This document shows, one piece after another, positions 1 to 64,000 of a DNA stretch of 64,000 nucleotides. The stretch covers positions 1 to 64,000 of the forward strand of contig CATKXW010000001.1 of NCBI GenBank assembly GCA_949840905.1, in the 5' to 3' direction. Below the pieces are notes generated by a model. The model did no database searches and was not told where the DNA came from. It saw only the letters and a list, made by a program, of their open reading frames with translations. Both the position numbers and the translations under genes were made by a program. The stretch is from an uncultured Eggerthellaceae bacterium (GTDB lineage Bacteria; Actinomycetota; Coriobacteriia; Coriobacteriales; Eggerthellaceae). Within the stretch, counting starts at the first letter, position 1, and the number at the start of each line of letters is the position of its first letter.

Positions 1-326
1 CCGCCCTTGTCGATAGGGAGCTTCGCGCTCACCATGGGGATGCCTCGTGCGCTCTCCAAGGTCTGGGCGAGGAAGAACGTACGAGTGGATTCTGCTTGGG
101 CCACTACGCTGTCGAGGGGCATCTCTTGGTTGATGATGGCACCTGTAGCCTCGACCGATCGGTCTTCCCTTTCCTCTGCCTGAACTTCCGACACGATAGC
201 GTCATCAGAGTCCACGACCTCATCTTCGAGCGCGAACGCAGCAGTCGGCACAAGACCCAAGGTCAATGCAACAGCGAAGAGCGCCGAGAGAAGATTCCTA
301 CTAAGAGAAGCGACAGGGACGCGCAT
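1..326 (-). CDS. Secreted surface protein, N-terminal part only (runs off the left edge)
   Basis: The start and about 108 residues are visible; the gene continues past base 1. It begins ATG at 326 behind an AGGAG ribosome site (336-340). Residues 1-32 form a signal peptide: Arg near the N-terminus, a hydrophobic core (LLSALFAVALTLGL) and an AFA cleavage site, followed by an acidic stretch. Residues near 85-105 (STRTFFLAQTLESA, then PMVSAKLPI) resemble SSRSYFLVSTLQN and PVVAAQLPL in the large surface protein at 34477-38887, so the two are probably paralogues. Its leader RNA and promoter match those of the surface gene at 31365-33983. The full product is inferred to be a leucine-rich-repeat adhesin; the repeats themselves lie outside the window. 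Confidence 0.75.
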   Translation of the reverse strand, partial: MRVPVASLSRNLLSALFAVALTLGLVPTAAFALEDEVVDSDDAIVSEVQAEEREDRSVEATGAIINQEMPLDSVVAQAESTRTFFLAQTLESARGIPMVSAKLPIDKG

Positions 327-636
327 AGCGATCCGCTCCTTCCGACAAGTGTGATCCATTCACACCGTGGAGGAGGCCCTGTTCGTCGGATGATGCGTGC
401 TGTCGTTTTGCCGATGTGCGAGGAGGGCATCCACCACAGTCGGCAAACTGCGGAGACGCATATAATGACAGAATCAACTGCACACTAAAAAGCGTATCGC
501 GAAAGGCAGATGCCCTCCTCATACACTTTTCAGGTGCTACGGTAGACCGCGAGCGTACGAATAGGCCGCTGCAAACACCAGATGTTTCTATTCAGTTATA
601 TGCGTCTCCTCAGTAAGGAGTACCGCAGTTTGCCAT
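327..636 (-). promoter_or_regulatory. Structured 5' leader RNA, copy 1 (candidate riboswitch-like element)
   Basis: About 310 nt of transcribed leader in front of the surface gene. Seen on the minus strand: helix P1 joins 624-634 to 442-452 (11 bp) and 597-608 to 453-464 (12 bp), both perfect. A small CTCC/GGAG hairpin (606-620) sits between the P1 5' strands. A 10-bp hairpin (521-530 with 488-497) carries AGGGCATCTGCC (505-516) in its loop. That loop can pair over 12 bp, with two wobbles, with GGTGGATGCCCT (424-435), which lies just 3' of P1, making a pseudoknot. A second partner for 424-435 is 367-380 (12 of 14 positions). A 6-bp hairpin (349-365) lies just before the ribosome site. The same plan recurs at 33984-34260 with compensatory base changes. 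No match to a known riboswitch class was recognised by eye. Confidence 0.75.
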
Positions 637-641
637 GTCGG

Positions 642-670
642 AATATAGCATGGCCTTTGCTCGACTTCAA
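642..670 (-). promoter_or_regulatory. Promoter of the left-edge surface gene
   Basis: The -35 box TTGAAG (665-670) and -10 box TATATT (642-647) are separated by exactly 17 bp. The same pair of boxes with the same spacing lies in front of the paralogue at 34265-34293, and TTCGTTTGAAG around the -35 is shared. The predicted start is near 635, at the 5' end of helix P1 of the leader RNA. Between this promoter and base 850 no other feature was recognised. Confidence 0.65.
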
Positions 671-850
671 ACGAAATCTTCGTGCACCACATCCTGAATC
701 GAGGTAATGCGAAAAGGGAAACCCAGCGCAAAGCGTCTATCGATTCTAATTATGAATATTCTGCGAGCCCTATCGCGAGCGGTCATCCGTAGGGCGTGGA
801 CGTTTTCTTGGACGATCCTTAGTAGCCAAAGTACCTCATATTCCTATATT

Positions 851-879
851 ATATTATTATTCTAAATAAATAATAATAT
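851..879 (+). promoter_or_regulatory. A/T-only perfect inverted repeat upstream of the nucleotidyltransferase gene
   Basis: Arms of 11 bp (851-861 and 869-879) are exact reverse complements around a 7-nt centre, in a 30-bp block that is almost pure A/T inside GC-rich DNA. The right arm contains a -10-like TAATAT, and the ATG at 892 follows 12 nt later with no ribosome-binding sequence, so the transcript may start almost at the ATG. Its position suggests an operator and promoter for the two-gene module, possibly autoregulated by the HTH partner. That role is inference. Confidence 0.5.
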
Positions 880-891
880 GAATCGAGCCCC

Positions 892-1419
892 ATGGATAAG
901 AACGAATTGCTCAAAACGCTCCTTGCGATAGATGAAGAAGCCTTTTTGATGGATGGCGAACGCCCTACCCGCTCCCAAGTGATCATCGTTGGCGGTGCGG
1001 CCTTTCTCTTACGAGACATGACCGCTAGACGGATCACCCATGACATAGACATATTGCAAGCCGACACCTTCGTACGACAGATCATCGCCCAATATCCGAA
1101 TGCCAATGGAGCTGTTGCCGCCTACATGGACCACATCCCATACAATTTCGAAGACAGACTGGTGCCTCTGCCCATAAAGACCAAGGCAGTCGACTATTTC
1201 ACCCCTTCGATCGAAGACCTCGCCGTTATGAAGCTTTATGCGGAGCGTCCCGCTGATATGCAAGATATCGACGAGGCAGCACGGAACAACAATATCGACT
1301 GGCAACTGCTCGATCATCTCGTACATGACGCAGGGGAAGCTCATGCTTCGGCGCTCAGTGCAAGGCGCTATGGCGAGATGGTAGGCGCTTTCGAGCGATT
1401 CTATGCGAGGTGGCACTGA
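892..1419 (+). CDS. Nucleotidyltransferase-fold protein (DUF6036-like), putative toxin of a TA module
   Basis: 175 residues. The nucleotidyltransferase signature is visible: GG at residues 34-35 (VIIVGGAAFLL) followed by a DxD pair at 51-53 (THDIDIL), the metal-binding acidic motif of minimal nucleotidyltransferases. The layout, a hydrophobic strand, GG, then DID and a helical C-terminal half, resembles DUF6036/AbiEii-type proteins, many of which are toxins that modify tRNA or proteins. Its stop overlaps the next start by one base (TGATG), so the pair is translationally coupled. No Shine-Dalgarno sequence precedes the ATG. Whether it is toxic is inferred from family resemblance and gene pairing only; a housekeeping transferase cannot be excluded. 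Confidence 0.7.
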   Translation: MDKNELLKTLLAIDEEAFLMDGERPTRSQVIIVGGAAFLLRDMTARRITHDIDILQADTFVRQIIAQYPNANGAVAAYMDHIPYNFEDRLVPLPIKTKAVDYFTPSIEDLAVMKLYAERPADMQDIDEAARNNNIDWQLLDHLVHDAGEAHASALSARRYGEMVGAFERFYARWH

Positions 1420-1946
1420 TGAACCTCACGTTCAAGGGATTCCTGCGCAGCTACTGTCGAGAGCTGACCGGCCTGCAGACCGATAATCTGAGGAAGCTCT
1501 GCAAAGCGGTCGCCACAGATGCTCCCGCCGCCGCAGAAGCGGTCATGTTATTCGCCGCAGTCCAACACAGAGCAGACTACCTCGCTCGCTTGAGCGGAGG
1601 AACGTGGATGGAGCACGATTATCTGATCCAAGCACAGACTTTAGACGCGATCGATGACCTTCAAACCTACCTTGAGTCCAGCAAGGCGCCCACGCGATAC
1701 AAGAAGGTCTGGAACGCCTACCTCGCAAAACGAGACAGGATCCTAGCGGATCGGCGCATCATCGAGCTCATGCGCCAACGGACCCTCGAAGCGCTAGAGA
1801 AGACCGGCACCACCGTCTACCGTCTTTGCAAAGACCTCGACATGAACCTCGGAAACGCCTATGCATACCTTCACGCAGGCGATACCGCGAAGGTGAGCAA
1901 GGACACAGCGCGCCGTATCATGGAGTACGCCGATAGCGCTTCTTAA
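1419..1946 (+). CDS. Helix-turn-helix partner of the nucleotidyltransferase (putative antitoxin)
   Basis: 175 residues from the ATG at 1419, preferred over GTG 1410 because GAGGTGG lies at proper spacing before it. The N-terminal two thirds are helical without a family I recognise. The last 50 residues ([20 protein letters not shown], then [13 protein letters not shown]) read like an XRE-type HTH with a turn between two short helices. A DNA-binding protein coupled to a nucleotidyltransferase fits an antitoxin/autorepressor, and the inverted repeat at 851-879 is a candidate target. Its TAA stop overlaps the convergent stop of the ABC ATPase gene in the sequence TTAA (1943-1946). Function is inferred, not shown. 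Confidence 0.6.
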
Positions 1947-2767
1947 TCGTCGAACAGAGGAGCGGGCTCGTCAGAGGTGGGGGCGTGGTGCTTCACGGCG
2001 TCGAAGGTGAAGGTGCGCAGGAAGCGTTGGGCGCGCTCGGTGCGCGGGTGAGAGAAGAACTCCTCAGGAGCGCCCGATTCCATGATGACTCCTTCGTCGA
2101 AGAACAGCACGCGATCGGCCACAGCGCGAGCGAACGACATCTCGTGCGTGACGATGAGCATGGTCTTGCCCTGTTCGGCCAGGTCCAATATCACGTCGAG
2201 CACTTCTCGCACCATCTCGGGGTCGAGGGCCGCCGTCACCTCGTCGAACAGCATAACTTCTGGATGCATGGCCAACGCGCGCACGATGGCCACGCGCTGC
2301 TTCTGGCCGCCCGACAGCTGCCGCGGGAAGGCATCCTTCTTGTCCAGCAGCCCCACGCGCTCCAACAGCTTCTCGGCCTCGGCCACGCACTCCTCGCGCT
2401 TGCGCTTCTGAGCCTTCATGGGCGCCAAGATGATGTTCTCGAGCACCGTCTTGTGCGGGAACAGGTCGTAGCTCTGAAACACCATGCCCACCTTCTGCCG
2501 GATCTGAGCGATGTTCTTCGCCTCAGCGCTCACCGGCTGGCCATCGAGCAGGATCGTGCCACCCTGGATGGGCTCCAACGCGTTGATGCAGCGAAGGAAC
2601 GTGGACTTGCCGCAACCAGAAGGCCCGATGATGACGATGACCTCCCCTTGCGCCACCTCCAAGCTGATATCGTCCAACACCACATGCTCGCCGTAGACCT
2701 TGCGCAGATGCTCGATGCGCAACAGCGGCTCGAATGCGGCGGTGTTAGCGTTCGTCGGCTCGCTCAT
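1943..2767 (-). CDS. Polar amino-acid-type ABC transporter ATP-binding protein
   Basis: 274 residues of the GlnQ/HisP type. Walker [10 protein letters not shown] lies at residues 48-56, the Q-loop in [11 protein letters not shown], the signature LSGGQKQR near 148-155, Walker B VMLFDEV near 170, and the switch His in VTHEMSF near 205. It energises uptake through the two permeases encoded just upstream. The ATG at 2767 overlaps the upstream stop (ATGA) behind GAGGTGG, so it is preferred to an ATG four codons earlier. No periplasmic-type binding protein gene is found in this cluster, so the substrate cannot be named from context. Confidence 0.92.
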
Positions 2768-3444
2768 GCGACGGCCCACCTCTTCTCAAGATAGCTCGCC
2801 AGCATGGAGAGCGGCCAACATACGATGAAGTACAAGAACAAGATGGTGCCGTAGATGCCGAACACAGCGTTCGGCGACACCATGCGATTCGCCTCGATGA
2901 TCTGCTGGCCCACTTTCATAACCTCCACCACGCCTATCATCATGACCAGGCTGGTGGTCTTGATCATGCGCGTGATGAGGTTGACCGATGTGGGGATCAG
3001 CTGTCGCATGGCCTGAGGGATGATGACCTGAAGGTATATCTGCGGCTTAGACAGGCCAAGGGCCTCGGCGCTCTCGTACTGGTGACGCGGGATGGAGGTG
3101 AGCGCACCGCGCACCAGGTCGCCCATCTCACCGGTGCCCCAGAACGTGAACACGATGATGGAAGCCAGCTCCGCTGATATGTTGATGCCGAACACGCGAG
3201 TGGCTCCGAAGAACACCACGAACAGCAGCACCAGCTGGGGCATGATGCGCACGATCTCCAGATACAGGCGCGATATCACCTTCGCCACCGGGTTCTTCCA
3301 GGTCATGAACACGCCGAACAGCATTCCCAAGGGAAGACTGAGCAGCACTGATATGAGCGCCACCTGCACCGAAACCCACAGGCCCCCCAAAAGGCGCAGC
3401 GCATTGGTTCCGTTCAACAGAACGTCAAGCCCCAAGGCTTCCAT
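2764..3444 (-). CDS. Amino-acid-type ABC transporter permease (second)
   Basis: 226 residues with about five membrane segments. The EAA loop that contacts the ATPase is visible ([23 protein letters not shown], near residues 122-144), the hallmark of His/Glu/Gln/Arg-type permeases. It overlaps the other permease by 20 bp at its start and the ATPase by 4 bp at its end, so the three are one translational unit. It probably forms a heterodimer with the product of 3425-4084. Confidence 0.9.
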
Positions 3445-4084
3445 AGCGCAGCCTCCTTTCGATGACAGAGCCGACGATGGACACCGGCAAGATGATGATC
3501 AGATAGAAGATGACCAGCAGCACCAAGCATTCGGTGGTCTGGTAGTACAGGCCGATGAGATCCTTCGCCGTGAACATGAGGTCCATCAAGCTGATGGCCG
3601 AGAACACGCTGGTCTCTTTAAGCAGGAAGATGATGTTGGCCACGAACGACGGGAAGCACAGCGCCCATGCCTGGGGCAGCACCACATAGCGCATCACCTG
3701 CAGGCGCGTGAGGCCCAAAGAAAGCGCGCTCTCCCGCTGAACGTCGCTCACCGCGTCAAGGCCGCTGCGGAACGATTCGGCCATGTAGCTGCCACCATGG
3801 AGCGCAAGACCCACCGCACCGCACACATCCGCGCCGATGGGAATGCCCAGACGCGGAAGGCCGAAGTAGATGAAGAACAGCTGGATCAACAGAGGCGTGT
3901 TGCGGAATATCTCCACATACACCCGCAGCACCTGTCGCAACACCGGCACATGGAAGTGATCGACCAGGGCCACCACCAAGCCGATGACGATGGAGCCAGC
4001 GATGCCGATCCACCCTATCTTCAAGGTGAGCATCATGGCTTCCCAGAACAGCGGCAGGTAATCCACCATGGCTTCCACATTCAT
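3425..4084 (-). CDS. Amino-acid-type ABC transporter permease (first)
   Basis: 219 residues. Membrane segments alternate with an EAA loop (RESALSLGLTRLQVMRYVVLP, near 118-138) that follows a GGSYMAESFRSGL stretch typical of HisM/GlnP proteins. Its start overlaps the end of the ParA-like gene by 4 bp (ATGA), tying transporter translation to that gene. It should form the membrane channel together with the permease encoded at 2764-3444. Substrate unknown. Confidence 0.9.
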   Translation of the reverse strand: MNVEAMVDYLPLFWEAMMLTLKIGWIGIAGSIVIGLVVALVDHFHVPVLRQVLRVYVEIFRNTPLLIQLFFIYFGLPRLGIPIGADVCGAVGLALHGGSYMAESFRSGLDAVSDVQRESALSLGLTRLQVMRYVVLPQAWALCFPSFVANIIFLLKETSVFSAISLMDLMFTAKDLIGLYYQTTECLVLLVIFYLIIILPVSIVGSVIERRLRYGSLGA

Positions 4085-4818
4085 GGGCGCACCTCCTGCC
4101 AGGGCGTGCGCACGTACGGAGCGATCGCGATGAGAGGCGCCACATCGGCCAACGCCTCGATGCGCGCCTGCTCGCTCACCGTTAAAGGATCGGGATCAGC
4201 GGGCGTCGTCAGGTACTTCTCGGGCACCGTGATGCCTACCAAGGGCAGCCCGGTCTCCTCTGCCACCGCCTGGGACACCTCAGCCCCTTGCTCGATGACG
4301 TCAAGGTCGGTCTGGTCCATGAGGTGGGCATTGCTGATGATGCCGGTGGCTCGCAGATGCGAAGCATGCTCGATCTCGCGAAGGATGCGGAGCGCCTCGT
4401 CCGCCTCAGCGGTGCCGATGCGCAGAGCGTTCACCACGTAGAAGAACCCGTAAGGTCGCCCTTGGATCGACAACGCGAAACGACCGAGCGCCGTCGCTCC
4501 CACATCATCGCCTCCCGCATCGATGAGCACCGGTGCTTCGGCGGTGGCAGCCTCGATGATGGGCACGATGGCCCCATTGAGCCCCGGAGCATCCAGGTTG
4601 CTGCCCGCCTCGGAGAACTTCGGTGCCACCACCGCCACGCCGTTCTCTTCGAGCAGACGACGGTATTCCGCCGAACGGAAGTAGGGGTTCACCACGTCGA
4701 GGTCAGCCAAGGTGGGCCGGGTGCCCGCAGCTGCCGCCTGAAGGGCCAGGTTCAGCGAGAGCGTGGTCTTGCCCACGCCGTAATGCCCCGCCACTATGTT
4801 GATGGGTTCGAGGTCCAT
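4081..4818 (-). CDS. ParA/MinD-like P-loop ATPase of unknown role
   Basis: 245 residues. A Walker A-like loop GHYGVGKTT sits at residues 11-19, followed by a Walker B-like strand TLADLDVVNPYF with the Asp pair typical of MinD/ParA/CooC enzymes, and later VLIDAGGDDVG. The protein therefore probably binds and hydrolyses ATP. It lies between an acyl-CoA synthetase gene (4-nt gap) and the ABC permeases (4-bp overlap), which is not a usual place for a partitioning ATPase, and there is no ParB. It might handle a metallo-centre or help place the transporter, but the sequence does not decide. Confidence 0.75.
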   Translation of the reverse strand: MDLEPINIVAGHYGVGKTTLSLNLALQAAAAGTRPTLADLDVVNPYFRSAEYRRLLEENGVAVVAPKFSEAGSNLDAPGLNGAIVPIIEAATAEAPVLIDAGGDDVGATALGRFALSIQGRPYGFFYVVNALRIGTAEADEALRILREIEHASHLRATGIISNAHLMDQTDLDVIEQGAEVSQAVAEETGLPLVGITVPEKYLTTPADPDPLTVSEQARIEALADVAPLIAIAPYVRTPWQEVRP

Positions 4819-4822
4819 CTCC

Positions 4823-6607
4823 TTAGACGAGCCCCTCAGGGGTGACGACCTTCTCGTTCTCGTCGGCCTCGCGGATCGCCACGCGCCGGATCTTGCCGTT
4901 CACGGTGCGCGGCAGCTCCTTCACGTACTCGATGATGCGCGGATACTTGTAGGGTGCCGTCTGCTCCTTCACCCAGGCCTGCAGCTCACAGGTCAGCTCA
5001 TCGCTGGGCGCATGGCCCTCGGCCAGCACCACGGTCGCCTTCACCAGCGCACCGCGCTCAGGATCAGGTACGCCGGTCACCGCCACCTCGCGCACTGCCG
5101 GATGCTCCAGCAGCACCGATTCTATCTCGAAGGGCCCGATGCGGTAGCCGCTCGACTTGATGACATCGTCGTTGCGGCCCACGAACCAGAAATAGCCGTC
5201 CTCATCCATCCATGCCGTGTCACCTGTATGGTACCAACCATCGTGCATGGCCGAGGCGGTCTTCTCCGCGTCGCGGTAGTACTCCATCATGATGCCCGCC
5301 GGATACGGGTCGATATGGATGCATATCTCGCCGGTCTCGCCCACGGCGCATTCCGTCCCGTCCCCGCGCAGCAGCGCCACCTTATACAGCGGGACCGGCT
5401 TGCCCATCGATCCCGCGCGCGGCGTGGAGTTCGTCAGGTTGCCGATGGTGAGCGGGGTCTCTGTCTGGCCGAATCCTTCATAGATGGTCAGGCCGGTGTG
5501 CTCTTTCCAAAAATCGAACAGATCAGGGTTCAGCGCCTCGCCTGCCGTAGTGGAATATTCCAGAGACGACAAGTCGAAAGCATCCACATCGGCACCCATC
5601 ATCAGGCGATACATGGTGGGCGGGCAGCACAACGTGGTGATGCCGTACTTGCCGATCAGCCCCAGTATCTCCTCTGGATGGAAGCGATCGAAATCATAGG
5701 TGAACACGCATGCTTCCATGAGCCACTGGCCATAGAACTTGCCCCATACAGCCTTGCCCCAACCGGTGTCGGCGATGGTGAAATGGATGCCGTCGGGCCG
5801 CACGTTATGCCAGTGCTTCGCCGTTATGAGGTGTCCGATGGCGTAAGAGCTGTCGTGCAGCACCATCTTCGGATTGCCCGAAGTCCCCGACGAGAAGTAC
5901 ATCAGCATGGGCTCGGCTGCTACCGTTTCGCGACGCGCGAAGTCCTCTGAAGCAGCGCGGACGCCGGTGTTGAAGTCATGCCAGCCGTCCCGTTCTATCC
6001 CTGCCGCGCAGATGCCCTGCTCACCGGAGAGAGCCTCACCGATGAGCGCATCGTCCTCCACCAGCAGACGTCCTTCTGCGTCGCGAGCGGTCAGCCCAGC
6101 ACCGGCCGGGTTCACCAACACCAACGTCTCCACGCTCGGACATTCCTTCACGGCTGCGTCCACCACATCGGCGATATCACCGGCATCGGTGGCGATGACG
6201 GCCTTGATATCCGCGCCGTTCAGGCGATAGACCAGGTCGTGTTCCTTCAACATGAACGTCGCAGGCACCATAACGGCTCCCAGCTTGGCCAGCGCCAGAG
6301 CCACGAACCAGAACTGATAATGGCGCCGCAAGACCACCAGCACGAAATCGCCGCGACCGATGCCGAGAGAGGCCAGGTAGTTCGCGGTCTTATCAGACCA
6401 GCGCTTCATGTCGGCGAACGTGAAGAAGTGCTCCTCCCCTTCCGGATTGCACCACACCATGGCCATACGGTCAGGATCGTTCAGCGCGATGTCATCCACC
6501 ACATCGTGAGCGAAATTGAAGTCTTCCGGAAAATGGACGTCGAAGGTGGCCAGAAGGCCGTCTTCAGTATAGGTCTCGTCAACGTAGCGCTCGTTTATGT
6601 TCCTCAT
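4823..6607 (-). CDS. AMP-forming acyl-CoA synthetase (acetyl/medium-chain acyl type)
   Basis: 594 residues of the ANL superfamily. The AMP-binding P-loop YFSSGTSGNPKM lies near residue 245, YEGFGQTET (A5 core) near 380, the adenine-binding YHTGDTAWMDEDGYFWFVGR near 460-480, the hinge GRNDDVIKSSGYRIGPFEIE, and the catalytic Lys of the C-terminal lobe in PRTVNGKIRR near 575. It should activate a carboxylic acid to its CoA thioester. The ATG at 6607 has GGAAAG upstream; a longer frame upstream is basic and non-homologous and was not used. The neighbouring transporter genes and XRE-cupin regulator suggest uptake and activation of one carboxylate, but the substrate is not identified. Confidence 0.9.
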   Translation of the reverse strand: MRNINERYVDETYTEDGLLATFDVHFPEDFNFAHDVVDDIALNDPDRMAMVWCNPEGEEHFFTFADMKRWSDKTANYLASLGIGRGDFVLVVLRRHYQFWFVALALAKLGAVMVPATFMLKEHDLVYRLNGADIKAVIATDAGDIADVVDAAVKECPSVETLVLVNPAGAGLTARDAEGRLLVEDDALIGEALSGEQGICAAGIERDGWHDFNTGVRAASEDFARRETVAAEPMLMYFSSGTSGNPKMVLHDSSYAIGHLITAKHWHNVRPDGIHFTIADTGWGKAVWGKFYGQWLMEACVFTYDFDRFHPEEILGLIGKYGITTLCCPPTMYRLMMGADVDAFDLSSLEYSTTAGEALNPDLFDFWKEHTGLTIYEGFGQTETPLTIGNLTNSTPRAGSMGKPVPLYKVALLRGDGTECAVGETGEICIHIDPYPAGIMMEYYRDAEKTASAMHDGWYHTGDTAWMDEDGYFWFVGRNDDVIKSSGYRIGPFEIESVLLEHPAVREVAVTGVPDPERGALVKATVVLAEGHAPSDELTCELQAWVKEQTAPYKYPRIIEYVKELPRTVNGKIRRVAIREADENEKVVTPEGLV

Positions 6608-6733
6608 GATGGGCTTCTTTCCTTTGCGTGAGCGATGCCGCCGCAGGCGCGCACCGCGAGAACCGACAGAGAGAGTTGGTCTTTTAGGCGCCCGCTTTCG
6701 CTCCTTCACTGAGGGAACGCAGAGCGGCTGCGC

Positions 6734-7318
6734 CTAGCTAATCGCGTCTCGCTGCGGTTTCAGCACGATGGCCAAGAACACGCAAGGCTCGCCACCCGTG
6801 GCGATCATGCCATGGCCACGGCCGGAATCATACATGAGCAGATCCCCTGGCCCGAGGTCTTCCACATGCTCCTCGTAGGCGAAGCGCATGTGACCGGAGA
6901 TGATGTAGTCGATCTCCTGTCCTTCGTGGTAGGAAAGATGGATGGGCTGCTCTTGCACCTCTTCCAGATACGGAGCGGTCACCAAGAACGGTTCGGCCAG
7001 CTTGTTGCGGAAGTGCGGCGCCTTATGCAGATATTCGAAGCCCGCACGGCGTTTGATGGAGAGACCGCCGTCGTTCGGCGTGAGCGAGTAGCCGCTCAGA
7101 TGGGGGTTCTCGCCGGTGAGCAGCTCGATCACATCGACGCCCAGCTTGTCGGCGCATTTATACAGGAAGGTGAACGAGAGGTCTTGGTCGCCCTGTTCTT
7201 GGGCTGCGTATTCCTCTTGCGTGCGTCCGGTCGCCTCAGCCATCTCTTGTTGAGAGAAGCCCATGTCCTCCCGCAGAAGACGGATGCGCGTCGCCACTTC
7301 CTTTATGTTCGGCTCCAC
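6734..7318 (-). CDS. XRE-family transcriptional regulator with cupin sensor domain
   Basis: 194 residues from a GTG at 7318 behind GAGGGGA. An HTH lies near residues 8-62 (RLLREDMGFSQQEMAEATGR) and a C-terminal cupin near 115-190 (HEGQEIDYIISGHM, then LGPGDLLMYDSGRGHGM), the usual two-domain layout of small-molecule-responsive XRE-cupin regulators. The frame remains open upstream through the tRNA-Pro gene, but that extension is merely a reading of the tRNA. The gene precedes the acyl-CoA synthetase in the same direction (126-nt gap) and probably controls it and the transporter. Confidence 0.85.
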   Translation of the reverse strand: MEPNIKEVATRIRLLREDMGFSQQEMAEATGRTQEEYAAQEQGDQDLSFTFLYKCADKLGVDVIELLTGENPHLSGYSLTPNDGGLSIKRRAGFEYLHKAPHFRNKLAEPFLVTAPYLEEVQEQPIHLSYHEGQEIDYIISGHMRFAYEEHVEDLGPGDLLMYDSGRGHGMIATGGEPCVFLAIVLKPQRDAIS

Positions 7319-7341
7319 CGTAGCTTTCCCCTCTAACGAGC

Positions 7342-7371
7342 AAGGCCCACCGCGCTTCCGCTGTGGGCCTA
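7342..7371 (-). terminator. Hairpin downstream of tRNA-Pro
   Basis: An 8-bp perfect stem (343-350 with 363-370 of this kilobase, AGGCCCAC/GTGGGCCT) with a 12-nt loop, followed on the minus strand by TTGCTCGTT. It lies 12 nt past the tRNA 3' end and before the GTG of the regulator, so it should end the tRNA transcript. Confidence 0.6.
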
Positions 7372-7382
7372 GGTCCTTCGTG

Positions 7383-7459
7383 TGGTCGGGGCGACAGGAT
7401 TCGAACCTGCGACATCCTGCTCCCAAAGCAGGCGCGCTACCAGGCTGCGCCACGCCCCG
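7383..7459 (-). tRNA. tRNA-Pro(TGG)
   Basis: 77 nt with encoded CCA. The 7-bp acceptor stem CGGGGCG/CGCCCCG is perfect, the D arm contains GGTAGCGC, the anticodon stem CCTGC/GCAGG encloses TTTGGGA with anticodon TGG, and the T arm has GGTTCGAATCC. It reads UGG and so serves CCA/CCG and related proline codons. Readings of this gene in both directions create spurious protein frames, which were discarded. Confidence 0.97.
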
Positions 7460-7479
7460 GCTGCGAAATAGCGTTGTTC

Positions 7480-7485
7480 AGTATA
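7480..7485 (-). promoter_or_regulatory. -10 box of the tRNA-Pro promoter
   Basis: TATACT on the minus strand, 20 bp before the tRNA 5' end; the -35 region is not clear. From 7486 to the rpoZ stop at 7744 (about 258 nt) I see no gene. The stretch contains only a 12-bp palindrome AGCGAGCTCGCT near 7665-7676 and should be the 3' region of the rpoZ transcript. Confidence 0.5.
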
Positions 7486-7743
7486 GCAAAAGTGACGGAA
7501 CTGGACAGGACGTCACTCCCATTTTCGGTCAGGTTCGCAGACCTTTCCGAAAGGGGTCGAAGAAAGAAGCTTTCCGTCTCCAGCTCAACATATCCCCTGG
7601 TGTTCAGCTGGCTTCGCAGATCGATCGCCCGACCGTGCCACCCAAAAAGCGATCGGAGGGCACGACGAAGCGAGCTCGCTCTTGGCGGGCTGGCAAAGGG
7701 AGATTCTTTCGATGAGGAAGGTCGCTCCTACAGCGAGAAGATC

Positions 7744-8004
7744 CTAGTGGTTCTTCGCGTCGATGGAGGAGGGGTCGAAAGAGACCTCGCCACGAGCGAC
7801 CTCGTCGAAAGCCAAAGAGAGCGGCTTGACGCCAGCTGCACGGGCGATCTCGACGGCGGTCTGCAATTGCAACGCACGGTCGCGCTGGCCGCGCATCATA
7901 TCGTTGATGTCATGGGCACGCTTCGACGCGACGGAGCAGAGCAGGAAACGGTCGTTCTCGGTCTCGTCCAACAGAACGTCGATCTGGGGTTCGATTATGC
8001 TCAT
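7744..8004 (-). CDS. rpoZ: RNA polymerase omega subunit
   Basis: 86 residues from the ATG at 8004, with AAGGA about 10 nt upstream. The omega core is visible: EPQIDVLLDETENDRFLL, then ASKRAHDIND near residues 28-37 and RALQLQTAVEIARAAG, the conserved helix that clamps beta-prime. The protein assists assembly of RNA polymerase. A longer frame upstream would overlap the spacer after gmk and lacks homology. It follows gmk by 65 nt, an order common in Actinobacteria and Firmicutes. Confidence 0.93.
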   Translation of the reverse strand: MSIIEPQIDVLLDETENDRFLLCSVASKRAHDINDMMRGQRDRALQLQTAVEIARAAGVKPLSLAFDEVARGEVSFDPSSIDAKNH

Positions 8005-8069
8005 GGTGCGTGGATCCTTAGGGTTCGTAAGCCTTCGTTTCGGAAGCTCAGCGGTGCGAGCGACCATTC

Positions 8070-8639
8070 TCAAGCCTCGTTCGCAGCCTGTTCCTCCAGG
8101 TAAGCGACCACCTCGTCAACGCACTGGTCCAAGCGGTCGTTCACAAAGCATACATCATACTCTTTTTCCTGGGAAAGCTCCACCCTTGCCGCTTCCATGC
8201 GCTTGCGAATGGTAGCTTCATCCTCGGTGCCTCGGCCGCGCAAGCGCTGCTCTAGCACTTCGAGAGAGGGAGGTGCGATGAACAGCATCTTCGCCTCGGG
8301 CATGCGCTCTTTCACCTGTAGCGCGCCCTGCACCTCTATCTCTAAGATGACCTGATCGCCGGCGGCCACATGATCTTCCACCGACCTTCGCGGCGTTCCG
8401 TAATAGTTGCCCGCATACTGGGCCCATTCCAGAAAGTCATCCTGTTCGATGCCGCGTTCGAACTCCTCCTTCGAGAGAAAGAAGTAGTTGACGCCATCGC
8501 GCTCTCCTTCGCGGGGAGAGCGCGTAGTGGCGGATACGGAAAGCCAAACGCGCGGCGCTCTTTCGAGCACTCGCGCGATGACGGTGCCCTTCCCTGCACC
8601 GGAAGGGCCAGATATGACGAACAGATCGCCTTGGGCCAT
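8070..8639 (-). CDS. gmk: Guanylate kinase
   Basis: 189 residues. P-loop GPSGAGKGT lies at residues 11-19, the GMP-binding stretch SVSATTRSPREGERDGVNY near 34-52, and further contacts in EWAQYAGNYYGTP and EIEVQGALQVK. It phosphorylates GMP to GDP with ATP. It starts 3 nt after the mihF stop, so the two are co-transcribed. Confidence 0.96.
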   Translation of the reverse strand: MAQGDLFVISGPSGAGKGTVIARVLERAPRVWLSVSATTRSPREGERDGVNYFFLSKEEFERGIEQDDFLEWAQYAGNYYGTPRRSVEDHVAAGDQVILEIEVQGALQVKERMPEAKMLFIAPPSLEVLEQRLRGRGTEDEATIRKRMEAARVELSQEKEYDVCFVNDRLDQCVDEVVAYLEEQAANEA

Positions 8640-8642
8640 GGA

Positions 8643-8951
8643 CTAGCCCAGACGCTCCAGCAGGTCGCTCAACTGGCGAGCGCCCAGACCGCGCAGACGG
8701 CGGCTCTCGGCGATGTGGAGCTCTTCCATGATCTTCTCGGCCTTAGCTTTGCCATAGCCGGGCAGCGACTCGATGAGCATGGACACCTTCATACGGCCGA
8801 TGACCGGGTCGTCACGCTTGTCGAGCACCTTCTTCACAGTGAGCTTTCCAGATTTCAGGTCGTCGCGTACCTTCGCGCGCTGGGCGCGAGCTTCCTTCGC
8901 CTTCTCAAGGGCGCGGGCACGGTCTTCGGCACTGAGCTGCGGGATGGGCAT
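8643..8951 (-). CDS. mihF: Actinobacterial integration host factor
   Basis: 102 residues. The actinobacterial IHF family is recognised by KAKEARAQRAKVRDDLK, then the helix-two-turn-helix DNA-binding core with SLPGYGKAKA near residues 66-75 and a C-terminal ARQLSDLLERL. It is a nucleoid protein. The ATG at 8951 has an ideal GGAGGAGA site; a frame extending further upstream lacks similarity. It heads the mihF-gmk-rpoZ group. Confidence 0.93.
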   Translation of the reverse strand: MPIPQLSAEDRARALEKAKEARAQRAKVRDDLKSGKLTVKKVLDKRDDPVIGRMKVSMLIESLPGYGKAKAEKIMEELHIAESRRLRGLGARQLSDLLERLG

Positions 8952-9243
8952 CGTGATTCTCCTCCAAAAAAGTCTAAGCGGTCTTGCACAAGGGTCTTCG
9001 TTCGATGTCGTACAGATGCTGCGTTCAGAGGGCATTTTCTGAATTACACCATTATGAGGATTTTTTCGGAAAATAGCACGAAAAAATATTCCCGAGCGCA
9101 AAAAATCTTCCATGAGCGACACGAACAATCGCCCGTGTACGGCCTATATAATGGGGGGCCGAACACAAGAGGAGATGAGGCGGCACCGCCATTCATATGC
9201 GCTTTCGTTCACCTCTGTACCCTTCATGGTACGGGAAAGACGA
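8952..9243 (-). other. Intergenic region between pyrF and mihF
   Basis: 292 nt without a supported gene. The part near 9040-9110 is AT-rich with several T-runs on the minus strand (around 9061, 9085 and 9102), and a CATAAT at about 9050 could be the -10 of a mihF promoter. A TATAAT also reads on the plus strand near 9150 but leads to no gene. No clear terminator for pyrF was found. Confidence 0.4.
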
Positions 9244-9993
9244 TCAGGAAAGTTCCTCGGCGATGCGGTCGAACGCCGCAGCGGGATCCGGCGCTTGAGT
9301 GATGGGGCGGCCCACCACGATATGGGATGCGCCGTTCTGGAACGCCTGCAACGGCGTGGCCACGCGGCTCTGGTCGCCCAGCTCGCTGCCCACCGGCCGC
9401 ACGCCCGGGGTCACGATGAGCGCATCGGGGCCGAGCTGCGCCCGCAATGCGGCAGCCTCTTGAGGAGAGGCCACCACACCGGAGAGACCCGACTCCGAGG
9501 CCAGGTTCGCCATGGCGCACACCTGCTCGTTCAGAGGACGGCCCACGCCTATCTCGGCTAGAGATGCATCGTTCATGGACGTGAGCACCGTGATGCCAAG
9601 GGTAGCCGGAGCCTCGCCGCTGATGTCCTCAGCACCGGCGAGCGCTCCTCGAACGCCCGCTTCCATCATGGCGCGACCGCCCAAGGTATGCATGGTCAGC
9701 ATGTCGGCTCCACTGGCCGCGGCCGAACGCGCCGCGCCTTCCACCTGGTGCGGGATATCATGGAACTTCAGGTCGAGGAACACCTTGAACCCTCGGCGCT
9801 TGAACATGGCAACTATGGCCGGCCCTTCCGCGTAGTAGAGCGTCATGCCCACCTTCACCCAGGCCGCTTTGCCCACCAAAGAATCGGCCAGCACCACCGC
9901 CTCCCAGGCCGCATCGCAGTCAAGAGCGACGATGACGCGCTCTGCCATGGGGACATCGTGGAAGTCGCGGGCCAGCTGGGTGCGTTCTAGCAT
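9244..9993 (-). CDS. pyrF: Orotidine-5'-phosphate decarboxylase
   Basis: 249 residues. The catalytic motif DLKFHDIP (Asp-Lys-Asp) is visible near residues 73-80, VIVALDCD near 19-26, and the phosphate loop VTPGVRP near 180. It makes UMP from OMP, the last step of the pathway. The ATG at 9993 lies inside the end of pyrD (7-bp overlap) behind AGGAG; MAERV 15 codons later is possible but lacks a site. It closes the pyr operon. Confidence 0.95.
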   Translation of the reverse strand: MLERTQLARDFHDVPMAERVIVALDCDAAWEAVVLADSLVGKAAWVKVGMTLYYAEGPAIVAMFKRRGFKVFLDLKFHDIPHQVEGAARSAAASGADMLTMHTLGGRAMMEAGVRGALAGAEDISGEAPATLGITVLTSMNDASLAEIGVGRPLNEQVCAMANLASESGLSGVVASPQEAAALRAQLGPDALIVTPGVRPVGSELGDQSRVATPLQAFQNGASHIVVGRPITQAPDPAAAFDRIAEELS

Positions 9994-10940
9994 TTCAGGG
10001 CTCCTATCAGATCGTTGACGTCGGAGACGCGTTGCTCTTCGCAGTAGTCGATGATGCCGTCGATGACGTGCACCGTGGCGCACGGATCCATGAAGTTCGC
10101 CGTGCCCACTGCCACTGCCGTAGCGCCGGCCAGCATGAACTCGACAGCGTCGGTGCCGGTCACGATGCCGCCCATGCCGAGCAAGGGCAGCTTCACGGCG
10201 TTATGGCATTCCCACACGCAGCGCAGCGCCACCGGCTTCACGGCCGGCCCGGAAAGGCCGCCTACCACCCGAGCGAGCAGGGGCCTGCGACGGCGTGCAT
10301 CGATGGCCATGCCCAACAGCGTGTTGATGAGCGAGATGGCATCGGCACCGGCGCTCTCGGCAGCGCGGGCTATCTCGGTGATATCGGTGACGTTGGGGGT
10401 CAGCTTCACGATGAGCGGCCGTTCGGTGGCAGCGCGACAGGCGCTCACCACCTTCTCCACCGATGGCCCATGGCAGCCCATGGTCATGCCGCCCGCATCC
10501 ACGTTCGGACACGACACGTTTATCTCGTAGGCGCCCACCGGTGCCGTTCCCGCGGCCGCTCCGGCCTCCAGCGCCTCGATGACGGCCACGTACTCTTCGA
10601 AGGAATGGCCCGACACGTTCACGATGGCCTGAGCCCCTTGGGCAGCCAACCAGGGCAGTTCGCGGTCGACGAGATGCTGCACGCCCGGGTTCTGCAAGCC
10701 GATGGAGTTCAGCATGCCTGATGGCGTCTCGGCTATGCGAGGGCTGGCATTGCCTTCCCAGCCGTTCAGCGACACGCCCTTGGTGGTGACCGCGCCGAGC
10801 GCGGCCACGTCCACGAAATCGGCGTATTCCTTACCGGCAGCGAACGTACCGGATGCGGTGGTCACCGGGTTGTGCATCGGAAGCCCACCAAGATCGACGG
10901 CGAGCTTCACCTTCGTTTTCTTCGGAGCCAAGGCGCTCAT
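9987..10940 (-). CDS. pyrD: Dihydroorotate dehydrogenase, class 1B catalytic subunit
   Basis: 317 residues. FMN/substrate contacts are visible: TTASGTF near residue 25, GLQNPG near 68, VNVSGHSFE, and the class 1 catalytic Cys in NVSCPN near 130, with later GMGGI and VGTANF. The presence of PyrK next door marks it as the NAD-dependent 1B type. Its ATG at 10940 overlaps the pyrK stop (ATGA) and is preferred over GTG 10946 because GAGGTGG is best spaced for it. Confidence 0.95.
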   Translation of the reverse strand: MSALAPKKTKVKLAVDLGGLPMHNPVTTASGTFAAGKEYADFVDVAALGAVTTKGVSLNGWEGNASPRIAETPSGMLNSIGLQNPGVQHLVDRELPWLAAQGAQAIVNVSGHSFEEYVAVIEALEAGAAAGTAPVGAYEINVSCPNVDAGGMTMGCHGPSVEKVVSACRAATERPLIVKLTPNVTDITEIARAAESAGADAISLINTLLGMAIDARRRRPLLARVVGGLSGPAVKPVALRCVWECHNAVKLPLLGMGGIVTGTDAVEFMLAGATAVAVGTANFMDPCATVHVIDGIIDYCEEQRVSDVNDLIGALKC

Positions 10941-11752
10941 GCCCACACCACCTCATCTGCCATGAACACAGGGCCATCCACACAGGCCCGCCGTTTGCCA
11001 TGGATCGTCTCGACCACGCACGATAGACACGCTCCGACCCCGCACGCCATGCGCTTTTCCAAGGACACCTCGCACGGAACATCAGCGGTCGCCGTCAGAG
11101 AGGCAACAGCGCGCATGAGAGGCTCAGGACCGCACACCGCCGCATAGTCATAAGGGGCCTCCTTTTCGGCCGCTTCAGCGAGCGCCTCTTCCACGAGGAC
11201 CGTACAGAGGCCCTTGCGACCGGAGGATCCATCGTCAGTGATGGTGCGCGGCTTATCGCGCGTGCAGCCCTCTGCGCCCGCCAGCAACATCTTGTAGTGG
11301 TCGAGGGTCGACAGCGCCGCTCTCGTTCGTGCGCCGAGCACCACGTCCACGTCGACCCCAGCCGCCACCAGTCGTTCGGCGAGCATGAATAGAGGAGCCG
11401 CGCCCACACCGCCGCCCACGAGCAGCGCTCGCGAAGTATCCTCGAACGGCTGCCACCCCCGACCTATCGGGCCGATGAGCTCGCACTCCGCTCCCTGCGC
11501 GAGCGTGGTCATATGATCGGTGCCAACACCCACCACCTGGTAGAGGATCTCGAGCAACCCCTTATCGACATCGACGGCATAGACCGAGAACGGTCGTCGC
11601 AGGATATGATCGGGCATGCCCGATATCAGCATATGCACGAACTGGCCCGGCTCAACAGCGCGAGCGATGATCGGCGAGCGCAACGTCATGAGCCACAGCC
11701 CACACCCTAGCTCCATGTTGAGGAGCACCGGCGCCTTCTCATTGACGGGCAT
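10937..11752 (-). CDS. pyrK: Dihydroorotate dehydrogenase electron-transfer subunit
   Basis: 271 residues. An FAD-binding ferredoxin-reductase fold (RRPFSVYAVD near 53, IGPIGRGW, then the NAD-binding GGGVGAAPL near 112) is followed by the [2Fe-2S] ligands CGVGACLSC and a fourth Cys in RRACVDG near 258. It passes electrons from PyrD to NAD. It overlaps pyrD by 4 bp and lies 3 nt after carB. Confidence 0.94.
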   Translation of the reverse strand: MPVNEKAPVLLNMELGCGLWLMTLRSPIIARAVEPGQFVHMLISGMPDHILRRPFSVYAVDVDKGLLEILYQVVGVGTDHMTTLAQGAECELIGPIGRGWQPFEDTSRALLVGGGVGAAPLFMLAERLVAAGVDVDVVLGARTRAALSTLDHYKMLLAGAEGCTRDKPRTITDDGSSGRKGLCTVLVEEALAEAAEKEAPYDYAAVCGPEPLMRAVASLTATADVPCEVSLEKRMACGVGACLSCVVETIHGKRRACVDGPVFMADEVVWA

Positions 11753-11755
11753 ATC

Positions 11756-14700
11756 TCACTCCTTCCATTGCGGCAGATCCTGCAATGCCACGATATCAAG
11801 GCCGCTATCGCGCACCACTTCCATGCCGGCCACCATAGCCTGGGCGGCCGCCAACGTGGTCACATAAGTGATGCCATGGCGCACGGCTGCCGCGCGCATC
11901 TCGTAGCCGTCTCCGCGCGTAGCGCTGCCGAACGGCGTGTTCAGCATGAAGCTTATGTCGCCAGCTGCGATGCGCTCGGTGATGGAAGCAGAGCCTTCAT
12001 GCAGCTTGTCCACCACCTCGCAGTCGATGCCCACCGCTTGAAGGGCCCGTGCGGTGCCCGAAGTGGCCAGGATGCGGAAGCCCAGGCGCACGATGTCGCG
12101 CACGATGGGCACCACCGCGCGCTTATCGCGGTCGTTCACGCTGATGAAGGCCACGCCACCGTCTGGCAGTGCGTAGCTGATGGCCAGCTGCGTCTTGAGG
12201 TAGGCCGCCGGGAAGTTTCGCGCGATGCCCATCACCTCGCCGGTGGATTTCATCTCCGGGCCTAACACCACGTCAGCGCCGGGGAAACGCCCGAAGGGCA
12301 TGACCGCTTCCTTCACGCTGAAATGATCGAGGCGACGGTCGTCAGGCGGCAGATGGAACGACGCGATGCTCTCCCCCACCATGATGCGCGAGGCCAGCTT
12401 CGCTAACGGCACGCCGGTGGCCTTCGATATGAACGGCACCGTGCGGGATGCGCGCGGGTTCGCCTCGATCACGTAGATGACCGAATCCTTGATGGCGAAC
12501 TGGATGTTGAGCAGGCCTTTCACCCCTAGCCGCAACGCGATGCGCTGCGCGATGGAGCGCAACTGGGCCAGCACCGCTTCTGAGAGCGAGAACGGCGGGA
12601 TACAGCAGGCGGAGTCGCCGGAATGGATGCCGGCCATCTCGATGTGCTCGAGGATGCCTCCCACATACACCTGCTCGCCATCGCACAGCGCATCAAGGTC
12701 GACCTCCACGGCCCCTTCGAGGAAGCGGTCGAGATAGACCGGATGATCCGGTGAGATGCGCGCTGCTTCGCCCATGAACTTCTCCAGTTGGGCCCCGTCG
12801 TAGACGATGGCCATGCCACGGCCGCCGAGCACGTAGCTCGGACGCACGAGCAGCGGAAAGCCGATGCGGTCGGCCACCTGGCATGCCTCTTCGAAGGTGG
12901 AGGCCATGCCAGCCGCCGGATAGCTGATGCCCAGCTCGTCGAGGATAGCCGAGAAGCGATCGCGATCTTCGGCCAGGTCGATGGACTCCGGCGAGGTGCC
13001 GATGATGGGCACCCCTTGAGCTTCGAGCGGACGAGCCAGCTTCAGCGGCGTCTGGCCGCCCAGGGTGACGATGACCCCATCGGGCTCTTCCACGTCCACG
13101 ATGTCCATGACGTCTTCGAAGGTGAGAGGCTCGAAGTAGAGCTTGTCGGAGGTATCGTAGTCGGTGGAGACCGTCTCGGGGTTGCAGTTCACCATGATGG
13201 TCTCGTATCCTGCTTCGCGCAGCGCATAGCTGGCGTGCACGCAGCAGTAATCGAACTCGATGCCCTGGCCGATGCGGTTCGGGCCAGCGCCCAAGATCAT
13301 GATGCGCTGCTTGGTGCGCGGCGCGCCCTCGGTCTCGCTCGCATCGTAGGTCTTGTAATGGTACGACGTGGAGCTGGCGAACTCGGCAGCGCAGGTGTCC
13401 ACGGTCTTGAACGAAGGCACCACCCCCAGCTCTTTGCGGTGAGCGCGCACGTCCAGCTCAGCGGTGCCGGTCAGATGCGCTATCTGCACATCCGACAAGC
13501 CATAGCGCTTCGCCACCAACAGAGCATCGGCGTCCAGCTCATCTAGGGTCATGCCGCGCAGATTCTCCTGCACCTGCACCATGTCCGCGATGCGATGGGC
13601 GAACCACGGGTCGATGCGGGTCGCCTCGGACACCTTCGCTGCCGTCCAACCATGGCGCAGCGCCTCGGCGGCGAAGAAGATGCGATCGGCGGTGGGGCGG
13701 CTCACCAGGTCGGCCATCTCGGCCTCTAAGCTCACCTCGCCCTTCCCGTCGGCCCCCAGACCGGCACGGCCGTTCTCCAAAGAGCGCATCGCCTTGCCGA
13801 GCGCCTCTTCGAAGGTGCGGCCGATGGCCATGATCTCGCCCACGGCCTTCATGCGAGTGGAGAGCGTATCATCGGTACCTTGGAACTTCTCGAAGGCGAA
13901 GCGCGGCACCTTCACCACGCAGTAGTCGATGGACGGCTCGAAGCAGGCCGGGGTGGCCTTGGTGATGTCGTTGGTTATCTCGTCGAGGGTGTAGCCCACG
14001 GCCAGCTTCGCCGCCGCCTTCGCGATGGGGAAGCCGGTGGCCTTCGACGCCAAGGCCGAAGAGCGCGACACGCGGGGATTCATCTCGATGATGACCATGC
14101 GGCCCGTCTCCGGATGGATGGCGAACTGCACGTTGGAGCCGCCCGTCTCCACGCCGATCTTCTCGAGGATGGCCAGCGACGCCACGCGCATGCGCTGATA
14201 TTCCACATCGGAGAGCGTTTGGGCCGGCGCCACGGTGATGGAGTCGCCGGTGTGCACGCCCATGGGATCGAAGTTCTCGATGGAGCAGATGATGATGCCG
14301 TTGCCGGCCCTATCGCGCATGACCTCCATCTCGTACTCTTTCCATCCTTCGATGGACTCTTCCACCAGCACCTCGCCCGCAGGCGACAGCTCGATGCCCT
14401 GGGCCACGATGGAGCGCAGCTCATCAAGGTCATGGGCGATGCCGCCACCGGCCCCGCCCAGGGTGAACGAGGGGCGCAGCACCACCGGAAAGCCGAGGTC
14501 GACCACTATGCGCTCGGCGTCCTCCACCGAGTAGGCGTAACCGCTGCGGGCGGTCTCTATGCCCAGCTCCTCCATGCACTCGTTGAACAGCTTGCGGTCC
14601 TCGCCCCGCTCGATGGCGTCAAGGTCGCAGCCGATCATCTCCACGCCGTACTTGTCGAGCACGCCCGCCTTCGCCAGGTCGACCGCCGTGTTCAAGCCCG

Positions 14701-14980
14701 TCTGACCGCCCAGGGTGGGCAAAAGCGCGTCGGGGCGCTCCCGCTCGATGATCTTCTCCACGAACTCTGGCGTGATCGGCTCCACGTAGGTGCGGTCGAC
14801 CAGCTCCGGATCGGTCATGATGGTGGCTGGGTTGCTGTTCACCAGGATGACGCGATAGCCGTCGGCCTTCAGCACCTTGCAGGCCTGAGCCCCCGAATAG
14901 TCGAACTCGCAGGCCTGCCCGATCACGATGGGGCCGGACCCGATGACCAGGATCGATCTGATGTCTTCACGTTTCGGCAT
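11756..14980 (-). CDS. carB: Carbamoyl-phosphate synthase large subunit
   Basis: 1074 residues, the usual length. Two homologous ATP-grasp halves are seen: residues 1 onward with [18 protein letters not shown] and [10 protein letters not shown], and the second half from about 550 with [20 protein letters not shown] and GGQTPLKLA. The C-terminal methylglyoxal-synthase-like allosteric domain begins near 935. It makes carbamoyl phosphate with CarA. The ATG at 14980 lies one base after the carA stop, with GGAG inside the carA end. Confidence 0.97.
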
Positions 14981-14981
14981 A

Positions 14982-16325
14982 TTAGAATCTCCAACCTTGC
15001 AAGCGATCTTGGGCGATGTCGATATCGAGGTAGTCGTCACGGCCATCCATCAGGCGCATGAACGCGGTGAACAGATAGTGGGCATCGGTGGGGCCAGGCG
15101 AGGCCTCGGGGTGGTACTGCACACTGAACACCGGTGCGTCGAGGAAGGCGATGCCTTCCGGCGTGCCATCGTTGAGGTTGACATGGGTCAGCTGGATGCG
15201 ACCGAAGCGCGGATTGCGCACCACTGGCGCGATGCCCTTCTCCGACCAGAAGCGCAAGTCATCGGCGTGTTCGCTGAAACCGCCCGACTCCTCGGGCAAA
15301 AGCTCGCCCAAAGTCGGGAACACGAGGCCGAAGCCGTGGTTCTGGGCCGTTATCTCCACACGACCGGTGCGCAGGTTCATGACCGGCTGGTTGCCGCCGC
15401 GATGGCCGTACTTGAGCTTCTCCATCTGCGCGCCGGCAGCCTTGGATATCATCTGATGCCCCAAGCAGATGCCGAACACCGGCACCTGGCCCAGCAGCTT
15501 CTCCACCTGCTGATAGGTGCCTGCCACCGCATCGGGATCGCCCGGACCGTTCGAGAGGAACACGCCGTCGGGCGCGAGGGCGAGAACCTCTTCGGCCGCC
15601 GTATCCCACGGCACCACGGTGATATCGGCGCCGCAGCGAGCGAGGTTCTGCAGGATGGAGCGCTTCGCGCCGCAGTCGTAGGCGACCACGCGGAAGCTCT
15701 TCGGGACACCATCGCCATCGGTCAGCTGCTCGTCCAGGGCGAAGGCCATGCTCTCGGGCAGCGCACCTTCCTCGAAGGGATGCGCCTGCTCACAAGAGAC
15801 CGTCTCGGCCAGGTTCACGCCCACGATGGACTCGCTGGCCCGCACCTTCACCAACAGCCCCTCGACGTCGGTATCGACGGTAGAGAGCACAGCCCGCTGA
15901 GCGCCGTGGTCGCGGATATGCCTCACCAGAGCGCGCGTATCGATGCCCTCGGCGGCCACGATGCCCTCGCGCTGCAAGAATTCCGGCAGGGTCATCTCGC
16001 TGCGCCAGTTCGACGGCTGAGCGCACATGTCGCGCACGATGAGCCCGCGCAGGGCCGGACGACTCGCTTGGGCGTCATCGAGGTTCACGCCATAGTTGCC
16101 TATCTGCGGATAGGTCATGGTGATGATCTGCCCCGCATAAGACGGGTCGGTGATCACTTCCAGATACCCTTCGAGAGAGGTGTTGAAGCATATCTCGCCG
16201 AACGTCTCGCCGGCCGCCCCGCACGCGCGCCCCTCGAACACCGTGCCGTCCTCCAACACGAGCAGAGCCGGCCCTAAGACCGCCTTCGACGTGCCCTTCA
16301 GTAGTGCTTCGCTTGCGTTACTCAA
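14982..16325 (-). CDS. carA: Carbamoyl-phosphate synthase small (glutaminase) subunit
   Basis: 447 residues, longer than the usual 360-380; the extra length is in loops of the N-terminal half and around residue 230. The class I amidotransferase nucleophile Cys lies in FGICLGHQ and the His-Glu partners in [10 protein letters not shown]. The start is a TTG at 16325 that overlaps the pyrC stop (TTGAGTAA); GGGGAAG precedes it and no better start lies downstream before conserved sequence. Translation is coupled to pyrC. Confidence 0.95.
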
Positions 16326-17613
16326 TTACTTCCCCGTTCTCCATCGTAGCGTAACCGCCAACATAGACGTCGGTGGCGCGGCCTTTGAGGCTTGCGTTCA
16401 AGAAGCCGGAGTTGCCGGCTTTGGAATAGAAGTCTTCGCGCAGGACCGTCCATTCTGCTTCCGGATCGATCACCGTGAGGTCGGCGACGGAACCAGGCTC
16501 CAGCGCCACCCGCTCCTGCCCGACGATGGCGCGCGGGTTCACAGCCATCAGCTCCACCAAGCGCTCCATAGTGAGGAGGCCCGGGCCCACCAGATGCGTG
16601 AGCATGAGCCCGAGAGAGGTCTCCAGGCCGATCATGCCGAAGGGCGCCAGCTCGAACTCGCGGTCCTTCTCGTGGTCGGTATGGGGCGCGTGATCGGTCA
16701 CGATAGCGTCCACGGTACCGTCGATGACGCCGGCGACGAGCGCATCGGCATCGGCGCGCGTGCGCAAAGGCGGGTTCACCTTGAGCGTCGTCTGATAAGC
16801 GTCCGTGATGTCATCCTCGGTGAGGAACAGATGGTGGGGCGTCACCTCGCAGGTGACGGGCAATCCTTCGGCCTTCGCGACCCGTACCAAGTCGAGCCCA
16901 CGGGCCGTGGTGATGTGCTGGATGTGCAGGGGGCATCCGGTGAGGCGGCACAACGCGATGTCGCGAGCGATCTCGAGCTCCTCCCCTTCCGCTGGCCAGC
17001 CGAGCAGGCCCAGGCGGGTGGAGGCGACCCCTTCGTTCACCTGACCCTTCCCCACGAGCGAATCATCTTGAGCATGCACCATCACCGGCATATCGAAGGG
17101 AAGCGCGTATTCCATCACGCGCCGCATCATGCCCGCGCTCTGGATGCCGCGGCCGTCATCGGTGAGGGCAGAAGCCCCATGGGCGGCCATGTCGCCGATG
17201 TCGGCGAGCACCTCGCCCTGCAGATCCTTAGTGCAGGCACCGCTCACGATGACGCGGCACTTCCCCACCTCGGCGGCGCGAGCCTTCACGTATTCCACGC
17301 CCACCGCATCATCGATGACCGGGTCGGTGTTCGGCATGGCGCATACGGCCGTGAAACCGCCATGGGCCGCGGCCCGCGTGCCCGAGGCGATGTCCTCCTT
17401 CTGCTCGAAACCGGGATCGCGCAGATGCACATGGATGTCCACCAGGCCCGGTACCACGTACTTGCCCTCCAGGTCGCGCTCTATGCCCTTGGGCAGGTCG
17501 AGGTCCTTCCCGATCTCGACGATGCGACCATCGCGTATGAGGATGTCCACCAGACCCGCAGCCGTCTTCACCTGAGGATCGACCAGCCGCGCGTTCCTAA
17601 GCATCAAAGCCAT
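16318..17613 (-). CDS. pyrC: Dihydroorotase
   Basis: 431 residues, class I (PyrC2-like). Metal ligands are visible: DIHVHLRDPG near residues 58-67, later His in MVHAQDD and HIQHITT, and Asp in VTDHAPH near 305. It closes carbamoyl aspartate to dihydroorotate. The ATG at 17613 follows GGGAGG and overlaps the pyrB end by 17 bp; an upstream in-frame extension only reads pyrB in another frame. Confidence 0.96.
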   Translation of the reverse strand: MALMLRNARLVDPQVKTAAGLVDILIRDGRIVEIGKDLDLPKGIERDLEGKYVVPGLVDIHVHLRDPGFEQKEDIASGTRAAAHGGFTAVCAMPNTDPVIDDAVGVEYVKARAAEVGKCRVIVSGACTKDLQGEVLADIGDMAAHGASALTDDGRGIQSAGMMRRVMEYALPFDMPVMVHAQDDSLVGKGQVNEGVASTRLGLLGWPAEGEELEIARDIALCRLTGCPLHIQHITTARGLDLVRVAKAEGLPVTCEVTPHHLFLTEDDITDAYQTTLKVNPPLRTRADADALVAGVIDGTVDAIVTDHAPHTDHEKDREFELAPFGMIGLETSLGLMLTHLVGPGLLTMERLVELMAVNPRAIVGQERVALEPGSVADLTVIDPEAEWTVLREDFYSKAGNSGFLNASLKGRATDVYVGGYATMENGEVIE

Positions 17614-18555
17614 CTTGACCTCCCAACAACAGATACAGGGCCGCCATGCGCACCAGCACGCCCGCATACACCTGATCGAGAACGACCGAGCGCGCGGGAT
17701 GATCGGCCATGAAGCTATCGAGCTCCACGCCGCGGTTGATGGGACCGGGGTGGCAGACGAGCGCATCCGGCTTCATCAGCGCATCCCTCTCCCGCGTCAG
17801 CCCATAGAGCAGACTGTATTCCCGCAGGCTCGGGAAAGGGGCCCCTTCCAGCCGTTCGCGCTGGATGCGCAACATGTACACCACGTCCAGTTGAGGAAGG
17901 ACGCTGTCGAGGTCGTAGGCCACATGATCGGCCCCGAGCACGTCGGGGCGAGCGGGCATGAGGGTGGGCGGGCCCACCACGGTCACCTCGCATCCCATGG
18001 TCTTCAACCCGGGGATGAGCGAGCCGCACACGCGAGAGTGCCCGATGTCGCCCACGATGCCCACGTGCAGCTTCTCGAAGGGCACGCCTTCTGCGAGCAC
18101 CTTATGCTGCCAGATGGTGTACAGGTCCAGCAGTGCCTGCGTGGGATGCTGATGCTTGCCGTCCCCAGCGTCGATGACCGGCACGCCAGAGGCTTCCGCC
18201 ACTTTGTAGGGCACGCCTGCATGGGCATCTCGCACCACGATGAGGTCGATCTTGTAGGCGCACAGCGTGCGCACGGTATCCGCCAGGCTCTCGCCCTTCA
18301 CCGTGGAAGTGGACGAGCCGCCGAAGTTCAGCGCGTCAGCGCTCAGGCGCTTCTCCGCTATCTCGAAGGACGAGCGGGTGCGCGTGGAAGGCTCGTTGAA
18401 CATGTTGACCACGGTGAAGCCCTTGAGCGTGGGCACCTTCTTGATGCGCCGCTCGTTCACCTGCTTGAACTTCTGGGCCGTAGCCAGCACGGTCATGATG
18501 TCATCGGCCGAGTACTCGCCCAGGTCGATCAGGTGCTTATGGGGAAAGCAACCCA

Positions 18556-18556
<1 letters not shown>
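17597..18556 (-). CDS. pyrB: Aspartate carbamoyltransferase catalytic chain
   Basis: 319 residues. The carbamoyl-phosphate loop FNEPSTRTRSSF is at about 53-64, followed by GGSSTSTVKGESLADT (lid loop), the HPTQALLD motif near 137 and HPGPINRGVE near 268. No pyrI regulatory chain is found in the window. Its start overlaps the pyrR stop by one base (TGATG). Confidence 0.96.
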
Positions 18557-19452
<896 letters not shown>

Positions 19453-19577
19453 TCAACGACGATCAGGGAGGCGAGCGAGCAGAGCGCGATCCGGTCGAGC
19501 TCTCCTGAACGCGCCTCGGCTTTCGGAGGAGAGCAGACCTTCTTACCTGGAGGGCCGGAAACGAGCTTCGGGCTATC

Positions 19578-20456
19578 TCACGAACGGTTGCTCATGGCCC
19601 CTTTGATGACGATGCCAGCGAGGACGAGCGCCACACCTGCCAGGGCGAGGGGCGTGGGGGCATCGCCTACGAAGGCCCAAGCGGCTAGAACGCCTACGGG
19701 AAGCTCGCTGGAGGCCATGATGTTCACGGTGCTCACGCTCAGCTGAGGGCCTGCGGCTCCGATGAGCGCGACCGGGACCAGGATCCCGAGGAACGCGAGC
19801 AGGACCGCCCAAGGCCAGGTGAACGGGTTGAGGAACGAGGTCGTGAAATACCCCGGGTTCATCGCACTCAGCACCACGAAGCCGCCAAGGCCCACCATCA
19901 TCGTGCGGATCGGCGCAGGCGAATCCACCTGGATGCGACCGGCGAAGAACAGGAACAGCGCATAGAACAGGGCGCTGCCCAGCCCGCAAGCGATACCGAG
20001 GGGATCGAGCGTGGTGATGCTCCCTTCGAAAAGACCCGCAGCGAGCAATGTGCCGCATAGGACGACCACGATAGCGACCGTGGTCCAAAGGCTCGGCCGC
20101 TGCTTGCGCACGAAGCAGTCGATGACCACGCCCACCCACACGTACTGGAACAACAACGTGAGGGCCACCGCGCTGGGCAGCAACGCCACCGCACGATAGT
20201 AGCAAGCAGAGGTGCAAGAGGTGAGCACCCCGAGCAGCGCGAGCTGAAGGAACCCGCGCTTGGTGGGCAGATGCGGCCGCCTCATCAACACGACCGCCGC
20301 GCTCAGCAGAAACGCCGCCAAGTAGTTAGAAGGCAGAAGACCCGCCACCGTGATGCCGGTGGACGTGGCCGCCTTGATCGCCGGCACGATGAAGCCATAG
20401 CTCGCCCCCGCCACGAAGACGAGCGCCGCATAGAGCAGCGTGCGATGAGGTTCCAT
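19578..20456 (-). CDS. DMT-superfamily (EamA) transporter
   Basis: 292 residues with ten predicted membrane segments in two EamA halves (about 8-135 and 155-285), the second beginning GIACGLGSALFYALFLFFAG. Proteins of this type export or import amino acids, nucleosides or other small metabolites; the substrate cannot be read from the sequence. It begins 3 nt after the sodium symporter stop and ends the gene string that starts near maf. Confidence 0.85.
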   Translation of the reverse strand: MEPHRTLLYAALVFVAGASYGFIVPAIKAATSTGITVAGLLPSNYLAAFLLSAAVVLMRRPHLPTKRGFLQLALLGVLTSCTSACYYRAVALLPSAVALTLLFQYVWVGVVIDCFVRKQRPSLWTTVAIVVVLCGTLLAAGLFEGSITTLDPLGIACGLGSALFYALFLFFAGRIQVDSPAPIRTMMVGLGGFVVLSAMNPGYFTTSFLNPFTWPWAVLLAFLGILVPVALIGAAGPQLSVSTVNIMASSELPVGVLAAWAFVGDAPTPLALAGVALVLAGIVIKGAMSNRS

Positions 20457-20459
20457 GGA

Positions 20460-21854
20460 CTAGGAAAGTCCCAGCCACACCGAGACGATGGGCACGTATC
20501 CGCTGATGAGCACGACGACGATCAATACCGGCAGCACGTACTTCAGATACCCATAGGCCCATTTCGCGTACTTCATGCCCTTGCCCGTATCAGCCTCAGC
20601 GATGAAGTTGTCCCAGCCCCACCCTCGCTTCATGGTGCAGAACAGCAGGAACACCAGAGCACCCAAGGGCAGCACGTTGTTCGATACGAGGAAGTCCTCC
20701 ATAGCCTGGATGTTGCCGATGCCCGGCAGCTCCACGCCGGCCCACAGGTTGAAGCCGATGGCGCAGGGCAGCGACAGCACCGCCAGCGCGATGCCGTTCA
20801 CCAAACACGCCTTCTTCCGTGACATGCCCCATTGATCCATGGAAAAGCTCATGATGTTCTCGAACACCGCTATCACGGTGGACAGAGCGGCCGCGCTCAT
20901 GAACACGAAGAACAGCGCGCCCCACAGCTGGCCCAACGGCATCTGGTTGAACACGCTCGGCAGCGTGATGAACACCAGGCCAGGGCCGCTGCCCGGCTCC
21001 ACGCCGAACGCGAAGCAAGCAGGGAAGATGATGAGACCGGCCATGATAGCCACCAGCGTATCGAGGCCTGTGATGCGCACTGCCTCGCCGGTGAGAGCAT
21101 AGTCCTTGTCGATGTAGCTGCCGAAGATGGACATCGAGCCGATGCCCACCGACACCGTGAAGAACGCCTGGCCCATAGCAGCCAGCACCGCGTCGAAGAA
21201 CGTGCTCCACCCGCCGGCGAACAGCTTCCCAAAGTCGGGCATCAGGTAGAACTCCAGGCCCTCAGCAGCACCGGGCAGCGTGACGGCGCGCACGCACAGC
21301 ACCACGAGCGCAAGGAACAGACACACCATCATGCCCTTCGTGATGCGCTCCACGCCGTTCTTCAAGCCCATGCGCGTGACGGCCACGCCGATGAGCACCA
21401 CCAGCAGCATGAACCCGATCATCTGCACAGGATCGGCCAGCATGCCGTTGAACACGCCTTCCACCTGCACCGCGTCCTTGCCCTCGAACACACCGCCGAT
21501 GCTGAACACCATGAAGGCCAGCATCCAACCGGCTACGGTGGTGTAGAACATCATCAACAGGTAGTTGCCGCAAAGGGCGACCCACTTGAAGCGGTGCCAT
21601 TTGCTCCCCTTCGGCTCCAGCGCATCGAAGCTGCGTGCGACGCCCTTATGGCTCGCGCGGCCCACCGAGAACTCCATCACCAGGATGGGCAGGGCGAACA
21701 CCGCCAGGAATATGAGATAGAGGATGACGAACGCTGCCCCGCCGTAAAGGCCGGTGATGTAGGGGAACCGCCATACGTTGCCCAACCCCACCGCGCAGCC
21801 AGCGCTGATGAGGATGAACCCGAGACGACTGCTGAACTTCTCACGTGTTGCCAT
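20460..21854 (-). CDS. Neurotransmitter:sodium symporter family transporter
   Basis: 464 residues, eleven to twelve membrane segments. The family signature GNVWRFPYITG lies near residues 25-35 in helix 1, preceded by SAGCAVGLGN, the unwound region that binds Na+ and substrate in LeuT/MhsT. Helix 6 shows GQAFFTVSVGIGSM. It should take up an amino acid with Na+. The start overlaps the end of the Fe-S protein gene by 14 bp. Confidence 0.9.
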   Translation of the reverse strand: MATREKFSSRLGFILISAGCAVGLGNVWRFPYITGLYGGAAFVILYLIFLAVFALPILVMEFSVGRASHKGVARSFDALEPKGSKWHRFKWVALCGNYLLMMFYTTVAGWMLAFMVFSIGGVFEGKDAVQVEGVFNGMLADPVQMIGFMLLVVLIGVAVTRMGLKNGVERITKGMMVCLFLALVVLCVRAVTLPGAAEGLEFYLMPDFGKLFAGGWSTFFDAVLAAMGQAFFTVSVGIGSMSIFGSYIDKDYALTGEAVRITGLDTLVAIMAGLIIFPACFAFGVEPGSGPGLVFITLPSVFNQMPLGQLWGALFFVFMSAAALSTVIAVFENIMSFSMDQWGMSRKKACLVNGIALAVLSLPCAIGFNLWAGVELPGIGNIQAMEDFLVSNNVLPLGALVFLLFCTMKRGWGWDNFIAEADTGKGMKYAKWAYGYLKYVLPVLIVVVLISGYVPIVSVWLGLS

Positions 21855-23064
21855 AGCGGCTCCTTGCCTGACGGGACGACTTGAATATGTCGACGGACTT
21901 CTTCGGTTTGGGAACGGAGATGAGACGAGGCTCGAGGTCGAGCAGCTCGTCGAGATCGGTTCGGGAGCGCACCGTCACGCTGCGATGGATGCAGGCATCG
22001 GCGCACAGAAGGCACTGGGTGCAGTCAGCCGCTTGGAACTCCAGGTAGCGCATGGCCTCGTCCTCGTGCTGCACCACATCCGAGAAGCGCAGCGCTGCGG
22101 TGGGACAGAACATGGCGCACATGCCACAGCCCGTGCACGTGTCCAGATCGATGGTCACATCGCCGAACAACCGCGTTTCGAGGGTGCGATCGGAAAGGCA
22201 GAAGGGATCCTCGTCCGGGGCCAGCTCGCACAGCGCATCGAGCACCGAGAGGTTCTTGGCCGCCGGGAAGGTGGGCAGCACGCCGTGGGGGTTCACCCGC
22301 AAGCGCTCCCGCAACGTCGGCTCGCCCGGCTTCTGCTGATGCAGGGCATCGGCGATGGCCTTCTCTGCCGCCGTCTTCGCAGCGGAGGTGGCGAAGCGAG
22401 AGGCATCCTTCATGAGGGAGCGGCGCTCTCGTCCTCGCAGCGAGCTTCCCTTCTCGCCCGGGGCGAGGCGCACCGCTTCAGGAAACGTCGATGTCCGTTC
22501 GATGACGATGGGCACCTCGAAAGCATCGAACAGGCTACGAGCGTCAGCGCATGCCTCGTCGACGAGCGGCGAGACAGCACCGTATCGACAGGTGGCGCAC
22601 ATGCCGTCTACCAGCAACAACGACGAGCTGGTGCCAGCTCCGTATCCAAGGGCCACCAGGGTCTCCTCCCCTACGCGCCCCAAGCACGCCACGGTGCCAT
22701 GCAGCGCCGGGTCGGTCTCCTTCCGAGCCGCCGCCCGGGCGCAAGCGAGCACCACCGCGCCTTCTCCCCCGGCCCGCTGCCAGGCAGCGAGAGCGTCCGC
22801 AACCAGGTCCTCTTCCACCGGATCGAGCCCCACCAGCGCGCTGGTGGGACACACCGCGATGCACGCACCGCAGTTCACGCACGCATCGGCATCGAGGACC
22901 AGGCTGTTCTGGCCCACCTCGATGCACGAGGCGACGCATGCCTCCGCGCACTTCCGACAGCTCGCGTTGCGATTGCGCACGGCCACGCAGCGCTCTTCGG
23001 CTACGACCACCGGCTTGCTCTTCAGCAGCTCCGCGATCTCTATGACGTCGTTCAGCGAGGGCAT
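21841..23064 (-). CDS. 4Fe-4S cluster protein of unknown role
   Basis: 407 residues. Four cysteine groups bracket the chain: CRKCAEACVASC at 36-47, CVNCGACIAVCP near 63-74, then CTGCGMCAMFCP and CTQCLLCADAC in the last third, giving room for up to four clusters. The middle has an unassigned region with further Cys (CATCRYG). It has no membrane segment. It is 14 nt from the MobB-MobA gene, so it may serve molybdoenzyme electron transfer or cofactor handling; that is inference. Confidence 0.8.
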   Translation of the reverse strand: MPSLNDVIEIAELLKSKPVVVAEERCVAVRNRNASCRKCAEACVASCIEVGQNSLVLDADACVNCGACIAVCPTSALVGLDPVEEDLVADALAAWQRAGGEGAVVLACARAAARKETDPALHGTVACLGRVGEETLVALGYGAGTSSSLLLVDGMCATCRYGAVSPLVDEACADARSLFDAFEVPIVIERTSTFPEAVRLAPGEKGSSLRGRERRSLMKDASRFATSAAKTAAEKAIADALHQQKPGEPTLRERLRVNPHGVLPTFPAAKNLSVLDALCELAPDEDPFCLSDRTLETRLFGDVTIDLDTCTGCGMCAMFCPTAALRFSDVVQHEDEAMRYLEFQAADCTQCLLCADACIHRSVTVRSRTDLDELLDLEPRLISVPKPKKSVDIFKSSRQARSRYGNT

Positions 23065-23078
23065 GAGGGACGTTCTCG

Positions 23079-24335
23079 CTACTCGCCCAGATAGGTGTCT
23101 TCGATGCGCTTCAGCTCATCGGGAGTGTTCGCGTTGATGAAGCAGCCGCCGCGCGGCTCGGCTGCTAACACGCGCTCCTGATCGAACTCATACACCTTCA
23201 CTGCCGGATCGTCGAAGAACGCTTGGGCCCGCTTCTGGCCCTCGTCGATGGCGCGGCGCACAGCGGGCAGGCACGTGTCGCGCCGGTACAGCGCATGGAA
23301 CGGCTCGAAGCCATGCTTGTTCACGGGCACCACCACATCAGCCCCCGTCTCGGCCATGCACAGCGACTCCGCCACCACCAAGCGGCCGCTGGCGAACACC
23401 ATGTCGCAGGCCACGATGGCCACATAGGGGTTGCGCGCGCCCATGAGCGCCGTATATATGCCCGGCAGCGCTCCACGGAAGTCGAAAGCGTCGGGCACCA
23501 AGGTCAGCTGCAGGTCGGGATAGGCGTCGTGGAGGAACTCGAGGTTGGGCGCCTCGTTGGTGGTGATGATGATCTCATCAGCAACGGGAGCCAGACGTTC
23601 GATGAGACGCTGGATGAGGGGACGACCCGCAAAGGGCACCGTCGCCTTCGAGCGGCCCATGCGGCGGCTCTCCCCGCCCGCCTGGATGACCACGCTCACT
23701 CGCGGGCGCGCGTAGTGGTCGATGAGGAAATCGACGATGGCGGCCACATCGTCGAAGCCGAAGCTGGGAACGTTGAACAGCGCGGCGGCCTCTTGCGCAT
23801 CAGGGATGTCGGTCACCACGGCCACGGTGTCGGAGGTGGGCATCTTCGAGGCCTTGTCGGCGGCGAAGCGCTCATCCCCGCGGCTCTCCTGCACGAAGTC
23901 GGTGCCCAGGGTAGCGCCCTTGCGCGCCGCTTGCGCGAACATGGCGGCCACGGCCACGTCCGATTCGTTGCCAGCGCGCATCACCTCGATGGTGGGCAGG
24001 CCGCTCTTGCGATAGCCTTCCACCACGATGATGTCGTGATTCGGCATCGAAGCCACTATCTGACTGCACTCCACCTCCTCATGCAAGGTGCGAATGCGGG
24101 CGAGCAGGTCGGGCGCTGCGATCACGGTCTCGGTAGCGCCGGCTTGCCGATGTCGGTAGGAATCCTTGCCAGGGTGGTCCACCTCGATGCCCAGATGAGA
24201 GTGGTGCTTGATCGACCCCACGTCGAGCCCGCGAGCGGTCAGCTCGGTGATGACGCGCTCGATCAGCGTGGTCTTGCCGGAATTGTGGCGACCGACGATG
24301 GCGACGGCCGGGCTGGGAACATCGATGGAGATCAT
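23079..24335 (-). CDS. Fused MobB-MobA, molybdopterin-guanine dinucleotide biosynthesis
   Basis: 418 residues in two parts. Residues 1-170 are MobB-like with P-loop GRHNSGKTTL at 15-24 and VEGYRKSGLPTIEV. From about 210 the chain is MobA, a nucleotidyltransferase opening VVIQAGGESRRMGRSKATVPFAG with the metal Asp in VACDMVF. MobA attaches GMP to molybdopterin; MobB is a GTP-binding accessory. Usually these are separate genes. The start overlaps maf by 4 bp. Confidence 0.9.
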   Translation of the reverse strand: MISIDVPSPAVAIVGRHNSGKTTLIERVITELTARGLDVGSIKHHSHLGIEVDHPGKDSYRHRQAGATETVIAAPDLLARIRTLHEEVECSQIVASMPNHDIIVVEGYRKSGLPTIEVMRAGNESDVAVAAMFAQAARKGATLGTDFVQESRGDERFAADKASKMPTSDTVAVVTDIPDAQEAAALFNVPSFGFDDVAAIVDFLIDHYARPRVSVVIQAGGESRRMGRSKATVPFAGRPLIQRLIERLAPVADEIIITTNEAPNLEFLHDAYPDLQLTLVPDAFDFRGALPGIYTALMGARNPYVAIVACDMVFASGRLVVAESLCMAETGADVVVPVNKHGFEPFHALYRRDTCLPAVRRAIDEGQKRAQAFFDDPAVKVYEFDQERVLAAEPRGGCFINANTPDELKRIEDTYLGE

Positions 24336-25015
24336 AGCAGCGCTCCTTGGTCGGTAGCCGCATCGCTGGACGCAGCCGGGGCGTTCGGGTCCAGGTCGGG
24401 GAACTCGCGCAACAGACGGCTCACAGGCAGCCCGATGACGGTATCCTCGTCGCCTTCCACGCCCGTGACGAAGCGGCGGGCCTCCCCTTGGATGGCATAA
24501 GCGCCCGCTTTGTCGAACGATTCGCCGAGACGCAGGTACTCGGTCATCTCCTCTTCGCCCAGCTCACGGAAGGTCACGCGGGCCGTATCGGCGAAGGTCC
24601 GGAAGCCCAGTGAGACGTTATCGTCGGCACCAGCCGCCACCATCCATACCGACACAGCGGTGATGACCTCGTGGGAATCACCGGAAAGGGCCCGCAACAT
24701 GCGCTTCGCATCGTCGACGTAGCGCGGCTTGCCGAATATCTCGCCCTCATGGACCACCATGGTGTCAGCGCCGATGACGATGTAGGTTCCCTCCACGCCC
24801 TCGGAGAGCAGCTCTTGCACCACCGCGCCGGCCTTGCGCTCGGCCAGCTTCTTCGCAGCCTCTTCCGGCCACAGGAGCAAGTCAGCATCCAGCTTCTCGT
24901 CCACCGGATCGTGGGGCGTGCGCACCGTGAACGCCACGCCGCGGCTCTCCAGCAGCTCGCGCCGCCGCGGCGAAGCGCTGGCGAGCACCACCATGAAACC
25001 CTGCTGATCCTCCAT
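24332..25015 (-). CDS. Maf-family nucleotide pyrophosphatase
   Basis: 227 residues. The Maf N-terminal signature LASASPRRRELL lies near residues 11-22 and the catalytic Asp stretch IGADTMV near 88; AYAIQG appears near 185. These enzymes hydrolyse dTTP/UTP or modified nucleotides. The ATG at 25015 follows GAGGA; the later ATG at 24993, directly before VVLASAS, is also possible. The last 25 residues are a low-complexity tail. Confidence 0.9.
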   Translation of the reverse strand: MEDQQGFMVVLASASPRRRELLESRGVAFTVRTPHDPVDEKLDADLLLWPEEAAKKLAERKAGAVVQELLSEGVEGTYIVIGADTMVVHEGEIFGKPRYVDDAKRMLRALSGDSHEVITAVSVWMVAAGADDNVSLGFRTFADTARVTFRELGEEEMTEYLRLGESFDKAGAYAIQGEARRFVTGVEGDEDTVIGLPVSRLLREFPDLDPNAPAASSDAATDQGALL

Positions 25016-25079
25016 GGCTTTCCTCATCTTTCTATGCGGTAGAGAACGATGGTTCCCATGGTATACCATTTCCCCTGGC

Positions 25080-26231
25080 TCACAGGCGATTCCGACGTGC
25101 GCGGAAGCAAGCCATGGGCTCGACGCGCACCCCGTGCTTGTTGGCGCTCACGGCCAGGTCGCCTTGGATGTTCGCCACGTATCCGCTATTGGGAGCACCG
25201 CCCTCCTCGGCAGGGGCGAAGCCGTCGAGCACCGCCTCTACCGTCGCAGCATCGATGCGCTCGTCGCTGCCCAGCATGCGCTGCAGCAGCTCGCGCACGG
25301 CCCGCCGCTGCAAGGGGCGCGGCTCGCGACCGAAAGGAGGTTCGAGAAGGAACCCCTCCACCAGGTCTGTCGCCGTCGCCGCGCCCTCTTCGCCACCCGC
25401 GCTCTGGGCGTTCCAGCGCACTTGAGAGCGCACGAGCTCCTCGGCCATGGAGCGCAGCATGTCGTCCTCCTCGGCGATGAGGTTCATCGAACGGACCAAC
25501 ACGCTCACCAGCTGGGGGTTCCATTGGCGGGCGGGAGGCACCACCTCATGGCGCACGTACGCGCGGAACCGGTCGGTGTGGGCATTGGTGGCGTCCTCGC
25601 GCCAGAGCGCCCCTTCCCCATCGCGCACCACCGGACGTGCGGGCGCGGCCTCTTCCGCCCGCGTGAGAACGAACGCTCGCAGCTCCTCCCGCGTGAGGTC
25701 CATGAGCGGCCGTGCCACATCGCCGTTGCGATAGCGCATGGCGCGAAAGCCGCCCGGCCCGGTACCCACGATGGAGCGCATGTAGAAGTTCTCCACCCGA
25801 TCATCGGCCGTATGCGCCGTGAAGATGCGAGCGTTCGCGCGCGGCGTAGCGGTATGCTGGCACATCGACAGCAGCGCCTCGTTCGCGGCCAGATAACGTT
25901 CGCGACGAGCCACCGCTTCGATGTTGTCATGGGTGCGCGCCGCCTCGCCCGCGATGTCTATCTCGCATAGGAACAGCGGGATGGCGAGGGCCTCGGCCAG
26001 CTTCGCCACGAACGCCGCATCAGCATCGGCCTCGGCCCCGCGCAGCTGATGGTTCACATGGAGCATGGCGAGCTCCGCCAGATCCCCCCTCTCGCGCAGC
26101 TCGGCCGCCAGATACGCCAGCGCCGTGGAGTCCGACCCTCCCGATACCATGAGCAAAGCTGCCGTAGCCCCATCGGCCAGATGCTGCCGGGCCATGGTCT
26201 CGCGCATACGGATCAGCGTCTCGTCCCTCAT
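25080..26231 (-). CDS. tilS: tRNA(Ile)-lysidine synthase
   Basis: 383 residues. The PP-loop ATP pyrophosphatase motif SGGSDSTAL lies near 30-38, with HVNHQLRGAEAD and the HTADDRVENFYMR stretch near 135. It modifies C34 of tRNA-Ile(CAU) to lysidine. Compared with longer TilS proteins the C-terminal domain is short. The start overlaps the methyltransferase gene by 4 bp. It ends 64 nt before maf. Confidence 0.93.
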   Translation of the reverse strand: MRDETLIRMRETMARQHLADGATAALLMVSGGSDSTALAYLAAELRERGDLAELAMLHVNHQLRGAEADADAAFVAKLAEALAIPLFLCEIDIAGEAARTHDNIEAVARRERYLAANEALLSMCQHTATPRANARIFTAHTADDRVENFYMRSIVGTGPGGFRAMRYRNGDVARPLMDLTREELRAFVLTRAEEAAPARPVVRDGEGALWREDATNAHTDRFRAYVRHEVVPPARQWNPQLVSVLVRSMNLIAEEDDMLRSMAEELVRSQVRWNAQSAGGEEGAATATDLVEGFLLEPPFGREPRPLQRRAVRELLQRMLGSDERIDAATVEAVLDGFAPAEEGGAPNSGYVANIQGDLAVSANKHGVRVEPMACFRARRNRL

Positions 26232-27499
26232 CGGCTCGTCCTCTCCTCAGCGCTCGGGCGCTCTAACAGGCAGATGTTCTCGATATGGTCGGTATGGGGG
26301 AACATGTCCACCGGTTGCACCGTGACCACCTCATAACCGCCCTCGCAGAAGCGCGCCACATCGCGGGCCTGGGTGGCGGGGTCACAAGCGATGTAGACGA
26401 TGCGCTCGGGCGCGAGCGAGCAAGCAGCATCGATGAACTCAGGGGTGGAACCCGCCCGCGGCGGATCGAGGAACAGCACCGTACGGCCCGCAAAGCCGCC
26501 GTAACGGACCGCTTCTTCCGCAGCGAGGTCCTTGAGGTACGCTGTAGCGTCAGCGCATAGGAACGCCGCGTTCTCGATGCCGTTATGGCGCGCGTTCTGC
26601 TTCGCATCATGGATGGCCGACGCCACCGAATCCACGCCGATCAGCGCCGCGCCGCTGCGGTGAGCCGCCACCAGGCCGATGGTGCCCGTGCCGCAGTACG
26701 CGTCGATGATCCGATCGCTCGCCCCCAGCTCGTCCACGCGGCCCAAGCCCATGGCTGCCTCGTAGAGCACCGCTGTCTGTTCAGCGTTCACCTGATAGAA
26801 CGAGCGCGACGAGATGCGAAAGCGCACGCCGCACAGCTCATCGAGGATGAACCCCGGGCCATAGAGCACCCGTTCCCTCTCACCGAGGATCACGTTGGTC
26901 TTGCGGGTGTTCACGTTCTGCACCACGGTGGTGATGGCCGGCACGCGGCGAACCAGCTCGCGACAGAACGACTTGGCCCGCGGGAACTCCTCGGCATTGG
27001 TCACCAGCGTGACCAGCATCTCCCCCGAAGCATGGCCCACCCGCACCACGCTATGGCGCATGAAGCCGCGATGGGCGTCCTCGTCGTACGGAGCGATGTC
27101 CCAGCGCTCCATCAGGTCGCGCACGGCTAAAGTGGCCGCCTTCGCGGATCGGTTCTCGATGGCGCACGCGTCGGTCGGGATGAGCTCATGCGTGCCCCGA
27201 GCGTACATCCCCGTGAGAACGGAGCGCTCGCTGCCGCGGCTGCGCTCCGAACGGCCGCCCTTCTGTCGGCCCTTGGTCTTGCGCGCTGGCGCATAGGGCG
27301 TGGCCACCTTGTTGCGATAGTGGAACGGCTCGTCCATGCCCAAGATGGGGCGCACCGTCCCCTTCCCGAGAAGTTCGGCGAACAGCTCTTCGATGCGCCG
27401 CTGCTTGCGGGCCAGCTGTTCCTCATAGGGGACCGCGACGCAAGCGCAACCGCCGCAGCGACGCTGCACCTCGCACCGATATCCTTGAGCACCCTTCAT
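26228..27499 (-). CDS. RlmD/TrmA-type RNA (uracil-C5) methyltransferase
   Basis: 423 residues. N-terminal cysteines CEVQRRCGGC at 9-18 plus a later Cys are those that bind a 4Fe-4S cluster in RlmD. The AdoMet site shows DAYCGTGTIGL near 275, LDPPRAG near 350, and the catalytic Cys lies in YIACDPATQARD near 378. Target (U1939 or U747 of 23S rRNA, or tRNA U54) cannot be told from the sequence. A TRAM domain seems absent. Confidence 0.9.
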   Translation of the reverse strand: MKGAQGYRCEVQRRCGGCACVAVPYEEQLARKQRRIEELFAELLGKGTVRPILGMDEPFHYRNKVATPYAPARKTKGRQKGGRSERSRGSERSVLTGMYARGTHELIPTDACAIENRSAKAATLAVRDLMERWDIAPYDEDAHRGFMRHSVVRVGHASGEMLVTLVTNAEEFPRAKSFCRELVRRVPAITTVVQNVNTRKTNVILGERERVLYGPGFILDELCGVRFRISSRSFYQVNAEQTAVLYEAAMGLGRVDELGASDRIIDAYCGTGTIGLVAAHRSGAALIGVDSVASAIHDAKQNARHNGIENAAFLCADATAYLKDLAAEEAVRYGGFAGRTVLFLDPPRAGSTPEFIDAACSLAPERIVYIACDPATQARDVARFCEGGYEVVTVQPVDMFPHTDHIENICLLERPSAEERTSR

Positions 27500-27507
27500 C
27501 AGAGATA

Positions 27508-28374
27508 TCAGAAGTAGATGATGAACATGCCGATGAGCAGGCCGCCTATGATAGCGAAGGCCGGTGCCTTACTGCGATACATCAGCATGGATTGCGGGAC
27601 TATCTCGCCGAACACCACGTAGAGCATGGCACCGCCCGCAAAACCGAGCGACAAGGCCAATCCCAACGGACCGATATCACCGAGCCACAGGCCCAACCAC
27701 GCACCGAGCACCGTGGGCAGGCCGCAAGCGGCCGTGTAGAGAGTAGCGCGCAGCCGCCCCATGCCGCCGCTGACCAGTGGCACCGAGACGGCCATGCCTT
27801 CGGGGATGTTGTGCAGCCCGATGAGCACCGCCATCACCATTCCCGTGCCCAGCAACAGGTCGTCGGAAATGGCGAAGCTGGCACCGATGGTCATGCCCTC
27901 GGGGATGTTATGGAGCGCGATGGCGCACGCCATCACGATGCCAGCTACCACCAGATGGCTACGAGAGGCGTGGTTGCGCTTGTGCTCGACCCAATGATCG
28001 GCATGGATCAGCTCATCGATGTCGTCATGAGTCTTCGGGTGCGCCGGGTCGGCGACATGAGGGACCTGATCGCGCGTGCGACGGTCGATGAAGACGTTGA
28101 GCCAATACACCACCAGCATGCCCGCTACCACGGCCAAGATGGTGATCACCACGCCCCACGACGATGCCTGCTGAGCTGCCTCCACCGACTCCACCAAAAG
28201 CTCGAAGCACACCATGGCGGTCATGATGCCGCCAGCCAGCGACAACAGCAGGCTGATGACCTTGTTCGACTCGCTCTTCAGCAGCGCGCCCACCACGCCG
28301 CCCAGACCCGTGCCACCAGCACCGGCTATGAGCGTGACTATGGTGACGTACCAGAATGGGTCGAGCGTGGTCAT
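27508..28374 (-). CDS. ZIP-family metal transporter
   Basis: 288 residues, about eight membrane segments. Two metal-site helices carry HNIPEGM (near 157 and 193), typical of ZIP proteins of the ZupT/GufA kind, and the cytoplasmic loop after helix 3 is His-rich (HADHWVEHKRNH). It should take up zinc or another divalent metal. GTG at 28377 is an alternative start. A -10-like TATAAA near 28416 and GGGAGGAA farther upstream lie in the promoter region. Confidence 0.9.
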   Translation of the reverse strand: MTTLDPFWYVTIVTLIAGAGGTGLGGVVGALLKSESNKVISLLLSLAGGIMTAMVCFELLVESVEAAQQASSWGVVITILAVVAGMLVVYWLNVFIDRRTRDQVPHVADPAHPKTHDDIDELIHADHWVEHKRNHASRSHLVVAGIVMACAIALHNIPEGMTIGASFAISDDLLLGTGMVMAVLIGLHNIPEGMAVSVPLVSGGMGRLRATLYTAACGLPTVLGAWLGLWLGDIGPLGLALSLGFAGGAMLYVVFGEIVPQSMLMYRSKAPAFAIIGGLLIGMFIIYF

Positions 28375-28448
28375 CACGGCGGATCGCTTCTCTCTCTTCC
28401 GTTCCTCCCTATTTATATGCTTCGACCCATTCTAGCCTATGGCGCGTC

Positions 28449-28916
28449 CTAGCTGGCCGGCGTGAGCATCGGTTCGGCCGGTTCGGGCAGCTCGGCTGCG
28501 CAATGGGAGCAGCGAGTGGCACCTGCGTTCACCTCTTCGAGGCAGAACGGGCAGGTAGGGGGCGTCTCCTCGAACTTCTCCCCATGCCTGCACACCGCGA
28601 TGCGACCGCCGTGCTCCTTCATCTTGTTGAACGCCTTCACCATCATGAACACCACGAAGGCCACGATGAGGAAGTTGATGACCGCGCTGATGAACGCGCC
28701 GAAGTCGATGCCGTTCTGCGTGCCGGGCACCGGGATGGTGAGCCCAGCTACGTCCGTTCCATTGCCGCCGGTAACCAGCTTGATGAACGGGTTGATGATG
28801 TCGTCGGTCAACGACGTGACGATAGCCGTGAACGCCGCGCCGATGATGATGCCCACTGCCATGTCCATCACATTGCCGCGCTCGATGAACTCCTTGAACT
28901 CCTTGACGATCTTCAT
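28449..28916 (-). CDS. mscL: Large-conductance mechanosensitive channel with zinc-ribbon tail
   Basis: 155 residues. MscL is recognised by [22 protein letters not shown] at the N-terminus (helix S1/TM1) and the second membrane helix [17 protein letters not shown] near 83-100. The pore opens under membrane tension. Unlike most MscL proteins the cytoplasmic end carries CPFC...CSHC (near 122-138), a zinc-ribbon pattern, after a shortened bundle helix. GGAGAGGGGA precedes the ATG. The 200 nt up to hicB contain a -10-like TAGAAT near 28995 and no gene. Confidence 0.93.
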
Positions 28917-29116
28917 GGGAGCTGTTCCCCTCTCCTCTTCAAAGGCCTCGCGAGAGCATCGTCGCGCCCTCTACCCTCTAACACGTTCCTCCCATTCTAG
29001 AAAGCCCCTCTTCACCTCGTTCGTCCCCGCCCGTCTCCGTCACCCACCCGATAACCCCACGTTACCTTCTTGTTGAAGGGCGAGGACCATGTCCGAGCGG
29101 GCAGCCTCTGCTCTTC

Positions 29117-29455
29117 TCATGAAAGGCAAGCGTTGATATAGCGATTTATGGAGATGTTCTGCTCGGCGGCATGCATCGCGACAGCCCGGTGCTGCTCAGG
29201 CGTCATGCGCAAGCTGATATGGCCGGAATAGTCGCGCAGCGATAACGGCTCAGGTATCGCCTCCCCGTTCGCTTCCATGTCGGCGAGCGTGAATCGCACC
29301 GCTTCCACGATGCCCTTAAGAGCTTCTATCTGCGTTTTCTCGAGCACCGACAAAGATGGGAACTCCGCGACCTTCCCCACGTATTCCCCGTCTTCAGCAG
29401 AATAGAAGATGCGATAGCAATAGCTCTCCGCAGCATACGCGCCCTTTTCAACCAT
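29117..29455 (-). CDS. hicB: HicB-family antitoxin
   Basis: 112 residues. The N-terminal half has the HicB fold (YRIFYSAEDGEYVGKVAEFPSLS, near 12-34) and the C-terminal half a ribbon-helix-helix-like segment (GHISLRMTPEQHRAVAMHAAE). It should neutralise HicA and repress the operon. It overlaps hicA by 8 bp, with toxin gene first, the usual HicAB order. Confidence 0.88.
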   Translation of the reverse strand: MVEKGAYAAESYCYRIFYSAEDGEYVGKVAEFPSLSVLEKTQIEALKGIVEAVRFTLADMEANGEAIPEPLSLRDYSGHISLRMTPEQHRAVAMHAAEQNISINRYINACLS

Positions 29456-29702
29456 GGCCCACCCTTTCCAGCCGCTCGATCGCCCGAAGAACGTCTTTCA
29501 CCTGAGAGGCCTTCGCCTTACCGGCTCTGCTCTGTATGCAGATGCGCGGATCGTCCTTCCATGGCATCTTGAAATAGTGATGGGATCCGTTGATCCGCGG
29601 CTTCCCGAAATAGAACTCGCATACGCGCTCCAGCTCTTTGAAAGATACGTTATGGGGAGCTCGCTGCATCTTCCGAACCAACGCCTTCACGGTCGATATC
29701 AT
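29448..29702 (-). CDS. hicA: HicA-family mRNA interferase toxin
   Basis: 84 residues. The dsRBD-like HicA core is visible with the catalytic His in NGSHHYFKMPW (near 39-49), preceded by VSFKELERVCEFYFG and followed by KASQVKDVLRAIERL. It should cleave translated mRNA. The ATG at 29702 has no ribosome-binding sequence; a later ATG (MQRAPHN) is possible. A 7-nt direct repeat TGGTATC (29702-29708, 29714-29720) spans the start and might be an operator. Confidence 0.88.
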   Translation of the reverse strand: MISTVKALVRKMQRAPHNVSFKELERVCEFYFGKPRINGSHHYFKMPWKDDPRICIQSRAGKAKASQVKDVLRAIERLERVGHG

Positions 29703-30134
29703 GGTATCACTATTGGTATCTAATTGTCATGGTGCGAAGGAGCGGGGCATCCTCTATGGTGCCCATCCCCATCATGCTGCCCCTACTGACCGTCATAACA
29801 CCCTCTGTTCGAACAGATCGATCCTCTTGCTCGAATGATAGCTTTGCGATCTCGCAGCAACATCCCACGAAGAGCTCCCAGGATACCGTCGCTATCTCCC
29901 GCGACCTTCCCCTTCTCGACCTTGCGAACATGCCCCGTATCACCTCCCTCGCCCCACCTCCTCCATACCCCTGAGAAGACCATCTGAAACAACATCAAAC
30001 GACAGCTTCGCTCACCCCTCTTTATCGGTGTGGTAGCAGAGGGGTAACGGTTCTGGGATGTGGGAAGAGGTGAGGAGCGGGCGGAGCAGAATGTGGAGGT
30101 GCGAAACGAAATGATGACGCGAAGGAGGATCCTC
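29703..30134. other. Intergenic region between hicA and a small unknown gene
   Basis: 432 nt without a supported gene. At the left end are the start region and repeats of hicA. An inverted repeat of 8 bp (ACCCCTCT at 30014-30021, AGAGGGGT at 30038-30045, 16-nt loop) lies about 90 nt before the small gene and could be a hairpin in its leader. Open frames here on both strands lack homology and ribosome sites. Confidence 0.4.
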
Positions 30135-30425
30135 ATGGATGCCCTAGAGAAGCTCCATGCCCACGAGAAGAAGGTATTCCCTGCGTTGGATGCGGTGGAA
30201 AGATCGGGCGAGATGCCAGAGCTCATGAAGAAGCGCTATGACGCGGTGAAGAACGGTGACGAGTCGGCCGATGCCTATGCGGCGCTCTCCGACTCCCTGT
30301 TCGAGTATTCCGGTATGTTCGACAAGAAGGAGCAGTCGCATATCGCGGAGTACCGCGAGCTCATCGAAGCCTACTTCAAAGAGGCCGGCGGCACCGACAC
30401 CCCGAACACCTACGATCCGCTCTAG
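30135..30425 (+). CDS. Small acidic protein of unknown function
   Basis: 96 residues from the ATG at 30135, chosen because AAGGAGG lies 6 nt upstream; the frame also opens earlier without a site. The chain is rich in Glu, Lys and Ala, entirely helical by eye (DALEKLHAHEKKVFPALDA, MPELMKKRYDAV, EYRELIEAYFKEA), without Cys or membrane segment. I do not recognise a family. It stands alone between two toxin-antitoxin pairs and converges on the PIN toxin gene with an 8-nt gap. Confidence 0.6.
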   Translation: MDALEKLHAHEKKVFPALDAVERSGEMPELMKKRYDAVKNGDESADAYAALSDSLFEYSGMFDKKEQSHIAEYRELIEAYFKEAGGTDTPNTYDPL

Positions 30426-30433
30426 GCGGACCG

Positions 30434-30892
30434 CTAGATACCGCCCGACAGGTCCAGCTCGTCATAGACGATCCCCTGCTCCTCTTCGAGCCACGCAAGA
30501 TATTCGAGCGGGGTCTGGGCCTTGATGGGCGAAGACGCGAAACCGTCCAGGTCGCGCGTTATGATGCGATCGGCTTTGACTCGCTCGGCGCACCGGGCGA
30601 CCAAACGATCCTCTAGGTCAGGCCAGCCCGAACCGAGAGCGTCCGACAGGTCGGCAGCCGTCGGTGCGGCTACCTTCAAGAAATTCATGCTCCGTCGCAT
30701 CATGTCACGCAGCCGCTCGACAGGGATGGCTTTCCGCAGAGCACATTCCACATCGCTGAACGACTGGATGGCCGCCCACAGCTCTACGTCACCGAACATC
30801 GCAGCCACGCGCAGCTTCACCACCTCTTGGAAGAACGGACGGCGGCGGGCGTAATAGTCTATGAGGATGTTGGTATCAAGCAAGAGCTTCAT
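30434..30892 (-). CDS. PIN-domain toxin (VapC-like)
   Basis: 152 residues. PIN-domain acidic residues are seen: LLLDTNILIDYY at 3-14 (first Asp), a middle Glu in DVECALRKA near 49, and DLEDRLVARCAE near 92-103 followed by IITRDLDGF. Such proteins are Mg2+-dependent RNases acting on tRNA or rRNA. It overlaps the upstream antitoxin gene by 17 bp, so translation is coupled. Confidence 0.85.
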   Translation of the reverse strand: MKLLLDTNILIDYYARRRPFFQEVVKLRVAAMFGDVELWAAIQSFSDVECALRKAIPVERLRDMMRRSMNFLKVAAPTAADLSDALGSGWPDLEDRLVARCAERVKADRIITRDLDGFASSPIKAQTPLEYLAWLEEEQGIVYDELDLSGGI

Positions 30893-31190
30893 GGGTAGCC
30901 CTCAACTGTTCTTCAAGGTAGGAGTCGTAGTCGATATCTTGGAAGAACGACTCCGGAACGGCGAAAGAGGTCTCCTCGATGCTCTTGAGCAACGCGCTCA
31001 TCCGAGCTCGATCGAGCTTTCGCCGCCCCTTCTTTGCAGGCGAACTGCGACCGGGAAGCGTCTTGGTGTCGAGGAAGAGCTCGTAGGCTCTATTGATGAG
31101 CTCGGTCGGGGACGACCCGATGGAGCGCAAACCCTCGTTCACCTGATCGCGCAACTCCGCCGGCACCCTCGCCGATACCATGGGATCCAT
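30876..31190 (-). CDS. RelB/DinJ-like ribbon-helix-helix antitoxin
   Basis: 104 residues. Residues 4-45 (MVSARVPAELRDQVNEGL, then PTELINRAYELFLD) form a ribbon-helix-helix, the DNA-binding part of RelB/DinJ-type antitoxins. A basic linker follows, then an acidic C-terminal arm (FFQDIDYDSYLEEQL) that would cover the toxin. A PIN toxin with a RelB-type partner is a less common combination than VapB-VapC. The ATG at 31190 follows AAAGG. Confidence 0.8.
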   Translation of the reverse strand: MDPMVSARVPAELRDQVNEGLRSIGSSPTELINRAYELFLDTKTLPGRSSPAKKGRRKLDRARMSALLKSIEETSFAVPESFFQDIDYDSYLEEQLRATHEALA

Positions 31191-31203
31191 GATGACCTTC
31201 TTT

Positions 31204-31220
31204 CGTCATACCGTATGACG
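31204..31220 (-). promoter_or_regulatory. Perfect palindrome, operator of the PIN antitoxin-toxin operon
   Basis: CGTCATAC C GTATGACG: two perfect 8-bp arms around one base, ending 14 bp before the antitoxin start. Ribbon-helix-helix antitoxins bind such palindromes in their own promoter. A -10-like TACCAT lies just upstream near 31222. From here to 31319 no gene is seen. Confidence 0.65.
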
Positions 31221-31319
31221 ATGGTACCACAGATCCTCGCTCTTCTCCACCTCATTCCCCATCTCTCATCGCTTGAAGGGACAGCAAGGAACGAGCTCTA
31301 GTTTGTGGGTCGATCTTGA

Positions 31320-31352
31320 GATGTGCAGCGAACGAGCGGTCCGCTGCACATC
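31320..31352 (-). terminator. Hairpin after the 872-residue surface protein gene
   Basis: An 11-bp perfect stem (GATGTGCAGCG with CGCTGCACATC, 11-nt loop) starts 12 nt past the stop codon. No T-run follows on the minus strand, so it may be a weak terminator or a 3'-end stabilising hairpin. Confidence 0.5.
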
Positions 31353-31364
31353 CGCGATCATTGC

Positions 31365-33983
31365 CTAGGCATCGACCTCTATGGTCCAGATGAGGCTCGC
31401 CACGTTATGGTGAAGAAGCGTTGTCGTGGCGATATCGGGCTTGCCGACGGTTCGCAGCCGCACCGTCGCTTCGAGCTCTTTGCATATAGGACTGAACTCG
31501 GTGTCGAGCGTGCCGTTTGCGATGGATCTGGGTGCTGCCCCTGTCTGGCTCACCAAAGGCAGCTCGATCGTGCTCCCGCCATCCACGATAAGGTCGAGGA
31601 ACACTTTGTTCTTGCAATCATCCCCTGATGGGAACAGCCTCCTCGCGGCGCTCAGAGCAGTAGCGGAGCTGTCGGTCGTGACCGCAGACACCTTCACCGG
31701 CGTCTTGTTGTAAGTATAGAAGCGCAAGATATCCGCATCATCGGAAAGAGCCTCGTTCTCCGTGAGAACCTTGACCACGTCGATCGAGAGCGTCGTCAAC
31801 ACTGGCACGATGCAATCCAAGATAGGGCCGACATATTTCGCATACACGGTGGTGACCACCGGGGTAGAAGGCTGATCGTCATAGGGCAAGCTGAAATCGA
31901 ACGGCAGACGGAAGTCGGAGTTGATGTACCAGCCCGAGAAAGCATAGCTGTCCACGAACTCGAATCCAGGATCGGCGATCATGCCGTCCCCATCCGCCGC
32001 CACCGTCTTCCACACCTTCCAATAGGAAGGATCGCTCGGGTCCTTCGTGGTGTCGGGCACCATGAACTGCATGTAGGCGGCGCTGGTCGCATCGGTCGTA
32101 AGGCTTCTCCTGGCGGTGCTGCTATAGGAGGAGAACCAGTTCTGCAAGTTCGCGGACGGAGATGTGCAGTAGATGGAGACGGCATCGCGTTCGGCAGGCA
32201 ACCCCAAGAACTCAGCGGAACTCGCGCCTACCGCCCCTGCGGGAAAATCAAAGCCCGCGGGCAATATGCGCAGCGAGGACATGTCGTAGAACATGCGGGT
32301 AACGTTGGTGGCGGATGCGGGGACAGGATTCATCGAAGCTGGGAGGGAGGACAAAGACCAGCACCGCTCGAAGGCGGAAGCCAAGGAGAGCCCTCCTGGT
32401 AAGGAGAAGCCCTCGGGAAGGGACTCGAGCTTCACGCATCCGCTGAAGACGTTGGCGCAGTCAGCGCCCGGCACTCCTGCGCCGGTGGCGTTCGCGAAGG
32501 TGAAGCCATCGGGCAGCCCGGTCAGGTTCACACACGACTCGAACATGCCGGAAACGTTCTTCACGCTCGCGGGCAGAAGGAAGCTCGCGGGCACCGAGGC
32601 CACAGCTGAGCTGCTCAGAAGGTGCTTCACGTCTGTGCATCCTTCTGGAATGAAGGCTGAACCAAGGTCGGTCAGCGAGGTCATGGAACAAAACCAATAG
32701 GCCATCGAGTCGGTCTGCAGCCCCTCTTCCATGACCACAGAGGTCACCAGGTTGCGCACCCCATACCACGGAACGGCCGTCTCACTGCCAAAGGCACCGG
32801 AGATGACTCGTCCTTCCTTACAGTAGATGCGAAGAACGGAACCGGTAAGCTCCCAGCGAGCATCGGATGAGGTCGTCACATCCGTGAGCGCAGAGCCCAC
32901 ACCGGCAGACCAAACGCCATGGGCAAGATCACCAGAGAAGGCGATGGTATCGCCCGCTCCAAGAGGCACCACCGAAGAGAAGATGATGGGCGCGCTCTCT
33001 TCTTTCCCTACCGACTCGACCGACTCAACTGGTTCGGCCTCGACGATAGCGACCGTCTCCCCATCCAGCTTTTCGGTCTCTATCGCGAAGGAAAGAAGAG
33101 CGGCCGTCGCCTCCTCTTCCTCAGAAGCGTCTTCGCCGAGCGCATTCTCGGCGCTCATCACCCCCTCTTCTTCGGTCTCGACCACGACCTCGATAAGATC
33201 GTCTTGGGCATTGCGGAACTCAACATCCTCGAGGGCGAAAGAAGCTGCACTGTCCGCATCGACGGAGATGGAGCTCACCGCGAGGCAATGCGAGAACTCA
33301 TCGGGGTCCACCTCCGCGCCGGAAGCGATGCGGACAGCGCCCAGTCTGCCCTCGGGAATGAGCAGAAGGCAAGAGAGCGGCTTATCATAAAGACAGCCAT
33401 CGAAAGAGGCGTAGGCCTCGTTGTTCGGGGAAACATAGATGACCTGCAAGCGCTCCGATCCCGCAAGAGCGTTCGGGTCGATGAAGCTCACCGAAGAAGG
33501 GAACGCGACGAGCGGAGCATCGCAGGCGGAAAGGGCACCGGCAGCGATGGTCGCCACCGGATAGAGAACATCGTCGAGAACGAGCGCAGAGGGAACGATA
33601 AGATAGCCATCATCGGAGAGCTCGGCGTTCGCTGCGTTCACGAGCGTGAACTCGCCAGCCTCTGCATCGAAGGTGTAGACGCACCCGCGGACCACATACG
33701 TGGTGCGCACCGTAGAAGCAGGCGCTTCGGCGCTCTCCGCAGAGGCGAGCTCCACCACCCCTGAAGTGATGGTGGCCGCGCTCGCATCCATCATCGCGGA
33801 TGCCGGCACCATGATGGTGCGGCTTCTCGCCAGCTCGCTCGCCAAAGGAGCGATAGCGTTCACGTCGTCCTCGCCTTCGTCAGCGAAAGCTGTAGGCGTT
33901 GCGATCATGCAGCCGAGCGCCAGCATAAGAGCAAAAAGAGGGATGGTCACTCTATGAAAGAGTGCAGCAAAAGACGACCGCAT
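31365..33983 (-). CDS. Secreted leucine-rich-repeat (BspA-like) surface protein
   Basis: 872 residues. A signal peptide (ALFHRVTIPLFALMLALG, cleaved near TAFA at about 32-35) is followed by an N-terminal region with BspA-type repeat units (ALSACDAPLVAFPSSVSFID), an acidic linker near 275-340, and a central set of repeats of the form MFxxCxxLxxLPxxF (for example VFSGCVKLESLP, AFERCWSLSSLP). A Flg_new/InlB-B-like unit (FSGWYINSDFRLPFDF) lies near 700 and a beta-rich C-terminal domain ends ASLIWTIEV. No LPXTG motif or membrane anchor is present, so attachment must be non-covalent or the protein is released. GGAAGGAGC precedes the ATG. Confidence 0.85.
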   Translation of the reverse strand: MRSSFAALFHRVTIPLFALMLALGCMIATPTAFADEGEDDVNAIAPLASELARSRTIMVPASAMMDASAATITSGVVELASAESAEAPASTVRTTYVVRGCVYTFDAEAGEFTLVNAANAELSDDGYLIVPSALVLDDVLYPVATIAAGALSACDAPLVAFPSSVSFIDPNALAGSERLQVIYVSPNNEAYASFDGCLYDKPLSCLLLIPEGRLGAVRIASGAEVDPDEFSHCLAVSSISVDADSAASFALEDVEFRNAQDDLIEVVVETEEEGVMSAENALGEDASEEEEATAALLSFAIETEKLDGETVAIVEAEPVESVESVGKEESAPIIFSSVVPLGAGDTIAFSGDLAHGVWSAGVGSALTDVTTSSDARWELTGSVLRIYCKEGRVISGAFGSETAVPWYGVRNLVTSVVMEEGLQTDSMAYWFCSMTSLTDLGSAFIPEGCTDVKHLLSSSAVASVPASFLLPASVKNVSGMFESCVNLTGLPDGFTFANATGAGVPGADCANVFSGCVKLESLPEGFSLPGGLSLASAFERCWSLSSLPASMNPVPASATNVTRMFYDMSSLRILPAGFDFPAGAVGASSAEFLGLPAERDAVSIYCTSPSANLQNWFSSYSSTARRSLTTDATSAAYMQFMVPDTTKDPSDPSYWKVWKTVAADGDGMIADPGFEFVDSYAFSGWYINSDFRLPFDFSLPYDDQPSTPVVTTVYAKYVGPILDCIVPVLTTLSIDVVKVLTENEALSDDADILRFYTYNKTPVKVSAVTTDSSATALSAARRLFPSGDDCKNKVFLDLIVDGGSTIELPLVSQTGAAPRSIANGTLDTEFSPICKELEATVRLRTVGKPDIATTTLLHHNVASLIWTIEVDA

Positions 33984-34260
33984 GGCGATCAGCTCCTTCC
34001 GGTGTGTGTTCTCGTCACACCGTGGAGGAAGCCCTCGCTACCTATTCACAGTCGATTCCCGGCGACTTGTGTGAAAAGGGCATCCACCACAGTCGCCAAA
34101 CGTCATCACGCATACGATCACTCGAGTTTCCCAGAATGAACTACAGCCATGATGGGCGGATGCCCTTATCATTCTGTAGTCCAGAACAAGGAAAGCGAGA
34201 CAGGAACTCATATTCATCTGTATGCGTTCCTCCGTTGCCGGAGAGACGACGTTTGGCATC
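33984..34260 (-). promoter_or_regulatory. Structured 5' leader RNA, copy 2 (candidate riboswitch-like element)
   Basis: About 277 nt between promoter and ATG. Helix P1 joins 34248-34257 to 34095-34104 (10 bp) and 34220-34227 to 34108-34115 (8 bp), with a CTCC/GGAG hairpin (34230-34243) between the 5' strands. A hairpin (34174-34179 with 34141-34146) shows AGGGCATCCGCC (34155-34166) in its loop. This pairs over 12 bp with GGTGGATGCCCT (34077-34088), 3' of P1, as a pseudoknot. The competing partner is 34022-34035. A final hairpin GGTGTG/CACACC (34001-34021) abuts the ribosome site. Compared with 327-636 the P1 strands differ but still pair (GGCAAAC/GTTTGCC there, GCCAAAC/GTTTGGC here). Confidence 0.78.
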
Positions 34261-34264
34261 CCGG

Positions 34265-34293
34265 AATATATCAGACCGCCGCCGCCACTTCAA
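34265..34293 (-). promoter_or_regulatory. Promoter of the 872-residue surface protein gene
   Basis: TTGAAG (34288-34293) and TATATT (34265-34270), 17 bp apart, identical in boxes and spacing to the promoter at 642-670 although the spacer sequences differ. The predicted start, near 34258-34260, is the first base of helix P1. Confidence 0.68.
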
Positions 34294-34365
34294 ACGAAGG
34301 TTCAGGCGTCTCCATTAGCAGACAGCCCGTTTCCCCATTTCAGATGCCCAAGTGTAGTTTTTGTG

Positions 34366-34404
34366 GCCCCTCCTTCGAACACCAGGCCAACGCGAAGGAG
34401 GGGC
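34366..34404. repeat. 12-bp inverted repeat containing a 19-nt sequence repeated near 39300
   Basis: GCCCCTCCTTCG (34366-34377) and its perfect complement (34393-34404) around a 15-nt loop. The right part CCAACGCGAAGGAGGGGCT recurs exactly at 39298-39316, in both cases downstream of a minus-strand gene. It could be a processing or anti-readthrough hairpin, or a small mobile-derived repeat; no T-run adjoins it. Confidence 0.5.
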
Positions 34405-34416
34405 TGGAACGCGAAA

Positions 34417-34445
34417 GCGCGAAGGCCGGGGCACGACCTTCGCGC
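34417..34445 (-). terminator. Terminator hairpin after the large surface protein gene
   Basis: A 9-bp perfect stem GCGCGAAGG/CCTTCGCGC with an 11-nt loop, followed by TTTCGCG on the minus strand, 32 nt after the stop codon. Confidence 0.55.
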
Positions 34446-34476
34446 ATTTCATCCTGACCATTCGGCGAAAGCTCGC

Positions 34477-37400
34477 CTACTTCGCGGCCACGACCCAAGT
34501 AAGGCTGGTCAGCGCCTTGGAGCCCACCTCGCCCTCGGGCATAGCCGCCACCGTGACGCCGCTCCCTATGTCAAGGGTCAACGTGCCGTCGACGATATTA
34601 TCCCCCTCCAACGCCGTGTTCGAGGTCGCTCCTTTCAGGCTTGCGATCGGGTTGACGCTTCCATGATTCAAAGCGATCCGATGCTCCTCTCCTTGCATGT
34701 TGAGCAGCACTCGCACCGCATACGCGTTACCCCCGAATAGCTCTACCGCAAAACCAGACTGCTCCAGGCTCTGGCTGCTCGACACCGAAAGCGTGGTATC
34801 CACTGGAGCAAAGGAGCGTACCTTGATATCGGCTGCGCTCTTGCCTTCGTTCCCTAGAACCGATACCTTCCCGTTCGCGCGGTCGATCTGAAGATCGATC
34901 TGGTTGCGCCTACCCGAAGCGTCCCCGGCCGGAATCGGCATATCCATACTGATGATGGGCGTGAAGATGCCGTAGATCACCGATGATCCGCCCACGTCGA
35001 TCATGCCCTCTACCACCTCGAGCGGCGTTTTCCTCAGAGGATCGGCGTACCAAGAGAACAGATAGTTGAAAGGCACCGCCACCTCAGGGTCGTCGATCTT
35101 GCCATCCGCATCGACGGTGACGACCTCGAGCTGGTTCCATCCGACCTCGCCGCTGCCAGTCTTCTGTGTGAGCACGATGACCTCGTCCGATCCGAGCATG
35201 CGCAGGTCGCGCCCGTAGCATTCGCGCCAGTAAGACACCACATCTCCCACATCGGACGGGCTCACGCCGCTCGGTAACAGTACCCGGTCATCAGGGAGCA
35301 GGGTGCTCGGATCATCTCCCGCATAATAGGTCACGACCGGCGGATCGAATCGGAACGAGCCATCCGAATAGTCGCGACGATCGAGACCGAAAGCCCATGA
35401 TGCCCCTACCGCGCCGAATTCCTTCAAAGAGAGCGATGCCGGAAGATAGGCCAAAGACGAACACTCGCCGAACATTATTTCAATATCAACTGCGCAGTTC
35501 GGAATATGAAAGCCATCGCGCAGGACCGAGAGCGATCTACAACCATTGAAGAGCACGTTCAAGTTGATCCACGATGACTCGGAGATATTATCGAAAAGAG
35601 TTCCAGGAACCGCCTCTAAGCGAGTCGCCCTTTCAAACGCTCCTGTTGCGTATGTGCACGAAGACGGAAATGAAAAACCTTCGTACACCGATCTCAGGCC
35701 TCCGCATTCAGCGAATGCACAGTGGATCGATATGACCCCCTCCGGGATAACGAAAGATGAAGGTATGCTCGTAATTCCGGAGCGAGAGAGCATACGGGAT
35801 AAGGAGCACGGCACACCGTCGTCTCCTGTTCCGCGCGACCCATCAGGAATGCGCAGGTCGGCTATATCGATCAAGCGCGACATGTGAGAAAACCATGCGG
35901 ACATGCGTTCAGCACCGGAAAGTTCGCTCGTATCGATAGACAAGACGAGATCGCGCAACGGACCCCAATATCCGTTCCGAGCCGCATCGAGAGACACGTC
36001 TCCATCGTAAGGGCTGTCTCCCCCAGCACCCCAGAGCGTCGTCACGGTCGCACCCGACTGAGACCAGATCTTGAGCTTCCCAGATGTCCGATCGAACGAC
36101 CAACCAGCTATGGTCGCATCCCCTTCGTCCTTCGCTATCATCTCGGGCGTGATCGTCCTCATAACACCCGTCGCATCACGATACCGACAGGGAAGGGCAC
36201 CTGATGCTGCTGAGTATTCCGCATAGAGCTTTGCGACCCGACGACCGGAAACGATCTCCCCTTCGACGGTATACGGAAACGCAACGAATTCCCCTGAAAG
36301 TGCACCTTCATCGGTCAAAGAATCACACCATCCCGCAAAGTTAGTCTGCCAAAAAGAGGGAATGCTGGGTGCCGCAGCAAGGGTGTTGTCCGGAAGGTAT
36401 AGTGTTTTCCAGGGAATCGTCGGCCATTCTTTCGTCTCGGAATCCCTCACATATAGTTCCAAGGTCGTACCTGTCGTAATGAGTTCGCGGCCATAGCATT
36501 TTTCCCAATACTCGCTCGGCGTCGCCACATCAGATGCGCTCAATCCATTCGGAAGCTCCGTCTTGATATCCGGTAGCAGCTCCCCTAGATCATCGCCCGC
36601 GTAATAGGTGACGACCTTCGGATCGAACTGATACGGATCATGCGAGCGGTGGTCGAGGCCGAATGCGAGCTGCGCTCTTTTGGCACCGAACGCCTTCAGA
36701 GAGAGGCTCGCTGGAAGATACGTCAGCGACGAGCAGCCGCCGAAGAGCAGCTCGATGTTCGTCGCAGAAGAGGGGATGCTGAAGCCATCGCGGATAGATG
36801 CGAGAGAGGTGCAGCCGTTGAAGAGCACGTTCAGCTCGACAGGGTCGCTATCGGCATAGTTCTTGAGCAGAGAGCCGGGAACGGATTCGATCGCAGAGGC
36901 GCCCTCGAAGAGCCCGACAGCGACTAGGCACGAAGTAGGAAGGGAGAATCCTTCGTACACCGACGTCAAGCGCGGTGTCAGCGCGAACGCGCAATGCGCG
37001 ACGGAGACGCCCTCAGGGATGACGAACGTCGAGGGTATCGATCTCAACGTAGAGTGCGAGAACATGCGCGATAGCGAGTTGGGGATGCCCTCTGCTCCGG
37101 TACCGCGCGAGCCATTCGGTATGCGGACCGCCGATATGTCATCGAGAGCCGTCATATTTCGGAACCACGCTGCCATGTTGACAGCGCCCGACAGTTCAGT
37201 GGTGTCGATCGAGACGACTTGCGAGCGGAGCGGGCCCCAATAGTTCTGGTCATACACCGAAGACGGCACGTCACCATCGTTCCAGCTGTCGCTGCCCCAT
37301 AGGTTGGTGACGGTGGCACCGTCCTGTGACCACACCTTCAACGATCCCGAAGAGGGGTTGAACGACCAGCCAGCGATGGCGCTGTTGCCTTCTGCAGCGG

Positions 37401-38887
37401 CGACCATCGCCGCTGTGACCTCGTGAGAGGCACCTGCTGCATCCTTGTAGATGCAAGGAAGAGCGCCGGTGGTCGCCGGCTCAGGATCGGGCGCGACGAT
37501 AGAGCGGAAAGATGTCGCCGTCTCGAGCATGACCCCACTGGTGCCAGGATCGGCCTCAGGTCCTTCACCGATAGAGGCGTCACCGTTCTCTTCTGGGGTC
37601 ATCTCGAAGGCGGAATCTACGTTCGGCACCTGTTCGACACCGCTCGATTCGGGAGCGATCGCTTCGATCGAAGCCGCGACAGCCCCTTCATCTTCCTCTC
37701 GACCATCAAGTTCGGTGTCATCAGCGGACCTCTTAGACCCGCTCGCATCATCGGCGAACCCAACCATGATGGAGTTGCCGTTAGCATCGTGTATTTCGAC
37801 ATCGCCGAGGAGGGAGTTCGAGCGGTCCGCTTCTACGACGAACGAATCGATCGCCGCGCAATGCGAAGACGCAGCAGGATCGATCGATCGTGTTTGCGAA
37901 GAGATGCGGACCGCCCCCGCCCTACCCCCGGGAATGAGTAGGAGGCAAGAAAGATCAGAAGTGTAAAGACAGCCGTCATAGGAGGCATAGACAGCATTAT
38001 TCGCCTCCACCTCGATCGCCTCGATATCATCGGCACCAGTGAAAGCGTTCTCGTCGATAACAGTGATCGAGGAAGGAAGGGAGATAACGGAAACGACCTG
38101 GATGTCTTCTTTTAGTGAGACGAACGCACGATCGGCTATGCGAGCAACAGCATAAGGATCGCTAGCATCGACCGAAACAGCAGACGGAATAACGAGCGTC
38201 GTGCCATCGACTAGACTATCCGAGAGCATGCGAGGGTCGAGCGAAACGAGCGCAGCTTCTTGCCCACCCGGCTCGATGGCATAGGTCGCACCATCCACGG
38301 CGAACGAACCCACTACGACCGACGCTTCATCGAGCATACAAGCCGAAGACATACCCACGGCATCGGATCGATCGCCCTCCTCACCTTCGGAGAGAGCGGC
38401 AACATGATCATCTTCGCTAGAAAGAGTGGTTCTGGTGAGCGGCAGCTGTGCCGCAACGACGGGAACCTTGGTGTTCTGAAGAGTGCTCACTAGGAAGTAA
38501 GAGCGAGATGATTCTGCGACGGCGACCGTGGAAGCAGGTTCCATGGTGTCCGAGATACATTCCAAGGTATTGGAAGCACCGACGCCATCAACAAAGGATG
38601 ATCGGTGACCACCCTGGGAAACGGCTCCATCTCCGCCGTTTTCAGCGATGCTATCGTGGTTTTCTGAATCTGAAGGGTCAGTGACCCCATCGATCGAAAT
38701 AGAGGCTTCTGAGCCTCTCTGGGATGCCTCGCCTAAAGGCTCAGAGGCACTGACCCCCCCCCCGGACGGTATTGCCGGAAGTGGAAGCGAGAGCGGCGTT
38801 CGGCATCATACCGAGCACCAACAATGCGGCCATGGCCGCTGCGAGCGCGTTTCTCGCTAACGCACACGCGATCTTCCCGATGATCAT
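34477..38887 (-). CDS. Large secreted repeat surface protein, out of frame at a G10 tract (phase-variable)
   Basis: An ATG at 38887 with AAAGG upstream starts a clear signal peptide of 34 residues (AALLVLGMMPNAALA, cleaved after ALA). After about 41 codons comes a run of ten G (38754-38763). As reported, the frame shifts there and stops after 48 residues. With nine or twelve G the frame joins the long downstream frame without stops, giving about 1469 residues. The mature part has BspA-like N-terminal repeats related to the 872-residue protein, an acidic linker, two tandem modules of roughly 400 residues (about 37468-36205 and 36204-35000) full of MFxxCxxLxxxP units, and a beta-rich C-terminus ending SLTWVVAAK. 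No sorting motif. The sequenced state is OFF, unless the tract length is a sequencing error. Confidence 0.85.
35000..37468 (-). repeat. Two tandem ~400-residue modules in the large surface protein
   Basis: Module 1 (from about 37468) and module 2 (from about 36204) align along their length: both begin ALPCxYxDA, run through IAGWSF, GATVT.LWG, YWGPLR, SIDT.ELSGA, PSTFVIPEGV or PSSFVIPEGV, LNVLFNGC, YLPASLSLK and VTYYAGDD, and end before YWxxCYGR. They differ at many residues, so the duplication is old or diversifying. Borders are approximate. Confidence 0.75.
38754..38763 (-). repeat. G10 homopolymer in the coding start of the large surface gene
   Basis: Ten consecutive G on the minus strand (C on the plus strand), about 41 codons after the ATG and just past the signal peptide. 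The signal-peptide frame and the long frame join only if the tract has 9 or 12 bases (a multiple of three). This is the form and location of slipped-strand contingency tracts in phase-variable surface genes. Confidence 0.8.
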
Positions 38888-38956
38888 TTTGCAAACCTTT
38901 CCCGATACGGCTTTGCAAGCTATTCGATTCTCCGAGAAAGCCCCCCTTTCCTTCTA

Positions 38957-39067
38957 CTACCCTATCTCGCTTAGGGCATTACCATAGAATTCGGAAAGCA
39001 TCTCGGCCGACGGGAACGTTCGTTCATCCCTCTCATCCGGCGTCTCGCACATCCAGACGAACGGCAC
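38957..39067 (-). CDS. Candidate 36-residue leader peptide before the phase-variable gene
   Basis: A GTG at 39067 follows GGGAGGG by 8 nt and opens 36 codons ending in TAG at 38957. The peptide is hydrophilic (CETPDERDERTF, then LSEFYGNALSEIG) and resembles no family I know. It lies 30 nt inside the transcript and 69 nt before the surface-protein ATG. It may be a regulatory upstream frame or chance; the good ribosome site and position are the only support. Confidence 0.35.
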   Translation of the reverse strand: MPFVWMCETPDERDERTFPSAEMLSEFYGNALSEIG

Positions 39068-39096
39068 GCACAGACCCTCCCGTCACAACGGCTGAG

Positions 39097-39126
39097 ATTA
39101 TGTCATGTGGTTTTTCGGTCTGTCAA
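39097..39126 (-). promoter_or_regulatory. Promoter of the phase-variable surface gene
   Basis: Perfect -35 TTGACA (39121-39126), spacer of 18 bp, -10 CATAAT (39097-39102). Transcription would begin near 39090, leaving a leader of about 200 nt. This leader has no visible similarity to the two structured leaders of the paralogues. Confidence 0.7.
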
Positions 39127-39245
39127 ACGAACGAGCTTTGAAAAACTCGTCATCCCGAATGGTCCACCCCGCTCGAAAGCCCTCATGGAGATTTGATGAG
39201 GATGATGTCAGGCATGTGCAGCCCCCCCCTCCCCGACGCCCGGTT

Positions 39246-39316
39246 GATCGCCAGGGCAAGCCTCCTTCCCGAAAAATGCGCTTCGGATGGCGATCGACCA
39301 ACGCGAAGGAGGGGCT
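39246..39316. repeat. Nested inverted repeats after the DJ-1/PfpI gene
   Basis: GATCGCCA (39246-39253) is the perfect complement of TGGCGATC (39288-39295), and CCTCCTTC (39261-39268) of GAAGGAGG (39305-39312). The right end carries the 19-nt CCAACGCGAAGGAGGGGCT also found at 34386-34404. A run of eight C lies at 39222-39229. It probably acts as the 3'-end structure of the gene to its right. Confidence 0.45.
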
Positions 39317-39332
39317 AGCACACGACACGCGG

Positions 39333-39884
39333 CTAGCGCAAGAGCATGTCGGAGGCGACCTTGTCCGCCGCAGCATCGCCGCTCAGAGCGTGCAGCAGCT
39401 CGATGCCGAAGGGAAGCGCTTGGCCCGGACCGCTAGCGGTGATGAGGTTACCATCGACCACCACCCCTATCTCGCCCGTGTAAGAGCCCTCGGGAAAACC
39501 ACCCTCGCACCCCGGATAGCACGTGGCCCTCTTACCATCGAGGAGCCCTAAGGACGCCAGGATGGTGGGGCCGGCGCAGATGGCACCGAGCATACGGTCG
39601 TGGGTCATGAAGCTCTGCAGCGCTTCTGCCAACGGCTCGCTCTTACCGAGGTTCTCGACCCCCACCGATCCGCCCGGCACCACTATCATGGAGAAGTCGT
39701 CCAGATCGACGGCCTCCACCAGAGCATCAGCCTTCAAAGCGACCCCATGGGCGGCCATCAGGTCGAGACGCCCCATGACCGAGACCAGCGTCACCTCCGC
39801 CCCACCCCGCCGCAGCGCATCCACCGGCGCTATCACCTCGATGGGCTCCGACCCATCCGCCACCATCATCGCCACTCTCTTCAT
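39333..39884 (-). CDS. DJ-1/PfpI-family protein
   Basis: 183 residues. The family pattern is seen with the reactive Cys in the elbow LGAICAGPTILA near 105 and an upstream Glu in ADGSEPIEVIAP near 14-19; GGSVGVENL lies near 70. Close relatives include YajL/ThiJ-like chaperone or glyoxalase proteins. The ATG at 39884 follows AAAGGA; an earlier frame start is not needed. It has its own transcript, after the tsf terminator. Confidence 0.88.
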   Translation of the reverse strand: MKRVAMMVADGSEPIEVIAPVDALRRGGAEVTLVSVMGRLDLMAAHGVALKADALVEAVDLDDFSMIVVPGGSVGVENLGKSEPLAEALQSFMTHDRMLGAICAGPTILASLGLLDGKRATCYPGCEGGFPEGSYTGEIGVVVDGNLITASGPGQALPFGIELLHALSGDAAADKVASDMLLR

Positions 39885-39911
39885 AGCAAATCCTTTCCTC
39901 TCCATAACGAG

Positions 39912-39941
39912 AAGGGGGCTGCCCCGACGGACAGCCCCCTT
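39912..39941 (-). terminator. Terminator of rpsB-tsf
   Basis: A 10-bp perfect stem AAGGGGGCTG/CAGCCCCCTT with a 10-nt loop, followed by CTCGTT on the minus strand, 22 nt past the tsf stop. Confidence 0.75.
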
Positions 39942-39963
39942 CGTACACCATATCAGGCGTGAT

Positions 39964-40830
39964 CTAGAACTCTTCGCCCAGCTCGAAACGGATGAAGCCG
40001 GTGATGGCGATCTTGCCGCCGATCTCCTTGGCGCACTCGTCCACATACTGCTGCACGGTCTGATCCGGGTTCTTCACGAAGGGCTGCTCGGTAAGGCACT
40101 GCTCCTTGAAGAACTTCTCCAGACGGCCCGTGGCCATCTTCTCCTGGATCTCCTCCGGCTTGCCGGACTCGGCGGCCTGAGCCTTGTAGATCTCCTTCTC
40201 GTGCTCGATGATGTCGGCGGGCACCGCATCGCGGGTGGCGGCCACCGGGTTCACCGCGGCCACCTGCATGGCCACGTCACGGCCGCACTTCTGGAACAGC
40301 TCGGTGGAAGGAGCGACGCCCTCCAGAGCGAACGTCACCAGAACGCCGATCTTGCCGGCACCATGGATGTACTCGGCGACACCGTCAGCCTCCACCACGC
40401 CGAAGCGCGCGAGGGTGGTGTTCTCGCCCAACACATGGATGCAGTCGGTCACGATGTCGGCCACAGACTGACCGTCGACCTCAGCGGCCTGCAGGGCGTC
40501 CATGTCCACCGGACGGGCGTTCAGAGCAGCCTTGGCGATGCGCTCGGCGTAAGCTTTGAACTTGTCGTTGATGGCCACGAAGTCGGTCTCGCAGTTGAGC
40601 TCGATGACCGCACCGGTGGTGCAGTCGTTGGAGAGCACGGTCATGACGGTGCCCTCGTTGGTGGCACGACCGGCCTTCTTGGCGGCAGCAGCCAGGCCAC
40701 GAGTGCGCAGCACGTCGACGGCCTTATCCATGTCGCCGTCGGACTCGGTGAGCGCCTTTTTGCACTCCATCATGCCCGCGCCGGTCATCTCGCGGAGCTC
40801 TTTCACCATGGAAGCAGTGATGTCAGCCAT
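39964..40830 (-). CDS. tsf: Elongation factor Ts
   Basis: 288 residues. N-terminal UBA-like part with VKELREMTGAGMMECKKAL at 9-27, then the core containing NCETDFVA near 78 that contacts EF-Tu. It is the nucleotide exchange factor of EF-Tu. It follows rpsB by 76 nt, the conserved order. Confidence 0.97.
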   Translation of the reverse strand: MADITASMVKELREMTGAGMMECKKALTESDGDMDKAVDVLRTRGLAAAAKKAGRATNEGTVMTVLSNDCTTGAVIELNCETDFVAINDKFKAYAERIAKAALNARPVDMDALQAAEVDGQSVADIVTDCIHVLGENTTLARFGVVEADGVAEYIHGAGKIGVLVTFALEGVAPSTELFQKCGRDVAMQVAAVNPVAATRDAVPADIIEHEKEIYKAQAAESGKPEEIQEKMATGRLEKFFKEQCLTEQPFVKNPDQTVQQYVDECAKEIGGKIAITGFIRFELGEEF

Positions 40831-40906
40831 GTGTGGTTCCTTTCTCTATCTCGACGAAAATGGTCGGCCTCGGTCCCTCGACCGATGCGTTCGGGAGGAA
40901 GCGTCC

Positions 40907-41764
40907 TTACTTCTCCTCGGCAGCGGCGACAGCCTCGGCGTCGTTCTCGGCAGCGGATGCGACGACCTCTTCCGCGCCAGCCTGAGCTGCAGCGCCTTCT
41001 GCGACCTCAGCGACAGCGGCAGCCTCGGCAGCAGCGCCCGGAGCGCCTGCCATCATCTCGTCAGCGGAGACCTCAGCGCCAGTGCCCGCGATCACCGCGT
41101 CAGCGATGAAGTCGCACAGCAGGCGAACGGAACGGATAGCGTCGTCGTTGGCCGGGATCCCGTAATCGACGTCATCGGGATCGCAGTTGGTATCCAACGT
41201 GCCGACGACCGGGATGCTCAGGCGCTTGGCCTCGTGGATGGCGATGGCCTCGCGGTTGGTGTCGATCACGAACACAGCGTCGGGCACGCGCTTCATGTTG
41301 CGGATGCCGTTGAGGTTGATCTGCAGCTTCGCCAGCTCCTTGTGCAGAAGGATCTGCTCCTTCTTCGGCAGCAGCGCCATACGACCATCAGCGTCCATGG
41401 CCTCCAGCTCCTCCATGCGGTTCACACGAGTGCGGATGGTCACGAAGTTGGTGAGCATGCCGCCGAGCCAGCGGGAGTTCACATAGGGCATGCCGCAGCG
41501 GTTCGCAGCATCGGCGATGGGCTCTTGGGCCTGCTTCTTGGTGCCCACGAACAGCACGGTGCCGCCCTTGCGAGTGAGGTCGGACACGAACGTGTAAGCA
41601 CGGTCGAGGCCGATGAGGGTCTGCTTGAGATCGATGATGTAGATGTCACCGCGACTGCCGAAGATATAGGGCTTCATCTTCGGGTTCCAACGACGGGTCT
41701 GGTGACCGAAATGCGTGCCTGCTTCGAGCAGCGACTGCACGCTGACTTTGCTGACGTTAGCCAT
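40907..41764 (-). CDS. rpsB: 30S ribosomal protein S2 with acidic Ala/Glu tail
   Basis: 285 residues. S2 is recognised by [19 protein letters not shown] near 13-31 and later [13 protein letters not shown] and [13 protein letters not shown]-like strands ([17 protein letters not shown]). The last about 55 residues (from ADEMMAG) consist nearly of Ala, Glu and Val and exceed the E. coli protein. GGAGAG precedes the ATG at 41764. Confidence 0.96.
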
Positions 41765-41899
41765 GCATCTCTCCATTCGTTAGTCCTCTGCAGGAAGTCA
41801 ACCCGGAAGCTTCCGCAGCCTTTTTCCGTTGGCCACTGGCGGAGCCGGTCGTTCCTGCATGTGAAATATAGAAACTTGGTTATGATAACACGATTCTGG
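41765..41899 (-). promoter_or_regulatory. rpsB leader and promoter region
   Basis: 135 nt between ffh and rpsB. A -10-like TATATT lies at about 41867 on the minus strand with GTGTTA 17 bp upstream. A 12-bp palindrome CGGAAGCTTCCG (near 41805-41816), followed on the plus strand by T5, may form a leader hairpin. No S2-binding motif was identified with confidence. Confidence 0.45.
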
Positions 41900-43312
41900 T
41901 CACTGCTTCATCATATTCTGCAACTGCTTCATATCTTGCAGGCTCATGCCGCCAAGACCCGGGAAGCCGCCGCGGGCGCGGCCCTTCTTCCCCTTCTTGC
42001 CCTTGCGAGAGCTCTGGGCCTGGTCGAGCTGGGCGGTCATCTTCTTCACCATCTTCTTGGTCTCGTTGAACTTCTTCATCATCTGGTTCACCTCGGTGAC
42101 GGTGACACCAGCACCGGCAGCGATGCGAGCGCGACGGGAGCCGTTGAGCACCTCGGGGCGCTCGCGCTCCTCTTTGGTCATGGAGTTGATGATGATCTCC
42201 ATGGAATCGAGCGCATGCTCGTCCACCTCGCCGGTTCCGAGAGCCTTGTCGCCTCCCGGCAGAGCGCTGATGAGCTTGGCCACGCCGCCCATCTTGCCTA
42301 TCTGGCGGTTCATGGTGATGAAGTCATTGAGGTTGAGGTTGCCTCGCGCCATGCGCTCGGCCTCCACCGCTTCCTGCTCCTCTTGCTGCACGCGCACGGC
42401 GCTCTCGATGAGCGACACCACATCGCCCATGCCCAGGATGCGCTTGGCCATGCGGTCAGGGTGGAACTCTTCGAGGGAATCGGGCTTCTCGCCCGAGGAG
42501 ATGAACTTGATGGGCTTGCCGGTCACCTCGCGCACCGACAGCGCGCCGCCGCCGCGGGCATCACCGTCCATCTTCGACATGATCACCCCGTCGAAGTCGA
42601 CCCGATCGGCGAAGGCCTCCACCACGTTCACCACATCTTGACCGGTCATGGCGTCCACCACCATGAGTATCTGGTCGGGCTTGGTAGCAGCCTTGATGGC
42701 CTGGGCCTCGGCCATCATCTCCTCATCGACGTGCAGACGGCCCGCCGTGTCGATGATGACCACGTCCCGCAAATTGTCGATGGCGTCTTGGACGCCCTCT
42801 TGGGCGATGCGCACCGGGTCTTGGCCCGCGCCTCGATAGACGCGCACCCCTATCTCGCCGCCCAGAGCAGCCAGCTGGTCAGCGGCTGCCGGACGATAGA
42901 CGTCGCAAGCCACCAGCAACGGCGAGTGGTTCTCCTGCTTCAGCCGATAGGCCAGCTTGGCGGCGGCCGTGGTCTTGCCCGAACCCTGCAGGCCCACCAG
43001 CATGATGACGTTGGGGATGCGGCCCGACAGCACCAGCTTCGAGTCAGTGCGACCTAAGAGCTCGGTCAGCTCATCGAGCACGATCTTCGTCACGTTCTGG
43101 GCCGGCGTGAGCGATTCGAGCACATCAGCTTCCAGGCAGCGTTCCTTCGTACGGGCCACGAACGCCTTGACCACCTTGAAGTTCACATCCGCCTCCAAGA
43201 GCGCCATGCGGATCTCGCGCATGGCCCCGTTGATGTCCTCTTCGGTCAAACGGCCCTTGCCGCGCAGGCCAGAGAATATGGATTGCAGACGCGATGACAG
43301 GTTCTCGAGCAC
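41900..43312 (-). CDS. ffh: Signal recognition particle protein Ffh
   Basis: 470 residues from GTG 43312 (LENLSSRLQSIFSGLRGKG), preferred over TTG 43321 by alignment with family starts. The NG domain shows GLQGSGKTT near 105-113, DVYRPAAADQL, DTAGRLHVD near 187 and GDARGGGALS; the methionine-rich M domain follows and ends MSLQDMKQLQNMMKQ. It binds SRP RNA and signal sequences and docks with FtsY, encoded 2 kb away. Confidence 0.97.
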   Translation of the reverse strand: MLENLSSRLQSIFSGLRGKGRLTEEDINGAMREIRMALLEADVNFKVVKAFVARTKERCLEADVLESLTPAQNVTKIVLDELTELLGRTDSKLVLSGRIPNVIMLVGLQGSGKTTAAAKLAYRLKQENHSPLLVACDVYRPAAADQLAALGGEIGVRVYRGAGQDPVRIAQEGVQDAIDNLRDVVIIDTAGRLHVDEEMMAEAQAIKAATKPDQILMVVDAMTGQDVVNVVEAFADRVDFDGVIMSKMDGDARGGGALSVREVTGKPIKFISSGEKPDSLEEFHPDRMAKRILGMGDVVSLIESAVRVQQEEQEAVEAERMARGNLNLNDFITMNRQIGKMGGVAKLISALPGGDKALGTGEVDEHALDSMEIIINSMTKEERERPEVLNGSRRARIAAGAGVTVTEVNQMMKKFNETKKMVKKMTAQLDQAQSSRKGKKGKKGRARGGFPGLGGMSLQDMKQLQNMMKQ

Positions 43313-43506
43313 GACCCTCAACTCCCTTGATGTGCACGGGCTTTCGACGCCCTTCTACGATCATCCCGCCAATTTAGCACAAAATGCCCAGGAACCTAGC
43401 AGCGCACCGTCCGTTATACTTTCACTTATTAATGTTTCGTTAAGGAATGCGCGCCCTCCGAAGCGGCGCTCTCTTCGGCCCTGTCCCCCACGCGAGCGAG
43501 GAGTCC

Positions 43507-45423
43507 ATGGCAGAGAAGCCATCGAACAGCCGCAAGAAGGTGAGCTTTCAGCCCGCACGGGACGGCCATGGCGCGCGTTGGGAGATCGAGGGTGCCACCG
43601 CATCATCGAAGCCCGAGCGAGCGCCACGCAACCAGCGAGAACGGGCGCAGGCGCGCATAGAGGAGCACAAGCGCAAGGCTGGTGCTGGCACCAGAGCCGC
43701 CAAGGCGGAGAGGGATGCCGTCACTCGCGTGCGAAAGCAGCGGGAGCTGGTGGAGGTCAACGAACGAGCCGTGCGCGATCGCAGCGCTGCGGCCGTGCGC
43801 CGTTCGAAGGACGCCCACCCTGCCGAGCGCCGCGCTGTCGCCAAGCCCGCTGTCGCCAAAGGCTCGCCCTCCCGCACCGAGACGGATCGCAGGCCCCGCA
43901 CAGCTGACGACCACGGTGGCGTGCGCCCGATGAAGGGAGTCGGGCGAGGCCGCGCTCAAGAACGGGTGAGAGCAGCTGCGAAGCCCGAGCGCATCGTGGC
44001 CGAGAACCCCCAGCGCGCCCGCCACGCCTCCTCCGAGCGCACGCGCAGCAACGTGATGGAGGCCATGTTGCCCTCCTCGAAGGGGAGCGCCTCCCACTCC
44101 ACGGTGTTCGGCCTGTCGATGAGCACGGTCATCATCGTGGTGCTCTTGGTGGTCGTGGTGGTGTTCTTCCTGTGGCATCCCTGGTCCCGCGGTACCGAAG
44201 CGCTCGCTCCCGACCCCGGCGAGCAAGCGCCCCCGAGCGACATCCTCGAAGAGCGCTTCAGCACCATGCCCACCTATGGCATCGTCGCCCCGGTGGACTT
44301 CAACGCCGTGGAAGAGGAGGGCTTCACAGCTGGGTTCGTGCTGGCCCATGGCGGGGTGGTGACCGATTACTCCGTCTACGACACCGAGCCGGAGCTGAGC
44401 GACGCTAGCGCCCAGGTCCTCAACGAGGCCCTCGAACCATTCACGGAAAACGATGCCATCACGGCGTTCTTGCTGATGGACATCCAGACCGGGCGCGGCT
44501 TCGCCCGCAACGTCGACAAGACCATCTACGGGGCCAGCTCTTTCAAGGGGCCCTACTGCGCTTATCTGCTCAAGAAGTACGTCGATGGCGGCGACACGAA
44601 GCTGAACGACACCTTCGCCAGCGGATATATGACCGCCAATCTGGGCTATGCCCGGTCGGGCACCGATTCGCTCGACAACCTGATCGAAGAGACCATCGTG
44701 GATTCCAGCAACGACGCCTTCGCGTCGCTGCGCGTCAGCTTCTCCGACAAGACCCTCTCCGAATGGCTCACCAGCATCGACGTGGACGGCAACGTGGCCT
44801 ACGACACTTGGTTCCCGTTCAACACCGTGCGCAACATGGCGAAGCTATGGATGGAGACCTACTACTACCTCCAAACGAACTCTGAGGCCGCGAGGGCGTT
44901 GGGCGACTACATGGGCAGCACCACCAAGTCGTTCATGCGCGAATCGCTCACCGGCGTGCGCGCGCTCGAAGAGCCTGCCGAGGATGGGGGCACAGGACAA
45001 GAAGCGGTGACCGCTGCTGCGAGCGAGGGCGGTCAAGAAGCGGTGACCGCTGCTGCAGACGAGAGCGGCCAAGAAGCAGTGACCGAGGCTGCCGATGATC
45101 AGGATGTCAGCGAGGACGAAGCGACCCTGGAGGAGAGCTCCACGCTGAAGGTGACCGGTAGCGTGGGCAAGAATCTGGGCAACATGGTGGAGCATTCCAT
45201 CGACGTCATCATGGCCCCCGAGATAACGGTGCGCGACAAGGCTGGATGGAACATCGATGCGGACGAGAACTACAACGCCCTCGTCGATTGCGGCATCGTC
45301 ACCTGCAACGGCCGCGACTACCTGCTCTGCGTGATGGCAGACGCGGCCTTCACCGATAGCAACGTCGAGGATTTCGAGCGGCTCATCGCCGCCGTGTTCG
45401 AGGCGCGCCAAGACCTCGCCTGA
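43507..45423 (+). CDS. Membrane-anchored class A beta-lactamase-like serine hydrolase
   Basis: 638 residues. Residues 1-200 are highly basic, Arg/Ala-rich and probably cytoplasmic; one membrane helix follows (STVIIVVLLVVVVVFFLW, near 206-224), so the catalytic part is outside. It shows SSFK (SxxK, near 344), SSN (SxN, near 399) and KAG (KTG-like, near 577), as in Beta-lactamase2/PBP-like hydrolases. Between SxN and KAG lies an insertion with three 12-residue repeats. The ATG at 43507 has GGAG three bases upstream, a little close; an ATG 20 codons earlier (43447) follows AAGGA with almost no spacing. A TATACT -10 lies near 43416. Function in peptidoglycan or beta-lactam handling is not decided. 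Confidence 0.8.
   Translation: MAEKPSNSRKKVSFQPARDGHGARWEIEGATASSKPERAPRNQRERAQARIEEHKRKAGAGTRAAKAERDAVTRVRKQRELVEVNERAVRDRSAAAVRRSKDAHPAERRAVAKPAVAKGSPSRTETDRRPRTADDHGGVRPMKGVGRGRAQERVRAAAKPERIVAENPQRARHASSERTRSNVMEAMLPSSKGSASHSTVFGLSMSTVIIVVLLVVVVVFFLWHPWSRGTEALAPDPGEQAPPSDILEERFSTMPTYGIVAPVDFNAVEEEGFTAGFVLAHGGVVTDYSVYDTEPELSDASAQVLNEALEPFTENDAITAFLLMDIQTGRGFARNVDKTIYGASSFKGPYCAYLLKKYVDGGDTKLNDTFASGYMTANLGYARSGTDSLDNLIEETIVDSSNDAFASLRVSFSDKTLSEWLTSIDVDGNVAYDTWFPFNTVRNMAKLWMETYYYLQTNSEAARALGDYMGSTTKSFMRESLTGVRALEEPAEDGGTGQEAVTAAASEGGQEAVTAAADESGQEAVTEAADDQDVSEDEATLEESSTLKVTGSVGKNLGNMVEHSIDVIMAPEITVRDKAGWNIDADENYNALVDCGIVTCNGRDYLLCVMADAAFTDSNVEDFERLIAAVFEARQDLA
44995..45102 (+). repeat. Three 36-bp tandem repeats inside the serine hydrolase gene
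   Basis: Units 44995-45030, 45031-45066 and 45067-45102 encode GQEAVTAAASEG, GQEAVTAAADES and GQEAVTEAADDQ. The first two differ at few bases, suggesting recent duplication. They sit in an acidic insertion between two catalytic motifs, likely a surface loop. Confidence 0.85.
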
Positions 45424-45465
45424 GGCGCGCGCTCCTCTCGCGGAGCCTGCCGTGAACCTACCAGC

Positions 45466-46428
45466 CTACCAAAGGGGCGCCTGCGCAACCGGTGCGGCCG
45501 TATCCCCCTCTTCCCTTCCGTCGAAGTCTCCCACCAATGCACGGGCGAAATCGTGCGCATCGAACTTCCGCAGGTCATCGATGGCCTCTCCCACGCCGAT
45601 GCGGATGACGGGCAACTCTAGCTCGTGGCTCACTGCCAGCGCGATGCCACCTTTGGCCGTGCCGTCCAGCTTCGTGACGATGACCGCGTCCAGATCGAGA
45701 GCCCGGTCGAACTCGCGGGCCTGCTGCAGTCCGTTCTGCCCGGTGGTGGCATCTATGACCAGTACGGTGTAGACGGGCACGTTCGCCCTCTTGCGCACCA
45801 CGCTCACTACCTTCTCCAGCTCGCGCATGAGGTCATCGGAGGTATGCAGACGCCCGGCCGTGTCGATGAGCACCAGATCGGCCCCGCAGGCTTCCGCGCG
45901 CTCGATGGTGTCGTAGCACACGCTGGCCGGGTCGCTGCCGCGCTCGCGGGTCACCATCTCCACGCCAGCGCGTCGAGCCCACACTTCCAGCTGCTCGATG
46001 GCAGCGGCGCGGAAAGTGTCAGCCGAACCGAGGATGACGCTACGGCCCCCGTCGGTGGCAGCCTTGGCTATCTTGCCCACCGTGGTGGTCTTGCCGGTGC
46101 CGTTGATGCCGACGAACAGCACGATGGCAGCCTCATCATCGAGGATGTGCTCGCCGCCCTCGGCGAACGTGGCGGCTATCTGCTCGTTGAGCAGGTCGAG
46201 CACCGCATAAGCGTCGGGAAGCGCGAGCCGGATAGCCCGATCGCGCAGGTTCGAGACGATCTCATCGGCTGCCAAGGCTCCCACATCGCTCAGGATGAGC
46301 GTTTCTTCCAAGCCTTCCCAGAACTCTTCGTCGAGGTCGGGCCCGCGGTCGAGCAGAACGTTCATCGACTCTTTGAAGCGGTCGCGCGAACGAGACAGCC
46401 CCTGGCTTATGCGATCGAAGAGACCCAT
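45466..46428 (-). CDS. ftsY: Signal recognition particle receptor FtsY
   Basis: 320 residues. The short N domain starts MGLFDRISQGLSRSRDRF; the GTPase shows GINGTGKTTT near 108-117, SADTFRAAAIEQL, DTAGRLHTSDDLM near 193 and TKLDGTAKGG near 255. The acidic A domain of the E. coli protein is absent, as is usual here. GGATGGAG precedes the ATG at 46428; an upstream frame extension was rejected because it reads hemW in another frame. Confidence 0.96.
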   Translation of the reverse strand: MGLFDRISQGLSRSRDRFKESMNVLLDRGPDLDEEFWEGLEETLILSDVGALAADEIVSNLRDRAIRLALPDAYAVLDLLNEQIAATFAEGGEHILDDEAAIVLFVGINGTGKTTTVGKIAKAATDGGRSVILGSADTFRAAAIEQLEVWARRAGVEMVTRERGSDPASVCYDTIERAEACGADLVLIDTAGRLHTSDDLMRELEKVVSVVRKRANVPVYTVLVIDATTGQNGLQQAREFDRALDLDAVIVTKLDGTAKGGIALAVSHELELPVIRIGVGEAIDDLRKFDAHDFARALVGDFDGREEGDTAAPVAQAPLW

Positions 46429-46552
46429 GGCTCCATCCTTTCCGTTGCTGTAGAAGAGTCTATCACGGGACCCGCCCGGCATCACGAGGCAACAGAAGGT
46501 CGGCTCTCCTGTTGCATCGTGCCCCGACGAGAGGCGATCCCCCTCTGACACC

Positions 46553-47665
46553 CTAGGGGGCGAGGTCGAGCAGGCGGCCGTAGAGGACGTTGCCGCACAG
46601 CCAGCCGCGTTCGGTGGGCTGGTAACGGCCGTCGCGATGGACCACCGCTCCTTGTTCCTCCAGTTCGGCAAGGGCCTCATCCACCGACAACCCGAGCTCT
46701 CGCGCCGCCGCCACCTGCTCTTCGCTCGCACCGCGCGCCATGCGCATGGCCAGCATGAGGTCTTCGGCGGCCATCTGACGCTCGTCGAGATCATCGGTCA
46801 CCTCCCCATCCTGCACGCGCATGCGCCGCGTCGCGTTCTGGGTCATGGTGGCAGCGCTGGCACCCAGGCCGAGATAGGGCTTTCCCGTCCAATACGCGGT
46901 GTTGTGGCGGCTCTCGAAGCCGGGGAGCGCATAGTTTGCCACCTCATAGCGATGAAAGCCCGCCGCGATGAGGATGCGAGCCGCCGCCTCCATCATGGTA
47001 GCCTGCGCATCCTCGTCGGGCTCTTCCAAAGAGCCGACCTTAACGGCGCGGAAGAACGGCGTGTGCTCCTCTATGGTGAGCGGGTAGATGCTCATATGGG
47101 TGACGCCCGCAGCCGCGGCCTCGCGCACGTCAGCCTCGAACCCTTCGAGGGTCTGCCCCGGCAGCCCGCACATCAGATCGCAGCTCACGTTCTCGAAACG
47201 GGTGCGAGCCATGCGGATCGCCTCGCGCGCTTTCTCGGCAGTATGCGCACGACCGAGCACGCCCAGCAGCTCATCGTCGAAGCTCTGCACGCCGATGGAC
47301 AGCCGGTTCGCGCCCAGAGCCCACAGATCGCGCACCAAGCGCTCATCGAGAGATTCCGGGTTCGCTTCCACGGTACACTCCACCTCGTCGGTGAGATGCA
47401 TGGAAAGCCCTAAGGCATAGAGGAGCTGGGTGAGATGCTTCGCACCCACATGGGTGGGCGTGCCGCCGCCGATATAGACGGTCTCCACACAGGCCAGATC
47501 CCCCTGTTTGGCCGCGCGCCGCAACGCGAGGATGAGGCCCTCCATATACTCGGTCACTTCCACCGTATCGGCATCCACCGCTCGCGTAGCGAAATCGCAA
47601 TAGCCGCAACGGCTAGCGCAGAAGGGGATATGCAGATAGAGCGCTCTGTACGGATCATGCGGCAT
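46553..47665 (-). CDS. hemW: HemW-like radical SAM protein
   Basis: 370 residues. Radical SAM Cys motif CASRCGYCDF lies at about 17-26 with LYLHIPFC before it, the HemW/HemN pattern; GGGTPTH near 67 and the C-terminal HemN domain follow. HemW is a heme chaperone, whereas HemN oxidises coproporphyrinogen; the short length and CxxxCxxC followed by Phe favour HemW. It overlaps the dus gene by 11 bp. Confidence 0.9.
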   Translation of the reverse strand: MPHDPYRALYLHIPFCASRCGYCDFATRAVDADTVEVTEYMEGLILALRRAAKQGDLACVETVYIGGGTPTHVGAKHLTQLLYALGLSMHLTDEVECTVEANPESLDERLVRDLWALGANRLSIGVQSFDDELLGVLGRAHTAEKAREAIRMARTRFENVSCDLMCGLPGQTLEGFEADVREAAAAGVTHMSIYPLTIEEHTPFFRAVKVGSLEEPDEDAQATMMEAAARILIAAGFHRYEVANYALPGFESRHNTAYWTGKPYLGLGASAATMTQNATRRMRVQDGEVTDDLDERQMAAEDLMLAMRMARGASEEQVAAARELGLSVDEALAELEEQGAVVHRDGRYQPTERGWLCGNVLYGRLLDLAP

Positions 47666-48607
47666 GATCAGCGATCGCCTCCAGCAGCTCGTCGAACACC
47701 TCGTCGAAATCTTCCAACGTGGTGCAATAGTTCAACCGACCGCGAGCCGCAGAGGCACCGGGCAGCCCGGTCATGTACCACATGGCGTGCTTGCGCATGC
47801 GAACGATGTTGCGGCCCTCGCGCTGGGCGAGCAAGCGCGCATGACGACGGGCCATCGCGATGCGCTCGCTAGCCGTGGGCTCACCAGGGAGCGCTTCTCC
47901 TGCCAACGCGGCTTTCACCTGAGCGAATATCCAAGGGTTTCCCTCGGCGCCCCGGGCGATCATCACCGCGTCACAACCAGTGCGCTCGCGCATGCGCACC
48001 GCATCGGCCCCGCTGCGGATGTCGCCGTTGCCCACCACCGGCACGCTCACAGCCTCCTTCACCCGCGCGATGACGCCCCAGTCGGCACATCCCCGATAGA
48101 GCTGCTCGGCATAGCGACCGTGCACGGTCATCGCCACGGCACCGGCCGCCTCCATGCGCCGGGCGAACTCCGGCGCGGTCTCCTTCCCTTCCGCCCAACC
48201 GCGACGGAACTTCACCGTCACCGGATGAGCGACCGCAGACGCCACCGCCTCCACGATGGAGGCCGCCAGTGCAGGCTCCTTCATGAGAGCGCTGCCATCG
48301 CCCTTGCTCACGATCTTGCGGGCCGGACAGCCCATGTTGATATCGATGACCGCGAGACTATCGCCCATGGCCTCTTCCACCCATGCCGCCTGTGCCGCCA
48401 TCGTGTCCGGCTCATGGCCGAACAGCTGCACCCCCACGCGCTCCTCGCCAGGAGCCAAGGCGAGCAGATGCCGCGTCTTCTCGTTCGCGTAGGAGAGCCC
48501 TTTGGCCGACACCATCTCGCAGAACGCCAGGTCGGCCCCCTGCTCCAGGCAGAGCGCCCGAAACGCGATATCGCTCACCCCTGCCATGGGCGCGAGCAGC
48601 ACACAGG

Positions 48608-48611
<4 letters not shown>
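47655..48611 (-). CDS. tRNA-dihydrouridine synthase
   Basis: 318 residues, DusB-like. FMN-binding [10 protein letters not shown] lies at 5-14, the catalytic Cys in NMGCPARKI near 93-101, KFRRGW near 134, [11 protein letters not shown] near 160 and GNGDIRSG near 193. It reduces uridines in tRNA. GTG at 48611 overlaps the lepA stop (GTGA). Confidence 0.92.
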
Positions 48612-50413
<1,802 letters not shown>

Positions 50414-50707
50414 AGTTTGGTATTCTACCGTATTGTGTGTCGAGCGATGCGCGTGAATGCGCTCCGGATCCTATCGCGGATCGGAAGGGCTTTCATCGTG
50501 AGCAGACGTGGCTGCGAAGCTTTCGCGACAGCGCTGTCGTTCGATGCGACCGAGAAGGTCGAATGTGCGGAAGAAATCCCGTTTCCGCGCGCCTCTGAGC
50601 ACACCGCCGAAGCCTGCGAGGCTCTGCTGCGGTCCTCTGTGTCGAGGCTCTCTTCGCCCTTTCCGGTCACCAGGAAGAACATGATACGGAAAGGCAAGAA
50701 GGACCTC
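50414..50707. promoter_or_regulatory. Divergent promoter region lepA / rpsT
   Basis: 294 nt. On the minus strand TAGAAT (50422-50427) is a -10-like box ending 8 nt before the lepA ATG. The rest is the rpsT leader, with no gene. A long open frame on the plus strand that passes through here belongs to antisense reading of lepA. Confidence 0.5.
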
Positions 50708-51265
50708 ATGGCTAACATCAAATCCCAGAAGAAGCGCATCATAACCAATGAGAAGGCTCGCCTGCGCAACCGCGCGGTGAAGTCCGAGCTGAAGACGGCC
50801 ACTCGCCGCGTGAAGGACGCCGTGGAGGCCGGCAACGGGGCCGAGGCCTACGCCGCCGCCCTGGCCGCGAGCCGCCTGATGGACAAGGCTGCCAGCAAGG
50901 GCGTCATCCACAAGAAGCAGGCCGCCAACCGCAAGTCCGGTATCATGGCGCTGGCCAACACCGTGGCCACCGAGGCCGACCGTGCCGCCTACAAGAAAGC
51001 CGAGCCGAAGAAGCAGGAGAAGACCGGCAACAAGCGCGATGCTGCTCGCACCGAGCGCAAGGCCGCCATGGAGGCCGCTTCCAAGGAGAAGGCGAAGCGC
51101 CGCGAGAAGCAGCTGAAGGAAGAGGCCGCTGCCAACAAGCGCAAGGAGAAGGAAGCCGCTGAGGCTGCCAAGGCTGAGGCTGAGGCCGCTGCTGCCGCTG
51201 AAGCGGAAGCCGCCGAGAGCGAAGAGGCTGCCGAGGAGGCTCCGGCCGAGGACGCTGCCGAGTAG
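50708..51265 (+). CDS. rpsT: 30S ribosomal protein S20 with long charged C-terminal extension
   Basis: 185 residues against the usual 85-90. Residues 1-88 are ordinary S20: [26 protein letters not shown], then [25 protein letters not shown]. From about 90 the chain is Lys/Arg/Glu/Ala-rich ([14 protein letters not shown], then acidic [16 protein letters not shown]), first basic, later acidic, probably one long helix. AAGAAGG lies 6 nt before the ATG at 50708. A strong terminator follows. Confidence 0.95.
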
Positions 51266-51291
51266 CCTTTCTCGAACAGAGAGCTCGAGAG

Positions 51292-51321
51292 AAGCCCGTT
51301 CGCTCAGCGAGCGGGCTTTTT
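51292..51321 (+). terminator. Terminator of rpsT, overlapping the holA 3' end
   Basis: A 12-bp stem (AAGCCCGTTCGC with GCGAGCGGGCTT, one wobble) and 3-nt loop, then T5 on the plus strand. The holA stop codon (51304-51306, minus) lies inside the stem, so the last holA codons are also hairpin sequence. Confidence 0.9.
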
Positions 51322-52284
51322 CATGACCTCGATGGCCCATTCGAGGAACACATCGTCGGCATCGCGGCCGCTCTTCATGGCCAGCTCAGCATCGACAGCG
51401 CTGCCCAAGGCGCTCACCAGCTCGTTCTCGCTGTAGCGCTGGGCCCACTTTCCGTGGTTCTTCACGCGCCAATCGGGCATCTTGAGCGCTTGGGCCACCG
51501 TCTCGCCTGCTCTGCGCGAAGCCAGGGACTTCACGCAGAGCAGCTCGCGGATGCGGTTGGCGCTCATGGTGAGCAGCGCGAACGGCGAGCTGTCATCCCC
51601 TAGCTGAGAGAGCGTGCGCAGCGCCAACGGCAGGTCCCGTTCGCTGAGCGCATCCACGAACTTCCACGGCTTGGTCGCGTTGGTTCGCGTGACCATCGCT
51701 TCCACATCAGCCTCGGTGAGCTCGGCACCCAGCCCCTTCTCCAAGGCCAAGCGCGCCAGCTCGCCGTCGAGGCGCACCGTGTCATCCCCCACCATATCCA
51801 CCAATCGCGCCGCCGCGCGCTCCCCCATCATCACGCCATGAGTCTTCGCCATGGCGCTCACCTGGGCAGGCAGCTGATAGGTCTTGGGCAGGGCGCAATC
51901 TATGACCGCCTTGGGGCCCACCGCGGCCACCGCTTTGTACAGACGCGTGTTCTTGGCCAGTTTCTCGGCCACCAGCGCCAGTACGGTGGCATCGCTGGGA
52001 GACTTCAGGTAGGTCACCAAAGGATCGGCCTCGGCGGCCCGTAGCTTATCAGCCCGCACGACGGTGACCAGCCGCTTTTCGCTAGCGAAGGGCACCGTGT
52101 TGCAGGCAGCGGCTATCTCTTCGCCACTGGCGGTCTCCCCATCGAAGGTGTCGGAGTTGAAGGCCATGTCGCCACAGGCCTCAAGGCGCTTGCCGAGACG
52201 CGCGAGCACCGTCTCGCGCTTGAGCGCATCGTCGCCCACGATGAGGTAAGCGCCCAACAGTTCCTGTTTCTTCGCATTAGCCAT
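51304..52284 (-). CDS. holA: DNA polymerase III delta subunit
   Basis: 326 residues. The family is recognised by YLIVGDDALKRE at 13-24, FASEKRLVTVVRADKL near 66-81 and the C-terminal collar domain with KMPDWRVKNHGKWAQRYS. Together with delta' and tau/gamma it loads the sliding clamp. It follows comEC by 6 nt in the same direction, a common arrangement. Confidence 0.9.
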   Translation of the reverse strand: MANAKKQELLGAYLIVGDDALKRETVLARLGKRLEACGDMAFNSDTFDGETASGEEIAAACNTVPFASEKRLVTVVRADKLRAAEADPLVTYLKSPSDATVLALVAEKLAKNTRLYKAVAAVGPKAVIDCALPKTYQLPAQVSAMAKTHGVMMGERAAARLVDMVGDDTVRLDGELARLALEKGLGAELTEADVEAMVTRTNATKPWKFVDALSERDLPLALRTLSQLGDDSSPFALLTMSANRIRELLCVKSLASRRAGETVAQALKMPDWRVKNHGKWAQRYSENELVSALGSAVDAELAMKSGRDADDVFLEWAIEVMKKPAR

Positions 52285-52290
52285 AGAGGT

Positions 52291-54657
52291 TCATTGTACC
52301 GCGCATTCCACGGTCATACGCTGCGCCGTGAATGAGAGCGCCACATCGCCACGAGAATCGCTGCGGAAGGTGGCGACATCCGCCTCCTCCAACCAGCGCA
52401 GCGTCTCTTCGGTGGGATGACCGTAACGGTTGTTCGCGCCCACGCCGATGAGAGCGACGCGCGGTCTGAGCGCAGCCAGCAGTTCCGGGGTGAGCGAGGC
52501 CCGCGAGCCGTGATGGCCTACTTTCAGCACGTCCACCACACCGAGCACCCCTTCGTCCACCAACCGCTGGAGCTGTTCGGCCTCGGCATCACCGCAGAAC
52601 AGCGCTCGCCAATCCACCGCTCCGTCGCCATCGGCATCGAGGGTGGCGAGAAGGCAGAGGCTGTCTGCATTGCCTCCCTCATCAGCGAAGGACCTTGGCC
52701 ACAACACGCGCAGCTCGAAGGGCCCGACAGCGATGCGATCGCCCACCGAAAGGCCGATGACGCCTCCCTCCCCTACCGCAGCCGTCGCTTCCTCTCGCAG
52801 GCTGTCGCACGCGTCGCAGGCGCAATCGAGGGCATCGCGTGCCACCAGCACGCGGCGCACATCGGTCACGGAAGCCAGCTGATCGAGGCTGCCGCAGTGA
52901 TCGTCATCGCCATGGGTGATGACGACGGCATCGAGAGCGAACGCTCTTTGGCGCCCGAGGGCTCGCCGCAGCTTGGCATCTTGGTTCCCGGTGTCGATGA
53001 GCACGCTGTGACCGCCCCCTCGGACGAGGAAAGCATCCCCTTGGCCCACATCGAGCATGACGATGGAAGGCCCTTCGAGCTTCGGCCACAGGAACAGAGC
53101 GCCCAGCAAGAGCGAGATCATCGCAGCGCCGCTCACCCCGAGCGCGCACAAGGAGAGCGACGGCCACCAAGCCCACAGCCCCACCACTGCGAGAACGGAG
53201 GCTCCTATCATGGGAACGAGGGGGAGCGCCGCCGGGATGCAGGCATAGGGCAGCTCAGCGAAAAACGTCGTGATCGCGGCCAGAGGCCACAGCGCCGAGG
53301 ACGCCAGAGCGATGAGCGGTGCTGCGAGCGCAGGGATCGAACAGCTAAGGAGCGTGGCCATCAGACCGAACACGCAGCCGAGAGAGAACAACGGAGCGGC
53401 CACCACGTTCGCCACAGGCGCGACGAGAGGGATCTGCGAGAAGAGCGCGGCTGAGAACGGCAGCGAGACCATGTTCGACGCGAAGGTGAGCGCGAGCGGA
53501 TCGCCCACGGATCGACGCAAGAGCTTCGGCAAGAAGGCGAGCCACCACGAGAACAGCGGCGCGAACAGCACTATCCCCAAAGTGGACCCACAAGAGAGGA
53601 AGAACGATACCGACACGGCCGTGGGAGGGTCGAGCGCTACGAACACGATGATGCAGAGAGCGAGCGCGTTCAGCGATGCGCTGCGTCGCCGAGCCACCTG
53701 CCCCGCTAACATGAGCAGCACCATGAACGCAGCGCGCACCGCCGAGAGGGGCACCCCTGCGAACACGACGTAGGCCAGGACGAACGCAGCCAACACGATC
53801 AGCTGTCCTTTCCGCGGAACGCGAAGGAGCCGCAGCGCCGATCCGAACGTCGCCGTCACGATGGCCAGATGCGCGCCCGATACCGCCACCACATGGGCAA
53901 GGCCTGCGGTCTTATAGCGCTCGTAGGCCCCGCTGTCCTCAAGGGGAACGCGATAGCCGCACACCAGTGCCGCGAGCACATCGGCCTGGGCGCCTCCAAA
54001 GGCCGCGATGAGCGCGATGGCCCGCTCGCGCAGCGACACGATGGTGCCGACCGCCCCTTCGCGCGGCAGCTCCTCAGCGATGCGCACCTTCGCCGTCGCG
54101 CAGATGCCCTGACCCCAGAGGAACTCGGCTTCCTTCTGGCGAGGAGCGCTCAGGGACAGCTCGGCGCGAAGCACCGTTCCCGCGGTGAGCGCCGTCGCGT
54201 CGAGGCCGCTCTCGCCATCGAAGTCGAGCCGCACCTTGAAGGGGCGTCCTTCTCCGCCATGCACCAGCGCCTGGGCCGTGGTGCTGAACGCCCCTTCCTT
54301 GGCGTCGGAGACGAGCTCACAGCGCCATGGATCCTCGGCAGCCACGACAGAGCGAGCATCGGCCTGCATGCTCAGTGCCCCGACGCATCCGCAGGCACAT
54401 CCGAGAGCGCATCCGAGCCCGAGGCTCAGAGCCATCGGCACAGCGGCCCGCACGCAGCGACGCGAGAGGATCGCGAGTCCGACGATCCCGCCCAAAGCGA
54501 GGGCGAGACCACCGCCGATGGCGGCGATCAGCCCGGCGGTCTCTGCGTCGCGACCCGCAGCGTAGGTCGCAGCGGCCACGGCCCAAAAGCCCAGAGCGCA
54601 CGGCAGCAGCAAGGGCATCCCAGGGCGAGGCGGCTTCCCATCGGTGGTGGGATCCAT
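52291..54657 (-). CDS. comEC: DNA internalization channel protein ComEC/Rec2
   Basis: 788 residues. N-terminal membrane segments and an OB-like DUF4131 part (about 20-215), the Competence core with YKTAGLAHVVAVSGAHLAIV near 247-266, more membrane helices, then a C-terminal metallo-beta-lactamase domain with ITHGDDDHCGS near 590 and KVGHHGS near 718. It conducts single-stranded DNA across the membrane. It follows comEA by 3 nt. Presence suggests, but does not prove, natural competence. Confidence 0.93.
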   Translation of the reverse strand: MDPTTDGKPPRPGMPLLLPCALGFWAVAAATYAAGRDAETAGLIAAIGGGLALALGGIVGLAILSRRCVRAAVPMALSLGLGCALGCACGCVGALSMQADARSVVAAEDPWRCELVSDAKEGAFSTTAQALVHGGEGRPFKVRLDFDGESGLDATALTAGTVLRAELSLSAPRQKEAEFLWGQGICATAKVRIAEELPREGAVGTIVSLRERAIALIAAFGGAQADVLAALVCGYRVPLEDSGAYERYKTAGLAHVVAVSGAHLAIVTATFGSALRLLRVPRKGQLIVLAAFVLAYVVFAGVPLSAVRAAFMVLLMLAGQVARRRSASLNALALCIIVFVALDPPTAVSVSFFLSCGSTLGIVLFAPLFSWWLAFLPKLLRRSVGDPLALTFASNMVSLPFSAALFSQIPLVAPVANVVAAPLFSLGCVFGLMATLLSCSIPALAAPLIALASSALWPLAAITTFFAELPYACIPAALPLVPMIGASVLAVVGLWAWWPSLSLCALGVSGAAMISLLLGALFLWPKLEGPSIVMLDVGQGDAFLVRGGGHSVLIDTGNQDAKLRRALGRQRAFALDAVVITHGDDDHCGSLDQLASVTDVRRVLVARDALDCACDACDSLREEATAAVGEGGVIGLSVGDRIAVGPFELRVLWPRSFADEGGNADSLCLLATLDADGDGAVDWRALFCGDAEAEQLQRLVDEGVLGVVDVLKVGHHGSRASLTPELLAALRPRVALIGVGANNRYGHPTEETLRWLEEADVATFRSDSRGDVALSFTAQRMTVECAVQ

Positions 54658-54660
54658 GGC

Positions 54661-55338
54661 TCACACGCAGATGCGATCGCGCAAGTTCGCGAGCTTCTTG
54701 TCCCCGATGCCCGTCACCCGCTTCAGGTCCTCGATGGTGCGAAACGGGCCGTTGGCCTCGCGATCGGCGATGATCTTCTTCGCCGTCGCCTCGCCTATCC
54801 CATCGAGGCTCTGCAAAGCGGCGCTATCGGCGGTGTTGATGTTCACGAGCCCCGCCGTGCCGGAAGCTGCCGGAGAAGGATCTTGGGACTGGCCCATCGC
54901 CGCGCTCGCACCCGCATCCGCTACGGCATCGAGGGTGGGTACCGCTATCTGCTCTCCGTCGTTGAGCACCCTTGCCAAGTTCACTCCGTCCACAGCTGCC
55001 TCGTCGGTGAAGCCTCCCGCCGCCACGACGGCATCGGCCACTCGCGATCCCTCATCGAGGAAGTAGACGTCGGAACGAGCCACCGCACCGCTCACGTGCA
55101 CGCATACCTGCGGACGCGCCACAGCCTCGCCAGCAGCGCTCGCCTCGTCTTCCACCGCCATGGCCCCTTCGTCCTTCGTCACCGCGAAGCCATCGCCCGA
55201 CATCGCCCCGCTCGCCGCGACGGCGAGCGCGCCTACCACCAGCACGGCCACCACAGCTGTGCCGATCAACATCGGCGGCCTCATCTTTCCGAGATGCAGC
55301 CGCTGTCGGACCGCGAACGCCTCGTCTTGGAATGCCAT
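54661..55338 (-). CDS. comEA: DNA receptor ComEA
   Basis: 225 residues. One membrane anchor (PMLIGTAVVAVLVVGALAV, near 22-40), an SLBB domain (VCVHVSGAVARSDVYFLDEGSRV near 80-100), a Gly/Ser/Ala linker, then two helix-hairpin-helix motifs (INTADSAALQSLDGIGEATAKKI and LKRVTGIGDKKLANL) that bind double-stranded DNA. GGAGGCG precedes the ATG. It is first in comEA-comEC-holA. Confidence 0.93.
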   Translation of the reverse strand: MAFQDEAFAVRQRLHLGKMRPPMLIGTAVVAVLVVGALAVAASGAMSGDGFAVTKDEGAMAVEDEASAAGEAVARPQVCVHVSGAVARSDVYFLDEGSRVADAVVAAGGFTDEAAVDGVNLARVLNDGEQIAVPTLDAVADAGASAAMGQSQDPSPAASGTAGLVNINTADSAALQSLDGIGEATAKKIIADREANGPFRTIEDLKRVTGIGDKKLANLRDRICV

Positions 55339-55455
55339 GGTCGCCTCCGCCCTTCTTCGCCCTCGATGGGCATGATCGTGTCGCTCGGCCGATCATAAGC
55401 CCTGCCACCTTGCGAGAACATCGCCGATGTGCCCGCTTCGGACCCCCTTCGCTCT

Positions 55456-55479
55456 CCCCCTCCCTCCCCTTCCCAACCC
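55456..55479 (-). promoter_or_regulatory. G-quadruplex motif upstream of comEA
   Basis: On the minus strand five G-runs (3, 3, 4, 3, 5) with loops of only 2, 2, 1 and 1 bases meet the strict G4 rule. It lies 118 nt before comEA in a region (about 55395-55600) where the plus strand is almost all pyrimidine. It could act in the comEA promoter or leader, or in the divergent thrE promoter. Confidence 0.7.
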
Positions 55480-55604
55480 TCTGGGCTTACCCTCTGCCGG
55501 ACCACCGCCCTCCCCTCCGAACACCCCTCCCATCCGATGCAAGACCCCCTCCGATATCCCTCGGTGTTCCCCTCCCAAGACCCCTCTTCGCCCCTCGTTC
55601 AGGC

Positions 55605-55610
55605 TATAAT
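55605..55610 (+). promoter_or_regulatory. Consensus -10 box placing transcription at the ATG of the exporter gene
   Basis: TATAAT ends 6 nt before the ATG at 55617, so transcription should start on or beside the A of ATG. No ribosome-binding sequence lies between. A leaderless mRNA is expected. The -35 region is not recognisable. Confidence 0.65.
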
Positions 55611-55616
55611 CACCCT

Positions 55617-57044
55617 ATGTCGAAGCTCTCTGGAAAGATCGGTCGCGCCGTTCACGAGAACGCTCTGAGCGAGCGGGTCGGCCATGCGGTGTCCAACGTC
55701 TTCCTACCGAGCAAGTCCTCCACGCTGCGCCGCGATGCCATCCCCGAGCACGTCTCGATCGAAGAGCTCACCCAAGGGGTGCTGCCGTGCCTGCTCGACA
55801 TCGGCGAGGCCATGCTGGTCACTGGCGCAGACGTGAACCTGGTGGAGCGGCTCATTCGCCACGTGGGCTATTCCTACGGAGCCACGAAGATGAACGTGCT
55901 GGTCATAACCGCCAGCATCATCGTCACCATGCGGCTGCCCAACGGCCGGGAATACACCCAGACCCGCCGCGTCGATACCACCGGTGCCACGGATTTCGCG
56001 AAGCTGGAACGGCTCACGTCCCTCTGCGACGAGTGCATCCGCTGCCCTTTGGCCCCCACTGCTCTACGCGAGAAGCTCGATGCCATCCTGAGCGAACCCT
56101 TTCCGCGACCCGCCCTTTACATCGGCGGCATCCTGGCGGCCAGCTTCTTCGCGGTGTTCTTCGGAGGAGGGGTCGTCGACGGCGTGGTGGCAGGCGTCTT
56201 CGCCGTGCTCGTATGCCTGCTGCTGGAATACCTCAAACCTTACGCCCCGAACACCATCGCGTTCAACTTCGTCGCCTCGTTTCTCGCAGGCGTCGGCATC
56301 GGGCTGGTAGCGAAGGTGCTGCCGGGGCTTTCCATCGACATGGCCATCATCGGCATCATCATGCTGCTCATCCCCGGCGTCGCCATGACCAATGCCACCC
56401 GCGACATGATCGCAGGCGACACCATCTCGGGCGTCATGCGCTTCATCGAGAGCCTACTGTGGGCCAGCGCCTTGGCCATCGGCTTCATGGCTGCCCTGCT
56501 GCTGACCGGAGCGGGCGACCTGCAAGCGCGCGTCACCGCGCTGCCCCTGGTGCAGCTGTTCACCGCCATCCCGGCCACCTTAGGGTTCGCGCTGTTCTTC
56601 GATGTGCGCAAAGGGCTGCTACCTTGCGCGACCCTCGGTGGATTCCTCACCGAAGGCATCTATCTGCTCGGCACCACCTTGGTGGATAACATCTTCATCC
56701 CTTGCTTGGCCGCTTCCATATTCGGCGCGCTGTACTCCGAAGTGCTCGCCCGCATCTTCCGCACGCCCACCAGCGTGTTCTTCATCATCAGCGTCATCCC
56801 CCTCATCCCTGGGCGCGGCCTGTTCTACACCATGAAGTACGCGGTGCAGGCCCATTGGCCCGAATGCGGGGAGTTCGCGCTCATCACGTTCCAGTACGCC
56901 GCTGCCATCGCCATCGGCATCACGGTGGTATGGGCCTGCGTGCAGACCTGGCAGAATTGGCGCGACCAGCAGATCATCAAGCGCCACGGCTCGCCCATGA
57001 CGCGAAGGCCCGAAGAGAGCACGAGCTCGTCGGAGGCAGAATAA
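55617..57044 (+). CDS. Threonine/serine exporter family protein (fused ThrE type)
   Basis: 475 residues. The N-terminal ThrE domain (DUF1212-like) has LLDIGEAMLVTGADVNLVERL near 60-80 and MNVLVITASI, with five membrane segments from about 165; the C-terminal DUF3815-like half begins near 330 (LVQLFTAIPATLGFALFF) and ends with GRGLFYTMKYA and further helices. In many bacteria the two halves are separate genes. It should export threonine, serine or a related metabolite. Leaderless start as described; the tail is Ser/Glu-rich. Confidence 0.88.
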   Translation: MSKLSGKIGRAVHENALSERVGHAVSNVFLPSKSSTLRRDAIPEHVSIEELTQGVLPCLLDIGEAMLVTGADVNLVERLIRHVGYSYGATKMNVLVITASIIVTMRLPNGREYTQTRRVDTTGATDFAKLERLTSLCDECIRCPLAPTALREKLDAILSEPFPRPALYIGGILAASFFAVFFGGGVVDGVVAGVFAVLVCLLLEYLKPYAPNTIAFNFVASFLAGVGIGLVAKVLPGLSIDMAIIGIIMLLIPGVAMTNATRDMIAGDTISGVMRFIESLLWASALAIGFMAALLLTGAGDLQARVTALPLVQLFTAIPATLGFALFFDVRKGLLPCATLGGFLTEGIYLLGTTLVDNIFIPCLAASIFGALYSEVLARIFRTPTSVFFIISVIPLIPGRGLFYTMKYAVQAHWPECGEFALITFQYAAAIAIGITVVWACVQTWQNWRDQQIIKRHGSPMTRRPEESTSSSEAE

Positions 57045-57117
57045 TAGCGCCCGGGCACCCTCAGCTCGAAGCCGTCCCTCCGCTATGCGGCGACCCCGAG
57101 GACCGAACGCTCTAAGG

Positions 57118-58398
57118 TCACCTCGTACGGGTAGAGCTATCAGGGATGATGGACATCGACTGGAAGCGATCGGCCATCCATGCGTTGTCGTAGTGCCGGG
57201 CGAAGAACTCGGCGAGGGCGTTATCGGGACGATGGCCCGCCAGACGCTCGTACCAGAAGTCGAGGGCCAGCAACGTCATGGCACCATCGACGATCATGAG
57301 CGCCGCCGCCACCGTAGTGACGGTATAGCGCCATTTCCAAGGGATCAGGTTCACCAGACGCAGCATGAACGGCAACAGCAGCTTGATCCAGGCCACGCCG
57401 AGCAGCCCCCACATCGACATGAAGAACACGTTGGTGCGCCCGCCGATGTTGCCGAAGGTGCCCGAGTAGTCCCACGCCACCGCACCGAAGGCGAACTGCA
57501 TGAACCAGCTGGTGAAGTACTCGAACGCCCCACCGATGACAGCGCTCACCAAGAAGGTGACGATGATGTGAGCGTTGTGAAAACGATTGAGCGCGATGGT
57601 CATGAGCACGGCACCGAACCCGTAGATAGGGGAGAACGGCCCGTACAGCACGCCAGCCCGATCCTGCCAATGGCCCGGGTCCACCACCAGCACATGATAG
57701 ACGCTCTCCACCATGTCGCCAACGAAGGCGCATATGACGAATATCCAGAACAGGTTGAAGAAGTCCAGCTCGATGAAGCCTTTGCCGGTCTTGTCGAGCC
57801 CGAGGGTGCCCTCCTCGGCCTCTTCCCGCACCTCCATATCGCGTAGCGTGCGCTGAAGATGGCGCTCTTGGGAAAGCGTGGGATCGATATAGGTGAGAGT
57901 GGCGATGAGCACGATCTCGGCTAGGACGAAGGCGGCCGCATCGACCGTGAGCCCATAGAGCATCAGATCGCACAAGAGCTCCACCAGCACCAATACCATG
58001 AGCGTCTCGGCCGTATGGCGCGCAGCTCGGCGCCGGAAGCGGAAGAGCATGACGCCTAGCACCACGAACGTGATGACCGCTACGAAAGAGCCTACGGCCA
58101 TGATCACGTAGATGACACGCGTCATGATCGAGAAGTCGCCCGATTTCGAGAACGCATCGCCTACCCCCAACAGCAGCATGACGATGCTGGGCACTAGAAG
58201 AAGGCTGCCCACGAAACAGAGGACGGCCATCACCTTGAACCCAAGAGGCGTCTTCCCTCTCTCCCCCTCCGAGCGAGGATCATGATGCAAAGGGTCGGTG
58301 GCCTCGTCGGGAAGGAATACGACGGGCGTATGGAGCGACGGTGCGATGGCGATCCCCTCTTCTCTTCGATGTTCGTAGCGGCGATGACAGCGTTCCAT
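57118..58398 (-). CDS. PF06541-like integral membrane protein (putative ABC-transporter type IV)
   Basis: 426 residues. After a hydrophilic N-terminus of about 55 residues come some nine membrane segments in two groups, joined by a charged loop (EVREEAEEGTLGLDKTGKG). The second group contains FVGDMVESVYHVLV, GVLYGPFSPIYGFGAVL, EYFTSWFMQFAFGAVAWDYSG and GRTNVFFMSMWG, matching the CmpB-like PF06541 family found in Gram-positive bacteria, whose role is unknown. The ATG at 58398 has no ribosome site but TATCAT lies about 5 nt upstream; longer frames are unlikely. Confidence 0.75.
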   Translation of the reverse strand: MERCHRRYEHRREEGIAIAPSLHTPVVFLPDEATDPLHHDPRSEGERGKTPLGFKVMAVLCFVGSLLLVPSIVMLLLGVGDAFSKSGDFSIMTRVIYVIMAVGSFVAVITFVVLGVMLFRFRRRAARHTAETLMVLVLVELLCDLMLYGLTVDAAAFVLAEIVLIATLTYIDPTLSQERHLQRTLRDMEVREEAEEGTLGLDKTGKGFIELDFFNLFWIFVICAFVGDMVESVYHVLVVDPGHWQDRAGVLYGPFSPIYGFGAVLMTIALNRFHNAHIIVTFLVSAVIGGAFEYFTSWFMQFAFGAVAWDYSGTFGNIGGRTNVFFMSMWGLLGVAWIKLLLPFMLRLVNLIPWKWRYTVTTVAAALMIVDGAMTLLALDFWYERLAGHRPDNALAEFFARHYDNAWMADRFQSMSIIPDSSTRTR

Positions 58399-58537
58399 GA
58401 TAAATGATAAGCGAAGGTTCCGCCCGCGTAACGGTTCGCTTTCCCTCAGGGCAGAGCCGTTATCGCGCCGTTGCTCGCGTGTATACTTCGAAGATCGCAT
58501 CTTTTTAGAACGGTGATGGAGGGCGAAGGGAGGGATC

Positions 58538-60652
58538 ATGCGGGTCATCGCCTATCTCGGATCGCATAAGCTCGCCATGCTCATCGCCTTCGCGCTGCTG
58601 CTCGGATGCGCGGCCACCGACCTGGCGCTGCCCTACTTCACCTCGAACATCGTGGACGTGGGCATCCAACAGGCCGGCGTGGACCATGTGGCCACCGAGC
58701 AGATGTCCTCTGCCACCCATGATGCTGTGGCCGAGCGTCTGAGCGGCGAGGACGCCGCGTTGTTCGCCGAGAGCTATCAGCTCACCGACGAAGTCGGGGC
58801 TGACAGCGCCTCCACCGCCTCGACAGGGACGCTGTATGCGCTCACCCCCTTCGGCCACGCGCACATCAGCGATCTCGATCGCCTCCTCGCGGCACCTCTC
58901 GCGGCCATCCATCTCACAGCGACAGAAGCATCAGGAGCAGACGACGCGCTGCTCTTCCAGCAGGGAATCGCTGCCGCACGCGCCGAATACGAGCTCCTCG
59001 GCTACGACGCCACGGCCATCCAGCAGGGCTACTTGCTCAGGACGGGACTGTTCATGCTGCTCATCGCCGCAGCGAACATGGGTGCGAACATCTTGGTGGG
59101 CCTCGTGGCTGCCCGCACCGGCGCACGCATCGGATACGACCTGCGAGCCGGACTGTTCTCTCGCATCGTCTCCTTCTCCGACGCCGAGATAGACCGCTTC
59201 TCGGCGGCTTCCCTCATCACCCGCGGCACCAATGACGTCACCCTCGTGCAGAACGTATGCATCATGCTGGTGCGCATGGTGTTCTACGCGCCCATCCTCG
59301 CCATCGGCGGCATCGTCATGGTGATGGCCACCAACGCTTCCATGGGCTGGGTGGTGGTGGCCGCTATCGGAGCCGTGTTCGTCATGATAGCCGTGCTGTT
59401 CAAGCTGGCCATGCCGAAGTTCAGGATCATGCAGAAGCTCATCGACCGCGTGAACCTGGTGGCGCGCGAGATGCTCACCGGCATGGCGGTGGTGCGCGCC
59501 TTCGACCGCCAAGCTCACGAGGAGGCGCGCTTCGACGCAGCCTCGAAGAAGCTCATGGGCGCCCAGCTGTTCACGAACCGCGTGATGACGTTCATGATGC
59601 CCACCATGATGCTCATCATGAACGTGACGTCGGTGGCCATCGTGTGGGTGGGCGCGAGCTACATCGACGCCGGCTTCATCCAGACCGGCGACCTCATCGC
59701 GTTCATCACCTACGCCATGGTCATCATCATGAGCTTTCTCATCATCGGCATGATGGCCATCATGCTGCCGCGCGCCGACGTGGCCGCTGCCCGTATCGAC
59801 GAGGTGCTCGCGAGCGAGCCTTCCATCACCGATCCACCCGCCGCCCTTGTCCGGCGCGCGCCCGAAGAGGTCGAGAACGCCGGGGTGCGCATCGTATTCG
59901 ACGGCGTGCGGTTCTGCTACGATGCCGATGCCGAGCGCGCCTTAGACGGAGTGAGCTTCATCGCAGAGCCCGGCTCTACCCTCGCGCTGATAGGCGCCAC
60001 CGGTTCGGGGAAGTCCACGGTGTTGAAGCTGCTCATGCGCTTCTACGACGTGGACGAGGGCTCCATAACCGTCGACGGAGCGGATGTGCGCGCCATGGAC
60101 CAAGCCGCCCTGCGCAGCCTCTTCGGTTACGTGCCGCAAAAGGCGTTCCTGTTCAGCGGCACCGTGCGCACCAACGTAGCCTACAGCGACGAGACCATGG
60201 ACGATGATGTCGTGACCACCGCCCTCGATGCGGCCCAAGCGAGCGCGTTCGTGGACGCCTTTCCCGAGGGACTCGACCACGAGATAGCCCAAGGAGGCGC
60301 TAATGTCTCCGGCGGGCAGCGCCAACGGCTCGCCATCGCCCGCGCTCTAGCGAGACGAGCTCGGGCTTATCTGCTCGACGACAGCTTCTCGGCCCTCGAC
60401 TACCGCACCGATGCCGCCCTCCGCGCCGCACTGGCACGCTATGGAGCGAACAGCACGCGCATCATCGTGGCTCAGCGCGTGGCCACCATCCGCGACGCCG
60501 ACCGCATCGTGGTGCTAGACGAAGGAAAGGTAGCCGGCATCGGCACCCATGAAGAGCTCCTGGCTTCCTGCGAGGAATACCGTCAGATAGCCCTCCCCCA
60601 GTTGAACGAAGAGGAGCTCGCCTGCATCGAGGCGGGGAAGGGGACGCGATGA
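58538..60652 (+). CDS. ABC exporter half-transporter with degenerate ATP site
   Basis: 704 residues. Six membrane helices, but about 120 residues are inserted between helices 1 and 2 (about 45-165), presumably outside. The nucleotide domain has Walker A GATGSGKS near 485, signature VSGGQRQR near 590 and Walker B LLDDSFSALD near 613, where Asp replaces the catalytic Glu. Such a replacement marks the degenerate site of heterodimeric exporters (TM287/288, BmrCD). GGGAGGGATC precedes the ATG; TATACT at 58482-58487 may be the -10. It overlaps its partner gene by 4 bp. Confidence 0.93.
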   Translation: MRVIAYLGSHKLAMLIAFALLLGCAATDLALPYFTSNIVDVGIQQAGVDHVATEQMSSATHDAVAERLSGEDAALFAESYQLTDEVGADSASTASTGTLYALTPFGHAHISDLDRLLAAPLAAIHLTATEASGADDALLFQQGIAAARAEYELLGYDATAIQQGYLLRTGLFMLLIAAANMGANILVGLVAARTGARIGYDLRAGLFSRIVSFSDAEIDRFSAASLITRGTNDVTLVQNVCIMLVRMVFYAPILAIGGIVMVMATNASMGWVVVAAIGAVFVMIAVLFKLAMPKFRIMQKLIDRVNLVAREMLTGMAVVRAFDRQAHEEARFDAASKKLMGAQLFTNRVMTFMMPTMMLIMNVTSVAIVWVGASYIDAGFIQTGDLIAFITYAMVIIMSFLIIGMMAIMLPRADVAAARIDEVLASEPSITDPPAALVRRAPEEVENAGVRIVFDGVRFCYDADAERALDGVSFIAEPGSTLALIGATGSGKSTVLKLLMRFYDVDEGSITVDGADVRAMDQAALRSLFGYVPQKAFLFSGTVRTNVAYSDETMDDDVVTTALDAAQASAFVDAFPEGLDHEIAQGGANVSGGQRQRLAIARALARRARAYLLDDSFSALDYRTDAALRAALARYGANSTRIIVAQRVATIRDADRIVVLDEGKVAGIGTHEELLASCEEYRQIALPQLNEEELACIEAGKGTR

Positions 60653-62577
60653 GGGCGGCCGATCGCACGATGTCGCACCGATCCGGAGACGAGCGCGCGG
60701 CGGCGCACCCACCCGAAAGCGATCGCGGGCCGGGCCGTCGTGGCGGTCATCGTGGCCCCCACGGTCCGGGTGGCGCGCTCATGCCCGGGGAGAAGCCGCG
60801 CGACTTCAAAGGCACCATGAGCAAGATGCTGCGCTTCATGGGGCAGTTCAAGCTGCTGCTGGTCATCATCGCCATCTTCGCCATCGGGTCCACCATGTTC
60901 AGCATCGTGGGGCCCAAGGTGCTCTCCGAGGCCACCACCGTGCTGTTCGATGGCATCGTGGCGAAGGTGGCGGCCACCGGTACCATCGACTACGACGCCA
61001 TATCCCGCATCCTTCTGACCACCTTGGGGTTGTACCTGCTCTCGGCGCTGTGCTCGTGGGTGCAAGGCTGGATCATGAGCTACGTCTCCCAGACCACCTG
61101 CTATCGACTGCGTCGCGCCATCGCCGAGAAGATCGACTCGCTGCCCTTCGGCTACTTCGACAAGGCAGCCACCGGCGATGTGCTCTCCCGCATCACCAAT
61201 GACGTGGACACCTTGGGCCAAAGCCTGAACCAAGGCATCACCCAGCTCATCACCAGCATCGTGATGGTGGTGGGCGTGGTCATCATGATGTTCACCATCA
61301 ACTGGATCATGACCCTCATCACCTTGGTGATGGTGCCGCTGTCCCTCATCTTGGTATCGCTGGTGGTGAAGCGCTCCCAGCCGCACTTCTTCGCCCAGCA
61401 GGCCCTGCTCGGCACCATCAACTCCCAGGTAGAGGAGACGGTAGCGGGCCACAGCGTGGTCAAGGCCTTCGGCCGGGAGGACCAGAGCATCCAGGATTTC
61501 GCAGAGACCAACGCTAAGCTGTTCGAGGCCGGCTGGCGCTCGCAGTTCCTCTCAGGCCTCATGCAGCCCGTCATGGGCTTCGTGGGCAACCTCGGATACG
61601 TGGCCGTGGCCTTAGCGGGCTCGTATCTGGCGGTGATGGGCGCTATCACCGTAGGCGACATCCAAGCGTTCATCCAGTACGTCAAGAACTTCAGCCAGCC
61701 CATCGTGCAGCTCGCCCAGGTCTCCAACGTCTTGCAGCAGATGGCCGCAGCCGCTGAGCGCATCTTCGCGTTCATCGAGGAGCCGGGCTTGCCCGCAGAA
61801 GCGCCGCGCGCCACCACCGAGGGGATCGCCTATGACGTAGCGTTCGATGAGGTGCGCTTCGGCTACGATCCTTCAAAATCGGTGCTCGACCGTTTCTCGG
61901 CCACCATCGAGGAAGGTCAGACCGTGGCCATCGTCGGTCCCACCGGTGCTGGCAAGACCACCTTGGTGAAGCTGCTCATGCGCTTCTATGACGTGGACGC
62001 AGGGGCCATCCGCATCGGCGGCCACGACATCCGCGACTTCTCTCGCGCCGATGCACGCAGCCTGTTCGCTATGGTGTTGCAAGACACCTGGCTGTTCAGC
62101 GGCACCATCCGCGACAACATCCGTTACAGCCGTCTCGATGCCACCGATGAGGACGTAGAGCGGGCGGCCCGCGATGCCTGCGCTCACCACTTCATCGCCA
62201 CGTTGCCCGGCGGCTATGACTTCGAGATAAACGAAGATGGCAGCAACATCTCCGCAGGCCAGCGCCAGCTGCTCACCATCGCTCGTGCGCTGTTAGCGGA
62301 CCGGCCCATGCTCATCTTGGACGAGGCCACCAGTTCGGTGGATACGCGCACCGAAGCCCGCATCCAACAGGCCATGGACACGCTCATGGCCGGTCGCACG
62401 TCCTTCGTCATCGCACACCGATTGTCCACCATACGCAACGCCGACCTCATCTTGGTCATAGACCACGGCGATGTGGTGGAACAGGGCACCCATCAGCAGC
62501 TGCTCGCCCTCGACGGCTTCTATGCCTCCCTGTATAATTCACAGTTCGTCGACTTTATTGATGAATTGGAAGATTGA
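60649..62577 (+). CDS. ABC exporter half-transporter with consensus catalytic site
   Basis: 642 residues. A basic, Gly/His-rich N-terminus of 45 residues precedes six membrane helices. Walker A GPTGAGKT lies near 429, signature ISAGQRQL near 533 (Ala for the usual first Gly), Walker B LILDEATSSVD near 555 with the catalytic Glu, and the switch His in IAHRLST. Paired with the upstream protein it completes one full and one degenerate site. Substrate unknown: lipid, peptide and drugs are all possible. Confidence 0.94.
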   Translation: MRAADRTMSHRSGDERAAAHPPESDRGPGRRGGHRGPHGPGGALMPGEKPRDFKGTMSKMLRFMGQFKLLLVIIAIFAIGSTMFSIVGPKVLSEATTVLFDGIVAKVAATGTIDYDAISRILLTTLGLYLLSALCSWVQGWIMSYVSQTTCYRLRRAIAEKIDSLPFGYFDKAATGDVLSRITNDVDTLGQSLNQGITQLITSIVMVVGVVIMMFTINWIMTLITLVMVPLSLILVSLVVKRSQPHFFAQQALLGTINSQVEETVAGHSVVKAFGREDQSIQDFAETNAKLFEAGWRSQFLSGLMQPVMGFVGNLGYVAVALAGSYLAVMGAITVGDIQAFIQYVKNFSQPIVQLAQVSNVLQQMAAAAERIFAFIEEPGLPAEAPRATTEGIAYDVAFDEVRFGYDPSKSVLDRFSATIEEGQTVAIVGPTGAGKTTLVKLLMRFYDVDAGAIRIGGHDIRDFSRADARSLFAMVLQDTWLFSGTIRDNIRYSRLDATDEDVERAARDACAHHFIATLPGGYDFEINEDGSNISAGQRQLLTIARALLADRPMLILDEATSSVDTRTEARIQQAMDTLMAGRTSFVIAHRLSTIRNADLILVIDHGDVVEQGTHQQLLALDGFYASLYNSQFVDFIDELED

Positions 62578-63413
62578 ACGGACCAGTGAACGAACACAAC
62601 GAAGGCTCGGCTCTCGGCATCGCCGCTGACGTGTTGCCTGCAGGCATCGTGCGCGTGACCCATCAGGCCATCGCGGCTCAACGCTATCTCACCGGATCAG
62701 AAGCCACCGAGGAGACCGCCGATGGCGTGCGCCCCTCGCCCGAGCACCCCGTCAAGCTGGCGGTGTTCGACTTCGATGGTACCTCCATCACCGGCAACTC
62801 CCCGGTGATGCTCGTTCGCTACCTGCGCAGATCGCTTCGCAAGACCGTCCTCGCCCGCATCGTCGCCTGGGGCATCGCCTACAAGATGCGCCTGCCTCAG
62901 AACGAAGCGTGGGTGCGCGGTCTGGTGTTCTCGGTGTTCCGTGGCAAGCCCGTGGCTGAAGTGAACGCTTTTCTGTGGGACTTCTACGACCGCATCGTGA
63001 ACGCGCGGTTCCGCCCCCTAGCAGCCGCGCGCATGCAGGAGCATATCGACCAAGGCCATGCGGTAGTGTGCGTATCCGCCACCTTCGAGCCCATCATCGC
63101 CGAAGCCATGACCGAACACCCCATCATGTTCGCCATCGCCACCCGCATGAAAGCCAACGCTGACGGCACCTATAGCGATGTCGTCGATGGCTTGCCCGTC
63201 GAGGGGCCTGAGAAGCTCGCGGCGCTCACCCGCTTCGCCGACCAACATTTCGGGAAAGGCGCATGGGAGCTCGCCTATGCTTACGGCGACCACCACTCCG
63301 ATCGCACGATGCTAGCAGCGGCTGCCCAGAGCTTCGCCGTCACGCCCGATCGCCCTTTGAACCGCACGGCCTCTCGCGAAAGCTACGAGGTGCTCGACTG
63401 GGAAGCAGACTGA
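62574..63413 (+). CDS. HAD-superfamily phosphatase (HAD-IB, SerB-like)
   Basis: 279 residues from a TTG overlapping the ABC stop; GTG at 62586 is an alternative. The HAD nucleophile motif FDFDGTS is near 64-70, motif II in VVCVSATFEP near 165, and motif IV GDHHSDRTML near 238. The subfamily acts on phosphoserine-like or phospholipid-linked substrates. The first 60 residues are extra and not conserved by eye. Coupling to the exporter suggests shared transcription. A terminator follows. Confidence 0.85.
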   Translation: MNGPVNEHNEGSALGIAADVLPAGIVRVTHQAIAAQRYLTGSEATEETADGVRPSPEHPVKLAVFDFDGTSITGNSPVMLVRYLRRSLRKTVLARIVAWGIAYKMRLPQNEAWVRGLVFSVFRGKPVAEVNAFLWDFYDRIVNARFRPLAAARMQEHIDQGHAVVCVSATFEPIIAEAMTEHPIMFAIATRMKANADGTYSDVVDGLPVEGPEKLAALTRFADQHFGKGAWELAYAYGDHHSDRTMLAAAAQSFAVTPDRPLNRTASRESYEVLDWEAD

Positions 63414-63446
63414 GCCTCCTACCTCATTCGTTCATAGGATAGAGCA

Positions 63447-63487
63447 AAGAGAGAGGGGGGTCGCCCGATGGGCGACTCCCCTCTCTT
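63447..63487. terminator. Bidirectional terminator between convergent genes
   Basis: Arms AGAGAGGGGGGTCGCCC-like and GGGCGACTCCCCTCTCT pair over about 17 bp around a 3-nt loop. It lies between the HAD gene stop (63413) and the stop of the convergent surface protein (63512). Confidence 0.85.
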
Positions 63488-63511
63488 CATCACTGTTCGT
63501 TCGAAGCTATC

Positions 63512-64000
63512 CTAGGAGCGCTTCTTTGCCGAGCGCTTCCGACGGGAGATGGTCAGCGCGATGAACACCGCGACCGCGCTGGCCGCCAGAGCGATGATGC
63601 AGATGAGCATGACATCGCCGGTGCGCACCAGCGAGGCATCAGCAGTGTTCTGACCGGTCTTCGTAGAAGTGACAACTCCCTTTGGGCGATAGTCCGCCGT
63701 ATTGGTGGTCGATCCGTTGTTGACGTTGGGGTTCCCATCCTTCAAGTCGGAAGCCCCTTGGTTCGAGCCGTTACCGTTACCGTTGCCGTTGCCGGTCCCA
63801 TTCCCCATGCTGCTACCGCTACCATTGCCATCACCATTGCCGTTATTGCTACCATTGCCGCTGCCATCACCATTATTGCCGTTCGATCCGTCGTTCGTCG
63901 GAGGCTTCGCTTCGGTGCTCGCCAAGCGCACCACAGCAGAGGGGTCGAAGGTCCCGTTCTCGGTGGCAGCAGCGCTATCAGCCTCGTCGATGTAGATCAG
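63512..64000 (-). CDS. Cell-wall-anchored surface protein, C-terminal part only (runs off the right edge)
   Basis: 162 residues are visible; the start lies beyond 64000. A long Gly/Asn/Ser-rich linker (about 35-75 of the visible part, built on GN and GNGS units) precedes the C-terminal sorting region: LVRTGD, a hydrophobic helix of about 20 residues (VMLICIIALAASAVAVFIAL) and a basic tail RRKRSAKKRS. This is the layout of a sortase substrate with LVRTG in place of LPXTG. No sortase gene is found in the window. Confidence 0.85.
   Translation of the reverse strand: MIYIDEADSAAATENGTFDPSAVVRLASTEAKPPTNDGSNGNNGDGSGNGSNNGNGDGNGSGSSMGNGTGNGNGNGNGSNQGASDLKDGNPNVNNGSTTNTADYRPKGVVTSTKTGQNTADASLVRTGDVMLICIIALAASAVAVFIALTISRRKRSAKKRS

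Follow-up and report, generated by a model that had tools for sequence, protein, structure and literature searches.

The window, that is, the whole stretch of 64,000 nucleotides analysed here, begins with the start of a gene for a secreted protein on the minus strand (positions 1-326, MRVPVASLSRNLLSALFAVALTLGLVPTAAFA...), which is cut by the contig end. The gene is preceded by a leader on the same strand (copy 1). An earlier note had described three complementary segments in this leader, and all of its coordinates matched the sequence. The core of the switching strand, GGTGGATGCCCT (424-435, read 435-424), pairs with a segment of the loop of hairpin P4, AGGGCATCTGCC (505-516, read 516-505), at 12 of 12 positions including two G-U pairs, exactly as claimed. 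Equally exact was the second pairing, in which 12 of the 14 positions of an anti-Shine-Dalgarno (anti-SD) segment, AGGGCCTCCTCCAC (367-380, read 380-367), pair with 424-435. Both turned out to be longer than stated: the pairing with the P4 loop (hereafter PK) covers approximately 15 bp in full (GAGGAGGGCAUC/GAUGCCCUCCUC), with one mismatch in most copies, and the pairing with the anti-SD strand (hereafter ATH) extends to about 16 positions, of which approximately 14 are paired. A third helix (SDH) joins the anti-SD strand to the Shine-Dalgarno (SD) sequence. Such a triple of complementary segments appeared in none of 300 mononucleotide shuffles of the leader, and the same three segments recur in a second copy, where they agree with the earlier note at every coordinate (34088-34077, 34166-34155, and 34035-34022). 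The original observation is confirmed, and it is larger than described.

Anatomy of the leader

In the sense of the RNA, the first half of the element runs from the promoter through the P1 5′ arm, a small hairpin (P2, assigned by reading the sequence only), P3, a GAATA motif, and variable hairpins to P4 with its loop strand. The second half comprises the P3 3′ arm, the P1 3′ arm, the shared strand, the P5 3′ strand, the anti-SD strand, a hairpin, the SD sequence, and the start codon. All features of copy 1 lie on the minus strand. A sigma-70-like promoter is recognisable from the sequence just upstream of P1 (TTTGAA, 18 bp, TATATT; 642-671), with the same arrangement in most copies, and places the probable transcript start near position 635, at the P1 5′ arm. 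This arm, GGCAAACTGCGG (623-634), is the predicted 5′ end of the transcript and pairs with 442-453, while the P3 5′ arm, GGAGACGCATATAA (596-609), pairs with 452-465; the two 3′ arms together occupy 442-465 and were assessed by the fixed-register and cognate tests described below. Most copies in the two species of the genus carry the GAATA motif after the P3 5′ arm (589-593 in copy 1). Hairpin P4 (487-535, bounds approximate), whose stem was assessed by the cognate test, presents the loop strand GAGGAGGGCATCTGCC (505-520), the 5′ side of PK, to which the PK cognate tests apply.

The shared switching strand, CTGTGGTGGATGCCCTCCTC (420-439), can form PK with 505-520 or ATH with 364-380. The latter is the anti-SD strand, AGGGCCTCCTCCACGGT, which can in turn form SDH with the SD sequence, GGAAGGAGC (335-343), the first base of which lies 17 nt upstream of the start codon. 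Two partners are also available to the P1 3′ arm, namely the P1 5′ arm and the P5 3′ strand (TCGGCAAA, 404-417), the latter being the alternative partner of its portion TTTGCCGA (440-447). In most copies, the P1 5′ arm and the P5 strand have only their last few bases (GGC) in common.

Copy 2 is also on the minus strand and spans 33984-34294, with its promoter at 34265-34294, P1 arms at 34246-34257 and 34095-34106, loop strand at 34155-34170, switching strand at 34073-34092, P5 3′ region at 34057-34070, anti-SD strand at 34019-34035, and SD sequence at 33992-34000. The gene behind it (31365-33983, minus strand) encodes an 872-aa protein with a signal peptide and without a Pfam match at E 0.01. 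A conserved upstream open reading frame in the leader is unlikely, because the distance from the promoter to the shared strand varies from 162 to 242 nt among the copies of this genome without a common frame.

Copies, covariation, and energetics

A DNA search of this genome gave 30 matching stretches. With a covariance model of the 3′ part of the leader (R1), built from 25 copies, the count of matches rose to 36 here and was 43 in the sole congener examined. Among 58 other genomes, R1 produced only four single weak matches (G004, G044, G054, and G055; E approximately 1e-4); these were without the loop motif on reading, look like chance, and were rejected. The figure of 36 may not be the true count, because several contigs of the assembly (C26, C31, C10, C7, and C18) break off within a leader or the gene behind it, and some copies are divided between two contigs. 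We placed 74 full-length copies on common anchors (32 from this genome and 42 from the congener), leaving out one copy (L128) with misplaced anchors. The copies are mostly approximately 70% identical to copy 1 and, where readable, share one orientation, immediately ahead of a start codon. In copies that retain their 3′ end, the ATG follows 11-17 nt after the start of the SD sequence, nearly always 15-17 nt. The loop strand and its partner are the most conserved sequence of the leader. The earlier note had asked about homologues lacking the third segment; none was found in the genus. The anti-SD core has no or one mismatch in 72 of the 74 copies and two in another, and the remaining copy is cut by a contig end.

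Nearly all copies with a readable downstream frame are followed by a signal peptide, and Pfam assigned List-Bact (InlB-type) or BspA-type leucine-rich repeat (LRR) domains, some of them weak, to the tested proteins behind the leaders other than the 872-aa protein of copy 2. In a few cases (L091, L093, L098, and L124), the translated frame stops early. Not every List-Bact-repeat gene carries the element: three large genes of this kind (C4:3721-6405, C8:46434-48053, and C22:989 of this genome, G000) have no leader match nearby.

Covariation was first assessed in a fixed register over the 74 copies, with shuffles dealing the 3′ strands among copies of one species. P1 was 91.2% canonical, with 200 double-change cells compared with at most 70 in shuffles, and PK was 93.2% canonical, with 38 compared with at most 21. 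ATH was 96.7% canonical in 25 copies, and its lower half, mismatched position included, was 78.7% canonical in the fixed register, partly because some copies bulge a base. We therefore used a register-free cognate test, in which the duplex energy of a copy's own two strands was compared with that obtained using strands of other copies from the same species (2000 permutations, treating related copies as exchangeable). In this genome and the congener, respectively, z was −18.6 and −24.9 for P1, −13.6 and −17.7 for P3, −18.1 and −19.6 for P4, −7.3 and −8.6 for PK, −6.5 and −9.1 for P5, −4.3 and −5.0 for ATH, and −2.9 and −6.9 for SDH. Even the weakest result, SDH in this genome, corresponded to 8 of 2000 permutations. 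The control pairings of the loop with the anti-SD strand and of P1 with the anti-SD strand showed no cognate preference in either species (z between −1.1 and 1.1).

Two further candidate hairpins were noted. One, P4a, would form locally within the P4 loop (505-520; 34155-34170) at the expense of PK; its cognate z was −4.3 in this genome and 1.2 in the congener, that is, support came from one species only. Another possible hairpin (CACAAGTCG...CGACTGTG), within 34019-34070 and in copies with GTCGCCGGGAATCGACTGTGAA, may compete with P5 in a subset of copies, and complementary changes in it were seen by eye only.

The double constraint on the shared strand was analysed in an alignment (A2). There, PK was 97.7% canonical with 14 double-change cells and ATH was 91.6% canonical with 11; none of 500 shuffles reached values as high. 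Column 114 corresponds to a shared-strand base at which four rows have G in place of A. The PK partner is C in all four, and the ATH partner is C in two and U (a wobble pair) in two. This column, read from four rows, is the most direct sign of one strand serving two partners. The energies of the alternative folds, which the earlier note had proposed to compute, were obtained as well. Relative to the unconstrained nested minimum, enforcing ATH cost 2.5-2.7 kcal/mol; relative to the fold in which the PK strands were kept free, it gained 12.5-14.7 kcal/mol. The PK duplex alone is worth about −24 kcal/mol before the cost of closing the loop-loop contact. From these figures, the two states are predicted to differ in stability by no more than the uncertainty of loop-loop energies, which would allow switching without proving it. 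Of 71 copies folded with ATH enforced, 60 had a less paired SD sequence and three a more paired one; in the two subsets of 29 and 42 copies, it was less paired in 24 and 36 and more paired in none and three, respectively. PK and SDH can form together, and ATH excludes both.

Homologues across the order

A search with R1 and then with a second model running from the loop strand to the anti-SD strand with PK as its structure (R2) revealed homologues in 33 of 138 genomes of the family (16 genera, its own included). At the level of the order (E 1e-4), they were found in 45 of 397 genomes, covering 28 genera and three families, and among 396 genomes drawn from the phylum, matches occurred only in members of the same family. 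Copy numbers outside the genus were mostly one or two and reached five; only this genus has multiplied the element. In the genome-contig collection, the exact core pattern appeared only in the congener MAG CANOCK01, and no loci related by the downstream protein were found there. The viral contigs, plasmids, and phages searched contained no element.

The family-level matches are real homologues. In six distant ones, the pairings were cognate-specific at 13 (PK), 23 (ATH), 11 (SDH), and 5 (P5) of 720 permutations, compared with 165, 249, and 690 of 720 for controls. In 67 homologues from other genera (53 for ATH and SDH), z was −14.7 for PK, a statistic that leans towards PK as the homologues were found with a model containing it, −15.1 for P1, −6.1 for P5, −6.0 for ATH, and −7.0 for SDH. 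ATH, SDH, P1, and P5 were not in the search model as pairs, and the anti-SD strand was in it as sequence. With one homologue per genus, z was −9.3 (PK), −10.0 (P1), −5.2 (P5), −2.8 (ATH, 52 of 20,000 permutations), and −4.5 (SDH), and the three controls fell between −0.2 and −0.9. One control set the P1 3′ arm against the sequence beyond P5, which may partly include P5 partners; its z was −2.1 over all homologues and −0.9 with one per genus. Of all the helices, ATH is statistically the weakest across genera, as would be expected when a strand has to serve two partners. PK and ATH use one strand, each with cognate-specific complementarity, in two species and at least 20 further genera.

In distant homologues, the start codons of which were assigned by hand, the SD-masking helices are rebuilt with different sequences, for example, CCUCCACGG/CCGUGGAGG in L192 and GCUUCCCC/GGGGAAGC in L194. 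L192 (575-760) and L193, located before an EcoRI-type adenine methylase gene, have a P5 3′ strand that repeats the P1 5′ arm almost completely; in L192 the repeat spans some 12-15 nt, a nearly complete exchange. In five homologues from genera g6 and g66 (L208, L212, L213, L211, and L231), some 200 nt or more separate the element from the likely gene behind it, mostly with a palindrome (GTTGCGCAAC or GTTGCGTAAC) in between, and the expression platform seems to be different; no SD-coupled platform was evident in the g6 members L208, L212, and L213, at approximately 200 nt. Two other elements (L188:84-159 and L189:120-195) lie just downstream of a tRNA gene (Phe and Ala, respectively), perhaps an island insertion site.

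A putative translational switch and its relatives

Computation establishes the helices, their conservation and exclusivity, the shared strand, and the coupling to the SD sequence. Two exclusive conserved structures, one of them masking the SD sequence, emerge from sequence and folding, and the element is probably a cis-acting translational RNA switch in the mRNA leader, belonging to an order-level RNA family absent from Rfam. Transcription would start at P1, and P1, P2, P3, and P4 would fold. The P4 loop would pair with CUGUGGUGGAUGCCCUCCUC just after P1, making PK a loop-loop or pseudoknot contact. With PK formed, the later anti-SD strand AGGGCCUCCUCCAC would be free to pair with the SD sequence (SDH), and translation would be OFF. 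With PK absent, the shared strand would pair with the anti-SD strand (ATH), leaving the SD sequence open and translation ON. The two partners of the P1 3′ arm would provide a second, coupled strand exchange. We infer that the cell changes between these states and that the balance between PK and ATH depends on a bound signal, be it a small molecule, a protein, or a trans RNA. The suggestion that the choice of pairing could control access to the start codon gains support, as the downstream partner is the anti-SD strand, predicted from its sequence to pair with the ribosome site as well.

Two narrower forms of this explanation differ in what is bound. A metabolite-binding riboswitch, in which the P1-P4 domain with the conserved loop, GAATA, and GAC(U) joints would be the aptamer, is quite conceivable, if short of an even chance. 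It would fit the closed domain at the 5′ terminus, the conserved unpaired and loop positions amid variable helices, the single architecture in dispersed single copies across many genera, and a platform exclusive with the loop contact. Nevertheless, the genes downstream in other genera (lipoproteins, SHOCT/TM2, SHOCT/signal-peptidase, SPFH, zinc-ribbon, LRR, choline-binding-type repeats, and EcoRI-type methylases) and the BspA/InlB-type surface proteins form no common pathway, and 36-43 copies before one protein class in a genus would be unusual for a metabolite sensor. As SHOCT-like, band-7, and zinc-ribbon proteins have been reported as partners of envelope-stress systems (PMC11237479), an envelope-related signal could serve as a lead, not a result. 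The rather less likely form is a protein or small RNA acting in trans on the P4 loop or shared strand, one regulator for the set of surface proteins. Both the regulon-like distribution, with one genus's leaders standing before secreted proteins in nearly all readable copies, and the high conservation of the loop strand and its partner would suit such a regulator; no candidate was identified, however, no CsrA gene was found in the genome, and PK already explains the conservation of the loop strand.

Conservation proves that the pairings matter, not that they alternate in time, and a static leader might retain PK and ATH without any response to a signal, for a fixed translation rate, mRNA protection, or melting with temperature. 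We consider this unlikely, since two exclusive helices on one strand, both coupled to the SD sequence, would be an odd static design, and since ATH excludes both PK and SDH while these two tolerate each other. Least probable by far is a repetitive or mobile DNA element, or an invertible promoter with the long inverted repeat P1 as recombinase sites. The high copy number and the assembly contigs ending inside copies would agree with it, but near-identical copies at varied positions and orientations would be expected, whereas those observed are diverged, uniformly oriented, and fixed directly before start codons. Further, the promoter lies outside the inverted repeat, viral contigs, plasmids, and phages yielded no copy, and PK, P5, ATH, and SDH would be left unexplained.

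The translational switch thus remains our preferred reading. More tentatively, with the odds somewhat against it, the family might be a new order-wide riboswitch class, present as single copies before envelope or accessory genes and, in one genus, as 36-43 copies commanding secreted surface proteins with one signal for all; if so, one signal would set the translation of the whole surface repertoire. The element defines an RNA family with clear limits and no counterpart in Rfam 15, and covariation, including that at a doubly constrained base, directly supports both switch arms. Should the element prove to switch, one signal would control the translation of dozens of surface proteins in a single bacterium, and identifying that signal would explain how such surface repertoires are regulated. 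The naturally different pairings among the copies provide ready-made compensatory variants.

Rfam 15 gave no match to the element at gathering score in the window, nor at E 5 in positions 200-800. At E 0.5, 35 loci from the two species and other genera matched only tRNAs and sub-threshold miRNA or plastid models, and our literature searches found no description of this RNA. Collinsella-1 (RF01700), listed among the Rfam families, is alike in being a candidate structured RNA discovered through covariation in bacteria including gut actinobacteria (PMC2864571); none of the Rfam families searched matches the leader. Leaders controlled by CsrA/RsmA are similar in the control of SD access, and control by CsrA is argued against, no CsrA gene having been found in the genome. 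Classes of c-di-GMP riboswitches are known to occur in several copies per genome before surface or adhesion genes, a likeness to the present leaders, which matched no Rfam model of these classes. No GGDEF domain was found in 6 of 23 near-complete genomes carrying the RNA (G157, which is 99% complete, G134, G244, G097, G068, and G174), nor in the congener, whose genome has 43 copies and is only 85% complete, and c-di-GMP is therefore unlikely as the sole or general ligand. The leader also matched no Rfam cobalamin model; it differs from corrinoid riboswitches in gene contexts that are not B12-related and in a long contact of 12-15 bp, compared with the UCCCG-type L5 kissing loop of cobalamin riboswitches. 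What it would share with the translational type of these riboswitches is that a loop-loop contact with a platform strand decides the hairpin at the ribosome site, as in the cobalamin riboswitch, where the L5-L13 kissing loop stabilises P13 and promotes the ribosome-binding-site hairpin (PMC10653944).
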